Of a stretch of 64,000 nt of DNA, positions 1 to 64,000 are shown piece by piece (position 1 is the stretch's first letter; the number at the start of each line of letters is the position of its first letter). The DNA comes from Desulfonauticus sp. (GTDB lineage: Bacteria > Desulfobacterota > Desulfovibrionia > Desulfovibrionales > Desulfonatronovibrionaceae). The stretch is from the NCBI GenBank assembly GCA_030950395.1, contig JAUZRP010000014.1, forward strand, positions 1-64,000. The letters are read 5' to 3'. Below the pieces are notes generated by a model. The model was not told the DNA's origin. It was given only the letters and a program-made list of their open reading frames with translations, and searched no databases. The position numbers and the translations under genes are program-made.

Positions 1-1
1 A

Positions 2-118
2 GTCAGAAAACTTCCTTGATGAAAAAAGGATTGAGACATGGCTTTACGCCTTCTTTAAGATAAGCCTTCCTTGTCTCTTTATGTCAGAAAACTTCCTTGA
101 TGAAAAAAGGATTGAGAC
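2..118 (+). CRISPR. Trailing end of a CRISPR array (two repeats, one spacer)
   Basis: Two identical 36-nt repeats (2-37 and 83-118) begin GTCAGAAAAC and end GGATTGAGAC. They flank one 45-nt spacer (38-82). The repeat can fold a short TCCTT/AAGGA stem. Its last eight bases, ATTGAGAC, resemble the ATTGAAAC-type 5' tag of crRNAs in type I and III systems, so transcription is probably on the plus strand with the leader outside the window to the left. The sequence after the second repeat does not resemble a repeat, so the array ends here. The cas1 module begins about 120 nt downstream. The number of repeats beyond the left edge is unknown. Confidence 0.93.
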
Positions 119-241
119 GTCATCACAATATTTGCCAAATATTTAATTTTACCCAATTTTTGAATTTTTATATTACAAACTTGTCTAACGGAATTGTTTT
201 GCAGGTAATTTTAAAAAATAATTTGTTTGTTGGGGAAATGT

Positions 242-1378
242 ATGGCTGTGGTTTATATTACCAAACCAGGTGTAAAAGTGCATTTGGAAGGAAATCATCT
301 TCTCGTAAAAGGAGAAGATTTTAAACAGACCATTTATACTTTTAATTTAGAAAGATTGATTTTGGTTGGTAAAGTTGAATTAACTTATTCTGCTTTAACC
401 CATCTTTTACGCAACAATACTTCTGTTATTTTTTTAACTAGACAAGGGAATTACCTTGGTTCTTTGAGTGGACTTGAGGCAAAAAATGTGTTTTTGCGCG
501 TCTCTCAATACGAGAGATTACAAGATCCAGAGTTTAAACTAAATACTGCTCGCTCTATAGTCTCTGGAAAAATTAGAAATATGCGAATGTTGATTATGAG
601 AATGGCTAGAACTCTAGATTCCAACTTGTGTTCTGATGTAGCAAAAAACTTAGCTCGCTTCTCTAGTCTTGTTCAGTCTGCTAGTAGCGTAGAATCTTTG
701 CGAGGTTTTGAAGGACAAGCAACAAAAATTTATTTTAAAGGATTAAAAGAGGGATTTGATCCTGATTTAGGATTTACCAAACGCACTAGACGTCCTCCAA
801 CAGACCCTGTAAATGCTTGTTTGTCTTTTGGATATACTATTCTTATGAATATAGTGGCAGGAGCAATTGGGGCTCGTGGTCTTGATCCTGCCTTGGGTAA
901 TTTGCACGAATTAAGTTATGGACGTCTTTCTCTTGCCTTAGATTTAATGGAAGAATTTAGAGTACCTGTTGTTGATATGACTGTATTGGCTTGTTTTAAT
1001 CTTGGTATATTACAGAAAGATGATTTTTACACAGTGGAGCCTCAAAAGAAATCTGATTTTTCAGAAAATGGAAAGTGGGTTGAAGAAATAGATATATTAA
1101 TTTCTGGTAGAGATACTTATGAACAAATAAAAGGAGCAGAAAACGAAGATGCAGAAGGTCCTGGTGAAGATGATGCAGGAGTAATTGGTGTTTTTTTGAA
1201 AAAAGAAGCAAAGAAACGTTTTTTAACTCGTCTGGAAAAACGTTTATCCATGACTCTTTATTATCCAAGATTAGATAAAAAATTAACTTTACGTCAAATA
1301 ATTGATCGTCAGATAGAATTATACTCTTTTTATATTAGAGGTGAAGTGCCTCTCTACGATCCAATTTCTCCTAAGTAA
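242..1378 (+). CDS. cas1: CRISPR-associated endonuclease Cas1
   Basis: Cas1 is the integrase subunit that, with Cas2, inserts new spacers. Visible family features are an N-terminal beta region (MAVVYITKPGVKVHLEG), the glutamate in GFEGQA (E157), the histidine in NLHELSYGR (H222) and the acidic LALDLMEEFR segment (D234, E237), matching the metal-binding Glu/His/Asp set. The 378-aa product is longer than the usual 330 or so. The extra length includes an acidic low-complexity stretch (AENEDAEGPGEDD) before the C-terminal helices. I chose the ATG at 242 rather than the TTG at 227 in the ORF track because GGGG at 232-235 is well spaced for it and the protein then starts at the first beta strand. 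A weak promoter-like pair (TTGTCT, 17 nt, GGTAAT) lies at 181-209. It probably forms one operon with the following cas genes. Confidence 0.95.
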   Translation: MAVVYITKPGVKVHLEGNHLLVKGEDFKQTIYTFNLERLILVGKVELTYSALTHLLRNNTSVIFLTRQGNYLGSLSGLEAKNVFLRVSQYERLQDPEFKLNTARSIVSGKIRNMRMLIMRMARTLDSNLCSDVAKNLARFSSLVQSASSVESLRGFEGQATKIYFKGLKEGFDPDLGFTKRTRRPPTDPVNACLSFGYTILMNIVAGAIGARGLDPALGNLHELSYGRLSLALDLMEEFRVPVVDMTVLACFNLGILQKDDFYTVEPQKKSDFSENGKWVEEIDILISGRDTYEQIKGAENEDAEGPGEDDAGVIGVFLKKEAKKRFLTRLEKRLSMTLYYPRLDKKLTLRQIIDRQIELYSFYIRGEVPLYDPISPK

Positions 1379-1406
1379 ATAAGGATTATTTTTAGGATTT
1401 TATAAG

Positions 1407-1682
1407 ATGTTGGTAATTGTTACCTATGATATCTCCGATCCTAAACGTTTATATAGAGTACATAATTTATTAAAAGATTACGGTGTTCCTGTTCAATATT
1501 CTGTATTTGAATGTGATCTTAACCAAGAGCAGATAGAAGAGATGTTGTTAAATCTAAAACAAGAAATGGATTTTGATAATGATGCTTTACTTATTTATCC
1601 AGTTTGTGAAATGTGTAGAAGGAAAGTTCACATTTGTGGTCAGGGTGAAATTTGGATAGATAAAGATTGGTGGATTTATTAA
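1407..1682 (+). CDS. cas2: CRISPR-associated Cas2 (first copy)
   Basis: Cas2 is the small ferredoxin-fold partner that bridges Cas1 dimers during spacer integration. The 91-aa protein has the diagnostic first strand and aspartate (VIVTYDISDPKR), then VQYSVFECDL, and ends with a cysteine-containing strand (CEMCRRKVHICGQG) typical of one Cas2 subgroup. It follows cas1 by 28 nt. Its stop codon overlaps the start of a second cas2 (TAATG), so the two are probably translationally coupled. Confidence 0.93.
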   Translation: MLVIVTYDISDPKRLYRVHNLLKDYGVPVQYSVFECDLNQEQIEEMLLNLKQEMDFDNDALLIYPVCEMCRRKVHICGQGEIWIDKDWWIY

Positions 1683-1960
1683 TGTGGATATTAGCTATTT
1701 ACGACATTCGAGATGAAAAAAGATTAAATAAGGTGGCTAAATTAATGGAGAGTTATGGCCAGAGAGTGCAGAGATCTGTTTTTGAACTAGATCTAGATAG
1801 GTTTGCTTTGATTGCACTTCAGGAACAACTACTTGAAATAATTAACAAAGATGAAGATGCTGTTAAATTTTTTAGGTTGTGTAATAAATGTTGGGAGAAA
1901 TGTATCGTATTTGGTAATTGTAGTCGTTCTTTGCCTTTAAAAGAGTTGGATATTATTTGA
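1682..1960 (+). CDS. cas2: CRISPR-associated Cas2 (second, divergent copy)
   Basis: This is a second complete Cas2-like protein, 92 aa, starting at the ATG that overlaps the previous stop. The ORF track starts upstream at 1667, inside the first cas2. It keeps the active-site strand (LAIYDIRDEKR), the RVQRSVFELDLD segment and a CNKCWEKC motif equivalent to the CEMC motif of the first copy. Both are therefore the same subfamily, probably an old tandem duplication, since identity by eye is only moderate. The sequence does not show whether it forms heterodimers, replaces the first copy or has drifted in function. Confidence 0.9.
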   Translation: MWILAIYDIRDEKRLNKVAKLMESYGQRVQRSVFELDLDRFALIALQEQLLEIINKDEDAVKFFRLCNKCWEKCIVFGNCSRSLPLKELDII

Positions 1961-1993
1961 AATTTTTTTCAAGTTGGTATATTGTACCCAAGT

Positions 1994-3112
1994 ATGCGCA
2001 ATATATTGCTTTGTCTTTGTGGACTAACCCCTCAAATTATTACAGAGACTATTTATGCTCTGGTAAAACTGGAAAACCCTCCTTATGTTCCAGACGAAGT
2101 TCACGTAATTACTACTGGTATTGGTAAAATGCTTATTAAAGAAAAATTATTGCACCCCGATCAAGGACATTTTTATGCCTTGTGTCAGGAATACGGACTA
2201 AAGAATATTCTTTTTGACGATTCTACAATTCACGTGGTCAGTAAAAATAATCAAGAGCTTTTTGATATTAAAGATAATCTCGATAACCAAGTTATGGCAG
2301 ATTGTATTTTAAGTGTAGTAAAAAATATTTGCTCTGACCCCGAGGTTAAACTCCACGCTTCTCTGGCTGGAGGTAGAAAGAGTATGAGTTTTTATTTGGG
2401 CATGGCTATGCAATTTTATGCTCGACCTCAGGATGAACTATCTCATATTTTAGTTAATCCACCCTTTGAAAATCATCCAGATTTTTATTATCCACCCAAA
2501 ATTCCTAAAGACTATACTGTTTATGATAAATTAAAAGATAGACTCTATACCTCAAATAGTTCGGAAGCTAAAATTGTATTAGCTAAAATTCCTTTTCTTA
2601 AATTGCGTGACCAGATTTTAGTTAAAACAGAAGATATCTCTTTTAGTAAACAAGTAGCATCTGTGCAAAAAATTCTTTCTAAACAAAAAACATCTTTATT
2701 ATTTGTATATCCCCAAATTTTAACTATTCAATTTAGATCTAACAGCTTGACATTGACTCCAATGGAAATGGCAATTTATTTACAACTAATAAAAAATAAA
2801 CAGAAATGCTCAAAAAAAATTTGTGATCATTGTTATGATTGTTTTATTGAAGTTTATAATTTTTCTTTGGAGCAAATTTACAATTTTTTGCGCACAATTT
2901 GGGGAGAATTTTCTGCTCGTTTAGAATCTGTTCAAAAACGTTTTGAAAACAGAGTTGACTTAAAAGATTGGTTTTTACAAAATAAATCTAGAATTAACAA
3001 AAAACTTGCAACAATAGATCCAAAAGGAGAGATTCAAATTAAAAGCTATGGTTCTTATGGAAGCAAGAGATATGGAATTTTAGTAAATAAAAAAGATATA
3101 GTGATATTATGA
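1994..3112 (+). CDS. NE0113-family CRISPR-associated CARF-type protein (putative ring nuclease) with C-terminal extension
   Basis: The N-terminal half opens with ILLCLCGLTPQIITETIYAL and contains SLAGGRKSMSFYLGMAMQFYA. These are hallmarks of the NE0113 family (TIGR02584/PF09623), a Rossmann-like CARF-type fold linked to type III CRISPR loci and often named a Csm6-type ring nuclease. The family core is roughly 200 residues. This protein has about 170 more: a segment with a helix-rich start (LTPMEMAIYLQLIKNK) that may be a winged helix, and a cysteine cluster (CSKKICDHCYDC). A TTG at 1982 is a possible earlier start, but ATG 1994 puts the conserved strand at the N-terminus; neither has a strong ribosome-binding site. 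The likely role is sensing or degrading cyclic oligoadenylate; this is family inference only. No Cas10 or other effector gene is in the window. Confidence 0.8.
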   Translation: MRNILLCLCGLTPQIITETIYALVKLENPPYVPDEVHVITTGIGKMLIKEKLLHPDQGHFYALCQEYGLKNILFDDSTIHVVSKNNQELFDIKDNLDNQVMADCILSVVKNICSDPEVKLHASLAGGRKSMSFYLGMAMQFYARPQDELSHILVNPPFENHPDFYYPPKIPKDYTVYDKLKDRLYTSNSSEAKIVLAKIPFLKLRDQILVKTEDISFSKQVASVQKILSKQKTSLLFVYPQILTIQFRSNSLTLTPMEMAIYLQLIKNKQKCSKKICDHCYDCFIEVYNFSLEQIYNFLRTIWGEFSARLESVQKRFENRVDLKDWFLQNKSRINKKLATIDPKGEIQIKSYGSYGSKRYGILVNKKDIVIL

Positions 3113-3415
3113 AAGATGCAACTGCAAAAAATAGATAGGAGTTCAATGAGAAAATTTTTTCAACAATTTAAGCTGGTTACAACTTGGAAATTTAATTAAA
3201 AACGCCAATTTTGGGTTTTTGCAGTTACGTCTATTAAATGAGTTACTTGACAGTTAGTTTTTTGTTAATACTTTTAAACCTGCCCCTTCTTTTTTTATAT
3301 TAGTCTTTTTTGTGATCCTGTCGTGTTTTTGGTAAGAATAAACCTTGTCATTTTTAACAATTTTGTTTATTTACCTGTGTTTACGGTAATAAAATTTGAT
3401 TAGGAGCTTATTTTA
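3113..3415. other. Intergenic region between the cas module and maeB
   Basis: This 303-nt gap contains dispersed-repeat copy A (3120-3226) directly after the last cas stop codon. The rest is AT-rich. A weak promoter-like pair, TTGTCA at 3345-3350 and TATTTA at 3368-3373 (17-nt spacer), and a small inverted repeat, TTACC/GGTAA at 3371-3389, lie just before the malic enzyme gene. No gene is visible. Confidence 0.5.
3120..3226 (+). repeat. Dispersed MITE/REP-like element, copy A
   Basis: Starts AACTGCAAAAA and ends TTTTTGCAGTT, a perfect 11-bp terminal inverted repeat, followed by ACGT. The right half carries the family core: TTTAAGCTGGTTACA, then AAAAACGCCAATTTTGGG. The same core occurs at copies B, C, D, E and H. 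It lies entirely between the NE0113 gene and maeB. Confidence 0.8.
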
Positions 3416-4735
3416 ATGTCTATTTTTACCTTTGAGGAGGCATTAGATTATCACAGTATTGGTAGAAAGGGTAAATTAGAAACTGTTCCCACCAAACCTT
3501 GTATCAATCAAAAGCATCTTTCTCTGGCCTATACTCCTGGAGTGGCTATACCTTGTAGGGAGATCCAAAAAAATAAAGATTTGGTTTATGAATATACCAA
3601 CAAATCTAATCTTGTGGCCGTAGTTTCCAATGGAAGCGCTGTGCTGGGGTTGGGCAATATTGGTCCGGAAGCTGGTAAGCCTGTAATGGAAGGAAAAGCG
3701 GTTTTGTTTAAAATTTTTGCTGACGTGGACGTGTACGATCTAAATTTAAGAGTAAGTGATCCTGATCAATTTATTGAAGTTGTTAAAACTATGGAGCCTA
3801 CTTTTGGGGGTATCAATCTGGAAGACATCAAGGCTCCTGAATGTTTTTATATAGAGCAAAAACTTATCAATGAAATGGATATTCCTGTTTTTCATGACGA
3901 TCAACACGGGACAGCTATTATTTCTGGTGCAGCTTTACTCAATGCTTTGGAAATAACAGGTAAAAATATAAAAAGTATCAAAATGGTGATTTCGGGAGCA
4001 GGGGCAGCTGCTATAGCTAGTGCCAAATTTTACGTTTCTTTAGGGGTAAAGAAAGAAAATATTTTTATGTTTGACTCTAAGGGCTTGCTTTATAAAAATA
4101 GATCTGCAATGAATGAATTTAAACTAGAATTTGCTCAGGACAAAAACGTTGGCTCTATGGCCGACGTTATAAAAGGAGCTGATGTATTCATTGGTTTGTC
4201 TGTTAAATGTGTCTTAAACTTGGATATGGTAAAATCTATGGAGAAAAATCCGATTATTTTTGCTATGGCTAATCCTGATCCAGAAATAGATTTTGAGGTT
4301 GCCAGAAAAATACGGCCAGACGTTATTATGGCCACAGGGCGTTCTGACTATCCTAATCAGATTAACAATGTGTCAGGATTTCCTTTTATTTTTAGAGGTG
4401 CTTTGGACGTAAGGGCTCGAAAAATAAATGAAGAAATGAAAAGGGCCGCAGCAAAGTCTTTAGCAGATTTAGCCAAAGAGCCTGTTCCAGAAGAGGTGCT
4501 AAGGGCCTATGGAGTAAAAAAATTGGAATTTGGTCCTGATTACATCATTCCAAAACCCCTTGATTTGCGTATCGTAGAGAGGGAAGCTTCTGCAGTAGCA
4601 CAAGCAGCGATGCAGACCGGAGTAGCTAAGAAAAAAATAGATTTACAAAAGTATAAACAAGAATTGAAAGAAAGATTACATGTTTCTAGAAAAAGGATAA
4701 GAGATTTTATTTGTTCTTATAATTTATCTTTTTAA
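3416..4735 (+). CDS. maeB: Malic enzyme (NAD(P)-dependent malate dehydrogenase, decarboxylating)
   Basis: Catalyses oxidative decarboxylation of malate to pyruvate and CO2 with reduction of NAD or NADP. The 439-aa protein is the short bacterial form, lacking the phosphotransacetylase-like domain of long MaeB. Recognisable segments are [32 protein letters not shown], the metal-binding [15 protein letters not shown] and [11 protein letters not shown], and the Rossmann motif [20 protein letters not shown] lies 8 nt before the ATG. hypA follows after 16 nt, so the two may be co-transcribed. Coenzyme specificity cannot be read with confidence. In a sulfate reducer it would link C4 acids to pyruvate metabolism, alongside the por and ior genes in this window. 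Confidence 0.93.
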
Positions 4736-4751
4736 AATTAAGATTAATATT

Positions 4752-5105
4752 ATGCACGAACTATCCATTGCTCAATCTTTGCTGGATATCATAAAAGAAG
4801 AAATGGCCAAAAATAATGTTACTAAGTTACTAAAAGTAAAAATAAAGTATGGTCAACTTTCTGCTATTGTGCCAGAGGCATTGCAAACTGCTTTTAAAGT
4901 GCTTACTGCAGACACTCCTTTAGAACATGCAAAAATTATTGCCGAAGAAGTTCCTTTGCGAGCGCGGTGTAGAAAGTGTAAAAAAGAGTTTACTCCTGAT
5001 CCAGATGAATTTGTCATTATTTATTGTCCTTATTGTAAAGCAGAATTTGGACATGAAATAATTTCCGGTAAAGAATTGATAATAGAGGAAATAGAAGCAG
5101 AATAA
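4752..5105 (+). CDS. hypA: Hydrogenase nickel-incorporation protein HypA
   Basis: HypA is a small nickel- and zinc-binding metallochaperone that works with HypB to load nickel into [NiFe] hydrogenases. The 117-aa protein starts MHELSI, in which His2 is the nickel ligand. It carries the structural zinc site as two CxxC pairs, CRKC (C73/C76) and CPYC (C92/C95), at the usual spacing. hypB follows 69 nt later. The other hyp genes and hydrogenase structural genes are not in the window. Confidence 0.95.
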   Translation: MHELSIAQSLLDIIKEEMAKNNVTKLLKVKIKYGQLSAIVPEALQTAFKVLTADTPLEHAKIIAEEVPLRARCRKCKKEFTPDPDEFVIIYCPYCKAEFGHEIISGKELIIEEIEAE

Positions 5106-5174
5106 AAGCATTGAGAGTTTATTTTGTTAGTCTTTAAGATTTGGTATGTATTTACTTTAATAAGGAGATAAAAA

Positions 5175-5834
5175 ATGCAGATTCAAGTCGTAAGAAATAT
5201 TTTAGAAGCTAATGAACGTATTGCTCAAGAGTTAAAAGATAAATTTTTAGCTCAAAAAGTGCTTGTTTTAAATTTAATGAGTTCTCCAGGAGCAGGTAAA
5301 ACTACTCTTTTGGAAAGAACTTTAATTGATTTAAAAGATGATTTAAAAATGGCAGTAATAGAAGGAGACGTGCAAACAAACAACGATGCTTTGCGAGTAG
5401 CTGCTACAGGAGTGCAAGCTGTGCAGATTAATACAGATGGAGGGTGTCATTTGGATAGTAGTATGGTGCTTGAAGCCATAGATAAAATAGATCTGGAACA
5501 TGTAGAGCTTTTGTTTATAGAAAACGTTGGCAATTTGGTGTGCCCTGCAGAATTTACTGTAGGTGAGGATTATAAAATTACAATTTTAAGTGTTACAGAA
5601 GGAGATGATAAACCAGAAAAATATCCGTTAATTTTTGCTGAGTCCAAAGTGATGCTTTTAAATAAAATAGATTTGCTTCCTTATGTAGATTTTAATCTGC
5701 AAAGAGCCTCTAATTTTGCTAAAAGTCTAAATCCAGAGATAGAAATTTTCCCTGTATCAGCTAAGACCGGAGAAGGCCTGGATGATTGGTATCAATGGCT
5801 AAAAAAAGAAGTTGAGAAAAAGGTGAGAGGGTAA
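5175..5834 (+). CDS. hypB: Hydrogenase nickel-incorporation GTPase HypB
   Basis: GTPase that delivers nickel to the hydrogenase large-subunit precursor together with HypA. The 219-aa protein has the P-loop SSPGAGKTTLLER (residues 36-48), IEGDVQTNNDA, the metal-binding NTDGGCHLD, ENVGNLVCPAEF and the guanine-specificity NKIDLLP. The N-terminal CxxCGC motif and histidine-rich tail seen in some HypB proteins are absent, so nickel storage is not expected. A good AAGGAG ribosome-binding site precedes the start. An AT-only hairpin (ATAAAAA/TTTTTAT, 5920-5938) lies in the following gap and is a weak terminator candidate. Confidence 0.95.
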   Translation: MQIQVVRNILEANERIAQELKDKFLAQKVLVLNLMSSPGAGKTTLLERTLIDLKDDLKMAVIEGDVQTNNDALRVAATGVQAVQINTDGGCHLDSSMVLEAIDKIDLEHVELLFIENVGNLVCPAEFTVGEDYKITILSVTEGDDKPEKYPLIFAESKVMLLNKIDLLPYVDFNLQRASNFAKSLNPEIEIFPVSAKTGEGLDDWYQWLKKEVEKKVRG

Positions 5835-5987
5835 AATGGCGTTAAAATTCAAGTCTGAAATACTGAAAAATGTCTTTAATTTTTATCTCTTTTCACATTA
5901 TATTGGTTGGATAAAATAGATAAAAAAGCGATTTTTATAGTGAGATGAAAAATAATAAAAAAACAAATAAAAAAAAGGAGAAATAAA

Positions 5988-6662
5988 ATGAGCAAAGAGC
6001 AAGAACAAAGACAAGAAGAGGCAAAACACGTTAATATCTTTGAAGAGATAGAAGAAGAAGTAGATGAGACTGTCCATCCATTTTTGGAATGGATTTTAGA
6101 TCATATTAAACCCATAGGGATTGGAATTGGGGCGATTGTCTTGGGTGTTGCTGTTTATTCTGGGATTGACTATTATCATACCAAGAATATCCAGCAAGCC
6201 AAACAACAATTAGGGTTGATTTTAATAAATTCCAAAAACAAGGCTAGAGATTTAGAGCAATTTTTAAATAAAGCTCCAGACAAATTGAAGCCTGCCATTT
6301 ATATAGAATTGGCCAAAATTTATGTTAATGAAGGCAATTCTAATAAAGGTTTAGAAGTTTTAAAAAAATTAGAAAAGGTTGATGATGATATTTATCCTAT
6401 TTGTGTTTTAACAGAAGTAAATTTATTAATGAATGAAAATAAATATCAAGATGCTTATAAACTTTTAAAATCTGTAGAAAATAAGATGCCTACTACTTAT
6501 AAAAAGGAAGTTTTACTAAAAAAAGCTCTTTTAGCAGAAAAAACAAAAGACTTCAAACAAGCCTATGCTTGTTATCAAGAGTTAAAATCTGAGTATAAAG
6601 GAGAGGATACTTCTTATTTTGAATACAAGTTAAATATATTAAAAGATAAACTCGAGGGATAA
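5988..6662 (+). CDS. Membrane-anchored TPR protein, YfgM-like
   Basis: A 224-aa protein with an acidic, charged N-terminus, one membrane helix (about residues 36-58, PIGIGIGAIVLGVAVYSGI) and a C-terminal helical repeat region with TPR-like units (e.g. KPAIYIELAKIYVNEGNSNKGLEVL and KTKDFKQAYACYQEL). The layout matches the PF09976/YfgM-type family associated with the Sec translocon and envelope folding; that role is family inference. It has a strong AAGGAG site. The iorA start follows two bases after its stop, so the pair is probably translationally coupled, although no functional link is obvious. Confidence 0.75.
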   Translation: MSKEQEQRQEEAKHVNIFEEIEEEVDETVHPFLEWILDHIKPIGIGIGAIVLGVAVYSGIDYYHTKNIQQAKQQLGLILINSKNKARDLEQFLNKAPDKLKPAIYIELAKIYVNEGNSNKGLEVLKKLEKVDDDIYPICVLTEVNLLMNENKYQDAYKLLKSVENKMPTTYKKEVLLKKALLAEKTKDFKQAYACYQELKSEYKGEDTSYFEYKLNILKDKLEG

Positions 6663-6664
6663 AA

Positions 6665-8491
6665 ATGGACATTTTAATTCAAGGTAAGGCAGGAGAAAAG
6701 CACTTATTGTTGGGCAATGAAGCCATTGTGAGAGGAGCGATAGAAGCTGGAGTTGGTTTTATTTCTTGCTATCCTGGAACTCCTTCTTCTGAAGTGCCTG
6801 ATACGTTTTATCGTCTTAAAAATAAGGGCAGATATTATTTTGAATATTCAGTTAATGAAAAAGTTGCTTTAGAGGTGGCTGGTGGAGCTACTTTGGCTGG
6901 AGTTCCTGCCTTAGTAACTATGAAACATGTAGGAGTGAACGTAGGTGCAGATCCTTTGATGACTTTAGCGTATATAGGTACTCCTGGTGGTTTTGTGTTG
7001 CTTAGTGCGGATGATCCTTTTTGTCATTCCAGTCAAAATGAGCAGGATAATCGTTATTATGCACGTTTGGGAGGACTCCCTTGTTTTGAGCCTGCTAGTG
7101 CTCAGGAGTGTAAAGAAATGACCAAAGCTGCTTTTGAATTATCTAAAAAGTATGGTCAACCTTTTTTACTGCGTACAACAACCAGAATTAATCACTTGAG
7201 AGGGCCTGTTGTTTTTGGAGATGTGAAAGAACCTGAGATAAAAGGTGTTTTTGCTAAGCAGCCTTTTAGGTTTGTGCCCATACCTGCAGTAGCCAGAGAA
7301 AGACACAAGGTATTGCTTTCTAATCTTAACAAAATAAAAGAAGAGCAATGTAATTCGCTGTTTAATAAAATTTGGGGTGAAGGCCAGATAGGGGTAATTG
7401 TTTCTGGTATTAGCCGGGCTTATTTACACGATGTGTTGCTGGAATTTCCTGAGCTAAAAGTAAAGGTTTTGGAGTTAGGGTTTACTTATCCTTTGAGTCA
7501 GAAGTTGATTTTAAAATTTTTGAGAGATTTAGATAGGGTGCTGATTTTAGAAGAATTAGAGCCTATTTTAGAGCAGGAAGTTAGAGCTTTAATTCAACAA
7601 AATTCTCTTCAAATAGATGTGAAAGGTAAAGATATTGGTTTGCCTCGTTTTGGGGAATATTCTACCTCTTTAATTGCTAAGGCCCTTTTTAAAGTTTGCA
7701 ATTTAAGTTTTGAATCTAAAACTATTTGTGAACAAGAAACTGAGTTGGCTAATAGACCTCCCAATTTATGCCCTGGTTGTCCGCATCGTTCAGTTTATTA
7801 TGCTGTAAGAGAGATGTTTGGAGATGAAGCTTATTATTCTTCGGATATAGGCTGTTATACGTTGGGAATTTTACCTCCACTAAAAATGGCAGACTTTTTA
7901 TTGTGTATGGGTTCGTCTGTATCTGCTGGTAGTGGATTGAGCAGAGTGGTGGATAAGCCCGTAATTGCTTTTATTGGAGATTCTACGTTTTTTCATTCTG
8001 GCATTGCAGGATTGCTAAATGCCGTCTATAACCAGCACAATTTATTATTAATAATTTTAGATAACAAGACTACGGCCATGACCGGGCATCAACCACACCC
8101 TGGTTGTACGGTCGAAAAGATGGTTCAAGATGTAAAGCCCATACCTATAGAACCTGTTATTAGGTCTTTGGGTATAGAGCACGTTGTAAGTGTAAAGGCT
8201 TTAAATCAAAAAGCTTTAAAACAAGCTTTAGAAAACTTTAAAGATTTACCAGGTGTTAGAGTAATTATTGCCGAAGAGCCTTGTCCTCTTTTTGCCAGAA
8301 AGGTGTTAGGGAGGAAAAAAAATAAACGAGCTTATATTAGCGATACGTGTGATAATTGTCTAAAATGTGTGCAAGAATTGGCTTGCCCTGCATTTTTTAT
8401 AGATGAGAGTAAAAAAGTCCGTATAAATGCTGGGTTATGCTCTGGTTGTATGCTGTGTTTGCAAATTTGTGAACACATAAAAGCAGAGTAA
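6665..8491 (+). CDS. iorA: Indolepyruvate:ferredoxin oxidoreductase, alpha subunit
   Basis: TPP-dependent subunit that oxidatively decarboxylates aryl-pyruvates from aromatic amino-acid transamination, making aryl-acetyl-CoA and reduced ferredoxin. The 608-aa protein has the N-terminal pyrimidine-type domain (LGNEAIVRGAIEAGVGFISCYPGTPSSEVP) and the TPP-binding region (CPGCPHRSVYYAV, then FIGDSTFFHSGIAGLLNA). The C-terminal ferredoxin-like domain has cysteine motifs CDNCLKCVQELACP and CSGCMLCLQIC for two [4Fe-4S] clusters. Its partner iorB is not adjacent as usual: a repeat element and an ATPase gene lie between them (8538-9882). Confidence 0.95.
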   Translation: MDILIQGKAGEKHLLLGNEAIVRGAIEAGVGFISCYPGTPSSEVPDTFYRLKNKGRYYFEYSVNEKVALEVAGGATLAGVPALVTMKHVGVNVGADPLMTLAYIGTPGGFVLLSADDPFCHSSQNEQDNRYYARLGGLPCFEPASAQECKEMTKAAFELSKKYGQPFLLRTTTRINHLRGPVVFGDVKEPEIKGVFAKQPFRFVPIPAVARERHKVLLSNLNKIKEEQCNSLFNKIWGEGQIGVIVSGISRAYLHDVLLEFPELKVKVLELGFTYPLSQKLILKFLRDLDRVLILEELEPILEQEVRALIQQNSLQIDVKGKDIGLPRFGEYSTSLIAKALFKVCNLSFESKTICEQETELANRPPNLCPGCPHRSVYYAVREMFGDEAYYSSDIGCYTLGILPPLKMADFLLCMGSSVSAGSGLSRVVDKPVIAFIGDSTFFHSGIAGLLNAVYNQHNLLLIILDNKTTAMTGHQPHPGCTVEKMVQDVKPIPIEPVIRSLGIEHVVSVKALNQKALKQALENFKDLPGVRVIIAEEPCPLFARKVLGRKKNKRAYISDTCDNCLKCVQELACPAFFIDESKKVRINAGLCSGCMLCLQICEHIKAE

Positions 8492-8537
8492 TGCCGTTTA
8501 TGACGTCATTGTAAAAAACAAAATTTTTGTTTTTAAG

Positions 8538-8661
8538 ACGTAACTGCAAAAGTTTAAAATTTACGTTTTTGGTTAAATTGTCAAATTGTAATTAGCTTAA
8601 ATTATTAAATAAATTTTTTAATTGAACGTGCATATAACTGCTTAAAATAATTTTTGCAGTT
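8538..8661 (-). repeat. Dispersed MITE/REP-like element, copy B (most complete)
   Basis: Bounded by ACGTAACTGCAAAA and TTTTTGCAGTT. Read on the minus strand it gives the family core TTTAAGCTAATTACAATTTG followed by AAAAACG, so it is inverted relative to copies A, C, D and E. Near its right end an internal TAACTGC pairs with the terminal GCAGTT (8634-8661), so that end can fold into its own hairpin. It sits between iorA and the ATPase gene that together separate iorA from iorB. Confidence 0.82.
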
Positions 8662-8751
8662 GGATCGGTTGTTATATGTAGTTTTCATGTACTGGTAAAT
8701 TAAAGCAATTAGCGATAACTAATTATCAAGTGTTAGTTACTGGAGATAGCA

Positions 8752-9882
8752 ATGAGGAAGATAATTTATAGAGACGGTCTTTTTATAGATAGAGATGATG
8801 AAGAGAAGTTTATTTTAGAGAGGTTAGAAAAGAGGTCGGAAAATATTTTGTTTATTTATGGACCGAAGTCCAGTGGTAAGACTAATTTTATTGAATACAT
8901 AGTAGAAGAGAAGTTGAGTAAAAAGAGAGATAGATTTTACGTAAATTACATAAACTTTAGAAGATATGCTATAGTTAATTATTCTTCTTTTTTAAACGTG
9001 TATTTTTTCCCCATTAGAGAAGAAAACAAGCCTTTTTTAGCTAAGATGTCAGATAAATTTAAATTGGTATTTGATAGTTTGAGGGGAGAAGTTAGTTTAC
9101 CAGAAGAGGGAGTGAATTTTGCTATAAGTTTAAATTTATTTGAGGCTATGGAGCGAAATGATTTGGATCAGTTTAAAGTGATATTTGAGGTGTTAAAAAA
9201 GATTAAGAGTACTGGTCGCGTTCCCGTGTTGATTATAGATGAGGTTCAAGAGTTAAAAGACATTTACATGAATGGAGATATTAAGAAGAGGTATTTATTA
9301 ACTGAGTTTTTTAAGTTTTTGGTGAGTCTGACCAAAGAGACGCATTTAGCGCATATAATAGTTTTAACCAGTTCTTCATTGTTTATTGATGAGATTTATA
9401 ATAATTCCAATTTAGCTCAAACCAGTGAATTCTTTTTATTTGATCACTTTAATTATGAAGTTATAAGAGAATGGTTAGAAGATGAAGGTTTTAGTTTAGA
9501 GGAGATAGATTTGGTCTGGGAGTATTTGGGCGGTTGTCCTTTTAATATCCTGAATTTACTTTCCAATAGAGATATTTTGCCCAATTTTGAATTAAAGTCT
9601 TACTTACATAGAGAAGCTATGTTGATGCGTGGTAAAATTGATTTTACTATGGTAGATTTGGATAAAGAAGAAAGACAGGATTATTTTATAGAATTAATGA
9701 AGACCATAATAGAAAACGGTTTTGCCCTTAGAAATTCCAAAAATAAATTGCAGACAGAAGTGTTAAATGTAGTAATAGATAAGGATATTTTATTTGTGAG
9801 GGCTGAGACAGGGGAAATTATTTTTAATTCTCAGATAATGAAAAAGGGAGCTGAGCTTTATTTAAATCAGATTAAGAGGTAA
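8752..9882 (+). CDS. Archaeal-type P-loop ATPase (PF01637-like), intact copy
   Basis: A 376-aa AAA-type/STAND-like ATPase of the family found mainly in archaea and thermophiles. It has the Walker A GPKSSGKTNF (about residues 36-45), the Walker B VLIIDEVQEL, and a C-terminal winged-helix-like region ending EIIFNSQIMKKGAELYLNQI. GGAG lies 6 nt before the ATG. The biological role of the family is unclear. It interrupts the iorA-iorB pair, and a near-identical but frameshifted copy lies at 45617-46733. Two AGCGTTAAGAAA direct repeats with a 14-nt period follow its stop. It is probably a recent arrival or duplication. Confidence 0.85.
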   Translation: MRKIIYRDGLFIDRDDEEKFILERLEKRSENILFIYGPKSSGKTNFIEYIVEEKLSKKRDRFYVNYINFRRYAIVNYSSFLNVYFFPIREENKPFLAKMSDKFKLVFDSLRGEVSLPEEGVNFAISLNLFEAMERNDLDQFKVIFEVLKKIKSTGRVPVLIIDEVQELKDIYMNGDIKKRYLLTEFFKFLVSLTKETHLAHIIVLTSSSLFIDEIYNNSNLAQTSEFFLFDHFNYEVIREWLEDEGFSLEEIDLVWEYLGGCPFNILNLLSNRDILPNFELKSYLHREAMLMRGKIDFTMVDLDKEERQDYFIELMKTIIENGFALRNSKNKLQTEVLNVVIDKDILFVRAETGEIIFNSQIMKKGAELYLNQIKR

Positions 9883-9907
9883 GCGTTAAGAAATGAGCGT
9901 TAAGAAA
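9882..9907 (+). repeat. 14-nt-period direct repeat after the ATPase gene
   Basis: AGCGTTAAGAAA occurs twice (9882-9893 and 9896-9907). Closely related TAAGCGTTAAGA sequences follow the frameshifted ATPase copy at 46737-46763, so the motif travels with this gene's 3' end. Confidence 0.7.
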
Positions 9908-9930
9908 AATAACATCTAGAGGTTAGTATT

Positions 9931-10524
9931 ATGTCTTTAAAAAGAATTTTTTTTGCTGGTGTAGGTGGGCAGGGTACTTTAACTGTAACTAATCTTTTTG
10001 CTAGATTAGCTTTGGATAAGGGGATCCCTGTAACAGCTGGTGAGATACACGGGATGGCCCAACGGGGTGGAGTAGTTCATACCTTTGTGCTTTTGGGAGG
10101 ATATTTAAGTCCAAAGATAGAGCAAGGAGAAGCAGACGTTTTGCTTGGTTTTGAACCTTTAGAAACCGTAAGAGCTTTACCTTTTTTAAAGTATAAACAA
10201 GGGGTAGTAGTTTCTAGTAAAAATCCTATTTATCCTGTAAATGTGTCCTTAGGACAAGAGTCTTATTTGGCAATGTCGGATATTAAAGACAAATGCCAAC
10301 GTTGCGCTAATAAAAGTTATTTTTTCCCTGTATTGGAAAAAGCATTGCAACTTGGTATTCCTCAAGTAGCCAATATTATGCTTTTGGCTGCTTTTTTAGC
10401 TTTAGATGTAGTAGAAATTTCTCTGAAAGATTTGAAGGAAGGAGTAAAAAAATATTTAAGTCCTAAAATTGTAGATATAAATTTAAAAGCAATAGATCAG
10501 GCCAAAGCTTTAATAAATTTTTAG
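9931..10524 (+). CDS. iorB: Indolepyruvate:ferredoxin oxidoreductase, beta subunit
   Basis: The smaller, gamma-type subunit of the IorAB complex. The 197-aa protein opens with FFAGVGGQGTLTVTNLFARLA and contains AGEIHGMAQRGGVVHTFV, both characteristic of the 2-oxoacid:ferredoxin oxidoreductase gamma domain. It completes the enzyme begun by iorA more than 1.4 kb upstream. A sigma-54 activator gene starts 5 nt after its stop. The gene may need its own promoter, or read-through from the inserted ATPase gene. Confidence 0.94.
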   Translation: MSLKRIFFAGVGGQGTLTVTNLFARLALDKGIPVTAGEIHGMAQRGGVVHTFVLLGGYLSPKIEQGEADVLLGFEPLETVRALPFLKYKQGVVVSSKNPIYPVNVSLGQESYLAMSDIKDKCQRCANKSYFFPVLEKALQLGIPQVANIMLLAAFLALDVVEISLKDLKEGVKKYLSPKIVDINLKAIDQAKALINF

Positions 10525-10529
10525 AAAAG

Positions 10530-12041
10530 ATGCGTTACTTAGATATATTAAGAAATATTATTTTAGAATTGTCTTTTTCTAAATCTTTAAAAGATAATTT
10601 AACTGACATTTTACACCAGGTAACTCAAATAATGCATTATAAACACATGTCTTTGGCTATTTTTGACCCTGTCTCTCAAAAGATAGAATTTTGTATCTAT
10701 TCTGGATATCCCAAAACACCTAAAAAAACTTATTCTTTAGGGGAAGGCATTATAGGTCAGGTGATAAAAGGAAAAAAAACTATAGTTGTGCCTATCATGG
10801 GGAAAGAGCCAAATTTTTTAAATTTGGCTTTTAATAGAAATGTAGAAGATTTAGATAAACTTTCTTTTATTGCAGTGCCTGTGTTATTAAAAAACAGTGA
10901 AGGTTTAACAGAAATTTTTGGAGTGTTAACTGCGGATATTGAAGATGATTTTGAAAAATTAGATGAACATAAGTCTTTTCTAGAATTGTTAGCAGTAATT
11001 ATTGCCAGACATACTTCTTATCTTCAGGACGAAATTGCGAAAAAGCATTTTTTGGATAATTTTTCCAGCTCCCAACAGGTTTCTTCTGGTCGGGATAAGG
11101 TGATTTTTTCTTCCAAAGCTATGTCTCAAATAATGACTCAGATAGCTCAGGTAGCTCCTTCAAAAGCTACAGTTTTACTTAGAGGAGAGTCTGGCACGGG
11201 TAAAGAAGTTATTGCTGAGGCCATCCATGAAATGAGTAAAGTTAAAGATGGTCCTTTAGTTAAACTAAATTGTGCGGCTTTACCATCAGATTTAATAGAA
11301 ACCGAGCTTTTTGGGCACGAAAAAGGAGCGTTTACTGGAGCTATAACTACTAAAAAAGGTAAATTTGAGTTAGCCCATAAAGGGACTTTGTTTTTAGATG
11401 AGATTGCTGAATTAAGTTTAGAAGCTCAAGCCAAATTGTTGCGAGCTATTCAGGAAGGAGAAATTCAAAGAGTTGGAGGGGAAAAAACTATTAAAGTTGA
11501 TGTGAGAATAGTTTGTGCTACTCATCAACCGTTGGAAACATTAATTCAAGCAAAAAAATTTAGAGAAGATCTTTATTTTAGGATAAATGTATTTCCTGTT
11601 TATATACCTGCTCTAAGAGAAAGGAGAGAAGATATTTTGCCTTTAGCAGAGCATTTTTTAAGTCTTTATGCTGCTGAGTATGGTAAAAAGATAAAGAGAA
11701 TTTCTACTCCAGCCATTGATCTTTTATTACAATATCATTGGCCAGGCAATGTCAGAGAGTTAAAAAACTGTATGGAACGAGCTGTTTTAATATGCGATGA
11801 AGAAGTGATTAGAACCTATCACTTACCTCCTACTTTACAAACTGCTGAAAGTTCAGCCACAGATAATCAATTGCCTTTTGCCGAAGCTGTTGCTAAATTT
11901 GAACAGGAATTGTTAATAGAAGCCTTAAAAAAAGCAAAGGGCAATATGTTGCAAGTAGCCAGAGACCTTAAAGCAAGTTATCGAGTAATTAATTATAAAA
12001 TAAAAAAATACCACATCAATCCCAAAAAATTTGCTCGTTAA
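10530..12041 (+). CDS. GAF-domain sigma-54-dependent transcriptional activator (NifA-like)
   Basis: A 503-aa activator of RpoN-dependent promoters. Order of parts: an N-terminal GAF sensor (about 20-165), the AAA+ domain with Walker A GESGTGKE (219-226) and the sigma-54-contacting loop GAFTGA (266-271), then a Fis-type helix-turn-helix (NMLQVARDLKASYRVINYKIKKY). It lacks a receiver domain, so it probably senses a small molecule or redox state through GAF. Tight linkage to iorB suggests control of amino-acid or 2-oxoacid oxidation, but no clear -24/-12 promoter was seen at the ior genes. Confidence 0.92.
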   Translation: MRYLDILRNIILELSFSKSLKDNLTDILHQVTQIMHYKHMSLAIFDPVSQKIEFCIYSGYPKTPKKTYSLGEGIIGQVIKGKKTIVVPIMGKEPNFLNLAFNRNVEDLDKLSFIAVPVLLKNSEGLTEIFGVLTADIEDDFEKLDEHKSFLELLAVIIARHTSYLQDEIAKKHFLDNFSSSQQVSSGRDKVIFSSKAMSQIMTQIAQVAPSKATVLLRGESGTGKEVIAEAIHEMSKVKDGPLVKLNCAALPSDLIETELFGHEKGAFTGAITTKKGKFELAHKGTLFLDEIAELSLEAQAKLLRAIQEGEIQRVGGEKTIKVDVRIVCATHQPLETLIQAKKFREDLYFRINVFPVYIPALRERREDILPLAEHFLSLYAAEYGKKIKRISTPAIDLLLQYHWPGNVRELKNCMERAVLICDEEVIRTYHLPPTLQTAESSATDNQLPFAEAVAKFEQELLIEALKKAKGNMLQVARDLKASYRVINYKIKKYHINPKKFAR

Positions 12042-12181
12042 AATTTTTTGTCTGGTAGTGCCAAAAGTTAATATCCCGGGTTTAGAGCTCTATTTAGATT
12101 AGGTTATAAAAAAATATTTCAATCTATTATTTACAGGTTAAAATAGTTAAATTGAAATTTTAAGTTGCAGGATGATCATCT

Positions 12182-13042
12182 ATGTATTTTCAAAAGGTTT
12201 TATTGGTATTAAAGTATGAAGATAAAAAAGCCTTACTTTTGGGCCAAGAAATTAAATCTTTTCTTGAAAGTTATGGATTAGAAGTAGAAATTTTTTCTAA
12301 TTCTCTTTTGGGAACAACTATTCAAATAGATTTGCCGCGGGTGGATCTTATTATAGTTATAGGAGGAGATGGGACTTTTTTGAGTGCAATGCGTAAAATA
12401 AATTTGCCAGCAGTTCCTTTTCTTGGTTTTAATTTGGGTCGGCTTGGTTTTATGGCTGAATTAGAAATAGAGAATTGGAAAAAGGACTTGGAAAGGATTT
12501 TACGAGGAGAATTTAAGTTAAGCAAAAGATTAGAATTACAATATAAGGTGTTGCCTGAAGGAGAAGAGGGGTTGGCTATAAACGATGTTGTTTTGCATCG
12601 TACAGGTTTAGCCAGATTGTTGGAGATTAAAATTAAAATTGGAGATGAAGAAGAGTTTGTGGTTCGAGCAGATGGGGTAATTATTTTTACCCCAACAGGT
12701 TCTACGGCCTACAATTTTTCTGCAGGTGGACCTATTCTTATGCCAGAGATTCAGGCTTTTGGCCTTAACTTTATTTGTCCTTTTTTATATCCTGTTCCTA
12801 GTTTTGTAGTGCCTGAAACAAGTAAACTCAAGATTACTCTAGCCTCTTCTCAAGTAGAAACCATGTTAACCATAGATGGTCAAAGGGGGATAAATTTTGA
12901 TAGTGAACAGGAATTGGCCATAGAAGCTAGTGAGAGACGTTTTTTAATAGTTCAAAAACCACAATCAGGTTTGATCTCAAAATTTAAGGTCAAAGGGATA
13001 TTAAACGATAGGCCTGTCCCTTTTAGTTTTAAGAGCTTATAA
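12182..13042 (+). CDS. nadK: NAD kinase
   Basis: Phosphorylates NAD to NADP. The 286-aa protein has the nucleotide-binding IGGDGTFLSAM (about 60-70), NLGRLGFMAEL, and the NAD-binding PTGSTAYNFSAGGPI; the length is typical for the family. It stands alone, 140 nt after the sigma-54 regulator, with no strong terminator visible between them. Confidence 0.95.
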   Translation: MYFQKVLLVLKYEDKKALLLGQEIKSFLESYGLEVEIFSNSLLGTTIQIDLPRVDLIIVIGGDGTFLSAMRKINLPAVPFLGFNLGRLGFMAELEIENWKKDLERILRGEFKLSKRLELQYKVLPEGEEGLAINDVVLHRTGLARLLEIKIKIGDEEEFVVRADGVIIFTPTGSTAYNFSAGGPILMPEIQAFGLNFICPFLYPVPSFVVPETSKLKITLASSQVETMLTIDGQRGINFDSEQELAIEASERRFLIVQKPQSGLISKFKVKGILNDRPVPFSFKSL

Positions 13043-13143
13043 GTATTAAAAATTCGTGTATAATGTTTAGTTCGCTAAAAAAATAGGATATATTTGTTAT
13101 TTTAGCAGGATATTTTCCTATAAAGCAAGAGAGGTAATAGGAA

Positions 13144-14910
13144 TTGTTAAAAATATCTAATATTCATTCAGTAAGAGATTTATATTATGGCAAAGATCCT
13201 TTATTAGATGCTTGGATATTGAATTTTATGACTGAAAACGACGTAGATCCTTTAGCTAATCCAGAAGACAATGCTTCTTTTGAGCAAATAAAATTTATGG
13301 TAGATTTAGATGAAGATCAGGTCTTTGCTCCCTGTACTGATTGGTTGTTGTTAAATTTATTAAAAGGTAATTTAAGTCAGGATTTGAAAAAAGAATATTT
13401 ATTTGTGTGGAAGCGTTTGGTTTTACTTCTAAATAATATGTCTCTTGATGATTATTTAAAAAAGAAATTAGTTAACCTATGGCGATATAAATTTAAACAG
13501 GCCTATAATAATCTTATTCTTATACCTTCTAGACTTACCAAACGTCTAATTACTATTTTACTTTCCCAATGTGTAATATTTGACCCTTATGAAGTAAGAA
13601 AACAGTGGTTTAATCAGCAAGCCTACAATTTTATTCAGTCTAGAGTGTTTGAAGAATTTATTAATTTGTGTCCAGCAGACCAAATGCATTGCAATAGTTT
13701 GGCTAATCTTAGATGGACATTAGATATGTTAGAATTGTCACGTTTGTTTTATCTTTCTTTTATTGACACTATCTGGAAACGGCCTGAAGATCAAAATCTC
13801 ATTTCTATGTCTCATTTTGCTGAATATGAACAAGAATTTGAAAAAGTGAAACAAGCTTTAGAAGGGATATCGGGAAGGGATAGAGAAAAAAAATTAAAAA
13901 TATTATATTTACCAGACAGTGCAGGTTCTTTTGTTTTTGATCTTTTAATTGTAAAAGTATTTTTGAGATTGGGTCATAAAGTTATAATGGCCTTAAAAAA
14001 AGGTTTTTATTTTGATTATCCAACTTTTTGGGATATTGATAATGATAAGATTTTACAAAAAATGTTAAAAAATGCGTATTTTATTGCTGAACAAAATATA
14101 TCTAAAAAAGATTTATTGCAGAAATTAAAAGAAAATGACTTTGTAATCATTTCTGATGGCACTAGAGAAAGATTAAATTTATGTAGAAGTAGTGTTACTT
14201 TTGCTAGGTCTTGGAAAGAATCAGATCTAATTATAGCTAAAGGATATGGTAATTATAGGCGTCTTATTTTAACTTCTCACTTATTTACTCGAGATATTAT
14301 TGCCTGCTATAAAGATGAGTTAGGAAAAATTCATTTTGAATTTAAAAAGAAGAGTTCTAGAGTTAGAAAAATAACAGAAGATGAACTTATAGCTAAAGCA
14401 GAAAATATAAAAAATATGATGCTCAAGGCAAAGGCAAATGGTAAAAAAGTAATGTTTTATAGTGCTATTGTCGGTAGTATTCCAGGACAGACTAAAGTTG
14501 CTATAGAGGTATTAAATACTTTTGTTAATTATTTACGGAGTAAGTTGGATGGTATATTTATTATAAATCCTGCAGAGCATTTTGAACCTGGTATGGATGG
14601 GGATGATTTAATGTATATGTGGGAAATGGTGCAGAGAAGTGGCTTGATTGATATCTGGAGATTTCAGACCGTGGCTGATATAGAAAAGAGTTTTGAGCTT
14701 ATGGGACAAAAAGTTCCTCCTGCCTGGGTTGGGAAAGATGCCACTTTTTCTACTGGATGCACTAAAGAAATGCAAATAGCTTTAGAAGAACAAAAAAAAT
14801 ATCCAGAGATGCAGATTATAGGACCTTCTTCTGACAAATTTTTTAGGCGTAGAGAATATGGAGTTGGTAAGTATTTTGACGCTAGTTTGGTAAAATTGGT
14901 AAACGTTTAA
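13144..14910 (+). CDS. Large DUF89/ARMT1-like protein of unknown function
   Basis: A 588-aa protein starting at a TTG behind a purine-rich GAGAGG site. The middle resembles the DUF89 damage-control phosphatase fold: LPDSAGSFVFDLL (DSAG at 258-261, compare DNAGE of the family), VIISDGT, and the metal-site-like DLIIAKGYGN (361-370). Known members dephosphorylate damaged sugar phosphates or metabolites. Here the usual DNAGE is DSAGS, so activity is uncertain. The 250-residue N-terminal helical region and the 150-residue C-terminal region (VMFYSAIVGSIPGQTK, INPAEHFEPGMDGDD) are not recognised. It sits between nadK and mltA. Confidence 0.6.
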   Translation: MLKISNIHSVRDLYYGKDPLLDAWILNFMTENDVDPLANPEDNASFEQIKFMVDLDEDQVFAPCTDWLLLNLLKGNLSQDLKKEYLFVWKRLVLLLNNMSLDDYLKKKLVNLWRYKFKQAYNNLILIPSRLTKRLITILLSQCVIFDPYEVRKQWFNQQAYNFIQSRVFEEFINLCPADQMHCNSLANLRWTLDMLELSRLFYLSFIDTIWKRPEDQNLISMSHFAEYEQEFEKVKQALEGISGRDREKKLKILYLPDSAGSFVFDLLIVKVFLRLGHKVIMALKKGFYFDYPTFWDIDNDKILQKMLKNAYFIAEQNISKKDLLQKLKENDFVIISDGTRERLNLCRSSVTFARSWKESDLIIAKGYGNYRRLILTSHLFTRDIIACYKDELGKIHFEFKKKSSRVRKITEDELIAKAENIKNMMLKAKANGKKVMFYSAIVGSIPGQTKVAIEVLNTFVNYLRSKLDGIFIINPAEHFEPGMDGDDLMYMWEMVQRSGLIDIWRFQTVADIEKSFELMGQKVPPAWVGKDATFSTGCTKEMQIALEEQKKYPEMQIIGPSSDKFFRRREYGVGKYFDASLVKLVNV

Positions 14911-14925
14911 ATTTATTATTGTCTT

Positions 14926-16074
14926 ATGAGGATTTTTGTTCTTCTTTTTTGTGTTTTATGTTTATGCTTTTCTTGCGCTCCCAAGGTATATAAGCGTGGG
15001 GAAAAATTATCTTTTTATCAAAAAAAAGTTTTATTTCAAAAATTATCTAAAAAGTATCTAGGAACAAAACAAAGTCTGAATCAAGCCCTGCAGTATCAAA
15101 TAGATTTTGTGCAAAAGAAAAATTTAAATCAGGTTATTCTAAAAACAAATTTTTTTGTGTGTACTTATCAAGATGTTTTAAATACCTTGCGTGCTTTAAA
15201 AGAACATCTTAATCTGTTATTTACAACGCCTGAAAAAATAGCAGAATTGTTTGATGTATATATGTTATCTTCGGACACACTTTTAACAGGTTATTATGAA
15301 CCCTGGCTGGAGGCAAGTTATGTAAAACAAGGTGATTTTAAATATCCCATTTATAAAACTCCTCCAGACTTAAAAGTTGTAGATTTAGGACAATTTCATC
15401 CCCGGTTTGCAGGGCAAAAATTATATTATCGTTTGGTTAAAAATGGGATAAAGCCCTATTATTCCAGAAAAGAAATAGAACTTGGTGCATTGGCTCATAA
15501 ACATTTAGAAATTGCCTGGGTAAAAGATAAAATTAAATTGTTTTTTTTACATATTCAAGGCTCAGGGCGTTTGATCTTCCCTGATGGCAAGGTAAAACAC
15601 GTATTATACGCTGACAAAAATGGTAGGCAATACGTTTCTTTAGGTAACGTACTGGTTAAGAGAGGTTTTTTATCTCAGGATCAGGTGAATTTGGATACTA
15701 TTAGTCAGGTATTAAAGCAACATCCCGATTTGATGGACGAATTAATGTGGAGCAATCCTAGTTATGTTTTTTTTAGATTAAGTGATAGGGGGCCTTTTGG
15801 TTCCATTGGTAAGCCTTTGACCCCGTGGATAAGCGTGGCCAGTGATAAAAATTTTCTACCTTTTGGAAGTGTGGCTCTGGCCCAGGGAAGCTTGCCTTTG
15901 CCAGACAATAAAAAACAAACCTTTGTAAGTCTATTTTTAGCGCAGGATACGGGAGGGGCAATACAGGGAGAACACATAGATCTCTTTTGTGGCTCAGACA
16001 AAAAAGCAAAATTTATTGCAGGACACCTTAAAAATAAGATTAAACTTTATTTAATATTGAGGAAATATGAATAA
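14926..16074 (+). CDS. mltA: Membrane-bound lytic murein transglycosylase A (lipoprotein)
   Basis: Cleaves peptidoglycan glycan strands non-hydrolytically in the periplasm. The 382-aa protein has a lipoprotein signal peptide ending CFSCAPK (lipidated Cys17), a central MltA domain ([14 protein letters not shown]) and a C-terminal 3D domain carrying the catalytic-aspartate motif [17 protein letters not shown]. Anchoring is probably to the outer membrane. The DUF4254 gene overlaps its 3' end by 8 nt, so the two are likely co-translated. Confidence 0.93.
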
Positions 16075-16720
16075 AAAAGATTTTAAGACATTAGTAGAGA
16101 ACTGTATTAGTAAACAGTTAGAGACAACTATTAAATGGCATGAAAAAGAAGATAATTTAGATATCTGGAATAAAGACGATTTATTAGATTTGATGGATAT
16201 TGTCTTAAGAGAGCATTTATGTAATTTTAGATTGTGGCATGTTGAAGATAGAGCCAGAAGAAGAGATGTTCCAGATAGTGTAATTGCTGAGTGTAAAAGA
16301 GAAATAGATAAGTTAAATCAACTTAGAAATGATTGGATAGAACAAATAGATTTATGGATAGTTAAAAATTTATTTGATTACTTGCCTAAAAATAAACAAA
16401 ATAGATACAATACAGAAACAATAGGATCTGTATTAGATAGATTGTCTATTTTAAGTTTGAAAATATATCATATGCAAGAACAAACTCAAAGAGAAGATGT
16501 TTCTAAAGAACATCTTGAAAATTGTTTATATAAATTAAAAGTTTTACAAGAACAGCATAAAGATTTAAAAAAATCTTTATTGGAATTGATAGATGATTAT
16601 TTTTTAGGTTTAAAGGTTCCAAAAGTCTATTTTCAGTTTAAAATGTATAATGATCCCAATTTAAACCCAGAATTATACAAAACAAAAGATAAGATTGTAA
16701 CTCCAGGCCGTAAGTCCTAA
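16067..16720 (+). CDS. DUF4254-family protein
   Basis: A 217-aa protein, predicted cytoplasmic and mostly helical. The conserved stretch [16 protein letters not shown] followed by [20 protein letters not shown] is the signature of the DUF4254 family, whose function is unknown. It overlaps mltA by 8 nt, hinting at a cell-envelope context. The C-terminal part is Lys-rich with likely coiled-coil helices ([20 protein letters not shown]). Confidence 0.75.
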
Positions 16721-16770
16721 GTATTAATTTTTTTGTTCTCAACGTTGATTTGGGGATGTTTATAATTTTT

Positions 16771-16889
16771 TTACAAAATTTATTTTAAACAGTTGTATAT
16801 ACCTTCAATAAGAAGATTTTTTTATAATTTTAACTGGTTACAATTTGAAAATATAACTAAAAAAGAAAATTTTAGGTTTTTGCTGTTAT
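16771..16889 (+). repeat. Dispersed MITE/REP-like element, copy C (degenerate)
   Basis: The core TTTTAACTGGTTACAATTTG and the end TTTTTGCTGTTATA match the family with substitutions. The left end (TTACAAAATTTATTTTAAACAGTTGTATAT) corresponds to the left hairpin of copy B, although the terminal AACTGC is lost. It fills most of the gap before gatB. Boundaries are approximate. Confidence 0.65.
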
Positions 16890-16923
16890 ATTTTAAAAAT
16901 ATTTTTTTGTTTGGAGGGAAAAA

Positions 16924-18351
16924 ATGGAGTTTGAAAGTGTAATTGGTCTTGAGGTGCATGCCCAATTAAAGACAAAGAGCAAAATTTTTTGTTCTTGTTC
17001 TACTTCTTTTGGAGATGAGCCCAATTTAAATACTTGTCCTGTATGTGCAGGTATGCCGGGGGTTTTACCTGTTTTAAATAAAAAGGTTGTCGAGTTTGCC
17101 ATAAAAATGGGCTTAGCGGTTAATTGTAAAATAAATCTTTATTCAATTTTTGCTCGAAAAAATTATTTTTATCCTGATTTGCCCAAAGGTTATCAAATTT
17201 CTCAATATGAGTTGCCCATTGCTGAACATGGTTATTTAGTTATCTCTACTGATAAAGGGGAGAAAAAAATAGGCATTACCAGAATTCACATGGAAGAAGA
17301 TGCGGGGAAATCCATCCATTCGAGCAATGAAGGAGTAAGTTTTGTAGATCTAAATCGTACAGGTGTGCCGTTGTTGGAAATAGTCTCAGAACCTGATTTA
17401 AGAACTCCAGAGGAAGCAGTAGCTTATTTAAAAGCCTTACGCGCTATTTTAGTTTATTTGGATATATGTGATGGCAATATGGAAGAAGGTAGTTTTCGTT
17501 GTGATGCAAATATTTCTGTGCGTCCCAAAGGAGAAACTAAATTTGGAACCAGGACAGAGATAAAAAATATCAATTCTTTTAGACACGTGCAAAAGGCTTT
17601 GGAATATGAGATAGAGCGACAAATAGATTTGATTCTAGACGGGGAGCAAGTAATTCAGGAAACTAGGTTATATGATCCCCAAAAAAACATTACTAAATCT
17701 ATGCGCAATAAAGAAGAAGCTGATGACTATAGATACTTTCCTGATCCTGATTTGGTGCCTTTGGTCCTGGCACAGGAGTGGATTGAGCAAATAAAAACAA
17801 GTTTGCCAGAGTTACCTGAATCCAAATTTAAACGTTTTACCCTGGATTATAAATTAAATCAGGAAGAGGCCGTACTTCTGACTAGTGAAAAAGAATTGGC
17901 AGAATTTTTTGAACAAACAGTCAAGCTGGGCGCTGAACCTAAAAAAGTAGCTAACTGGATGTTATCTGAGCTTTTACGAGTATTAAACGAACGAAAAGTT
18001 AATTTGTATCAATCTAAATTTTCTCCAGAACAACTTTTTAAATTATTGTTATTAATTGAAAAAGGTGTTATTAGTGGTAAAATTGGGAAAAATATTTTTG
18101 AACACTTGGTGTTTTCTGGTGTTGACCCCGAACAATACGTAAAAGATAAAGGTTTAGTTCAAATTTCTGATAGCTCTGAGTTAGAAAAGATTATAGACGA
18201 TATAATCGCCAAATTTCCTAAAGAAGTGGAAAGGTTTAGACAGGGAGAAAAAAAATTGCAGGGATTTTTTGTGGGGCAGGTAATGAGAGCCACAAAAGGT
18301 AAGGCCAACCCTCAATTGGTAAATAAAATCTTGGAAGAAAAGATTAATTAG
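16924..18351 (+). CDS. gatB: Aspartyl/glutamyl-tRNA amidotransferase subunit B
   Basis: The tRNA-binding kinase subunit of GatCAB, which converts Glu-tRNA(Gln) and/or Asp-tRNA(Asn) to the amide forms. The 475-aa protein begins [21 protein letters not shown] and has the zinc-associated [23 protein letters not shown], the [16 protein letters not shown] segment and HMEEDAGKS. The C-terminal helical (YqeY-like) domain ends at residue 475. TTTGGAGGG is a strong ribosome-binding site. gatA and gatC are not adjacent. Confidence 0.96.
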
Positions 18352-18385
18352 TAATTTCTAATTAGTATTTGTAATTGGTTGGGTA
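18352..18385. repeat. Degenerate TTAGTAATT-type short repeats after gatB
   Basis: The gap after gatB is built of variants of TTAGTAATT and TTTGTAATTGG. Very similar sequence follows the ligA stop at 51146-51170. It looks like an imperfect short tandem repeat at gene ends rather than a terminator. Confidence 0.45.
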
Positions 18386-18425
18386 ACATATAGGGACAAA
18401 CTTAAAAAAGCAGGAGATTTTGAAG

Positions 18426-19445
18426 GTGAAACACATTGTTTTTGATGCTGATAGATCTGTTCTTAAATTGTTGGATCAAAGATTATTGCCAGAACAGGAG
18501 AAATGGTTTGAGTGTCATAAATTAGAAGATGTTATTTTTGCTTTGCAACAAATGGTTATAAGAGGGGCTCCAGCTATAGGTATCACTGCTGCGTATGGTT
18601 GTTGTATTTTACTGAAAGAAGTTCAGTGCCATAGGGATTGGAAGTCTAAATTAGAGCAAGGGTTAAAGATTTTGTCTCAGGCAAGACCTACTGCAGTAAA
18701 TTTGAGTTGGGCTGTAAAAAAAATGCAAGACAGGATGAAGGACGTGGAAGTTTCTCCTAAGGAATTATATGAGATCTGGGCAAAAGATGCTTTGGAAATT
18801 CATCGTCAAGATATTGAAATGAATAAAAAAATGGGCAGGTTAGGAGCTGATTTGTTGGACGATAAGGACGTGGTAATGACTCATTGCAATGCAGGAGCTT
18901 TGGCTACAGGAGGTTATGGCACGGCTTTAGGAGTTATTAGGGCAGCAATAGAGCAAGGCAAACAGATTACAGTTATAGCCAATGAAACCAGACCTTTTTT
19001 GCAAGGAGCAAGACTTACGGCCTACGAATTGCAAAAAGATGATATACCGGTTAAAGTTGCTTGTGATAATGCTTGTGCCTTTTTGATGAAAAATCAGCTG
19101 GTAAATAAAGTTATTGTAGGAGCAGATAGAATTGTAGCCAATGGAGACGTGGCTAACAAAATAGGGACTTATGGTGTGGCAATTTTGGCCAGAGAACATA
19201 ATATTCCTTTTTATGTGGCTGCTCCATTTTCTACTATAGATATAGGTTTGAGCAAAGGAGAAGATATTCCCATAGAAGAACGTTGTCCCCAAGAAGTGAC
19301 CCATATTGAAAATAAACAAATCACTCCTCAGGGAGTAGAAGTATTTAACTATGCATTTGACATTACACCTGCGAACTTAATTTCAGCTATTATTACTGAA
19401 AAAAAAGTTTTTTACTTTCCGTATGATTTTAAAATTAATAGTTAG
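18426..19445 (+). CDS. mtnA: S-methyl-5-thioribose-1-phosphate isomerase
   Basis: Isomerises methylthioribose-1-phosphate to methylthioribulose-1-phosphate in methionine salvage; it belongs to the eIF2B-like family. Motifs include the early [26 protein letters not shown], the active-site [18 protein letters not shown] and [19 protein letters not shown]. The ORF track starts at TTG 18420, but AGGAGA at 18412-18417 is only 2 nt from it. GTG 18426 is 8 nt away and is the better start (339 aa). No other mtn genes are nearby, so the enzyme may serve a partial or alternative salvage route. Confidence 0.93.
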
Positions 19446-19486
19446 AGTTTAATAGGTGTAAATGACGAGGGGGAGATAGTTTATAT

Positions 19487-20713
19487 ATGAAGTTTATAAA
19501 TAAAAAAATTGTTTTTATAGCTATTTTTTGTTGGGTCTTGATAATAACAGGAAATTTTTGGTGGATATACAGAACCAGAGTTATGTTTCAAAAACAACTT
19601 GCTAAAAATACGATTAATATTTTATTTGATATGTTAATTCGTGTCGGCGAACTTGATAGAGAATTTAATGGACTATTTGTATTGGTTAAAAATAAACACA
19701 ATATTTTTAAGGATAGTAATTTTTATATACATAATAAAGAAACTAGTAATATGTTTGTTAAAATAAGTCCATCCTATCTGATAAAAAAGATATCTGAAAT
19801 TATACATAAACATAAAAACATACGCTTCCATCTTACTAGTCTAGATCCTATAAATCCGGAAAATAAACCAAATGAATTAGAAAAAAAAGTTTTATATAAT
19901 TTTTATAATCATAATGTTAATGAAGAGGGGATGTTTATAAAACACAATGGCAAGAATATCTATTTTTATATGAAAGCTCTAAGGCTTAAAAAATCTTGTT
20001 TTCGTTGTCATGTAGAAAGAAGATACAAAGAAGGATGTATTAGAGGTGGAATTAGTGTTTATTTACCTGTTAATAATTCTCAACTGGTATTAACTAATTT
20101 GCTTATGCCTTATATTGGATTGTGTGTCATAGGTGTGTTAGTAATTGGTTATGGCGGCAATAAACTTATAAACATATATACTCAGCTAGAAAAATCTTCT
20201 TTTACAGATAGTTTGACTCAATTGCCCAATAGAAGGAGTTTTAATGAAGTTATACAAAGAGAATTTTCTAATAGCCAGAGGAACAAAACTCCATTGTCTG
20301 TTATTATGTGTGATATAGATAAGTTTAAGCTTTATAATGACACTTATGGGCATCAAGCAGGGGATGTGTGTTTGGCTAAAGTTGCTATGGTCATAAAAAA
20401 ATCTTTAAATAGGCCTTCTGATTATTGCGCAAGATATGGAGGAGAAGAGTTTATTGTTGTTTTATCCACTTCTTTTTCAGGATCTTTGCACGTAGCAGAA
20501 CGAATTCGTAAAAATGTAGAAGAAATGCAAATTCCGCATAAAAAGTGGTTTTATAAAGTGGTTACTATTAGTGTTGGAGTGGCAAGCATGGAAGATACTT
20601 CTGGTTTAACGTCTTACGAAGAAATCCTAAAAAAAGCAGATGAGGCTCTTTATATGGCCAAAACTCGAGGTAGAAATCAGGTTCAGATGATAGAGCTTAA
20701 ATCACAAACCTAG
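19487..20713 (+). CDS. Membrane diguanylate cyclase with periplasmic heme-motif sensor
   Basis: Makes cyclic di-GMP. The 408-aa protein has membrane helix 1 (about 8-30), a periplasmic domain of about 170 residues, helix 2 (about 202-225) and a GGDEF domain with intact GGEEF (318-322) and the RxxD inhibitory site RPSD (309-312). The periplasmic part contains CFRCH (171-175), a c-type heme attachment motif, in the context KKSCFRCHVERRYKEG typical of the Tll0287-like/DUF3365 sensor domain. It may therefore sense redox state or a gas through covalent heme; that needs cytochrome c maturation, not visible here. GGGGGAG precedes the start. Confidence 0.88.
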   Translation: MKFINKKIVFIAIFCWVLIITGNFWWIYRTRVMFQKQLAKNTINILFDMLIRVGELDREFNGLFVLVKNKHNIFKDSNFYIHNKETSNMFVKISPSYLIKKISEIIHKHKNIRFHLTSLDPINPENKPNELEKKVLYNFYNHNVNEEGMFIKHNGKNIYFYMKALRLKKSCFRCHVERRYKEGCIRGGISVYLPVNNSQLVLTNLLMPYIGLCVIGVLVIGYGGNKLINIYTQLEKSSFTDSLTQLPNRRSFNEVIQREFSNSQRNKTPLSVIMCDIDKFKLYNDTYGHQAGDVCLAKVAMVIKKSLNRPSDYCARYGGEEFIVVLSTSFSGSLHVAERIRKNVEEMQIPHKKWFYKVVTISVGVASMEDTSGLTSYEEILKKADEALYMAKTRGRNQVQMIELKSQT

Positions 20714-21027
20714 TTATTTTTCAAAATAGCAATAAGCAAAAATTTTTTTAAAATTTTTATGTGCTTTACTTTGTCGCTAGGTGTTACGAAAGATTAGAGA
20801 CTAATAAATAAAATTTTTGTTTTTAAGATCCAGCTCAAAAAATTATTTTAAGCAATCAGATACAAGAAGAAAATTTTTTTAATAAGTTAAGCTGATTACA
20901 ATTTGACAACTTAATCAAAAATGCGAATTTTGGGCTTTTGCAGTTATATTTTTTATCAATTTAATCATTTTATTGTTATATGTTAGAAAAAGATTTATTT
21001 TTTGTAATTTGAAATAAAGGAGTGTTT
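20714..21027. other. Intergenic region before the class V aminotransferase
   Basis: A gap of about 310 nt. It holds repeat copy D (20831-20946). Before it is an AT-rich stretch with AAAATTTTTGTTTTTAAGA (20810-20828), which also abuts copy B. After it, TTATCA at 20953-20958 and TTATAT at 20976-20981, 17 nt apart, make a weak promoter candidate for the aminotransferase gene. No gene is visible. Confidence 0.45.
20831..20946 (+). repeat. Dispersed MITE/REP-like element, copy D
   Basis: The core GTTAAGCTGATTACAATTTG, then AAAAATGCGAATTTTGGGC and the terminus TTTTGCAGTTA, match copies A and E. The left end (CAGCTCAAAAAATTATTTTAAGC) is a degenerate form of the AACTGCAAAAATTATTTTAAGC end seen in copy B. 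Confidence 0.78.
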
Positions 21028-22176
21028 ATGAACAAATTAAGAATGCTTACTCCTGGGCCAACTCCTATACCAGAAAATGTTCGTCTTGCGTTGGCTAGAG
21101 ATATGATCCACCATCGTAAAGATGAGTTTAAAAAGATTTTACAGGAAGTAGAAGAGGGATTACAATATTTATTTGGCACCAAAGAGCCTGTTTTAATTTT
21201 GAGCAGTTCTGGAACTGGGGCCATGTGTGCTGCTGTAAACAATCTTTTTGATAGGGGCGAAAAAGTATTGGTAGTTGAGGGTGGTAAATTTGGGGAACGC
21301 TGGAGAGAAATCGCTGAGCAAAGAGGATTAGATGTTGTATCTGTTAAGACAACGTGGGGGGACTCAGTTTCTTTAGAGCAGATTATTAAAGTTTTGGATG
21401 AACATAGAAGTGTTAGTGGTTTATTGGTGCAGGCTTCAGAAACTTCTACAGGAGTATTGCATCCTATTCAAAAAATAGCCCAGTTGTGTAAAAAAAGAAG
21501 CCTGTTATGCGTAGTAGATGGCATTTCTGCTGTGGGGATTTCTCCCTGTCCCATGGATGAGTGGGGCATTGATTGTTTGCTTTCTGGTTCTCAAAAAGGT
21601 TTTATGTTGCCGCCTGGTTTGGCTTTTATAGCTTTAAGTCCTAAGGCCTGGGAAAAAGTGAGCTCTGTAAAAAATAGAGATTATTATTTTGATTTGTTAA
21701 GAGAAAGGCAAAAAATCGAACAAGCTCAAACTGCTTATACTTCGGCTATAAATCTTATTGTGGGTTTAAGAGAAAGTTTAGAGTATTTTTCTAAGTATGG
21801 GTTGGAGAACGTTTACAAAAGACAAAAAGCCCTGACAGAAATGGTTAGAACTGGAATAGAGGCAATGGGACTGGAATTATTAGTAAAAAAAGATTATACT
21901 TGGGGCCTTACGTCAGTAAAGATGCCTGTCGGAATAGATGCCAGTAAGGTTATTGTTCTTTTAAAAGAAAAATTTAATTATATAGTAGCTGGAGGACAGG
22001 GGGTATTAAAAGGAAAGATCGTTAGAATAGGACATATGGGATATGTGGATTACGTGGATTTGGCTGGCTGTTTGTATGCTTTGCAAAAGGCTTTTGTTTT
22101 GGCTGGAGGCGCTAGCTCTGCGAGGAATTTTTTAGAAAAGTCCTTAGACGTGTACTTTGAAAATGTGCAGTTATAA
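21028..22176 (+). CDS. Class V PLP-dependent aminotransferase (alanine-glyoxylate / serine-pyruvate type)
   Basis: Transfers an amino group between alanine or serine and glyoxylate or a similar keto acid. The protein starts MNKLRMLTPGPTPIPENVRLAL, has LILSSSGTGAMCAAVNNL, VVDGISAVG and the PLP-lysine region LLSGSQKGFMLPPGLAF. The ORF track begins at GTG 21022, but AAAGGAG (21016-21022) overlaps it. ATG 21028 has the correct 5-nt spacing and gives 382 aa. The exact substrate pair cannot be read from sequence. It is followed by a DUF1844 gene and argC. Confidence 0.88.
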   Translation: MNKLRMLTPGPTPIPENVRLALARDMIHHRKDEFKKILQEVEEGLQYLFGTKEPVLILSSSGTGAMCAAVNNLFDRGEKVLVVEGGKFGERWREIAEQRGLDVVSVKTTWGDSVSLEQIIKVLDEHRSVSGLLVQASETSTGVLHPIQKIAQLCKKRSLLCVVDGISAVGISPCPMDEWGIDCLLSGSQKGFMLPPGLAFIALSPKAWEKVSSVKNRDYYFDLLRERQKIEQAQTAYTSAINLIVGLRESLEYFSKYGLENVYKRQKALTEMVRTGIEAMGLELLVKKDYTWGLTSVKMPVGIDASKVIVLLKEKFNYIVAGGQGVLKGKIVRIGHMGYVDYVDLAGCLYALQKAFVLAGGASSARNFLEKSLDVYFENVQL

Positions 22177-22220
22177 AAATAGACGGAGATAGATCCTAAT
22201 TATTAACAAGGAGGTGGGAT

Positions 22221-22628
22221 ATGGGCAATGAAAAGCAAGAAAAGATTATTGTAAATGATCGTAGGGTGAAATTGGATGAAGAGAGTGAACTGAGAGACAA
22301 TAAGGAAAGTGAAGCTAGAAAATTAGCTGAAAAAAAGGCTGCGCATGATTATGAGCAGGTAACTAAGCAAGGGCAGGATAATTATCCTAAACTGGATTTT
22401 TCAACGTTTGTTTTGTCTTTAAGTTCTTCTGCTTTGGTACACTTAGGAGAGGTACCTGATCCTGAGAGCGGCAAAAATAATTTAAATTTGGCTTTGGCCA
22501 AGCAAACTATAGACGTTTTGGGAATGTTAGAGCAAAAGACAAAAGGGAATTTAACTGGGCAAGAAGAGCGATTATTAAAAGATATTTTATTTGATTTGAG
22601 GATGAAATACGTACAAAAGACAATGTAA
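22221..22628 (+). CDS. DUF1844-family protein
   Basis: A 135-aa protein with a charged, probably disordered N-terminal half and the conserved DUF1844 segment FSTFVLSLSSSALVHLGEVPDPESG, followed by helices through RLLKDILFDLRMKYV. Function is unknown. An AAGGAGGTGGG ribosome-binding site is strong, and argC starts 20 nt after its stop. Confidence 0.85.
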   Translation: MGNEKQEKIIVNDRRVKLDEESELRDNKESEARKLAEKKAAHDYEQVTKQGQDNYPKLDFSTFVLSLSSSALVHLGEVPDPESGKNNLNLALAKQTIDVLGMLEQKTKGNLTGQEERLLKDILFDLRMKYVQKTM

Positions 22629-22647
22629 TTCTAGATAGGGTAAGTAG

Positions 22648-23694
22648 ATGAAAAGTATTAACGTAGGTATTATTGGAGTAAGTGGTTATACAGGAATAGA
22701 GTTATTGCGTTTGTTAGAGGTGCATCCAGTATTTAATTTGGTCCAGGTAACGTCCAGAAAACTTGCCAAAAATACGTTAAAGACCGTTTTTCCCTTTATA
22801 AATAAATATAAAGATTTGGTGATTACAGATAGTGAGATTGATGGTTTTAATTCTGAAGTTGATTTGTTTTTTTTGGCTGTGCCACATGGAACTGCAATGG
22901 ATATAGCCAAAAAATTTGTGGCTCAAGGGAAGAAAGTCGTGGACCTGAGCGCTGATTTTCGGTTAAAAGATAAAGAAACTTATGAGGGGTGGTATAATGT
23001 AGAGCATAGAGCCTGGGAGTTGGTGCCCCAGGCTGTGTATGGATTGCCTGAACTTTATGAGCAAGAGATTAGAAGCGCTAATTTAGTGGCTAATCCTGGT
23101 TGTTATCCTACTTCTGTTATTTTGGCTCTCTATCCTGCGCTAAAGGCTGGATTATGGGATGGGGATAAAATTGTTATAGATGCTAAATCAGGTAGCACAG
23201 GAGCTGGTAGGTCACCAAAGGAAAATATTTTATTTTGCGAGGTAAATGATAATTTTTTTGCCTATAATGTAGGTCAGCACAGACATACACCAGAAATAGA
23301 GCAAGAATTATCTTTTTGGGCTCATAAATCTGTAAAAGTCCTGTTTACTACTCATCTACTCCCTATAAATAGGGGTATTTTATCCACCATTTATCTTGGG
23401 ACCAAAGAGTTGGATTTGGATAAAATTAGGGCGATTTATCAAGACTGTTATAAAGATAAAAGGTGGGTTAAAGTGTTAGATAAGTCTATTTTCCCTCAAG
23501 TGCGTTGGGTGCGGGGAAGTATGTATTGTTTGCTCGGTCTTGTGCTGGATAAGAAAACTCAACAGTTAGTGGTAGTTTCTGCTATAGATAACTTATGTAG
23601 AGGAGCCTCAGGTCAGGCTATTTGTAATGCTAACCTCTTGTGCGGATTAGATATGCATACTGGGCTTGAGTTTGAAGTTCCTTTAGTACCTTAA
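22648..23694 (+). CDS. argC: N-acetyl-gamma-glutamyl-phosphate reductase
   Basis: Reduces N-acetylglutamyl phosphate to the semialdehyde in arginine synthesis. The 348-aa protein has the NADP-binding start NVGIIGVSGYTGIELLRLL, SADFRLKD, and the catalytic cysteine in VANPGCYPTSVIL. DAKSGSTGAGRSPKE and the histidine-bearing YNVGQHRHTPEIEQEL are also present. No other arg genes are adjacent; proA, a homologous step in proline synthesis, lies 23 kb downstream. Confidence 0.96.
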   Translation: MKSINVGIIGVSGYTGIELLRLLEVHPVFNLVQVTSRKLAKNTLKTVFPFINKYKDLVITDSEIDGFNSEVDLFFLAVPHGTAMDIAKKFVAQGKKVVDLSADFRLKDKETYEGWYNVEHRAWELVPQAVYGLPELYEQEIRSANLVANPGCYPTSVILALYPALKAGLWDGDKIVIDAKSGSTGAGRSPKENILFCEVNDNFFAYNVGQHRHTPEIEQELSFWAHKSVKVLFTTHLLPINRGILSTIYLGTKELDLDKIRAIYQDCYKDKRWVKVLDKSIFPQVRWVRGSMYCLLGLVLDKKTQQLVVVSAIDNLCRGASGQAICNANLLCGLDMHTGLEFEVPLVP

Positions 23695-23708
23695 AAGGGG
23701 AGTGGATA

Positions 23709-24926
23709 ATGGAAGATATTTTTATTGCTAGACAACCTATTTTTACAGATAGCAAACATACTTTTGGCTATGAATTGCTTTTTAGATCCAGTGACTATTT
23801 AACAAAAGCCGGGATAATTAACGATGAGGAAGCCACAAGCCAGGTCATTGTGGATGGGTTAAATTTGGCTTATCGTAAGAATAAGTCATATAAATATTTT
23901 ATTAATTTTTCAGCTCCCTTGTTGGTAGAAGGAGCTTATGAAATCCTTCCAAAGGACGATGTAGTTATAGAAATTTTAGAAACAGTTAAACCGGATTTTC
24001 AGGTATTAGAGGCCTGTAAAAAATTAAAAACAAAAGGGTATATGTTGGCCCTGGATGATTATGTAGGGCAGGAAGAATTGGCCTCTTTTTTGGATTTGGC
24101 TGATATTATTAAAATAGACGTATTAAATTTGCCATTTGAAGAAGTGGAGAGGTTGGCTGCTATTTTAAAGAAAAAAAATAAGAAAATTTTAGCTGAAAAA
24201 GTAGAGGATTACGTAGTATTTAAATTTTGTAAAGATGCTGGTTTTGATTATTTTCAAGGATTTTTCTTTAGTAAACCAGAATTAGTCAAAGGTAAAAAGC
24301 TTTCTTCCTCTTCATGGAATAGATTAAACATTTTAAAAGAACTTAATTCTTCAGATTTTAATTTGCAAAGACTTGCTGAAATAGTTAAAAAAGATGTAGG
24401 AATCGTTTATCGTTTGTTGAGATATATAAATTCTTCTTACTTTTCTTTAAGACAAAAAATAGATAATGTTCAAAGAGCAATTACTTATCTGGGTGAAAAA
24501 AAAACAAAGCAGTGGCTAATGGTTACTTTATTGGCAGATTTTGGGAAGACAGATATAAAACAAGAAAGCGTATTTTTTGCTGCTTTTAGAGCAAGATTTT
24601 TACAACTAATTGCAGAGCATTTAGAATTAACCCAGGAAGAAGAAAGATTTTTTCTTTTAGGACTTTTATCCTATCTGGACGTGCTTTTGGAAAGAGAGTT
24701 AAAGGATGTTTTGGCAGAGCTTCCTTTAGATAAAGAAGTTTATTTTGGTCTAATTGATACAAATCATCCCTATAATGCCTGGCTTGAGTTGGCCAAAGAA
24801 ATAGAACGAGGAAATTGGAGTAAGGTATCTCAAATTGCAAAGGGAAAAGAGTTGGATATTAAATTTTGTGCTAAATTAAGCCATGAAGCCTATGATTGGG
24901 CCAATTCTATTGTAGAATCTAATTAA
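23709..24926 (+). CDS. EAL-HDOD signalling protein
   Basis: A 405-aa protein pairing an N-terminal EAL-type domain (about 1-200) with an HDOD domain (about 205-400). The EAL domain starts IFIARQPIF and has YELLFRS where active enzymes have EAL, plus EILETV and DDYVGQEEL. The changed catalytic motif suggests it binds cyclic di-GMP weakly or is an inactive scaffold. HDOD features include IVKKDVGIVYRLLRYINSS and AITYLGEKKTKQWLMV. It starts 15 nt after argC, with a GGGGAG site, and ends at a terminator shared with the convergent SNF2 gene. Confidence 0.88.
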   Translation: MEDIFIARQPIFTDSKHTFGYELLFRSSDYLTKAGIINDEEATSQVIVDGLNLAYRKNKSYKYFINFSAPLLVEGAYEILPKDDVVIEILETVKPDFQVLEACKKLKTKGYMLALDDYVGQEELASFLDLADIIKIDVLNLPFEEVERLAAILKKKNKKILAEKVEDYVVFKFCKDAGFDYFQGFFFSKPELVKGKKLSSSSWNRLNILKELNSSDFNLQRLAEIVKKDVGIVYRLLRYINSSYFSLRQKIDNVQRAITYLGEKKTKQWLMVTLLADFGKTDIKQESVFFAAFRARFLQLIAEHLELTQEEERFFLLGLLSYLDVLLERELKDVLAELPLDKEVYFGLIDTNHPYNAWLELAKEIERGNWSKVSQIAKGKELDIKFCAKLSHEAYDWANSIVESN

Positions 24927-24976
24927 ACCCTGGCCGTCATGGGGTCTATGAGGTGACCGCCAGGGTTGCAGTTTTT
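24926..24976 (+). terminator. Terminator hairpin between convergent genes
   Basis: AACCCTGGC (24926-24934) pairs with GCCAGGGTT (24959-24967), a 9-bp GC-rich stem, followed by GCAGTTTTT. It overlaps the stop of the EAL-HDOD gene and probably serves that gene. The minus strand lacks a clear T tract after the hairpin, so a role for the helicase gene is less sure. Confidence 0.7.
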
Positions 24977-27900
24977 AGACTTCAAAGAGCATTTCTAAAT
25001 CTTCTCTGGTAAGATTTTGGATGGCATTTTTGCCTGGAATGATGGCTTCAGCAACACCTTTTTTCTGTTGCTGGAGTTGTAATATCTTTTCTTCAACTGT
25101 ATTTTGGCAAATCATCTTATAGGAAAATACTTTTTTGGTTTGACCTATACGGTGAGTTCTGTCTGTGGCCTGATTTTCTACAGCTGGATTCCACCAGGGA
25201 TCATAGTGGATTACGTAATCTGCAGAAGTCAGGTTCAAACCAGTACCTCCTGCTTTGAGTGAGATTAAAAACACAGGTATTTTGGGATCATTGTTAAACC
25301 GATCTACCTGCTCAAATCTGTCTTTACTGGAACCGTCCAAGTACGCAAAGGGGATTTTGTTGATAGATAGCCAGGAACGAATGATGTGCAGCATTTGCAC
25401 AAATTGAGAAAATACCAGGACCTTATGACCATCGCTAATAATGGTGGTAATAAGTTCTTTAAAGGCTTCAAACTTACCGGAAGGTAGGTTAGTATTAACT
25501 CCTGGCATATCTAACTTTAACAGGCGAGGATGACAGCAGATTTGTCTGAGTTTTAATAAGGCATCTAAAATGGACATTTGAGAGCCTGCAATGCCTTTTT
25601 CTTCTACTTTTTGTAACACTTGTTCTTTTAGTTTTTTGGCCAAAGAAGCATACAGTTCCATTTGTTCGTCAAGCAAGGCAGTGTAGTAAATGTTTTCCAC
25701 TTTTGGTGGCAAGTCTTTGGCCACCTGATTTTTGGTCCTTCTAAGGATAAATGGTTTTACCCGGTTTTTGAGATAGTTTAAGGCCTCTTCATCTCCGTCT
25801 TTTATGGGTTTGACAAAGCTTTTATGAAAAGCGTGTTGAGAGCCTAGAAAAGAAGGCATTAAAAATTCAAATAATGACCACAATTCTAACAAATTATTTT
25901 CAATAGGCGTACCAGAGAGACATAATCTAAAGCGAGATTCTAACTTACGCACTGCTCTTGACGTTATGGTATTGGGGTTTTTGATGTTTTGGGCCTCATC
26001 TAAAATAATGCTGGCGTATTTATAAGGTAGAAGGTATTCTAAATCCCTTCTTAAAAGAGCATAAGTTGTAAATACCAGTTCGGCATTTTTTATTTGAGGA
26101 AATAAATGGTCTCGTTTGGAACCATAGATTATAAGTCGTTTCATAGTGGGCACAAATTTCTCTGCTTCTCTTTCCCAATTGGGTAAGACAGAAGTAGGCA
26201 CTATGATTAAGTGAGGTCCTTTGACGCCTTTTTCTTTTAAGTATTGCAAAAAAGAAAGAGTTTGGATGGTTTTGCCAAGACCCATTTCATCTGCCAGGAT
26301 GCCTCCAAATTTGTATTCGTATAAAAAGTTTAAATAGCTTAAGCCTTCTAACTGATAGGGTCTTAAAGTAGCGTTTAAGTCTTTGGGGGGAGAAACTTGT
26401 TGAATTTCTTTAAAGGTGTGGATTTTTGTCCGTAATTCGTTCCAAAAAGAGTCTGCCTGGAGTTCATCTACATCTTGCAAAAGTTGATCAATTACAGGTG
26501 CTTCGTGGTGGGCGTATTTCTTTTTGGGACCTTTTTCAGGATCAAGTCCCATAATTTGTAAGCTATGTCCTAATTTTTCTAACCAGGATTCAGGTAAACT
26601 GGTATAAGATCCATCTTTTAATTGGATGTAGCGCTTTTTTTGACTCCAGGCCTTCCATATCTTTTCAATAGGAACAGAAATGTCGTCGTATTTTATTTGA
26701 ATGTCTACGTTAAACCAGTTATTATCTTCTCCACTTTTCACTTCTGCTACTATTTTGGGAGGAGAAAGGCGAACTTTATATTTTTTTAGATTTTTTTCAC
26801 CATATACTCTGTATTCTTTTATGAGTTTTGGATATTCGTCTAAAAGAAAATTGATGGCCTTTTCAGGTTCTAAAAACCAGAGAGAGTTGTTTCTGGCTTG
26901 AAAGTTTAACTTCAGGAGTCTGGATAAGAGTTCACTTTCTTTGTCTTGATCCCTTCTAATTAGAAAAGATCTTCCCTCAAACTGATAACTGCCGGTTTGG
27001 AGATCTGGATTTGGACCTGGAAAGCTAAATTCTCCATGTTCTGTTTCGTAGATGTTTTCAATTTGCAGAGTAAGTAAACTACCTTCTTCGTCTAAAAATA
27101 GTTTTGGATTATATTTAGCATCCACAAAAATAGGTGCCATTCTTTCTAAGAATTTTTCTTGCTCAAACAGATCTGAGGCTGGAATTTGAGTCCATACTCT
27201 ATCTAAAAATTCGGAAATTTCTTTGTGAGGAATGAGGGGAGGATTGTTGACCAATTTTTTTATTAAACCTGGAGCAAGTCCTGTATGTACAGGATAGAAA
27301 GTATTTTTCCAAAACACCCAAATGGGCATTTCTCCAAAAAAGAAAACTTGTTCTCCTTCAATAGCAAAGGGTACTTTTCCTTCCCTTCCCAGCATTATTT
27401 CAAAAGATAGTCCATCTTCAGTGAGTTTGGGCCTTAATTGTAATTTCATAGGGCTGGATACTATTCGAACTGGCTGCTCTGTTTCTTCAAAAAATAAATA
27501 ATATTCATTTTTTATTGCTTTAAAAAACCAACTCATTAAACCGTAGGGGATTTCCACTTTATGTCCATAATAATCTAAAGACTGACCTATTTGTTCGGCG
27601 AGCTTAGGCAATTCTGGAGATATTTCACACCACTCTGGATTTCTGATGATTTGTTCTAAGGTGATAGGATTTAAAACCGAAGAAAGTCCAGATTTGTTTT
27701 GTCTGGCTCTAAAAAATTCTACCTGGAGTCTGCCTATTTCAGGAAAAAATCTATATACAAGATAGTGTTGCCCTGGTTCTGGCTCAAGGTGGGTGGCAAA
27801 ATAATGCTTAAAAATATTTTTCCAATCAGTTCTAATAACTAGCGTATCTTCTTGTTCATCTTCTTTTAACGAAGATAAATATTTGGTGATAGTAGCGCTT

Positions 27901-28187
27901 ACATGTTTGCAAATACCAGCAAAAGAGTCTGGACAGTTGCAATAATAGTTAACAGATTCTGTTTCCAGGCTAATGGAAATTTCTGTCTGGTAATTTTGAA
28001 AATCTTCTCCCTGAATTAATCCTTCTAATTCTACAAAATTAGAATGTTGTTTTAAACTTACCTTTACTGCGTTGTTAGAAAGAAGATGATTCCCACTTTC
28101 ATAGATATATTCGGGAATATTTTCCTTGCTAAAATTTTTTAAAATTTCTTTGACTTTTTTCAATTGCTCTTTCATCATTAACTCCAT
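24975..28187 (-). CDS. SNF2-family helicase with N-terminal SWIM zinc finger
   Basis: A 1070-aa DNA-dependent ATPase/translocase. The SWIM finger CNC (83-85) plus CKH (93-95) fits CxCxnCxH and implies DNA or protein binding. A long middle region of the SNF2_assoc type follows, then the RecA-like core: GGILADEMGLGKTIQTL (Walker A), IILDEAQNIKN (Walker B), LSGTPIENNLLELWSL, and the C-terminal motifs VFSQFVQML, SLKAGGTGLNLT and ATDRTHRIGQ. Family members remodel DNA-protein complexes and may act in transcription or repair. It stands alone on the minus strand. Confidence 0.93.
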   Translation of the reverse strand: MELMMKEQLKKVKEILKNFSKENIPEYIYESGNHLLSNNAVKVSLKQHSNFVELEGLIQGEDFQNYQTEISISLETESVNYYCNCPDSFAGICKHVSATITKYLSSLKEDEQEDTLVIRTDWKNIFKHYFATHLEPEPGQHYLVYRFFPEIGRLQVEFFRARQNKSGLSSVLNPITLEQIIRNPEWCEISPELPKLAEQIGQSLDYYGHKVEIPYGLMSWFFKAIKNEYYLFFEETEQPVRIVSSPMKLQLRPKLTEDGLSFEIMLGREGKVPFAIEGEQVFFFGEMPIWVFWKNTFYPVHTGLAPGLIKKLVNNPPLIPHKEISEFLDRVWTQIPASDLFEQEKFLERMAPIFVDAKYNPKLFLDEEGSLLTLQIENIYETEHGEFSFPGPNPDLQTGSYQFEGRSFLIRRDQDKESELLSRLLKLNFQARNNSLWFLEPEKAINFLLDEYPKLIKEYRVYGEKNLKKYKVRLSPPKIVAEVKSGEDNNWFNVDIQIKYDDISVPIEKIWKAWSQKKRYIQLKDGSYTSLPESWLEKLGHSLQIMGLDPEKGPKKKYAHHEAPVIDQLLQDVDELQADSFWNELRTKIHTFKEIQQVSPPKDLNATLRPYQLEGLSYLNFLYEYKFGGILADEMGLGKTIQTLSFLQYLKEKGVKGPHLIIVPTSVLPNWEREAEKFVPTMKRLIIYGSKRDHLFPQIKNAELVFTTYALLRRDLEYLLPYKYASIILDEAQNIKNPNTITSRAVRKLESRFRLCLSGTPIENNLLELWSLFEFLMPSFLGSQHAFHKSFVKPIKDGDEEALNYLKNRVKPFILRRTKNQVAKDLPPKVENIYYTALLDEQMELYASLAKKLKEQVLQKVEEKGIAGSQMSILDALLKLRQICCHPRLLKLDMPGVNTNLPSGKFEAFKELITTIISDGHKVLVFSQFVQMLHIIRSWLSINKIPFAYLDGSSKDRFEQVDRFNNDPKIPVFLISLKAGGTGLNLTSADYVIHYDPWWNPAVENQATDRTHRIGQTKKVFSYKMICQNTVEEKILQLQQQKKGVAEAIIPGKNAIQNLTREDLEMLFEV

Positions 28188-28603
28188 AACTCCTTAAGCT
28201 ATATTTCCCTGGTGGGACTCAATAATTTATAATATTTTACTGATTTACTAGTTTTCTCTTTTCTCTGCAAAAGAGAGTTTTATGAAAAGGCCATTCACGG
28301 TATTTATAAGGTCAATAAACAATAATACTATTTTAGCAAATTAAAAATTTTTTTCAAGTTTTGAGAAAAAATTATTTAATTAAAATTTGACGTGTTAATA
28401 AATATTCGCAGTTGTGCTGTTGAGTGTTGAAGTTGACATAGAGTTTTTGTGTAGCTTTGAGGTTAATTTTTTATTCACATAACCAGCAAACAAAGTTTTT
28501 TGTAAAGCGTAACAAATGCTCATTAGACCATTTGGCTTGTCTCTGTCAAAGTTTTTGAGACAACTGGATTGGAATAAATTTTATTTTTTAAAAGGGAGTT
28601 TTG
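28188..28603. other. Long intergenic region between divergent genes
   Basis: 416 nt of AT-rich sequence between the SNF2 gene and the solute-binding protein gene, so it must hold promoters in both directions. TTGACA at 28433-28438 is the only strong -35-like hexamer; no good -10 follows. TTGTCTC/GAGACAA (28537-28563) can form a 7-bp stem with a 13-nt loop in the leader. A stretch at 28384-28417 (AAATTTGAC to CGCAGTT) weakly resembles the dispersed repeat. No gene is visible. Confidence 0.4.
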
Positions 28604-30184
28604 GTGTCTAGGTTTTTAGTTTTTATTGTGATTGCAATTTTTAGTGTGAATGTCTATGCTAGGGATTTTGGGGGAAGAATTATTATTGGTTTAAATGGCG
28701 AACCAAGCAATTTAATTCCTCCATTAGCTACAGATTCGGCTTCGCATGAGGTAAGTGATCTGATTTATGTTAGTTTGGTGAAATACAACAAAAATTTAAA
28801 AATAGTTCCCTGGGCAGCTAAAAGTTTTAAAATTTTAGATGGGGGCAAAAAAATAAGGTTTAAATTACGTAAAAATATTTTCTGGTTTGATGGTTATCCC
28901 CTTACTGCTGAGGATGTATATTTTACTTATAAATTAATGATAAATCCCAAAACACCTACTGCTTATGGCGAAGATTTTAAACTGGTCAAAAATTTCAAAA
29001 TAATTTCTCCTTATGAGTTTGAAGTCATTTATCCTAGAGTTTATGCTCAGGCTTTGGCTTCCTGGGGTATTGCTATTTTGCCCAAACATATTTTAGAAAA
29101 GGAAAATTTGCTTAATACTAAATATACCAGAAATCCCATGGGAGCTGGTCCTTATTATTTAAAAGAATGGGAGCCAGGCCGAAGATTAGTATTGGATGTG
29201 AATAAAAATTATTTTGAAGGCAGAGCCTGTCTTGATGAAGTGATATATCGCATTATACCTGATCTTGGCACAATGTTTTTGGAGCTAAAAGCCAGAAACT
29301 TAGATTTGATGAATTTAACCCCTCTTCAATACAAATATCAAACCATAACTAATTTTTGGCAGGATAATTTTAATAAGTACAAATATCTTTCTTTTGCCTA
29401 TACATATTTGGGTTATAATTTAAGACATCCTTTTTTTAGAGATATTAGAGTAAGACAGGCTATAGCATATGCTTTAAATAAACAAGAAATTATTCAAGGA
29501 GTATTGCTTGGACTTGGGAAGTCAACCATAGGTCCTTATAAGCCAGGTACGTGGGTTTATAATAATAAATTAAAAGATTATCCCTATAATCCTAAAAAAG
29601 CTCTCGTCTTGTTAAAAGAGGCAGGTTTTGCGGACAAAGATAAAGATGGCATATTAGAAAAAGACGGTAAACCTTTTGTTTTTACTTTACTCACCAATCA
29701 GGGAAATAGTTTAAGGCTTAAAACAGCAATTATTATTCAATATCGATTGGCCCAAATAGGCATAAAAGTAAAGATTCGAACTGTGGAGTGGGCTACGTTT
29801 ATTCATGATTTTATTGATAAAGGAAGATTTGATGCAGTAATTTTAGGTTGGTCCATTCCTCAGGATCCAGACCTGTACGACGTGTGGCATTCTTCTAAAG
29901 CTGTTCCTGGAGGTTTGAATTTTATTGGTTTTAAAAATAAGGAAGTTGATGAATTATTAGAACAAGGAAGACAGACTTTAGATATTCAAAAACGAAAAAA
30001 AATATACGATCGAGTGCAGGAAATTTTACACTTTGAACAACCTTATTGTTTTTTATACGTGCCTATGGCCTTACCTATTGTCCACAAGAGATTTAGATCT
30101 ATAAAACCTGCTCCTGCAGGCATAAGTTATAATTTTATTCATTGGTGGGTACCTAAAAGAGAGCAAACTTTTTTTCTTCCTTAG
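28604..30184 (+). CDS. ABC-transporter solute-binding protein, family 5 (peptide/nickel type)
   Basis: Periplasmic substrate-binding protein of the DppA/OppA family. It has a Sec signal peptide (about 1-22, FLVFIVIAIFSVNVYA), then GGRIIIGLNGEPSNLIPPLATDSA, the family signature IRFKLRKNIFWFDGYPLTAEDV, and AIAYALNKQEIIQGVLLG. AAGGGAG (28592-28598) favours GTG 28604 over the TTG at 28601. Permease and ATPase genes are not adjacent, so it is an orphan binding protein here. The ligand (peptide, nickel chelate or sugar) cannot be told. Confidence 0.9.
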   Translation: MSRFLVFIVIAIFSVNVYARDFGGRIIIGLNGEPSNLIPPLATDSASHEVSDLIYVSLVKYNKNLKIVPWAAKSFKILDGGKKIRFKLRKNIFWFDGYPLTAEDVYFTYKLMINPKTPTAYGEDFKLVKNFKIISPYEFEVIYPRVYAQALASWGIAILPKHILEKENLLNTKYTRNPMGAGPYYLKEWEPGRRLVLDVNKNYFEGRACLDEVIYRIIPDLGTMFLELKARNLDLMNLTPLQYKYQTITNFWQDNFNKYKYLSFAYTYLGYNLRHPFFRDIRVRQAIAYALNKQEIIQGVLLGLGKSTIGPYKPGTWVYNNKLKDYPYNPKKALVLLKEAGFADKDKDGILEKDGKPFVFTLLTNQGNSLRLKTAIIIQYRLAQIGIKVKIRTVEWATFIHDFIDKGRFDAVILGWSIPQDPDLYDVWHSSKAVPGGLNFIGFKNKEVDELLEQGRQTLDIQKRKKIYDRVQEILHFEQPYCFLYVPMALPIVHKRFRSIKPAPAGISYNFIHWWVPKREQTFFLP

Positions 30185-30192
30185 TTATACGT

Positions 30193-31218
30193 ATGTACAC
30201 ATTACAACAAATTCCTCCTCAGGCGGCGCATTGTGTGTTAAAGGTAGAAAATTTTTTGCACGAGCAGGGTATTCTTGTTCAAAATAAAAAAGTGCTGGTG
30301 GCTTTGTCTGGAGGCCCTGATTCTACGGCTTTGGTTATTATTTTATGTTTGCTCCGTCAGCGTTTGGGACTAGATGTGGAAGCCCTATACTTAAATCATG
30401 GGCTTAGAGAAGAGTCTGTGGATGAAGAAGTTTTTGTAAAAAAATTGGGAACAATCTGGAAATTTCCCGTAACTATTTTAAAAACCAAGATAAAATTATT
30501 GGCAACTAAGACTCATAGTGGTATAGAAGAGTGTAGTCGCAGGTTGAGATATTTAGTTTTAAAAAGGTTCTTAATAAAACAAAAATGTCATTATATTGCC
30601 CTGGGACACCAGTTAAATGATTTGGCAGAAGACGTGCTTTTGAGAATGTTAAGGGGAGCTGGTTGGCCAGCTTTGGGCGGAATGGATGCTTATCGAGAAA
30701 AAGAAAAGATTATAAGGCCCTTACTTTTTTTGACTAAGCAGGAAATTGAACAGTTTTTAGGTTTGTTAAAACAGAACTACTGTGTGGATAAGTCTAATTT
30801 TGAGTTAAATGTGCTCAGAAATAGAGTAAGACATACTATACTTCCCTTGTTTTGTGCGGAAAACCCTTCTTTTCTAAAAAATATTTATAGACTTTGGCAA
30901 TTATCTCAAATAGATAAAAAAGATTTTAACTTTAAAATATCTTTGTTAGGAGATGTTCAAAAAGGTCGAAGCCTATTTTTGGCCAGAGAACGCTTAGATT
31001 GTTTTTTACCAGGAGAGAGACTTAGAATATATGCCTACTTTTTAAATCAATTAGGTACGGGTCAGGTCTTGAGTGAAAACCTTTTTAAACTTGAACAATG
31101 TTTTAAACAAAAAGCAAAAAATAAGAAGATACAATTTCCTGGCAATAAAATGGCTATTGTGAATAAAAGAGGAGTTTTTTTGTTAAAAAAGGAGAAAAGT
31201 TATGGAAACAAAAAATAA
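30193..31218 (+). CDS. tilS: tRNA(Ile)-lysidine synthase
   Basis: Modifies C34 of tRNA(Ile2) to lysidine so that it reads AUA, an essential function. The 341-aa N-type ATPase has the PP-loop VALSGGPDSTALV (about 36-48), LNHGLREES, GHQLNDLAEDVLLRMLRGAGWPALGGM and RNRVRHTILP. It is shorter at the C-terminus than the E. coli enzyme, as in many bacteria. It overlaps the next gene by 17 nt. Confidence 0.94.
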   Translation: MYTLQQIPPQAAHCVLKVENFLHEQGILVQNKKVLVALSGGPDSTALVIILCLLRQRLGLDVEALYLNHGLREESVDEEVFVKKLGTIWKFPVTILKTKIKLLATKTHSGIEECSRRLRYLVLKRFLIKQKCHYIALGHQLNDLAEDVLLRMLRGAGWPALGGMDAYREKEKIIRPLLFLTKQEIEQFLGLLKQNYCVDKSNFELNVLRNRVRHTILPLFCAENPSFLKNIYRLWQLSQIDKKDFNFKISLLGDVQKGRSLFLARERLDCFLPGERLRIYAYFLNQLGTGQVLSENLFKLEQCFKQKAKNKKIQFPGNKMAIVNKRGVFLLKKEKSYGNKK

Positions 31219-32296
31219 TAAATGGTTGTTAATCTTGATTTTCATTGGTTTAGTTTTTATTTTAGGTGTGCTTTGGGGGATTAAATACTTTTTGTCCAGG
31301 GAAACTGGAGAGCAACCTAGCGCCAATACTAGTAAAATAATTTCTACTATCAATCATACAGTAGAAAATAGCAATGTAACAAAAGTTCCCCAGGGTAAAC
31401 TTTTTGAAAATGTTTTTAGTGAACAGCAAAATGTTTCTAAAAATAAGACTGTAGAGTCGGAGCAAAATATAACTTCTAATGAAAACCAATCTCTAGTAGA
31501 ACAAACAGTTTCTAGAGAGAAAGTATTAAAAAATAAAAAAGAGTCAGTTAATACATGTGTTTTGCCTTCTAATTCTTTATTAAGATTTAATTTTTTTACA
31601 CGTCTGGCCACTTTTTTAACAAATCACTATGATTTTAAAACAAAAAAATTTAGTTTTTCTTTGAAACAGATTAATCTTACCTTTGGAATAAAGGTAAATA
31701 ATTTTTTTAACGTCAATCAAAATATGGATATTTATCAACAGAGATATGAAATTTTAAAGTATCTTTTAAATAAAGATTTTATAAAGATTTTATTACCCAA
31801 TTTAAATTGTTTATTTTATAATACATTAGATAAAAAATTAAATTATTTGATAAAAATAAAAAAGATAACAACTGAAGATAAGCATAATTTTTATTCAAAA
31901 TTAGTAGATAAAATAAAAAATTATAACAGATGCATATCTATTTTTATTGATAAAAATGAGTTAATGTATAATTATATCCAAGATTATTTTTTATTACAAG
32001 AACGTTTAACTAAAGTTTATGAAACCTATTGGACTCTAAACGATAATGATATAGAACAAAAAGAAAAACTTGGGACTATGATAAAAAAATATATATTTTC
32101 CAGAGAATTGTTGAGGAAGAAGATTTTGAAACAATTTAGGCAGATAAAGGGGATAAGTGATTCAGATAAATTGTATTTATGTTTTTGGCTGTATAGACGG
32201 ATAGTAACGAATAAGTTTAGTTTATTTCAACTGCAAAATTTAGTAGATGGCTTATATCAAACAGGGGAATTTATTCGTTTACAAGCTAAAAGTTAG
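31202..32296 (+). CDS. Membrane-anchored protein of unknown function
   Basis: Not recognised. A 364-aa protein with one N-terminal membrane helix (about 8-30, WLLILIFIGLVFILGVLWGI), a polar low-complexity linker rich in Ser, Asn, Gln and Glu (about 35-120), and a Lys/Asn/Tyr-rich helical C-terminal domain. The C-terminal part is presumably periplasmic. GGAG (31191-31194) supports the ATG inside the 3' end of tilS. It is probably co-translated with tilS, but nothing suggests a tRNA role. Confidence 0.6.
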   Translation: METKNNKWLLILIFIGLVFILGVLWGIKYFLSRETGEQPSANTSKIISTINHTVENSNVTKVPQGKLFENVFSEQQNVSKNKTVESEQNITSNENQSLVEQTVSREKVLKNKKESVNTCVLPSNSLLRFNFFTRLATFLTNHYDFKTKKFSFSLKQINLTFGIKVNNFFNVNQNMDIYQQRYEILKYLLNKDFIKILLPNLNCLFYNTLDKKLNYLIKIKKITTEDKHNFYSKLVDKIKNYNRCISIFIDKNELMYNYIQDYFLLQERLTKVYETYWTLNDNDIEQKEKLGTMIKKYIFSRELLRKKILKQFRQIKGISDSDKLYLCFWLYRRIVTNKFSLFQLQNLVDGLYQTGEFIRLQAKS

Positions 32297-32398
32297 CTTT
32301 TATAGATAATTTTGCTGCTTTTACCGAAAAATTTGGTTAGGGGATAAATTTTTGAGTTAATGTTAAACGTTAGTAAAAAATTTTGTTAGGAGGGGAAA

Positions 32399-32680
32399 AT
32401 GAATTATCCTAGTTGGAGAACCCTTGAGCTAGGAGCAGCTATTACTACTCCGGGTAATGCTGCTGAGTTAAAAACAGGTGATTGGAGGACAGAGTTTCCT
32501 GTTTTAGATGAGGAAAAGTGTGTAAAATGTGGTTTGTGTGCTATATATTGCCCAGAATTTTGCATTCATGAAGATGATACTGGTTATTTTAGGGCTGATT
32601 TGTATTATTGTAAAGGATGTGGCATTTGTGTTCACGAGTGTCCCAAAGATGCTTTAACCATGCAACTGGAGGAAAAGTAA
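32399..32680 (+). CDS. porD: 2-oxoacid (pyruvate):ferredoxin oxidoreductase, delta (ferredoxin) subunit
   Basis: A 93-aa ferredoxin subunit with two [4Fe-4S] motifs, CVKCGLCAIYCPEFC and CKGCGICVHECP. It opens with the PorD-like segment WRTLELGAAITTPGNAAELKTGDWRTEFPVLD. It shuttles electrons from the TPP site to external ferredoxin. Its TAA overlaps the alpha-subunit ATG (TAATG). AGGAGGGGAAA is a strong ribosome-binding site. Confidence 0.92.
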   Translation: MNYPSWRTLELGAAITTPGNAAELKTGDWRTEFPVLDEEKCVKCGLCAIYCPEFCIHEDDTGYFRADLYYCKGCGICVHECPKDALTMQLEEK

Positions 32681-33852
32681 TGGCTAAAAGAATTGGCATA
32701 GAAAATTCACTTGCTGTGGCTGAGGCCGTGAAATTGGCCAGAGCAGAGGTAATTGCTGCTTATCCTATTACTCCTCAAACCCATATTGTGGAAGAATTGT
32801 CTCAGATTGTGGCCAATGGAGAACTTGAGGCTGAGTTTATCCCTGTGGAGTCAGAACATTCAGCTATGAGTGCAGCTATAGGAGCATCTGCTGCTGGGGC
32901 AAGGGTTTATACAGCTACTGCTTCCCAAGGATTGGCTTTGATGCATGAAATTTTATTTATTGCGTCTAGTTTGAGATTGCCTATTGTGATGACTGTAGCC
33001 AACAGATCTTTGTCCGGTCCCATTTCTATCTGGAATGATCACTCAGACGTTATGGCTGAAAGAGACATGGGTTGGATTCAAGTTTTTGGGGAAAATGGAC
33101 AAGAAGTCTTTGATCTGACTATTATGGCTTTTAGGATTGCCGAAGATAAGAGGGTATTACTCCCTGTGGCAGTGAATATGGATGGTTTTATTTTAACTCA
33201 CATGATTGAATCTATAGAAATAGAAGAGCAGGAAAAAATTGATAAATTTTTACCACCTTACAAACCAGTGTTAAGATTAGATCCTGCACATCCAATCAGT
33301 ATGGGCCCTGTAGGGGTACCAGAGATATATGCAGAGGCCAAAAAGCAGCAGGAAGTAGCTTTGTTAGAAAGTAAGGCCGTGATAAAAGAAGTATTTAAAG
33401 AATGGGCTGAGCAGTTTGGAAGAGCTTATAATTTGATAGAAACAAATGGCCCCGAGCAAGCTGAGGTAGTTTTTATAACCATGGGTTCTTTAGGAGAGAC
33501 TGTGATGTCTGCTTTGGATTTGATAAATGTTCAGGGAGATAAGGCCAGACAGGTAAGAATAAGACTCTGGCGTCCTTTTCCAGAGGAGGAATTATTGGCT
33601 GCTCTTGAAGGGGCTAAAAAAGTTATAGTTATTGACAGGGCTGTCTCTTTTGGTACCAGTTATGGACCAGTAGCTGGAGAAATTAGATCTATGTTGTATA
33701 AATTAAAAGAACAGCCTGAAGTCTATAATTTTATTTGTGGACTTGGCGGAAGGGACGTAACTCGTCAAGAGTTCAAACAAATGTATGAGTTGGCAGAGCA
33801 GGGGCAATATAAAGATAAATATTTAATCTGGGGAGTAAGAGAAAATGACTAG
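32680..33852 (+). CDS. porA: 2-oxoacid (pyruvate):ferredoxin oxidoreductase, alpha subunit
   Basis: Substrate- and pyrimidine-binding subunit. The ORF track starts at 32617 inside porD; the real start is the ATG at 32680, preceded by GGAGG and giving [21 protein letters not shown] (390 aa). Family features are [39 protein letters not shown] and [19 protein letters not shown]. The C-terminal domain ends IWGVREND. It overlaps the beta subunit by 8 nt. Pyruvate is the most likely substrate, but 2-oxoisovalerate cannot be excluded by eye. Confidence 0.93.
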
Positions 33853-34774
33853 AGAAATAAATTTTGAAAAAATTACTGCTAAAAATATTCCTACAGAATC
33901 TTTAATAAGTTGTGGACACAGAGGTTGTCAGGGATGTGGAGAAGTTTTAGCCATGGGTATGGTAATGAAGGCAGCAGGTCCCAATACCATAGTCGCTAAT
34001 GCCACTGGTTGTATGGAAATTATTACCTCACCTTTTCCTCAAACTGCCTGGAAAACTCCATGGATTCACGTTGCTTTTGAAAATGCGGCTGCTGTTGCTT
34101 CTGGTATAGAAGCAGCCTTAAAGATTTTGAAAAAAAAGGGACAGATAAAAGACAAACCAAACGTGATTGCCTTTGCTGGTGATGGAGGCACGGCGGATAT
34201 TGGTTTGCAGGCCCTCTCTGGAGCCTTAGAAAGAGGGCACAATTTTCTTTATGTGTGTCTAGATAACGAGGCCTATATGAATACTGGAATTCAGCGTTCT
34301 AGTTCTACTCCTTTTGGTGCTTCCACCACTACTTCTCCTCCTGGTAAAAAGAGTAAAGGCCAATGTACCTGGAAAAAAAACGTGGCTATGATTGCAGCTG
34401 CTCACGATATACCGTATGTGGCTACAGCCAGTCCGGCTTATCATCTGGATCTTATGAATAAAGTCCGTAAAGCTCTGGCTGTGGAGGGGCCTGCTTATAT
34501 TCAGATTTATTCTCCCTGCCCTACGGGATGGAAGAGTAAACCAGAGCAAAGCATAGAAATTGCCAGATTAGCTGTGCAAACAGGCGTGTTTCCTCTTTTT
34601 GAAGTAGAGTATGGAAAGTTTAAATTAACTCAAAAAACAAAAGAATTAAAACCTGTAGAGCAGTATTTAAAATTACAAAAGAGATTTAGACATCTTCAGG
34701 AAGAAGATATTGCTTATATCCAAGATAAAGTGAAAGCAAATTTTGAAAAACTTCAAAAGCTGTGCGAATTATAG
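33845..34774 (+). CDS. porB: 2-oxoacid (pyruvate):ferredoxin oxidoreductase, beta subunit
   Basis: The TPP-binding subunit, 309 aa. It has cluster cysteines in [21 protein letters not shown] and YSPCPTGW, and the TPP motif [23 protein letters not shown]. In many four-subunit enzymes a gamma subunit is encoded alongside; here the operon ends at a strong terminator immediately after porB. The gamma partner must be elsewhere, or the enzyme works without it. Confidence 0.93.
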
Positions 34775-34805
34775 TCTGGCAAGGCAACATAGATTAGTTT
34801 TGATT

Positions 34806-34837
34806 TTAGGGCGTGCTTAAGCACGCCCTAATTTTTT
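34806..34837 (+). terminator. Strong rho-independent terminator after porB
   Basis: TTAGGGCGTGC, loop TTAA, GCACGCCCTAA: a perfect 11-bp stem followed by TTTTTT (34832-34837). It terminates the por operon. It also lies directly after the 3' end of the convergent protease gene, but that strand lacks a T tract. Confidence 0.93.
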
Positions 34838-35660
34838 ATTTAGTATGCATGTCTTTTCTGGGTATGGGAAGATACTCTACGCTAGGCATTTTTCTTACTG
34901 GTTGAGGGTATAGGCTAAGTAATTGGAGGATATCCTCTGGCATGTCATTACTTACCTTTAATCCAAGTTTTTTAGCTTCTTCAAATGTTAGAGCATAATC
35001 GTGAGTCCATCTGCCCTCAGATAAAATTTGTGACAATTCTCTAGCTTTTTCTTCTGGATAATTTTTACTTAACAACTCATAAGCAGCATCTTTGACTTGT
35101 TGGATAGCCATTTGGGCCATATCGGCCATGATGAGGGTCTTATCTTCTAATTTATCTACGTTTTTCTTTTCTACAGTTCTAAGTAAAGATGCGGCAGGAT
35201 ATTGGCCTAATTGAGGGTCAATAGGACCCAAAACAGAAGAATTGGTCATTACTATTTCATCTGCTGCTAAAGCAATCATGGTACCACCGCTCATGGCATA
35301 GTGAGGCACAAAAACCGTAACCTTACCTTTGTGTTGTTTTAAGGCTCTGGCAATTTGTAAAGAGGCCAGTACTAAGCCTCCAGGAGTATGTAAGACAATG
35401 TCTAAAGGTAAGGTAGGATCTGTTAAATGAATTGCCCTGAGCACTTCTTCAGAGTCCTGAATGTCAATATACTTAAATACAGGAAAACCTAAAAAGCTCA
35501 TAGTTTCTTGCCTGTGAATAAGCAAGATTACCCGAGAGTTTCTCTTCTTTTCTATCTTGGCTATAAGTCTTTGACGCGTAGCCTCCAGCATTTTTTGTTT
35601 AAACACAGGCTGAAGGGCTGATAAAATAAAAAATAACCAAAATAAATCCATGTAATTCAT
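34836..35660 (-). CDS. Clp-fold membrane serine protease (SDH-type, PF01972-like)
   Basis: A 274-aa protein with an N-terminal hydrophobic segment (YMDLFWLFFILSAL) and a ClpP/crotonase-like fold: IVLHTPGGLVLASLQIARALK, then the presumed nucleophile serine in HYAMSGGTMIALAADEIVM, and VLGPIDPQLGQYP. This matches the serine-dehydrogenase-proteinase family, related to SppA. It probably degrades membrane or secreted polypeptides. Repeat copy F lies just upstream, and rhomboid is the next gene upstream on the same strand, so both neighbours are membrane proteases. Confidence 0.87.
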   Translation of the reverse strand: MNYMDLFWLFFILSALQPVFKQKMLEATRQRLIAKIEKKRNSRVILLIHRQETMSFLGFPVFKYIDIQDSEEVLRAIHLTDPTLPLDIVLHTPGGLVLASLQIARALKQHKGKVTVFVPHYAMSGGTMIALAADEIVMTNSSVLGPIDPQLGQYPAASLLRTVEKKNVDKLEDKTLIMADMAQMAIQQVKDAAYELLSKNYPEEKARELSQILSEGRWTHDYALTFEEAKKLGLKVSNDMPEDILQLLSLYPQPVRKMPSVEYLPIPRKDMHTK

Positions 35661-35684
35661 AATTTACTCTCCTTTTTTTATTTT

Positions 35685-35725
35685 ACGTAACTGCAAGTTA
35701 GTAACTTTTACCTTTGCAGTTACGT
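35685..35725. repeat. Dispersed element, copy F: minimal paired ends
   Basis: ACGTAACTGCAA (35685-35696) and TTGCAGTTACGT (35714-35725) form a perfect 12-bp inverted repeat with a 17-nt loop, GTTAGTAACTTTTACCT. It is the two termini of the dispersed element with the core missing. It lies between the rhomboid 3' end and the protease 5' end and may also form a transcript hairpin. Confidence 0.8.
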
Positions 35726-35736
35726 GTCTTTTCATT

Positions 35737-36456
35737 TTAATAATTAGTAAAATAGAATTCATCAGGATATAATTTTCGATAATCTCTGTTTTTAAGTAAA
35801 GGTAAAATGAGTAGGCCTATAACAAATCCTCCTATATGAGCAAAAAAAGCTATATTAGAAGAAGCATAAGGCATAGCTAAAGAAAACATCCCAGAAAAGA
35901 GTTGCATGAAAAACCAGATAAGAATGTAAAAAATTGCTGGTATTTCTATAAAGTAGGGAATGAAGAAAATAGGGATAAAAGTAATAATTCTGGAAAAAGG
36001 AAATAATAATAAGTAAGCTCCCATTATACCAGAGATAGCTCCTGAAGCACCTACTGTTGGAATGGTAGAATTTGGATTTACCCAGAAGTGAACTAGATTT
36101 GCTCCAATACCGCATAATAAGTAAAAGATTAGGTATTTTGCATGTCCAAGCCTATCTTCTACATTATCTCCAAAGATAAGCAAAAACCACATGTTACCAA
36201 TAATGTGCAACCAGCCGCCATGTAAAAATAAATTGGTAAAAAAAGGTAAATAATTATTAGGGGATAAACCTGCAATTGTAGCCCATATGGGGTGGGTATA
36301 ACGGGCAGGAACTAATCCATAATGGTAAAATAGCATTTCTAGTTCTACTGGAGATAAAGATGTCTCATAAATAAATATTATACAGTTTATGCCAATCAAA
36401 AGATAATTAATAAAAGGAAATTCTCTGTGAGGTATGGAATCTTTTAAAGGTATCAT
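35737..36456 (-). CDS. Rhomboid-family intramembrane serine protease
   Basis: A 239-aa polytopic membrane protease that cuts within membrane helices. The catalytic pair is visible: serine in TVGASGAISGIMGAYLL and histidine in FAHIGGFVIGLLIL. The family NLFLHGGWLHIIGNMWFLLIFG segment and six or so hydrophobic helices are present. The start has a GGGGAA site. Substrates are unknown. Confidence 0.94.
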   Translation of the reverse strand: MIPLKDSIPHREFPFINYLLIGINCIIFIYETSLSPVELEMLFYHYGLVPARYTHPIWATIAGLSPNNYLPFFTNLFLHGGWLHIIGNMWFLLIFGDNVEDRLGHAKYLIFYLLCGIGANLVHFWVNPNSTIPTVGASGAISGIMGAYLLLFPFSRIITFIPIFFIPYFIEIPAIFYILIWFFMQLFSGMFSLAMPYASSNIAFFAHIGGFVIGLLILPLLKNRDYRKLYPDEFYFTNY

Positions 36457-36572
36457 ATTTTCCCCTTTTTAAAAATAAAGTAAACGATTTTAAAAGTGTT
36501 TAGTTAGTCCAATTGGCAAATACGTCTTTTAATATTGGGTCTAAAAATTTGTTAGTCAAGGGTTAAAGAAAA

Positions 36573-37574
36573 TTATTTTTTTAGTTGATATTTTCTTACA
36601 GCTTTTAGGTGGTCTTTTAGGGTTTTACTGAAATAATGGGATCCATTTCCTTTGGATACAAAATAAAGGTAATTGTTTTTTTGCGGGAATACAGCTGCTT
36701 TTAGGGAATCCAAACCAGGGGAGCAGATAGGACCTGGAGGAAGACCTTTGTGAGTGTAAGTGTTGTAGATGTTGTTAGAATTCTTGAGATCTTTTTTGGT
36801 TAAGTTCCCATTAAATTTTTCTCCCAAGCCATAGATAACAGTTGGGTCTGATTGGAGCAACATGTGTTTGTGGAGTCTGTTTATAAATACTCCCGCAATA
36901 ATAGGTTTTTCTTTTTTTAGGGAAGTCTCTTTTTCAATTATAGAAGCTAAGATTACAAACCTATGAATTTTTTGAGGAGAATATGATTCGAATAATTTTT
37001 TTGTTTCCTGTTGAAAAGTTTTTAACATAAGAGAAACTATTTCATATCCAGAATATTTTTTAGTTTGAGAAAAGAAATAAGTAGAAGGAAATAGATATCC
37101 TTCAGCATTTTTGGCCGGGATATGGAACTTGTGAAGTAAGTTAGGATCTGTAAAAGCTTGATAGAATTTGGCCTTACTTATGAGGCCATGGCGAGAATAA
37201 ATTTGAGCTACTTTCCACCAGGGTAGCCCTTCAGGGATGCACACTGGTTGAAGCAATTCTTTGCCCTGGGATAAGATTTCAAAGATTTTTTTGTAAGACC
37301 AGCAAGGACTTAAATTGTACAATCCTGCTTTTAAGGTTTGATTTTGTCCAAATAACATAGCGCCTAATTTGAAGAGCAAGGGATGTTGTATGATTTTATG
37401 CTGAGTTAAAATCTGGATAATTTTGTTCAAAGGCGTATTGGGTGAAATTTTTACTTGAGTAATAAGTTCTTGATATTGACAACCGGGCGCTTCCCATTTC
37501 TTCTTTAAATAAAAAAAACTCGCTCCACTAATAAATAAACCAACAATTATTAGTATAAGGATAGTTTTTTTCAT
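36573..37574 (-). CDS. mltG: Endolytic murein transglycosylase MltG
   Basis: Cleaves nascent peptidoglycan strands and limits glycan length. The 333-aa protein has an N-terminal membrane anchor (about 2-24), a LysM-like region and the YceG domain. The catalytic glutamate is in ASIIEKETSLKKE, followed by IAGVFINRLHKHMLLQSDPTVIYGLG and YNTYTHKGLPPGPICSPG. ruvX lies upstream on the same strand, a common pairing, separated here by repeat copy G. Confidence 0.94.
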   Translation of the reverse strand: MKKTILILIIVGLFISGASFFYLKKKWEAPGCQYQELITQVKISPNTPLNKIIQILTQHKIIQHPLLFKLGAMLFGQNQTLKAGLYNLSPCWSYKKIFEILSQGKELLQPVCIPEGLPWWKVAQIYSRHGLISKAKFYQAFTDPNLLHKFHIPAKNAEGYLFPSTYFFSQTKKYSGYEIVSLMLKTFQQETKKLFESYSPQKIHRFVILASIIEKETSLKKEKPIIAGVFINRLHKHMLLQSDPTVIYGLGEKFNGNLTKKDLKNSNNIYNTYTHKGLPPGPICSPGLDSLKAAVFPQKNNYLYFVSKGNGSHYFSKTLKDHLKAVRKYQLKK

Positions 37575-37649
37575 TTTTTGTAAATAAGGGTTGATTTAGA
37601 AGCTAACTGATTCAGGATGTCTTAAAATCATAAATTATTATATGATCAC

Positions 37650-37718
37650 AACTGCGAAAAATATTTTTCGCTTAGGTACACGTTTAACAATAACATAAAT
37701 TTTAGGCTTTTGCAGTTA
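37650..37718 (+). repeat. Dispersed element, copy G (short form) with perfect palindrome
   Basis: Begins AACTGCGAAAAA and ends AAATTTTAGGCTTTTGCAGTTA, the family terminus, but lacks most of the core (69 bp). It contains the perfect 18-bp palindrome GCGAAAAATATTTTTCGC (37654-37671). Its right end overlaps the ruvX stop codon, so the last base pairs of ruvX are element-derived or the insertion occurred exactly at the stop. The palindrome could act as a hairpin in the ruvX transcript. Confidence 0.72.
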
Positions 37719-38144
37719 TATGTTGCTCTTAGTGTTTTGTAAAAAATATTGTTCTAAAATTACACTCGCTGCCAATTGATCAATGAGTAATTTTTTCTTT
37801 TTTTTATTTTTTAAATTTAAGGCAGATAATTTTTTTTCTGCTTCAAAAGAAGTATATCTTTCATCTATTTGTAAAATAGGTAAATTTACTTCTTTTTTTA
37901 ATTTTTTAGTAAAATTTAATACCTGTTTAGTGGTAAGAGATGGTTCTCCATTCAAATAATAGGGAATGCCAATAACAATTTTGTCTATTTTTTCTAAAGC
38001 AATTATTTCTTTTAATGTAGTAAATAGGGATTGATTATCTGTTTTTATTAGAGTTTTATAAGGAACAGCTATTTTGAGCTCTTCGTTGCCAATGGCCAGG
38101 CCAATTCGTTTTAGACCATAATCTATAGCCAGTATTTTTGCCAT
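37716..38144 (-). CDS. ruvX: RuvX/YqgF-family RNase H-fold nuclease
   Basis: Putative pre-16S rRNA nuclease or Holliday-junction resolvase homologue, 142 aa. It has ILAIDYGLKRIGLAIG with the first catalytic aspartate, KIVIGIPYYLNGEPS, and LQIDERYTSFEAEKKL. Two Lys-rich stretches near the C-terminus (NLKNKKKKKLL) are somewhat unusual. It is upstream of mltG on the same strand. Confidence 0.92.
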   Translation of the reverse strand: MAKILAIDYGLKRIGLAIGNEELKIAVPYKTLIKTDNQSLFTTLKEIIALEKIDKIVIGIPYYLNGEPSLTTKQVLNFTKKLKKEVNLPILQIDERYTSFEAEKKLSALNLKNKKKKKLLIDQLAASVILEQYFLQNTKSNI

Positions 38145-38214
38145 ATTTAACTTGTCCTAATCTGCGCATTTATAAAATTGCTCAGTAGAAATTGTTTTTA
38201 GTAGAAGCAATTGT

Positions 38215-39093
38215 TTAATCTGCGTCCACTTTTACGTTAAGTAATTTTATAAGCTCAAAAGGATTGTTTTCTCGCATTAAACGTCCTAGTGGTAATGGTT
38301 TGTCTGGTTTTATGGATATGGTGATTTCGTCTGGATTGTCTATAAAGTCTATAAATTCATCCAAAGCCTCTTTAATAATTTTGTTATTTGTTGCTGCTAT
38401 TTGTTTTTTTATATTTTCTTCAATTTCTTTTTTAAGTTGTTTTACTGTTTTGTTTTGTTGTTTGGCTTGTAATTTTAGAATTCTTTCTACTAGAGAATCA
38501 TCTTCATATTTTATTTTTAGTTTATAGAGTATAACCTGAGGATAAGTAAAAATAAGAGCTCCCACTTTATTTGGGTCTAGATCTAAATTGCCAAGAACAA
38601 AATTAATTTTTAAATCTCCAAGTTCATCGGCCCCAATTTTAAATTTGTCCAGTTTTAATTTCTTATCGTCTTTATCATAATGATATTTTATAGAATAATT
38701 TAGAGATAACTTATCTTTATAGCCTAAATCTGTTAAAGTTTTCTTCATTGCTGGATCTTTGATTTGATTAATGGGCAAGGATAATCCTTCTACCTCAAGG
38801 TTTAAAAAAGTGGGAGGGCTAGATTTGTCGTCAAAATCATAGATAGAGATTTCTTTTATAGTAAATTTATTGTTAGAATTTACAGGCGATACCTCAACGT
38901 TATAAATATGAATATCAGAACTAAATAGATTTACGCTTACGTCTTTGTAATCTATATGGGCAACGTTGGCCATTTTTGCTATTTCTCTGTTGATTTTTTC
39001 CTCTGCTTTTTGTTTGGCGTAATTTTTTACTCCAATATAGGAGATAAGTAACAAAATAACTATTCCACTTATGATTAACTGTCTTTTTTTCAT
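38215..39093 (-). CDS. Membrane-anchored protein of unknown function
   Basis: Not recognised with confidence. A 292-aa protein with an N-terminal membrane helix (about 5-22, LIISGIVILLLISYIGV) and a periplasmic beta-rich domain (e.g. AHIDYKDVSVNLFSSDIHIYNVEV and LNLEVEGLSLPINQI) that vaguely resembles the N-terminal part of AsmA-like proteins. A coiled-coil-like Lys/Gln-rich helix follows (RILKLQAKQQNKTVKQLKKEI). AAAGGAG supports the start. Confidence 0.6.
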   Translation of the reverse strand: MKKRQLIISGIVILLLISYIGVKNYAKQKAEEKINREIAKMANVAHIDYKDVSVNLFSSDIHIYNVEVSPVNSNNKFTIKEISIYDFDDKSSPPTFLNLEVEGLSLPINQIKDPAMKKTLTDLGYKDKLSLNYSIKYHYDKDDKKLKLDKFKIGADELGDLKINFVLGNLDLDPNKVGALIFTYPQVILYKLKIKYEDDSLVERILKLQAKQQNKTVKQLKKEIEENIKKQIAATNNKIIKEALDEFIDFIDNPDEITISIKPDKPLPLGRLMRENNPFELIKLLNVKVDAD

Positions 39094-39190
39094 ATTGGAC
39101 TCTCCTTTTTAGGGGTTAGAAAAATTAGATTGTTTGGCTACACATTTCTAGATTTATATATAAAAACATAATTTTTTAGCAAGCAATTTT

Positions 39191-42100
39191 TTACACTTTA
39201 ATTTTTATTACATTTTCTTTAGTATTAGCATGTTTTATTTGTTTTACAAGATTTGTTTTCCACTTTGGTCCCCCTAGACATAATGCAAGATATTCTACAG
39301 TGTGTAAGACTGGATTTTTGTTTTTTAACATAATAAGACTTCTTTTAATCCCAATTTTACAGGAAGGACAACCAACTAATATGGGGGTATTTTTAGAGTA
39401 ATTGTTAATAAGTTGTTTGAGGTTTTCTTTTTTTTGGTCTCTTATCTTGTTGTAAATTTCTGGCGAGGTTATGGCTCCAAGTCCGCTTTCACCACAACAT
39501 CCCGGGCTAAGTTCTATAGGCACATTAAGATATTTGTTTAGATGTTGCATGTATATACTTGCAGCTTTGGTGGGCTTGATATTGGTCCATTCTTTATGGC
39601 AGGCAGCGTGATAAATAAGAGGAGTATTTTCTACGTGACAGAATTCAGGTAGTTTGTCTGTTAAGAACTGAAATATGTCCATATGATTTAAAGGAGTTTT
39701 TGGGGTATTTAGGTCATAAGTTTCAGTTGCTTCTCTGCAAGTACCACAGGAGGTTAGGAAGTAAGAGGGTTTTAAGGGAATAGAAGATAGTAGTTGCTCC
39801 AAAAAGGTCACGTTTTTTTCTCTTAGATGCAAAAAAGTTTGTTGGCAACCAGAACTAAGCAAGGGATAGCCACAACAGAGATGTTGAGGCGGAATAATCA
39901 CTCCATAGCCTGATTTTAATATTAAGTATAAACTGGCCAGGCCTATGTTTTTGTAAAAAATACCTGCTCCACATCCAGGGAAGTATAAAACCAAATCTTT
40001 TGGGGTTTCAGCAGGTAGAAAAATAAAGTGGTTATTGATGGCAATTGCTTCGTACAGGTTTATTATTTCTGTTTCTGGTCCTTTGTCTTTAAAGATAGGC
40101 GTTTGTATTTTTTGCCGCCAGAATTTGGGAATAAAGGGAATTAAATAATTTTGCGCTTTTTGGGCCAAACTCAAAAATTTTCCTGTTTTTAGGATGTAAC
40201 TTTCTGGTTTTTTGGCTATTTGAGAGAGTATTTTTTCTTTTAAAGGATGACCACTGGCTTTTTTTTCTACCAAAAGATTTCTAAGCATTAAGGTTACATC
40301 AGAGCTTTTTATTTTTACTGGACATACATGCGTGCATTTGCCGCAGGCAGTACAATGTTCTATAATTTGGCGTAATTTTACCAAAAGTTCAGGATCAGGT
40401 TCTCCTTTTAGGAGTTGAGTGTAATAGATAGCTTCTATCAAAGCCCCTAGAGTGATATTTTTATTTCTAGGATGAAATAACAATCCTTTTTCTGGAACAT
40501 ACATGGGACATACTTGTTTGCATTTGCCACATCTGGAACAGGTTTGAATATTAGTAAGTAAAGAGATTAAATCTTGTTTTTCTTTGTTGGGAAGAGCACT
40601 GTTTTTGATATCCTGGATAAGACGATTAAAGGAAAAGGTATAAGGCTCAACAGGCAGTTCTCTTTGCACTAATTTGTTGGGATTAAAGATGTTGTTGGGG
40701 TCTATGATACTCTTGTATTCTCGCAGGGCTTTTATTTTTTGCGATTCTAAAAAGCCTATTTTAGTTACCCCAATGCCGTGTTCGCCAGATATTTGCCCTT
40801 TTAATTCTAGCACCTTTGTAAATACTTTGTGAGCAGCTTCTTCTGCTTGTTTTAACATTTCTAGATCATTGGAATTAACAGGGATATTAACGTGACAATT
40901 GCCATCTCCTGCATGCATGTGGTTGGCAATTTCTATTCTACATAAGAAAAGTTCTTTTAGAATGTTAGATAACTGTTCTTTTAACTGGGGGTATCTGGAT
41001 TGTAGGTCTAAGAAAAAGAATTTTACTTGTAATTGAAAGTCTTGTTCAGATAACTCCTGTTTGGTGATTTTGCCTTTTAAAATCTTAGCACAGACATCTA
41101 ATTCCATTTGGATAAATTCATCACCCACATCTACCCCGGGTAAATTTTGCACCTTTTGTAAGGCCTGTCTGTAGGCTTTTGCCAGATAGTAAAGATTTAG
41201 ATTTTCTAAAAAATCAGCAAATTTTGGAATGGCTTTTAAAGGAATAACGACGTCTTCGTTAATTTTAAATCCGCTGGTGCGTTTGGTAATGGCTGCCAAT
41301 TTGTGCCTATCTTCCCAGAAGAGTTCAGCTTCTTTGTCGTTTTGAGCTACAAAGACATCTACTCCTTCGTACAGGGAAGATATCTCCTCAATTTTATTTA
41401 CAGCCTCATCTAAGGCCTCTGGATAATCAGAATCAAGCTGAATTAATAATACAGATATAGGTTCGCCTTCATATTGGCTTGATTTTTTTTGATATTCTAT
41501 AGCTTGAACGTATTTGGAACCAAATTCTTCTAGGGCAGATACTTTTACCAAATCTCCTTGTTTTCGAATTTGATCTCTTAAACCAACTATATCACCTATA
41601 ACATAGGTGGCATTTATCATTGATTTGCCATAAAATTCTAAACAAAGGGTACGAGAGAATTTTGGTTTTGGATATAAAACAAAACATATTTCTGTAATTA
41701 CCCCATCCACACCTTCTTTTTGAATGCCAGGAAGACCGCCTAAATATTTGTTGGTAACATCTTTACCTAAACCAGGACTTCTTATGTCACTGCCTTTTAA
41801 TCTAATAACTTCTTTTAGACGCCCCTGTTCGTTGTATATTTCAAAAATAGCAATTTCTTCAGGAAGTATTTTGTGTCGCGGATGATTTCTTCTTTTAACT
41901 TCTATTTGTTCTCCTGTAGGCAAGATCATTTTATAGCTTAGAATATTGTCTAATGTTGTGCCATATTCAAAAGCATAAGGTCCGCCTGCATTTTCTGAAA
42001 CATTGCCTCCTAAGGAAGAAGCTGCTTTTGAAGCTGGATCTACGGTAAATAATAAATTGTGTTTTTTAGCTGCATTTATAGCATCTAACGTTATTACACC

Positions 42101-42727
42101 TGCCTGGGCACATAAATATAATTTTTCTGAATTAATAGTTAGAATTTTATTCATTCTGGTAAGGTTGATAATGACCGAACGTCTGCCGGCAGGCACGGCT
42201 CCTCCAGTCAATCCAGAACCCCCACCTCTTGGAATCAGAGAAAAATGAAGTTCGTTAGCGAGTTGAATAATTTTTTTTATCTGTTGGGTGGAAGTGGGAA
42301 AAAGGACCATCAAAGGAAGTTCCATCCTGAGATCAGTAGCATCTGTAGAGCACTCTGCGATAACATTTGGCTCTAGAGAAATTTGATCTTTAGCTAAAAA
42401 AGTATTTAGTTTTTTTACCAGAATTTGTTTAAAATTTTCATCCTTTTTGAATTCGTTCCAGTAGTTTTCTAGACAGGTAAAAATAATTTCGTAGTATTCT
42501 GAAGATAAACTGTTTTTTTCTGATTCTAGGCGGGAAAACACGCTTTCTTTGACCAATTCTGGTTTAATGAAAGGATTATAACGAATAATAAAAATTTCAG
42601 CAGCCAGACTTAAGGCAAGCTCCTGCACACTTTCTGGCCAGGCTTTAAATTGAGGTAAGTTCAGTTTTAAAACTCGTTTAACCAATCTTTCTGTGGCTAA
42701 AGATATGTGTGGGCTACGTTTAGTCAT
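39191..42727 (-). CDS. FAD- and Fe-S-containing oxidoreductase, D-lactate dehydrogenase-like
   Basis: A 1178-aa fusion. The N-terminal FAD_binding_4 domain has FSLIPRGGGSGLTGGAVPAGRR. An FAD-oxidase C-terminal domain follows (HMHAGDGNCHVNIPV, GQISGEHGIGVTK). Two [4Fe-4S] motifs come next, CSRCGKCKQVCP and CTACGKCTHVCP, then a GlpC/HdrD-like part with cysteine-rich CCG motifs (CGAGIFYKNIG, CCGYPL, CCGESG). Such proteins oxidise D-lactate or similar 2-hydroxy acids and pass electrons to quinones or other carriers. Lactate use would fit a sulfate reducer, though the substrate is inferred. It is monocistronic, with AAAGGAG before the start. Confidence 0.92.
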   Translation of the reverse strand: MTKRSPHISLATERLVKRVLKLNLPQFKAWPESVQELALSLAAEIFIIRYNPFIKPELVKESVFSRLESEKNSLSSEYYEIIFTCLENYWNEFKKDENFKQILVKKLNTFLAKDQISLEPNVIAECSTDATDLRMELPLMVLFPTSTQQIKKIIQLANELHFSLIPRGGGSGLTGGAVPAGRRSVIINLTRMNKILTINSEKLYLCAQAGVITLDAINAAKKHNLLFTVDPASKAASSLGGNVSENAGGPYAFEYGTTLDNILSYKMILPTGEQIEVKRRNHPRHKILPEEIAIFEIYNEQGRLKEVIRLKGSDIRSPGLGKDVTNKYLGGLPGIQKEGVDGVITEICFVLYPKPKFSRTLCLEFYGKSMINATYVIGDIVGLRDQIRKQGDLVKVSALEEFGSKYVQAIEYQKKSSQYEGEPISVLLIQLDSDYPEALDEAVNKIEEISSLYEGVDVFVAQNDKEAELFWEDRHKLAAITKRTSGFKINEDVVIPLKAIPKFADFLENLNLYYLAKAYRQALQKVQNLPGVDVGDEFIQMELDVCAKILKGKITKQELSEQDFQLQVKFFFLDLQSRYPQLKEQLSNILKELFLCRIEIANHMHAGDGNCHVNIPVNSNDLEMLKQAEEAAHKVFTKVLELKGQISGEHGIGVTKIGFLESQKIKALREYKSIIDPNNIFNPNKLVQRELPVEPYTFSFNRLIQDIKNSALPNKEKQDLISLLTNIQTCSRCGKCKQVCPMYVPEKGLLFHPRNKNITLGALIEAIYYTQLLKGEPDPELLVKLRQIIEHCTACGKCTHVCPVKIKSSDVTLMLRNLLVEKKASGHPLKEKILSQIAKKPESYILKTGKFLSLAQKAQNYLIPFIPKFWRQKIQTPIFKDKGPETEIINLYEAIAINNHFIFLPAETPKDLVLYFPGCGAGIFYKNIGLASLYLILKSGYGVIIPPQHLCCGYPLLSSGCQQTFLHLREKNVTFLEQLLSSIPLKPSYFLTSCGTCREATETYDLNTPKTPLNHMDIFQFLTDKLPEFCHVENTPLIYHAACHKEWTNIKPTKAASIYMQHLNKYLNVPIELSPGCCGESGLGAITSPEIYNKIRDQKKENLKQLINNYSKNTPILVGCPSCKIGIKRSLIMLKNKNPVLHTVEYLALCLGGPKWKTNLVKQIKHANTKENVIKIKV

Positions 42728-42966
42728 AGTTCTCCTTTATGTAATATATTGAAATTGTTGAATATTTAATTTCAAAAATTTAAAACAAAATAGCAAATAG
42801 AATTTTTTAGATGATTGTTGTAGTGACGTAAAAAGATAGACTAGTTTTTATTTGCAAAAAAAGCAAGAGTAAGAACAAGGGTAGATGTTGGGGATATTCT
42901 TGTCTGGCTTAAATTTTTTCTTGCCACCAGAAAATCATCTTGTTAATTTTCTAGATAGAGGATGTT

Positions 42967-43854
42967 ATGCACATTATATGGTCTTATGGAAGTTTATTAT
43001 TATCTGTATTTTTATGGGGAAGTTCTTTTATTGTTTTTAAAGTTGCCGTTAATTTTTATTCTCCATTGGTTATTATTTTTTTTAGAATGCTTATTGCCTC
43101 TTTAATTTTTTGTTTAATTTGGCCTAAAATTCGTCCCTCCAAAATAACTTTGGATGATTTAAAATTAATTTGTCTAATGTGTTTATTTGAACCTTGTTTA
43201 TATTTTCTACTTGAAGGATATGCTTTAAAATATACTTCAGCATCACAAGCATCTATTATCGTATCTACTTTGCCACTTATGGTGGCTACTGCCTCTTTTT
43301 TTATTTTAAAAGAGAAAGTAAATTTAAAAGTAATAATTGCTTTTTTGGTATCTATACTTGGTGTTATTGTTTTAACTTTTAATAGTGATGTTAATGTATC
43401 TAGTCAAAATCCTTTATTAGGTAATTTTTTAGAGTTATTAGCTATGGTTATGGCTACAGGTTATATTATTTTGGCCAGATATCTGGGGAGTAAATTTCAT
43501 CCTTTTTTTCTAGCTTTTGCTCAGGCTGCTTTGGGAACAATATTTTTTTTTCCTTTGGTTTTGTTGTTTGATAATTTTTTCTTGCTTAAGTTTTCTTTTT
43601 GGCCCTTTTTATCTGTGCTTTATCTCGGAGTTATGGTAACTTTTTTAGCTTATTCTCTATATAATTTTAGTTTAACCAGGATTCAAGCAGCGAAAGCAGC
43701 TGCGTTTACTAACTTTATACCTGCAGTTTCTATTATTTTAAGCTTTTTTTTACTGGGTGAACGTCTTAATTATAATCAGGTGCTTGGAGTTGTTTTAATT
43801 GTTGTAGGTATTATTAGTCAAAATTTTTCTTTTTCACGTTTTAAAAAACATTAA
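42967..43854 (+). CDS. EamA/DMT-family transporter
   Basis: A 295-aa inner-membrane protein with about ten helices in two repeated EamA halves: the first starts LLSVFLWGSSFIVFKVAV, the second LLGNFLELLAMVMATGYIILARYLG. Family members export amino acids or metabolites; no substrate can be assigned. The direct repeat AACATTAACTTG overlaps its stop codon. Confidence 0.92.
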   Translation: MHIIWSYGSLLLSVFLWGSSFIVFKVAVNFYSPLVIIFFRMLIASLIFCLIWPKIRPSKITLDDLKLICLMCLFEPCLYFLLEGYALKYTSASQASIIVSTLPLMVATASFFILKEKVNLKVIIAFLVSILGVIVLTFNSDVNVSSQNPLLGNFLELLAMVMATGYIILARYLGSKFHPFFLAFAQAALGTIFFFPLVLLFDNFFLLKFSFWPFLSVLYLGVMVTFLAYSLYNFSLTRIQAAKAAAFTNFIPAVSIILSFFLLGERLNYNQVLGVVLIVVGIISQNFSFSRFKKH

Positions 43855-43872
43855 CTTGCAAACATTAACTTG
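43847..43872 (+). repeat. 14-nt-period direct repeat at the end of the EamA gene
   Basis: AACATTAACTTG occurs at 43847-43858 and 43861-43872, overlapping the EamA stop. The 14-nt period is the same as for the different repeat at 9882-9907. Confidence 0.6.
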
Positions 43873-43952
43873 AAAAAATAAATTATTAACTCTTGTTAGT
43901 GTTATGTTAACTTTTTTCATATTTAAATTTAAGATTTAATAGGAGATAGACT

Positions 43953-44402
43953 ATGAAAGGAAATTTTATTTATTTGCTGTTGGGTATAATAGCTGGTTTT
44001 GTAGTTTCTGCTCAACCAGGAATGAATAGTGTGTTGGATAGAAAATTAGGTGGTCCTATTATTGCTTCTACTATTTCTTTTTTGGTAGGGAGTATTGCTT
44101 TGATTTTGTTAATAATGGTTTTACGAATTTCTTTGCCTGATTGGACAAGTATAAAGAGTGTTCCCTGGTGGGCTTGGTTAGGTGGGCTTTTGGGTGCTTT
44201 TTTTGTGATTATTACCGTTATCTTAGCCCCTAAGGTAGGGGCGACGACTTTAATGGCAGTAGTTTTGGCTGGTCAAGTAGTTGCTTCTTTGTTGTACGAT
44301 CAATTTGGACTTTTAGGTTTCCCAGTGCACCCTGTTAGTTTGTTGAGAATTATTGGGATTATTTTTATTTTTGTTGGGCTATATTTTGTAAATAAATTTT
44401 AA
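43953..44402 (+). CDS. DMT-family transporter of the YdcZ/DUF606 type
   Basis: A 149-aa membrane protein with about five helices, a half-size transporter. It shows the family start LLLGIIAGFVVSAQPGMNSVLDRKLGGPIIASTISF and the second-half ILAPKVGATTLMAVVLAGQVVASLLYDQFGLLGFP. Such proteins probably act as dimers. Substrate unknown. It lies between two other transporter genes in the same orientation. Confidence 0.9.
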   Translation: MKGNFIYLLLGIIAGFVVSAQPGMNSVLDRKLGGPIIASTISFLVGSIALILLIMVLRISLPDWTSIKSVPWWAWLGGLLGAFFVIITVILAPKVGATTLMAVVLAGQVVASLLYDQFGLLGFPVHPVSLLRIIGIIFIFVGLYFVNKF

Positions 44403-44486
44403 AAATTTTATGTTTTTGTAGAATGAAGAAATCATAAAAAGTAAAAAAACAATAACTTGAACTATAACTTGCCTAAGGATGGTATA

Positions 44487-45620
44487 ATGACAAAATCTCA
44501 ACGCAAAATGTATATTTTTCTTTTTGTATTAACTGTAGTCACTACTTTAGGATTTCAGGGATGGAGGATTTTGATTAATAATTTTGCTGTAGAAATAGTC
44601 AAAATAAACGGTCAGGAAATGGGGTTATTGCAATCTATTAGAGAAGTACCAGGTTTTTTGGCTTTGTTAGTGATTTATTTGCTTTTTATTTTCACAGAGC
44701 ATAGATTAGCAGCTTTATCTGTCATCATTTTAGGTATAGGTGTAGGTTTAACAGGTTTTTTCCCTTGTTTTTTGGGTCTTGTATTTTGCACTTTGCTTAT
44801 GTCTTTTGGTTTTCACTATTATGAAACTTTGAATCAATCTTTAACATTGCAATATTTTGATTTAAAACAAGCCCCCCTTGTAATGGGCAAACTAAAAGGT
44901 CTTGCTGCTTTAGTAAATATTATTACAGGAGTTATTGTTTTTGGATTGGCTTTTTGGTTAAATTATAAGCAAATGTTTTTAGTTTTGGGTGGGTTAACTG
45001 TTTTGGGTGGATTGTGGGCCTTGGTTCAGGATCCTTCAGACAAACAACTTCCTCCCCAACACAAAAAGATGATTTTAAGGAAAAAATATTGGCTGTTTTA
45101 CGTTCTAACTCTTTTTGCTGGAGCAAGGAGACAGATATTTGTTGCTTTTGCAGTTTTTTTGTTAGTAAAAAAGTTTCACTATTCTATACTTGAAATTTCA
45201 GTGCTTTTTGTTGTAAACAACGTTTTAAATTATTATTTTAGTCCTATTTTAGGTAAAGCTATTAATCGCTTTGGAGAGAGATGGATTTTAAGTTTAGAAT
45301 ATTTTTCTCTTATTTTTATTTTTTTAGTGTATGCTTTTGGAGAAAATAAATGGTTAATTGGAATAATGTATATTTTAGATCATATTTTTTTCAATTTCGC
45401 CATAGCAATTCGTTCTTTTTTTCAAAAAATAGCTGATCCTAAAGATATTGCCCCTAGTATGGCAGTTGGCTTTACAATTAATCACATTATCGCCGTTATT
45501 GTACCTGTAGTAGGAGGAGTTTTGTGGATGTATGATTATAGAATACCATTTATTGGAGGGGCTATTTTCAGTTTTATATCTTTATGTTTTGTTCAATTAA
45601 TTAAGTATAAGGGGGAATGA
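44487..45620 (+). CDS. Major facilitator superfamily transporter
   Basis: A 377-aa polytopic membrane protein, somewhat short for the MFS but with about eleven or twelve helices, and GLLQSIREVPGFLALLVIYLL and VMGKLKGLAALVNIITGVIVFG in the N-terminal half. The ORF track starts at TTG 44457; ATG 44487 has AAGGATGG at the correct distance and is preferred. Its TGA overlaps the start of the broken ATPase copy (ATGA). Substrate unknown. Confidence 0.87.
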   Translation: MTKSQRKMYIFLFVLTVVTTLGFQGWRILINNFAVEIVKINGQEMGLLQSIREVPGFLALLVIYLLFIFTEHRLAALSVIILGIGVGLTGFFPCFLGLVFCTLLMSFGFHYYETLNQSLTLQYFDLKQAPLVMGKLKGLAALVNIITGVIVFGLAFWLNYKQMFLVLGGLTVLGGLWALVQDPSDKQLPPQHKKMILRKKYWLFYVLTLFAGARRQIFVAFAVFLLVKKFHYSILEISVLFVVNNVLNYYFSPILGKAINRFGERWILSLEYFSLIFIFLVYAFGENKWLIGIMYILDHIFFNFAIAIRSFFQKIADPKDIAPSMAVGFTINHIIAVIVPVVGGVLWMYDYRIPFIGGAIFSFISLCFVQLIKYKGE

Positions 45621-46733
45621 TAAGAAAAATAAAATATAGAGGAGTATCATTTGTAGATAGAGAAGATGAAGAAAATTTTATTTTAGATAGATTAAAAGAA
45701 GAAGCAAATAATATTTTATTTATTTATGGACCGAAGTCTAGTGGCAAGACTAATTTTATAGAATACATAGTAGAGGAGAAGTTAAGTAAAAAGAGGGATA
45801 GATTTTATGTGAATTATATAAATTTTCGTGGTTATGCTTTGGTGAATTATTCTTCATTTTTAAATATATTTTCCCATCAGAGAGGAGCATAAGTCCTTTT
45901 TGGCTAAGATGTCAGATAAATTTAAGATAGCGTTTGGTAGTTTAAAGGGAGAAGTGAGTTTACCTGAAGAGGGAGTAAATTTTGCTATAAGTTTAAATTT
46001 GTGTGAGGCTATGGAGCGAAATGATTTGGATCCGTTTAAAGTGATATTTGAGATTTTAAAGAAGATAAAGAGCAAGGGTCGCATGCCAGTATTGATTATA
46101 GACGAGGTTCAGGAGTTAAAAGATATACATATGAATAGAGATATAAAGAAGAGATATCTTTTGACCGAGTTTTTTAAGTTTTTGCTGAGATTGACCAAAG
46201 AGACGCATTTAGCTCATATTATAGTTTTGACCAGTTCTTCTTTGTTTATTGATGAGATTTATAACAATTCTAAATTGGCTCAGACTAGTGAGTTTATTTT
46301 GTTTGATCACTTTAATTATGAAGTTATAAGAGAATGGTTAGAAGATGAAAGTTTTAGTTTGGCAGAGATAGATCTGGTGTGGGAATATTTTGGCGGTTGT
46401 CCTTTTAATATTCAGAGTTTACTTTCCAATAGAAATATTTTGCCTAATTTTGAGTTAAAGTCTTACTTAAATAGAGAAGCCATGTTGATGCGTGGTAAAA
46501 TTGATTTTACTATGATAGACTTAAAGACCAAGCCTAGACGAGAATATTTTATAGAGCTTATGAGGAAGATAATTAAAGATGATTATGTGTTAAGGGATTC
46601 TAATAATGATTTGCAGATAGAAGTGTTAAATATAGTAATAGACAAGGATATTTTATTTGTTAGGGCAGAGACAGGAGAGATCGTTTTTAATTTTCAGATA
46701 ATGAAAAAAGGAGCTGAGCTTTATTTGAATTAG
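45617..46733 (+). pseudogene. Frameshifted second copy of the archaeal-type ATPase
   Basis: Two consecutive ORFs (45617-45892, 91 aa, and 45900-46733, 277 aa) together cover the whole of the intact ATPase at 8752-9882 with high identity, including GPKSSGKTNFIEYIVEEKLSKKRDRF and VLIIDEVQELKDI. In the region matching NVYFFPIREENK a net loss of 5 nt shifts the frame. Read in the downstream frame the sequence continues P-I-R-E-E-H-K-S-F-L-A-K, so the break is one indel. The second ORF lacks the Walker A loop and is unlikely to act alone. Its 3' end is followed by TAAGCGTTAAGA-type repeats, like the intact copy. Confidence 0.88.
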
Positions 46734-46768
46734 CATTAAGCGCTAAGAGTTAAGCGTTAAGAGTTGAG
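46734..46768 (+). repeat. TAAGCGTTAAGA-type repeats after the broken ATPase copy
   Basis: ATTAAGCGCTAAGAG followed by TTAAGCGTTAAGAG: two imperfect copies about 14 nt apart, matching the AGCGTTAAGAAA repeats after the intact copy. The shared 3' tail suggests that the duplicated unit includes it. Confidence 0.65.
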
Positions 46769-46831
46769 TAAAGGGAAGTTATTGGATGTTTAAGGTTTAG
46801 AATTTAACCAAACAACTTTGAGGAGGTCAGT

Positions 46832-48088
46832 ATGGATTTACGAGAAGAGATTTTGGATTTGGCTAAAAGGGCCAAGAATGCTTCTAAAAAGCTTGCTTAT
46901 GTAGATACGAACCAGAAAAATAAAGCTTTGTTGGAGTTAGCTTCCTTGTTGGAAGAAAACAAACAAAGTATTTTTAATGAAAATAAAAAAGACTTGGAGG
47001 CCGCTAAAGCTAGAGGGCTTTCTGCAGCCAAGATTGATAGGTTAAAAATAACGGATAAAGTTATTTGCTCTATGGTTCAGTCTTGCCGGGAAGTTGCTCA
47101 ATTTCCAGATCCTGTGGGACAGATTGAACATGTAGTTACTCGTCCTAGTGGTATTAGAGTAGGAAAAATGCGTATCCCTCTTGGAGTAATTGCCATAATT
47201 TATGAATCAAGGCCCAACGTGACTATAGATGCAGCTATTTTATGTTTAAAGGCAGGCAATGCAGTAATTTTACGAGGTGGCTCTGAGGCTTTTTATTCTA
47301 ACCAAATTTTGAGTTCTTTGATAAGTAAGGCTTTGGGTAAAGTAGGTATTTCTGAAGATGCAGTGTTAAGTTTACCTAGTCCTGATAGAAAGGCTGTGAG
47401 ATATCTTTTGGAATTGGAAGATTATATAGATGTAGTCATACCAAGAGGAGGGGAAGGTTTAATTAAAGCAGTAGTAGATCAGGCTAGAATGCCTGTTTTA
47501 AAACATTATAAGGGTGTATGCCATATTTATGTGCATGAGGATGCGGATTTAGAAATGGCTTTGAATATTGTTTATAATGCAAAAGTTCAAAGACCTGGAG
47601 TTTGTAATGCCTTAGAATGTCTGTTGGTGCATCAAAATATTGCTGCTAATTTTTTGCCTAAATTGGAAGAAAGATTAGAGCAGGCAGGAGTTGTTTTACA
47701 CGCGTGTGCAAAGTCTAATAAATTTTTTAAAAATAGTATATTAGCGTCTGAACAAGATTGGGGTAGGGAGTTTTTATCCCTTGATTTGGCCGTAAAAATG
47801 GTTTCTTCCTTTGAAGAAGCCTGTGAACATATTTCTTGCTATGGTTCTAATCATTCTGAAGCCATCATTACTACCAATTACCTTACAGCTATGCGTTTTT
47901 TAAGAGAAGTAGATGCCTCTGCTGTATTGGTCAATGCTTCTACTAGATTTAATGATGGTGGTGAGTTTGGTTTGGGAGCAGAAATAGGTATTTCTACGTC
48001 CAAATTGCATGCTTATGGTCCTATGGGGATAAAAGAACTTACCACTACCAAATTTATTGTTTTTGGAGAAGGTCAGATTAGGAATTAA
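46832..48088 (+). CDS. proA: Gamma-glutamyl phosphate reductase
   Basis: Second enzyme of proline synthesis: reduces glutamyl-5-phosphate to the semialdehyde using NADPH. The 418-aa protein has IPLGVIAIIYESRPNVTIDAA, LKAGNAVILRGGSEAF, the catalytic cysteine in VQRPGVCNALECLLVH and a C-terminal RFNDGGEFGLGAEIGISTSKLHAYGPMG. TTGAGGAGG is a strong ribosome-binding site. proB is not adjacent. Confidence 0.96.
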   Translation: MDLREEILDLAKRAKNASKKLAYVDTNQKNKALLELASLLEENKQSIFNENKKDLEAAKARGLSAAKIDRLKITDKVICSMVQSCREVAQFPDPVGQIEHVVTRPSGIRVGKMRIPLGVIAIIYESRPNVTIDAAILCLKAGNAVILRGGSEAFYSNQILSSLISKALGKVGISEDAVLSLPSPDRKAVRYLLELEDYIDVVIPRGGEGLIKAVVDQARMPVLKHYKGVCHIYVHEDADLEMALNIVYNAKVQRPGVCNALECLLVHQNIAANFLPKLEERLEQAGVVLHACAKSNKFFKNSILASEQDWGREFLSLDLAVKMVSSFEEACEHISCYGSNHSEAIITTNYLTAMRFLREVDASAVLVNASTRFNDGGEFGLGAEIGISTSKLHAYGPMGIKELTTTKFIVFGEGQIRN

Positions 48089-48092
48089 AACA

Positions 48093-51145
<3,053 letters not shown>

Positions 51146-51347
51146 TTTCTTATTGGTAATTAGTTGTTGGTGATTGGGCTATGGGTTATGGGATATTTTA
51201 GATATGTTAGATGTTCGAAATGTTCTAGAGGTGGAAGATGGATGTAGCTAGGGGGTGAATGGTGAGTAGTGAACTGTAACCTGTGAACAGTGAACTATGC
51301 TCTGTGGATTGAGGGGAAGAGGTAGGTCTATAGCAGCGATGTATTGT
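51146..51347. repeat. Degenerate short repeats after ligA
   Basis: The gap opens with variants of TTAGTAATT and TTGGTGATTGGG and later contains GTGAACTGTAACCTGTGAACAGTGAACT-like units (GTGAAC recurs at short intervals). It resembles the sequence after gatB. No gene or clear terminator is visible. Confidence 0.45.
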
Positions 51348-52679
51348 TTAAACAATGTTAAATTTTTTTAGTTTACGAAATAAGGTGGTTTTGTGGATGC
51401 CTAGTTCTTTGGCTGTAGCGGTTTTATTGTAATTATTTTTTTTTAACACTTTTAAAATAATTTCTTTTTCCATTTCTTGTTTATTCTTTTTTAAATCAGA
51501 AATTTCAGGAGTAAAACGTTTTATAGATACAATTTCTTCTGGCAAATGCGTTGTCTGGATCATTTTTTCCTGACATAAGATAAATGCTCTTTCTATAATG
51601 TTTTCCAATTCTCTAATGTTTCCTGGCCAGTGATAAGCCATTAATAAAGAAAGAGCTTCTGGTTCTATACCCTGAATAGATTTTTTTTCTATTCTATTTA
51701 AGCGCTTTATAAAAAACTGAACCAATAGAGGGATATCTTCTTTTCTTTCTCGTAAAGGAGGTAGCTCTATTTTTATCACGTTTAATCTATAATAAAGGTC
51801 TTCTCTGAATTTTTTTTCTTGAACTAACTGTTTTAAATCTTGATTGGTAGCAGCTATAATTCTTACATCTACTGTTTGAGAGCTTGTGCCTCCTAAGGGT
51901 TCAAAAGTTTTTTCCTGCAATACACGAAGCAGTTTTACCTGAGTAATAAGTGGCATCTCTGCTACTTCATCCAGAAATAAAGTGCCTTTATGAGCTAAAA
52001 CAAAGCGTCCTGGTTTGTCTTTTGTGGCTCCAGTAAAAGCCCCTTTTTTGTAACCAAATAATTCTGATTCGAGAAGGTTTTCTGGCAAAGCCCCACAATT
52101 TAGGGCAATAAAAGGATTGTCTTTCCTGGGACTCAAATTGTGAATAGTTCTGGCAATTACTTCTTTTCCTGTCCCTGTTTCTCCTAAAATTAATACCGTG
52201 CTAGAGCTTTCGGATATAGCAGGAAGAATTTCAAAAATTTGCTGCATCTTAGGAGAGCGGCTAATTAAATTGCCAACTTTATACTTACCTTCTAATTTTT
52301 GTCTAAGGCTTTCTAGTTCGCTAAGATCTCTAAAAGTTTCTGCGCCGCCAATAATTTTGCCCTGGGAATCACGTAGTACTGCAGTAGAAACACTGATGGG
52401 AATTTTATTGCCGTTAAAATCAATAATGTAAGTTGTTTTCCCTATAATAGGACGTCCTGTTTTTAAAGTCTGACGCAAAGCGCAATCTGTTTCACACATA
52501 CTGGAGCGAAAAACTTCTGCACATAGTTTTCCTAAAACTTCATCTTTTTTTAATCCAGTAATTTCTTCTGCTGCCCGATTAAAATACGTAATACGCCAGT
52601 TTAAATCTACTGTAAAAACTCCATCTGAAATACTTTCCAGAATAGATTCAGCTCCAATAAGATGAGTTTTAACTGGCAT
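51348..52679 (-). CDS. PAS-domain sigma-54-dependent transcriptional activator
   Basis: A 443-aa activator. The N-terminal PAS domain (about 10-120) carries a cysteine cluster, CAEVFRSSMCETDC (C53, C62, C66), suggesting redox or metal sensing. The AAA+ domain has GETGTGKE (166-173), GAFTGATKD and LFLDEVAEM, followed by a Fis-type helix-turn-helix (YNKTATAKELGIHKTTLFRKLKKF). There is no receiver domain. A small gene lies just upstream on the same strand and may be co-transcribed. Targets are unknown. Confidence 0.92.
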   Translation of the reverse strand: MPVKTHLIGAESILESISDGVFTVDLNWRITYFNRAAEEITGLKKDEVLGKLCAEVFRSSMCETDCALRQTLKTGRPIIGKTTYIIDFNGNKIPISVSTAVLRDSQGKIIGGAETFRDLSELESLRQKLEGKYKVGNLISRSPKMQQIFEILPAISESSSTVLILGETGTGKEVIARTIHNLSPRKDNPFIALNCGALPENLLESELFGYKKGAFTGATKDKPGRFVLAHKGTLFLDEVAEMPLITQVKLLRVLQEKTFEPLGGTSSQTVDVRIIAATNQDLKQLVQEKKFREDLYYRLNVIKIELPPLRERKEDIPLLVQFFIKRLNRIEKKSIQGIEPEALSLLMAYHWPGNIRELENIIERAFILCQEKMIQTTHLPEEIVSIKRFTPEISDLKKNKQEMEKEIILKVLKKNNYNKTATAKELGIHKTTLFRKLKKFNIV

Positions 52680-52726
52680 AAGGGTAAAAAAGAGTTAGAG
52701 TATAAAATAAAACGCTAACTATATGT

Positions 52727-52942
52727 TTATTTGTGGTTGGCTAGCATTTTTTTACAGGTTCTGAGTTGTAATTCCTGTAAAATAATGCTTTCGTAATTTT
52801 GGTTTAAAGAAAAAGAATTTTTTTCTAAAAAACTATTTAAAAAATGAGTCTCTTCCCAAAAATCCAAAAGCTCTTCGTCTTCTAATGTTTTTATTTCTTC
52901 TTCTAAAGTGAGCTCCAGTTTTTCTAATAAAACTTTTCCCAT
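52727..52942 (-). CDS. Small acidic protein of unknown function
   Basis: A 71-aa protein, not recognised. It is Leu/Glu-rich and probably helical (LLEKLELTLEEEIKTLEDEELLDFWEE), with a single cysteine near the C-terminus. AAAGGAGG (52949-52956) lies 6 nt before the ATG, which makes translation very likely. It sits 47 nt before the PAS/sigma-54 regulator on the same strand. Confidence 0.72.
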   Translation of the reverse strand: MGKVLLEKLELTLEEEIKTLEDEELLDFWEETHFLNSFLEKNSFSLNQNYESIILQELQLRTCKKMLANHK

Positions 52943-53048
52943 TCACGTCCTCCTTTCAAGGGTAATTTTATAACTCAAGATAGAGTGCTTTGACAACTAT
53001 TAATTACAGGATTCAAAAATAATTGAATAAAAAAAATAGGAAGATAGG

Positions 53049-53066
53049 GTCAATTTGTAAATTGAC
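53049..53066. promoter_or_regulatory. Palindromic operator-like site
   Basis: GTCAATTT and AAATTGAC form a perfect 8-bp inverted repeat around GT. It lies about 100 nt upstream of the 71-aa gene and the sigma-54 regulator, on the opposite side from mfd. Size and symmetry fit a dimeric repressor or activator site; no T tract follows, so it is not a typical terminator. Confidence 0.4.
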
Positions 53067-53172
53067 TGCCCAAATACCCATAACTCTCATCTGAGCAGCG
53101 ATTAATTCTAACTTTTTTAAATAACCCTAGCTTTTTATAGACAAAAAAAGGCTCTTAGTTTATAGGATCCCT

Positions 53173-53292
53173 CTGTAAAAACTAATTTAAAGTTAAACAG
53201 AAACTTAACGATAAAATTTTTTAATCATTTAAACTAGTTACAGTTTAAAAATTTAATCAAAAACGCCAATTTTGGGCTTTTGCAGTTACGTC
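53173..53292 (+). repeat. Dispersed MITE/REP-like element, copy E
   Basis: The right half is very close to copy A: AAAAACGCCAATTTTGGGC followed by TTTTGCAGTTACGT. The core reads TTTAAACTAGTTACAGTTT. The left end is degenerate (CTGTAAAAACTAATTTAAAG, then ACAG), but CTGT and ACAG keep the small hairpin. It sits just upstream of mfd. Confidence 0.78.
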
Positions 53293-53364
53293 TTATAGGA
53301 CATTTTTGCCAAAAGAGGGTGTGGTCGACAAATTAATTTTTTAATTAAATTAGTTAGTTAAAAT

Positions 53365-56300
53365 ATGATCCTGAAAAAATTAATAGATAGTCTAAACAAA
53401 ACTAATGAAATTTACATTCAAAAATCTGGAGCATGTAGCCAAATAAAACTCAGTTCTTTTTTTATAAAGCGAGGTACAAATGTAATTTTTTTAATTAAAG
53501 AGGAAATAGAAGATTATAAAAATTTAGTTAAACTTTTTAATTTGTCTCATACGATATTTTTCCCTGATTTTTTACACGAACAATCTCAAAATTTATGGCC
53601 TAATATTTTTAGTTCTTTTTATTCCCTTCTTTTTTCTCAACAACCTAAGTTGATTTTTATTCCTTTATCTTTTTTATTTTTACGTGTACCAGAAAAAAAA
53701 TTTTTTTTAGATAATATTATTCACTTAAATGTTGGTGAGGATATAGATTTAGAATACATTTTAGAGACTCTAACTGTATTTAATTATAAAAAGGTTGTTC
53801 AAGTAACAGAACCAGGAGAATTTGCACTAAGAGGAGATGTTTTGGATATATTTTGTCCAATAATGAATTCTCCTTTTAGGATAGAGTTATTCGGGGATAC
53901 TATAGATCAAATTAGAGTTTTTGAACCTGTATCTCAAAAATCTATAAAACAAGTAAATTCTATAAAAATTACACCCTATTTTTTATCTAGCACAGAAACA
54001 GATTCTTTAAACTATTTAAAATCCATAGGTGAAATAGAAGATGTAAAAGAGTATAATTTTTTTGGCTTATATCAAAAAAATTTGATTAGCATTTTAGATT
54101 ATCTTCAAAAAAAGATTTTATTTATACCTCATGCTGAAGAGTTTGTTTTCTCTTCAAAAGAGTATGAAAAGAGCATAAGCCTTTTTTGTAAAGAGAACAA
54201 ACTTCCTTTCATTTATTTATTTTTTCAACAGCAAGAATTAAAAAAAATGTTGTCCAAAGAAAAAAAAGTATTTTTTTATTATATTCCCCAAAAAAGCACG
54301 TCAACAGAATCGATTACTTTAGAAGAAGATGAATTATTTTCCTCTGATGATTTATTTTGGAAACCAGAAGATAAAATTAGACCATTTAAAACTCTTAAAA
54401 AATATCTTCCAGATTGGCTTAAAGAATATAAACAGGTAATTTTGAGTTTTAAATCTGCCCAAATTAGAGATAAAGTGATTAAGGCCTTAGGTGATAATTT
54501 ATTTAACGTAAAATATAATTTTGAATTTCATATCCCAGGTCTGTATGCCTTAATTTCTCCTCTAACTAAAGGTTATATCTTAAAATGGGATAATAGTCTT
54601 ATTTTAAGCACAGATCTTTTATTTCCTACTGTTAAATATAAACGAAAAGATTTTCAAGGCTTAAAATCCTACGAAGAACTTTCTGAAGGGGATTTAGTGG
54701 TTCATAGAGATTATGGTATAGCTATTTTTTCTGGTTTAAAAACTCTTCAGTTTTCTAATATAAAGGGAGAATACTTACTTCTAGTTTATGCTAATGAAGA
54801 CAAACTTTATTTACCTGTAGAAAAAATAAATTTAATTCAAAAGTACAAAGGGCCTGAAGGAATAGTACCACCCTTAGATAAACTGGGTGGCACAAGATGG
54901 AGCAACGTAAAAGAAAGAGTTAGAAAAGAAATTGCCAAAATTGCTAAAGATTTAGTAGAAATTTATGCTTATAGAAAAATAGCTAAACGTCATTCTTATA
55001 GTCCTTTAGATGAAGAGTATTATGAATTTGAAGCAAGTTTTGGTTTTGAAGAGACTTTAGATCAAAGTAAGGCCATTGCAGAAGTAATGGCTGATATGGA
55101 AAAAGAAGAGCCTATGGACAGGTTGATTTGTGGAGATGTTGGGTTTGGTAAAACAGAAGTAGCTATGCGAGCAGCCTTTAGAGCTGTAAAAGATGGTCAT
55201 CAGGTTTGTGTATTGTGTCCTACAACGATTTTGGCGGAGCAACACTTTCGCAACTTTCAAAAAAGAATGTCTCCTTTTGGGGTGAAAGTGGGGATGTTAA
55301 GTAGATTTGTTAGTTTTTCAGTGCAAAAAAAAATTATTAGTGAAGTAAAAAAAGGACAGATAGATATTTTAATTGGAACTCATCGAGTATTGTCAAAAGA
55401 TGTAGAAATACCTAATTTGTCTTTGTTGATTTTAGATGAAGAACAAAAATTTGGAGTTAAGCATAAAGAAAAGTTAAAAAAGATAAAAAAAGAAGTGGAC
55501 GTTTTAACCCTTACAGCCACTCCCATTCCAAGGACTTTACAATTATCTTTGTCTGGCATTCGCAGCTTGAGTATTATAGAAACTCCACCACCAGCAAGAA
55601 AGCCTGTCAAAACCGAGCTTTTGGAAAGAGATTTAGAAAAATTAAAATCTATTTTAGAATTTGAATTAAATAGACATGGGCAAATTTTTTGGGTTTACAA
55701 CAGAGTGCAAGGCTTAAATGCTGTGGCTGAGAGAGTAAAACATATAGCCCCTGGGGCAAAAGTAGCTATAGCCCACGGTCAAATGAGAGAAAAAGAATTA
55801 GAAGAGGTAATGTATCAATTTTATAAAGGTCATATAGATATTCTAGTCTGTACCTCAATTATAGAATCGGGCCTAGACTTTCCTAACGTCAATACCTTGA
55901 TTATAGATAATGCTCATTTGTTTGGTCTTGGACAATTGTATCAATTGCGGGGTAGGGTAGGTCGCTCCGATAAGCAGGCTTTTGCTTATTTTTTAGTGCC
56001 TAGCTTAAAAAAATTGGCCCCCAAAGCTAAAAAGCGTTTAAAAGTAATTTTATCTTTTGACTATCTTGGAGCAGGTTTTCGGTTGGCAATGGAAGATTTA
56101 CGACTTAGAGGAGCAGGAAATATTTTAGGTGAAGCTCAAAGTGGACAAATAGGAAAGATAGGGTTAGACTTATTTTTGGAAATGCTTCACGAAGAAGTAA
56201 AAATTTTACAGGGACAAAGAGTTTATTCGCCAAAAGAACCAGAAATAGATCTCAAATTAGAAGCTTATATCCCAGCTGAATATATTACTGATAAAAAAGA

Positions 56301-56697
56301 AAGATTGCATTATTATCGCTTATTAGCCAATTCTAATTGTAATGATTCAAGAGAAAATGTAATCTTAGCAGAAATTAAAGATAGATATGGTTCGTTTCCA
56401 AAACAATTAGTTAATTTTATTAATCTAATGCAATTAAAAAGTCAGGCTAGATTACTTGGTATAAGTAAAATTTATATTAAAAATAATTCTTGCTTTTTAA
56501 AATGGGAACAAGATAGTTTTAATTTAGATCTTAACAAATTAATAATCTGGATAAAAAATAATAAAGCACAATTACTTCCTACTGGAGAAATAAAATTAAA
56601 TTTAAAAACAAACGATATTTTATCTACAATTAAGAATATATTGAAAGATATACAAAAGATAGTTTTAAATGACAATGGTAAAATGTCTATACATTAG
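53365..56697 (+). CDS. mfd: Transcription-repair coupling factor Mfd
   Basis: Removes stalled RNA polymerase and recruits UvrA to lesions. The 1110-aa protein has the UvrB-like N-terminal part (VTEPGEFALRGDVLDIFCP), the CarD-type RNA-polymerase-interacting domain (LSEGDLVVHRDYGIAIFSG), and the translocase with Walker A ICGDVGFGKTEVAMRAAF, the DEEQ box LDEEQKFGVKHKEKLK and TATPIPRTLQLSLSG. The QLRGRVGRSDKQAFAYF motif and the C-terminal TRCF domain follow. No strong ribosome-binding site precedes the ATG. It heads the block running to rpsT. Confidence 0.96.
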   Translation: MILKKLIDSLNKTNEIYIQKSGACSQIKLSSFFIKRGTNVIFLIKEEIEDYKNLVKLFNLSHTIFFPDFLHEQSQNLWPNIFSSFYSLLFSQQPKLIFIPLSFLFLRVPEKKFFLDNIIHLNVGEDIDLEYILETLTVFNYKKVVQVTEPGEFALRGDVLDIFCPIMNSPFRIELFGDTIDQIRVFEPVSQKSIKQVNSIKITPYFLSSTETDSLNYLKSIGEIEDVKEYNFFGLYQKNLISILDYLQKKILFIPHAEEFVFSSKEYEKSISLFCKENKLPFIYLFFQQQELKKMLSKEKKVFFYYIPQKSTSTESITLEEDELFSSDDLFWKPEDKIRPFKTLKKYLPDWLKEYKQVILSFKSAQIRDKVIKALGDNLFNVKYNFEFHIPGLYALISPLTKGYILKWDNSLILSTDLLFPTVKYKRKDFQGLKSYEELSEGDLVVHRDYGIAIFSGLKTLQFSNIKGEYLLLVYANEDKLYLPVEKINLIQKYKGPEGIVPPLDKLGGTRWSNVKERVRKEIAKIAKDLVEIYAYRKIAKRHSYSPLDEEYYEFEASFGFEETLDQSKAIAEVMADMEKEEPMDRLICGDVGFGKTEVAMRAAFRAVKDGHQVCVLCPTTILAEQHFRNFQKRMSPFGVKVGMLSRFVSFSVQKKIISEVKKGQIDILIGTHRVLSKDVEIPNLSLLILDEEQKFGVKHKEKLKKIKKEVDVLTLTATPIPRTLQLSLSGIRSLSIIETPPPARKPVKTELLERDLEKLKSILEFELNRHGQIFWVYNRVQGLNAVAERVKHIAPGAKVAIAHGQMREKELEEVMYQFYKGHIDILVCTSIIESGLDFPNVNTLIIDNAHLFGLGQLYQLRGRVGRSDKQAFAYFLVPSLKKLAPKAKKRLKVILSFDYLGAGFRLAMEDLRLRGAGNILGEAQSGQIGKIGLDLFLEMLHEEVKILQGQRVYSPKEPEIDLKLEAYIPAEYITDKKERLHYYRLLANSNCNDSRENVILAEIKDRYGSFPKQLVNFINLMQLKSQARLLGISKIYIKNNSCFLKWEQDSFNLDLNKLIIWIKNNKAQLLPTGEIKLNLKTNDILSTIKNILKDIQKIVLNDNGKMSIH

Positions 56698-56839
56698 TTT
56701 TCAAAATAGATAAATTTGAGTTTAATGTCCAATATTTAAAGATAGTTTTATTGAAAGTTTTTTGGGATGGTTGTAAGCCATAAGGTATTTATTTTAAACT
56801 AAATAATTTAAAGAGATGTTTAAATTATAATTAGGTAAG

Positions 56840-57796
56840 ATGGATAAAAGATTTTTTTTGCAAGATAGTTTTAGCAAGCATATTTGTTTTATCTTGATTT
56901 TTATTTTGATATGTTGGGGATGTAAGTTTAATAAAGTCCCTGTGGGGGCTGTTGCATCTATTAATGGCGACTATATCTATTTGGATGACTTAGAAAAACA
57001 ATATGATTTTATTCATTTTGAATATGAAGGCAATTTAAATATTGCAGACATAAAGAAAGAGTATAGAAAAGAACTTTTAAATTTATTTTTTTATAAGTTA
57101 GTAAAACAAACTTTGCAAGAGAAAGGATTATTGGTTGGAAATAAAGAATTAGAAAAAGAGATCAATAAAATAAAATCAGATTATCCTCCTGGAGAATTTA
57201 AAAAGATGTTGATTGAAGAATGTATAGATTATGATAGTTGGAAAAAATTTTTAAAAATGAACTTGAATATTAAAAAATTTATTAATTTGGTAGTAAAACC
57301 AAAGATTAAAATAACGTTTAAAGAAGTTGAAGATTATTATAAAAAGCATTTTAAAGATTTTTATATTCCTAATATGGTCAGTTTTACAGTATTTTATTCT
57401 ACTGATAAGGATATTTTACTAAAGATTAAAAATAGCAAATTAAAATTTAAAAAAGATGATAATAAGATGATAGATGAAATAAAAAAGAAGTATCCTTCGG
57501 TAATTGTGCATCATTATTTGTTTAAATTAAATCAGACTCCTTCCCTTTGGAAAAAAGTCATTGAAATTACACCAGAAGGTAATTTTAGTACAATAAAAAA
57601 CGACAAAAGAGGTTTTTATTTACTTTTTATAAACAGGCAATATCCAGCAAAGTATTTGGAACCAGCTCAAGCTTATCCTATTATAGAAAATGTTATTTTG
57701 CAACAAAAGCTTAATGCTTATTTGTTAAATTGGTTTAAGAACAAATTGAGTACATCTAATATAATGATAAGTAAATTGTTATTAGAAAATAAATAA
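56840..57796 (+). CDS. SurA/PpiC-like putative lipoprotein chaperone
   Basis: A 318-aa protein with a hydrophobic leader ending in a lipobox-like CWGC, then a SurA-type N-terminal chaperone region (VASINGDYIYLDDLEKQYDF, CIDYDSWKKFLKMNL). The C-terminal domain resembles a parvulin but is poorly conserved, so isomerase activity is doubtful. It directly precedes a second SurA-like gene, and the pair probably assists outer-membrane protein folding. Confidence 0.78.
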   Translation: MDKRFFLQDSFSKHICFILIFILICWGCKFNKVPVGAVASINGDYIYLDDLEKQYDFIHFEYEGNLNIADIKKEYRKELLNLFFYKLVKQTLQEKGLLVGNKELEKEINKIKSDYPPGEFKKMLIEECIDYDSWKKFLKMNLNIKKFINLVVKPKIKITFKEVEDYYKKHFKDFYIPNMVSFTVFYSTDKDILLKIKNSKLKFKKDDNKMIDEIKKKYPSVIVHHYLFKLNQTPSLWKKVIEITPEGNFSTIKNDKRGFYLLFINRQYPAKYLEPAQAYPIIENVILQQKLNAYLLNWFKNKLSTSNIMISKLLLENK

Positions 57797-57933
57797 TTTT
57801 TTTGTATGCTGTTAAATTTTATGAAATATAAAAATTAGGATCGATCTTTATATAAAATAAGGTGTTTTAATATTTTAATGGATTTTTTTGGGATAAATTT
57901 TTAAAATATTATGTTTTAATAAGGGTAGTTAAT

Positions 57934-58875
57934 ATGAAGGGATTAAGAAAAATTTTTATTTTATTTTTGGTAATATTTTATTTTTTACAAGTTAGAAATT
58001 ATTTAGTATTTGCAACAGAAGTAGTTGATAGAATCGTAGCTATTGTAGATGGTGAGATTATTACTTTAATGGATTTAAATCAAAGATTAAAACCTTATTT
58101 AAAACAATTTCAAGGAAGAATACTTACAGATCAAGATAAAAAAATAATTTTAAAATTAAAAAAGAAGATATTAGATCAAATGATTGATGATATTCTTATA
58201 AAAAAAGTAGCAGAAAAGTACAAATTAAAAGTTTCTGATTTAGAAGTTAAAAATTATATAGATAAGATTAGAGAAGAAAATGGTCTTACTTTAGATGAAT
58301 TTAAAAAGCAGCTAAAATTGCAAGGTTTAACTTATAAACAATTTTATAATAAAGTAAAAGATGATATGTTGAGAAATAGAATTGTTTCTGCCTTGGTTAG
58401 AAGAAAAGTAGTAGTAACTGACGAAGAGATTTTAAATTATTATAAGAAAAAATTTAAACAATCTATGAAGAAAAAATTTTGTTTAAAAATTATTTTGTTG
58501 TCTTCTAAAGGGAAGGCAGAAGAGGTTTATCAGAAATTAAAAAAAGGAAATTTGACCTTTGAAAGAGCTGCTCAAATCTATAGCATAGGACCTTATAAAA
58601 ATGGAGATTTGGGATGTCTTAATTATAGTGATTTAAATAGTTCCTGGAAAAAAGTATTAGCTAATTTAAAACCAGGTGAAATTGCTTTACCTTTTGAATT
58701 TCAAAACCGGTGGGTTATTTTAAAGTTGGTAAAAATAAAACAAGAGTCAGCAAAACCTTTGAAAAATGTTAAAGAAAAGATTAGACAAGAGATTTATAGA
58801 CAAAAATTCGTTAAATTGTTTAATGAATTTATTCAAAAACTAAGAAAAGATGCAGTAATAGATATTAAATTATAA
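57934..58875 (+). CDS. surA: Periplasmic chaperone / peptidyl-prolyl isomerase SurA-like
   Basis: A 313-aa exported protein. The N-terminal signal (IFILFLVIFYFLQV) is followed by VVDRIVAIVDGEIITLMDLNQRL, typical of SurA. One parvulin domain follows (about 190-285: EEVYQKLKKGNLTFERAAQIYSIGPYKNGDLG, LKPGEIALPFEF), where E. coli SurA has two. It probably chaperones outer-membrane proteins. Clustering with rodZ, recO and glyQS fits Desulfovibrionales-type gene order (from memory, not checked). Confidence 0.88.
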   Translation: MKGLRKIFILFLVIFYFLQVRNYLVFATEVVDRIVAIVDGEIITLMDLNQRLKPYLKQFQGRILTDQDKKIILKLKKKILDQMIDDILIKKVAEKYKLKVSDLEVKNYIDKIREENGLTLDEFKKQLKLQGLTYKQFYNKVKDDMLRNRIVSALVRRKVVVTDEEILNYYKKKFKQSMKKKFCLKIILLSSKGKAEEVYQKLKKGNLTFERAAQIYSIGPYKNGDLGCLNYSDLNSSWKKVLANLKPGEIALPFEFQNRWVILKLVKIKQESAKPLKNVKEKIRQEIYRQKFVKLFNEFIQKLRKDAVIDIKL

Positions 58876-58965
58876 ATTAAATATATGTTTCTATTTAATG
58901 GTGAAAATTTTAGATGTTTTGTTTTTAATTTTAATAAAATTAAAAATGTAAATATGGAGTAAACT

Positions 58966-59859
58966 ATGTCTTTAGGAGATATTGGTAAACAATTAAAAGA
59001 GGTCAGAGAAGAAAAGAAAATAACTTTAGAGCAAGTACATCAAAAAATAAAAGTTGGTATTCATATTTTAAAAGCAATTGAAGATGGTAATGACAAAGGA
59101 TTACCTCATCCTATTTATACTCGAAGTTTTATAAAAGAATACGCAAAATTTTTAGGGTTAGATTGGAAAAGAATAGTAGATGTATATAGTGAATTTTATA
59201 ATATTGATAATAGAGTAGATCAAATTGACAAATTACCAACCACTAGTGAAAGTTCTGATAAAAATTATAGAAAAAAGATTATCTGGATTGTTATTATTAT
59301 TGTTATCTTTGTAATCATTTTGCTAAATAAAAATTCTCAACATTTAGTTAAGAAACAAAAATTATTTACCAACTCATCTTTGACAAAGAATAATTCTTTG
59401 AATAATTCTTTTTCAAATTCATCCAATGTGATAATTCCTAAATTTAAAAAGGATCTAAGCAATAAACAATTTAATTCTTCTGAAAATAATCAAAGCAAGT
59501 CTTCTAAAGATATTAATCATAATAAAAATAATACTAAAGAATTAAAGATAACTCCTAAGTCTAAGGATACAATTTTAAAACAAAACAAGCAAAATAATTC
59601 TACAGCAGTTTTTGAACAAAGAGTAAAGATTATCGCAAAAGAGCAATGTTGGGTACAAGCTAAAATGGATGATATTATAAAAGAATATTATCTTTACAAA
59701 AATGATAAAGTAAATTTAAAATTTAAAAATTATTTGGATTTAAAATTAGGTAATGCTGCTGGAGTTGACGTTTATTTTAATGATAAAAAGATAAGTTTCA
59801 ATGCAACAGAAGGACAGGTGAAGATTTTACATTTTCCTCCTCAGAAAAATAAGAGATAA
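58966..59859 (+). CDS. rodZ: RodZ-like cell-shape protein
   Basis: A 297-aa protein with an N-terminal HTH_25 domain that binds MreB in RodZ (IGKQLKEVREEKKITLEQVHQKIK, YTRSFIKEYAKFLGLD). One membrane helix (about 105-122, IIWIVIIIVIFVIILL), a Ser/Asn/Lys-rich linker and a C-terminal DUF4115-type beta domain (AKEQCWVQAKMDDIIKEYYLY) follow. The linker is unusually Asn-rich, in line with the AT-rich genome. It helps to organise rod shape. Confidence 0.92.
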   Translation: MSLGDIGKQLKEVREEKKITLEQVHQKIKVGIHILKAIEDGNDKGLPHPIYTRSFIKEYAKFLGLDWKRIVDVYSEFYNIDNRVDQIDKLPTTSESSDKNYRKKIIWIVIIIVIFVIILLNKNSQHLVKKQKLFTNSSLTKNNSLNNSFSNSSNVIIPKFKKDLSNKQFNSSENNQSKSSKDINHNKNNTKELKITPKSKDTILKQNKQNNSTAVFEQRVKIIAKEQCWVQAKMDDIIKEYYLYKNDKVNLKFKNYLDLKLGNAAGVDVYFNDKKISFNATEGQVKILHFPPQKNKR

Positions 59860-59976
59860 GTGCAAAAGTTAGAAGATTGTTTTTTTTTGATTGATTTGTT
59901 AAATTGTAATCAGCTTAAATTATTGAAAATATTTTTATTGAATATATGTCTGGTTGATTAAAATAATTTTTATAGT
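59860..59976 (-). repeat. Dispersed MITE/REP-like element, copy H
   Basis: Starts TGCAAAAG directly after the rodZ stop and contains AAATTGTAATCAGCTTAAATTATT, the reverse complement of the family core. It ends TTTTTATAGTTGG, a degenerate right terminus. It occupies the whole rodZ-recO gap, and its end supplies the artificial 5' extension of the recO ORF in the track. Confidence 0.75.
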
Positions 59977-59992
59977 TGGCTTAATAAAACAA

Positions 59993-60709
59993 ATGGAAAT
60001 TAATGAGTATTTTATTATTTTAAAAAAAGGAAAATTTAAAGAAAATGATTTATGGTTAAAAGTATTATCTCCTAATTTGGGTTTTAACACTTATTTTGCT
60101 TTTGGAGGATTAAAAAGTAGAAGGAGGTTTTGTGGTTGTTTAGATATTTTTAATTTGTTGTATGGTAAAATCAGTCAAAATAAACGTTCCCATTATTTTA
60201 CGTTACAAGAAGCTTATTTGGTTAATAAATTTGCCAATTTAAAAGATTATCCTAATAAGATAGGTGTTATTTATAATGTAACTTCTTTTTTGGAAAAAAT
60301 TAAAATTACTCCTGATGAATACCAAAAGATATTTAACTTGTTTGTAGATTTTTTATCTATTTTACCTGATGTTTCTAACATTTCGTATTTGCCTTTACTT
60401 TTCAAGGCTAATTTAATATTTAATTTAGGCTATTTGCCACTTTTTTCCAAGTGTTTAGTCTGCAACAAAGCATTAGGGGCAGAAAGGGTCTTTTTTTCTA
60501 TAAAAGAAGGTGGTTTTTATTGTTCTTCTTGTGTTAAATTTAAACAGTTTACTTTTGCTATGTCTTATAGGCATGTTCTCTTTTTGCAATATATTGCTAA
60601 CTCCAAACCTAAAGATTGGATAAATGTAAAATTGGCTCTTGAATTAAGGCAAATGTGTTATAAAATAGTAAGTATTTTTTCTGAATATCATTTAGCCGTT
60701 AGTTTGTAA
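59993..60709 (+). CDS. recO: DNA repair protein RecO
   Basis: Loads RecA with RecF/RecR. I start at ATG 59993 (238 aa), giving MEINEYFIILKKGKFKENDLWLKVLSPNLG. The TTG at 59954 in the track lies inside repeat copy H. The protein has an N-terminal OB fold and the C-terminal zinc site with paired cysteines, CLVCNKAL and CSSC, around GGFY. It is somewhat divergent in sequence, as RecO often is. No strong ribosome-binding site is seen. Confidence 0.86.
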   Translation: MEINEYFIILKKGKFKENDLWLKVLSPNLGFNTYFAFGGLKSRRRFCGCLDIFNLLYGKISQNKRSHYFTLQEAYLVNKFANLKDYPNKIGVIYNVTSFLEKIKITPDEYQKIFNLFVDFLSILPDVSNISYLPLLFKANLIFNLGYLPLFSKCLVCNKALGAERVFFSIKEGGFYCSSCVKFKQFTFAMSYRHVLFLQYIANSKPKDWINVKLALELRQMCYKIVSIFSEYHLAVSL

Positions 60710-60804
60710 AAAACTTTGTTTTGTTTTTAACAATCAAATTTTTATAGCTACTGTCCCTATTTGTATTTATATTTTGAATTAATAATTTGGAGGAGAAAAA
60801 TAGT

Positions 60805-61689
60805 ATGTATTTTCAAGACGTAATTCTAACTCTACAAGAGTATTGGACTAAGCAAGGCTGTATTCTTCAACAACCATACGACATTGAAGTGGGTGCAGGC
60901 ACTTTTAATCCTGCAACTTTTTTACGGGTAATTGGTCCTGAACCATGGAGAGTTGCTTATGTAGAGCCCTCACGACGCCCTACAGATGGACGTTATGGAG
61001 AAAATCCTAATAGATTACAACATTATTATCAATTCCAGGTTATTTTAAAACCTGCTCCTAAGGATGTTATTCAACTATACCTTAATAGTTTGCAAGCCTT
61101 AGGTATAGAAGGGGCTGAGCACGATATTAGATTTGTAGAAGATGACTGGGAATCTCCTACTTTAGGTGCGTGGGGACTTGGCTGGGAAGTGTGGTTGAAT
61201 GGTATGGAAGTCACTCAATTTACTTATTTCCAACAAGTAGGCGGTCTTAATTTGGATCCCATTAGTGTGGAAATAACTTATGGCTTAGAGCGTATTTCTA
61301 TGTACTTACAAAAAAAAGAGTCAGTATATGATTTGGAATGGAATAGTGAAATTACTTATGGAGACGTGCATCATCAAGGAGAACTAGAGAATTCTTGTTA
61401 TAATTTTGACTATAGCAATGAAAAAATGCTTTTTAATTTTTTTCAGGAATGTGAAAAGGAATCGTTAAAGTTATGTGAGAACAAATTATTATGGCCTGCT
61501 TATGATTATTGTTTAAAATGTTCTCACATTTTTAATTTGTTAGATGCGAGAGGAGCTATATCCATTACAGAAAGAACTTCTTATATTAATAGAGTTAGAA
61601 ATCTTGCTTCTAAAATTGCCAGACTTTATGCAGAGCAAAGAAAGCAACTTGGTTATCCTCTCTTAAAAAAATGCGCTTTTGAAAAGTAA
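60805..61689 (+). CDS. glyQ: Glycyl-tRNA synthetase, alpha subunit
   Basis: Catalytic subunit of the bacterial alpha2beta2 glycyl-tRNA synthetase. The start is ATG 60805 (294 aa), behind GGAGGAG; the track's TTG at 60787 overlaps that site. It is highly conserved: [45 protein letters not shown], and [26 protein letters not shown]. glyS follows 38 nt later. Confidence 0.97.
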
Positions 61690-61727
61690 TTTTTTATATC
61701 TATAAAACTTAAATATAAAGAGGTAGA

Positions 61728-63812
61728 ATGATGAGTTATTTTGTTTTGGAAATAGGTTTTGAAGAAATGCCTGCTCGTTTTTTAAACAATTTGGAACAAG
61801 ATTTAAAAAATCAATTTACTCAAAAATTAGATGAACAAAAAATCAATTTTAAAGAAATAAGAGTGTATTCTACTCCTCGTAGGTTAATTGGGGAAATTAT
61901 AGATATTGCAAACAAGCAGGCAGTGGAACAAAAAGAAATCATTGGTCCACCAGTAAATATAGCCAAAGACAAGAATGGTCATCTAACTAAGGCCGGATTT
62001 GGGTTTGTAAAATCTCAACAAGTAGAGCTAGATGCTGTTTATGAAAAAGACACAGATAAAGGAAAATATTTGGCTGTTCGTAAAACAATAGGGGGAAAGG
62101 ACAGTACTGATGTTTTAGAAAAAATTTGTCCAGAGATTATTAGCAAGTTGTATTTTCCCAAAAAGATGCGCTGGAGTTCTGATTTTACTTTTGGTCGTCC
62201 TATACGCTGGATTTTGGCCATGTTTGAGGATAAAATTATTAATTTTAAACTGGCCGATGTTAGTTCTTCTAATCTAACTTATGGACATAGGGTTATGGGA
62301 CCTGGTCCTTTTAAAATTGCTCAAGCCAAAAATTTGTTATCGGTTTTAGAGCAAAAAGGTAAGGTCATTCTTGCTGTTGATAAAAGAAAAGATATTATTG
62401 TAACTAAGGGCAACCAATTGGCTGAGGCTATAGAGGGGAAAATAATTTGGAATGAGTCTTTATTAAATGAAGTTAGTTATCTGGTGGAATATCCTAAACC
62501 TTTGTTGGGACGATTTTCAGACAAGTTTTTGCAATTGCCAGAAGAAGTTTTACTTACCAGCATGGAAACGCATCAAAAAAGTTTTGGTCTTAGATCTAAA
62601 ACTGAGGGCAAAATTCTTCCTTATTTTTTGACCATAATAAATTTAGAGCCCAAAGATTATGAGAGTGTAAAAATAGGTTGGGAAAGGGTGTTAAAAGCAC
62701 GTTTAGAGGATGCCAATTTTTTCTGGCAAACAGATTTAAAATCTTCTTTTGAAGATTGGTTACAAAAATTAGAAAAGGTTACTTTTTTAGCACCTCTTGG
62801 AAGTATGCGTTTTAAATCTGACAGATTGGTTAATATTATAGAGTGGTTAGGAGAAAGGTTTTATCCTGAATGTCTATCAGACTTAAAAAGGTCTGCTCTT
62901 TTGGCCAAGTGTGACTTGGTTTCAGAGATGGTTACAGAGTTTCCAGAACTAGAAGGAATTATGGGTGGGATATATGCAGAGCATAAAGGGGAGTCACCTA
63001 TAGTTGCAAGAGCTATTTACGAGCATTATTTACCTAAAGGACAGGGTGAGTTGCCTGCTAGTTTGGAAGGATCCTTACTTAGCCTTGCAGATAAGATAGA
63101 TACTCTGGTGGGTTGTTTTGGTCTGGACATAATTCCTACAGGAGCAGCAGATCCTTATGCTCTGAGAAGAAATGCTCTGGGAGTAATTCAAATTATTTTA
63201 AAAAGGGCTTTGTCTTTCTCCTTAACAGAGTTGTTGAAATATAGTTACAGTTTATATGGAGACGTGGCTTTTAAAGAAGACCAGATTAATACGGTTCAAA
63301 AATTAATGAACTTTTTTAAACAACGTTTAAAATATTTTTGGCAGGAGCAAGGACTGACTCCTCAGGTTATTGAGGCAACTCTTGGAGCAGGGTGGGATAA
63401 TATTTATGATACTTATTTAAGGTTACAAGCGTTGACTGAATTTTCTAAAGAAAAAGAGTTTGAATCTGCTGTGCTTACTTTTAAACGAGTGGCCAACATT
63501 ATAAAAAAACAGGCCAATAAAAACGAATTTTTTTTAGAAATTAAAGTAGATTTACTTAAAGAGCCGGAAGAACAAAAATTGTATTTAAAAATACAAGAAT
63601 TTAAGCCCAGGTTTGAGACTTTTTTTAGGCAAAAAAATTACAAACAGGCTTTAGAGCTGCTTTTGGATTTAAAACCAGTGGTAGATAATTTTTTTGACAA
63701 CGTGATGGTAATGTGTAAAGAGCAGGATTTGAGAAAAAATCGCTTGACCATGTTAAAAAATATGACTATGTTGCTCGCCGATTTGGCTGATTTTGATGCA
63801 TTACAAATATAA
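61728..63812 (+). CDS. glyS: Glycyl-tRNA synthetase, beta subunit
   Basis: The 694-aa partner of GlyQ, involved in tRNA binding. It opens YFVLEIGFEEMPARFLNNLEQDL and has YSTPRRLIGEI, LPKKMRWS-type FPKKMRWSSDFTFGRPIRWI, ETHQKSFGLRS, an HD-like TEFPELEGIMGGIYAEHKGES and ADPYALRRNALGVIQI. The C-terminal anticodon-binding domain ends with DNVMVMCKEQDLRKNRLTML. Two adjacent ATGs follow AGAGG; either could start translation. Confidence 0.96.
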   Translation: MMSYFVLEIGFEEMPARFLNNLEQDLKNQFTQKLDEQKINFKEIRVYSTPRRLIGEIIDIANKQAVEQKEIIGPPVNIAKDKNGHLTKAGFGFVKSQQVELDAVYEKDTDKGKYLAVRKTIGGKDSTDVLEKICPEIISKLYFPKKMRWSSDFTFGRPIRWILAMFEDKIINFKLADVSSSNLTYGHRVMGPGPFKIAQAKNLLSVLEQKGKVILAVDKRKDIIVTKGNQLAEAIEGKIIWNESLLNEVSYLVEYPKPLLGRFSDKFLQLPEEVLLTSMETHQKSFGLRSKTEGKILPYFLTIINLEPKDYESVKIGWERVLKARLEDANFFWQTDLKSSFEDWLQKLEKVTFLAPLGSMRFKSDRLVNIIEWLGERFYPECLSDLKRSALLAKCDLVSEMVTEFPELEGIMGGIYAEHKGESPIVARAIYEHYLPKGQGELPASLEGSLLSLADKIDTLVGCFGLDIIPTGAADPYALRRNALGVIQIILKRALSFSLTELLKYSYSLYGDVAFKEDQINTVQKLMNFFKQRLKYFWQEQGLTPQVIEATLGAGWDNIYDTYLRLQALTEFSKEKEFESAVLTFKRVANIIKKQANKNEFFLEIKVDLLKEPEEQKLYLKIQEFKPRFETFFRQKNYKQALELLLDLKPVVDNFFDNVMVMCKEQDLRKNRLTMLKNMTMLLADLADFDALQI

Positions 63813-63836
63813 AAACTTTTAAGGAGGAAAGGTACT

Positions 63837-64000
63837 TTGGCCAATCACAAATCTGCAATTAAAAGACATAGGCAAAGTTTAAAAAGAAGAGCTAGAAATA
63901 AAGCCATTAAGACCAGAGTGAAAAATGTTATTAAGGCTGTGCGTCAGGCTGTGGAAGTGAAAGACACAGAGCAAGCCACTGAGAAGTTAAAAATAGCTAC
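63837..64000 (+). CDS. rpsT: 30S ribosomal protein S20 (partial, cut by window end)
   Basis: Not in the ORF track because it runs off the window. From a TTG start behind AAGGAGG (63821-63827), it reads [21 protein letters not shown], then [22 protein letters not shown], the highly conserved N-terminus of S20. S20 binds 16S rRNA early in 30S assembly. TTG starts are common for rpsT. About 54 codons are present; a complete protein would be about 85-90 aa. Confidence 0.95.

Follow-up and report, generated by a model that had tools for sequence, protein, structure and literature searches.

A PF01637 ATPase gene between iorA and iorB in a Desulfonauticus genome, one of a set of in-operon insertions by one gene family

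Lineage-specific expansions of PF01637 ATPases are known from archaea. The ATP-binding protein WP_064496998.1, encoded by a 58-kb plasmid of Methanocaldococcus jannaschii, contains the same domain as the ATPase that is the subject of this work and is 37% identical to it over 79% of the latter, but here the host is a bacterium and the large expansion of the family is concentrated in operon junctions. A comparable expansion was described for a different ATPase family in Cardinium cCpun: the available part of that report (PMC6387759) gives 25 divergent paralogues of the DUF1703 (PF09820-PDDEXK_9) ATPase, with signs of recombination and, as in our case, with partial copies at contig borders, whereas operon insertion and 7-nt tracts are not described in it.

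Two other systems resemble single aspects of the locus. In Coxiella the intervening sequence of 23S rRNA holds an ORF for an S23 protein, which is preceded by tandem heptamers (PMC4990558). Like our ATPase this is a small gene inside a transcription unit, and S23-family genes stand beside two of the ATPase sites found here, but the Coxiella element, as presented in the accessible sections of that paper, is inserted in rRNA genes and includes no ATPase. In Beggiatoaceae direct repeats of the heptanucleotide TAACTGA occur in tandem between genes, also inside operons (PMC4679880). Unlike the degenerate tracts described below this is, to judge from the available text, one fixed heptamer that is not linked to an inserted gene family. 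A search of the open-access literature, of which parts of the texts were available, turned up no description that links an expanded PF01637 family with insertion into operons and with heptamers next to S23 genes.

The iorA–iorB junction here and in relatives

The window is the whole stretch of Desulfonauticus sp. DNA that was analysed, 64,000 nucleotides long. It contains in this order, all on the plus strand, iorA (6665-8491), a 132-bp repeat (~8535-8666), a PF01637 ATPase gene (8752-9882) and iorB (9931-10524). An earlier note on this DNA had placed all four features correctly, only the repeat proved to be slightly longer than the 8538-8661 given there. The host gene on the 5' side of the insertion, iorA, encodes the alpha subunit of indolepyruvate:ferredoxin oxidoreductase (TIGR03336; PF02775, PF01855), and its product scores above the equivalog cut-off (TIGR03336, 733.1 bits vs 650.9). 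The intact iorB gene encodes an IorB-like protein, in all likelihood the beta subunit (PF01558, 93 bits). IorB profiles were the best NCBIfam matches of its product (E 8e-44, full length), with scores below the strict equivalog cut-offs (139.8 vs 205.8 for TIGR03334 and 149.9 vs 238 for the best profile), and the protein is 76% and 74% identical to IorB of the two congeners. A search for Rfam families in positions 6000-11000 found none.

The product of the gene between them (376 aa) matches PF01637 with 138 bits, the cut-off being 33.2. Walker A (GPKSSGKT, residues 37-44) and Walker B (LIIDE, ~160-164) are both intact, and Y36-G37-P38-K39-S40, G42-K43-T44 and D163-E164 are invariant over 15 paralogues. 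The reading frame is intact and constrained. No nuclease domain was detected in the PF01637 proteins scanned. A sequence search found no relatives in the PDB, profile matches being confined to the Walker motifs, and the structure predicted from the single sequence was unusable (mean pLDDT 42.8).

Where this genome has 1439 bp between iorA and iorB (8492-9930), G001 has 85 bp and G002 10 bp; these two genomes served as congeners throughout this work. In every other Desulfovibrionales locus for which the spacing was computed it falls between 9 and 98 bp, nearly always between 9 and 40 bp; the figures are from fetched loci on the plus strand. No ATPase was seen at any other Desulfovibrionales iorAB locus fetched, minus-strand loci included. 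Because the relatives, both congeners among them, have the short spacing and lack the ATPase, we regard the gene between iorA and iorB as a derived insertion. The view of the earlier note that the two genes, usually neighbours, are separated here by an insertion is borne out; the note had said that an ATPase found at this position in the majority of relatives would speak against it, and the relatives have none there. Contamination or misassembly was considered for this case and rejected, since the genes on either side are those to be expected and the locus lies within a 160-kb contig. In one relative (G005, locus L062) the gap between iorA and iorB, 98 bp long and without an ATPase, contains heptamer-like repeats, GGCTAATGGGTTAATGGGATAAG.

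For the expression of iorB the earlier note had left a choice between read-through and a promoter supplied by the inserted DNA. Between iorA and iorB nothing resembling a terminator was found, promoter-like matches were at chance level (12 found vs 10.1 expected), and the pN/pS of iorB equals that of iorA. Because there is no terminator, promoters do not exceed chance and iorB is constrained like iorA, read-through from the iorA operon is the most likely way in which iorB is expressed, and the new promoter finds no support. A purine-rich ribosome-binding site, as read from the sequence, precedes both the ATPase gene (GGAG) and iorB (AGAGG).

The PF01637 family in this genome

The insertion at iorAB does not stand alone: members of the same gene family are inserted in operons across the genome, and this dispersal is the larger finding. 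Over the cut-off the 2.2-Mb genome contains 17 near-full-length and about 15 partial PF01637 genes; most of the partial matches touch contig ends, as would be expected of repeats, at which an assembly breaks. At E<=1e-20 the family was found in 11 of the 150 genomes of the order, with 13 scored matches in this genome and 1-5 in the others. With the window ATPase as query there was no relative in G002 and one degenerate remnant in G001.

In this genome a family member, always co-directional with the host genes, occupies each of eight junctions for which at least one congener has the closed form: iorAB, hypDE, ilvNC, der-ilvE, pnp-fmdB, nnr-tsaE, asd-aminotransferase and MFS-proA. The corresponding gap in at least one congener is 7-126 bp at all eight sites, iorAB included, and at two of them G002 has an unrelated gene. 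For three of the eight (der-ilvE, nnr-tsaE and pnp-fmdB) the insertion was joined across contig gaps via the gene order of the congeners: a concatenated query of the flanking proteins found the pairs pnp/fmdB, nnr/tsaE and der/ilvE to be neighbours there, therefore the ATPase halves at our contig ends belong to those junctions. Gene names are our reading of the translations, except for proA, the S23 genes, the aminotransferase and the ABC transporter. At several places the arrangement can be read directly: the ATPase lies between hypD and hypE, between asd and the aminotransferase gene, and between uvrC and trkH, two ATPase genes follow ftsZ, and between ilvN and ilvC there are an S23 gene and three ATPases. 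One sister copy is in the window itself (45617-46733, plus strand), between an MFS gene and proA, a junction that measures 25 bp in G001. It is 83.6% identical to the iorAB copy in nucleotide sequence over 1159 bp, is frameshifted by a 5-bp deletion, and its first ATG overlaps the stop codon of the MFS gene (ATGA). Among the copies for which the orientation could be judged the upstream gene was co-directional in 16 of 18 (p=7e-4 vs chance) and on the opposite strand in two; one copy is opposite to both neighbours.

Genes of other families were also seen near the ATPases. S23 or four-helix-bundle genes (TIGR02436) lie directly beside ATPases at L009:5005-5409 and L014:333-701, and a search for such genes in the two congeners found none. 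Two genes of nuclease-type families were noted as well, PF09820-PDDEXK_9 near an ATPase copy (L025:1398-2933) and DUF3782-PDDEXK_10 adjoining another (L026:2431-2856).

In the tree the iorAB and proA copies group with a partial homologue from G008, the other copies fall into three further groups, and two of these include genes of G023 or G031. The three ATPases between ilvN and ilvC belong to three different groups, which therefore suggests repeated insertion at one place rather than tandem duplication. Between the iorAB and der-ilvE ATPases dS is 0.16-0.22 and dN/dS 0.11-0.33, and the last 200 bp of these two copies are nearly identical. Since dS between iorA and its counterparts in the congeners is at least 1.5, the family seems to have spread after the species had split, provided that the dS of the copies was not reduced by gene conversion.

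Copy ends, heptamer tracts and the dispersed repeat

The similarity of the iorAB, der-ilvE and MFS-proA copies covers the reading frame, start and stop codons included, and extends hardly at all outside it; their upstream sequences are unrelated. Inspection by eye revealed neither terminal inverted repeats nor target duplications at ATPase boundaries of the iorAB type. Many other copies have leaders and trailers made of degenerate 7-nt tandem repeats, some of them also with a 9-nt tract and a hairpin, GGGGCAGACC; in the tract-bearing clades the gene can take its leader along, as in the pnp and fabF copies. Of 43 ATPase flanks 19 contain period-7 tracts, whereas none were found in the intergenic regions that served as controls (112; p=7e-13). 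Since these controls were drawn from the loci already fetched, and tracts with no ATPase do occur elsewhere, the zero is a property of the sample. The hairpin pattern has 14 matches in this genome and none in the four relatives searched. At the iorAB copy a few 7-nt units, GCGTTAAG AAATGAG CGTTAAG as read from the sequence, directly follow the ATPase stop codon (9883-9904, plus strand), and there are none upstream. These remnants are like the units beside two sister copies and are too short for the tract threshold.

Modules of heptamers plus hairpin also occur without an ATPase: two of them lie between co-directional genes on contig C46 (L193, 131304-131539 and 140573-140732 in contig coordinates), the second one between two flagellar-type genes. 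G023 belongs to a different family of the order; it has an ATPase gene and an S23 gene in tandem, and heptamer tracts of the GTGAACN type flank each of the two (L250:3600-5350). Because ATPase, S23 gene and heptamer tracts are found together there too, the association reaches beyond one genome.

The 132-bp repeat is of another kind. It is non-coding and its ends are inverted (AGACGTAACTGCAAAA / TTTTTGCAGTTGGATC), with TA often but not consistently flanking. The genome search returned at least 42 matches, the best 40 of 196 candidates having been scored. A profile found 22 copies on the 160-kb contig, 22 of 22 outside ORFs though about 90% of the contig is coding; in the window further copies are at 3112-3234, 16773-16894, 20823-20952, 37685-37721, 53162-53296 and 59850-59982, none of them inside an ORF. 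The same kind of search did not detect the repeat in three relatives (the two congeners and one family member), and its predicted RNA fold is nothing unusual (z -1.3). Short, non-coding, with terminal inverted repeats and present in many intergenic copies, it has the features by which MITEs and similar short dispersed repeats are recognized, but a search of the genome for a DDE_3 partner found none.

How the gene family may have spread

In our judgement the ATPase gene between iorA and iorB is probably a recently inserted copy of a dispersing PF01637 family that spreads co-directionally into junctions and is compatible with read-through, the repeat being an independent arrival. The family would enter many intercistronic junctions, nearly always on the strand of the host operon, and at iorAB the ATPase and iorB would both be translated from read-through transcripts of iorA by means of their own ribosome-binding sites, so that IorAB would still be made. 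As to the steps of the movement we are less confident. Ectopic recombination or gene conversion might bring short fragments that contain the ORF to new places, perhaps often with the 7-nt tandem tracts beside many copies as recombination sites, and selection might then keep the co-directional insertions. Such a tract-based route may fit many copies, and is weakest at the iorAB copy because only remnant 7-nt units are present there, with none upstream. A bolder version of this reading, which we put forward tentatively and think less likely than not, is that of a transposase-free mobile gene: the ATPase ORF, often with heptamer leader and trailer and sometimes with S23-type genes, would copy itself in sense orientation into the gap that follows a stop codon within an operon and live on read-through. 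The three enzyme families that we searched for in the genome, DDE_3, Y1_Tnp and RVT_1, are absent.

This absence also bears on the notion of a transposase that mobilizes the ATPase cassettes in trans, where the ATPase itself might choose the target in the manner of TniB, TnsC or IstB. Some paralogues have weak matches to TniB, and the repeated clean insertions at intercistronic sites would be in keeping with it, but the lack of terminal inverted repeats and target duplications at boundaries of the iorAB type adds to the lack of the three enzyme families, and makes this doubtful. PF01637 and STAND proteins have the P-loop ATPase core in common. The genes might accordingly serve in anti-phage defence as STAND-like genes; selection would have amplified them, their place in operons would secure their expression, and ordinary duplication would stand in place of any special mobility. 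A weak nSTAND3 match and weak PADLOC matches point that way. However, the PADLOC matches (best E 1.5e-8) are confined to the generic ATPase region, there was no match to a specific profile, no relatives of the family were found in phage records or viral contigs, and ordinary duplication fails to explain insertions whose limits nearly coincide with those of the reading frame; this origin seems unlikely to us, if not quite as doubtful as a transposase in trans.

The possibility raised by the earlier note, that the inserted DNA furnished iorB with a new promoter, can be extended to a repeat that is itself the mobile element and has the ATPase as its cargo. The repeat does lie directly upstream of the ATPase, elsewhere repeats are found just downstream of ATPases, and it holds sigma-70-like matches. 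These matches are not above chance, though, repeats between co-directional genes point with the direction of the genes in 8 cases and against it in 8, most repeats have no ATPase nearby, and at iorAB there is a single copy, upstream only. Because both sister copies of the ATPase lack the repeat at their visible ends, we reject it as the vehicle, which makes this explanation highly improbable, and we judge the repeat to be a separate MITE-like insertion that landed in the same junction. Scarcely any weight can be given to the idea that the iorAB operon has recruited the ATPase for a function in it, for example to regulate the oxidoreductase or to act as its chaperone: an intact, constrained gene in the middle of an operon is what recruitment would leave, but operons unrelated to this one (hypDE, ilvNC, der, pnp, nnr) contain related genes, the sister copy at proA is frameshifted, and the arrangement is found in no relative. 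Insertion by a dispersing PF01637 family thus remains our preferred reading.

It is commonly assumed that the operons of essential enzymes do not admit insertions. In this lineage at least eight junctions have been opened by one gene family with no obvious damage, and the same sites are closed in congeners, which makes the entry of genes into operons directly testable. If the mobility of the family is real and does not depend on a transposase, it would represent a different route of gene dispersal in bacteria.
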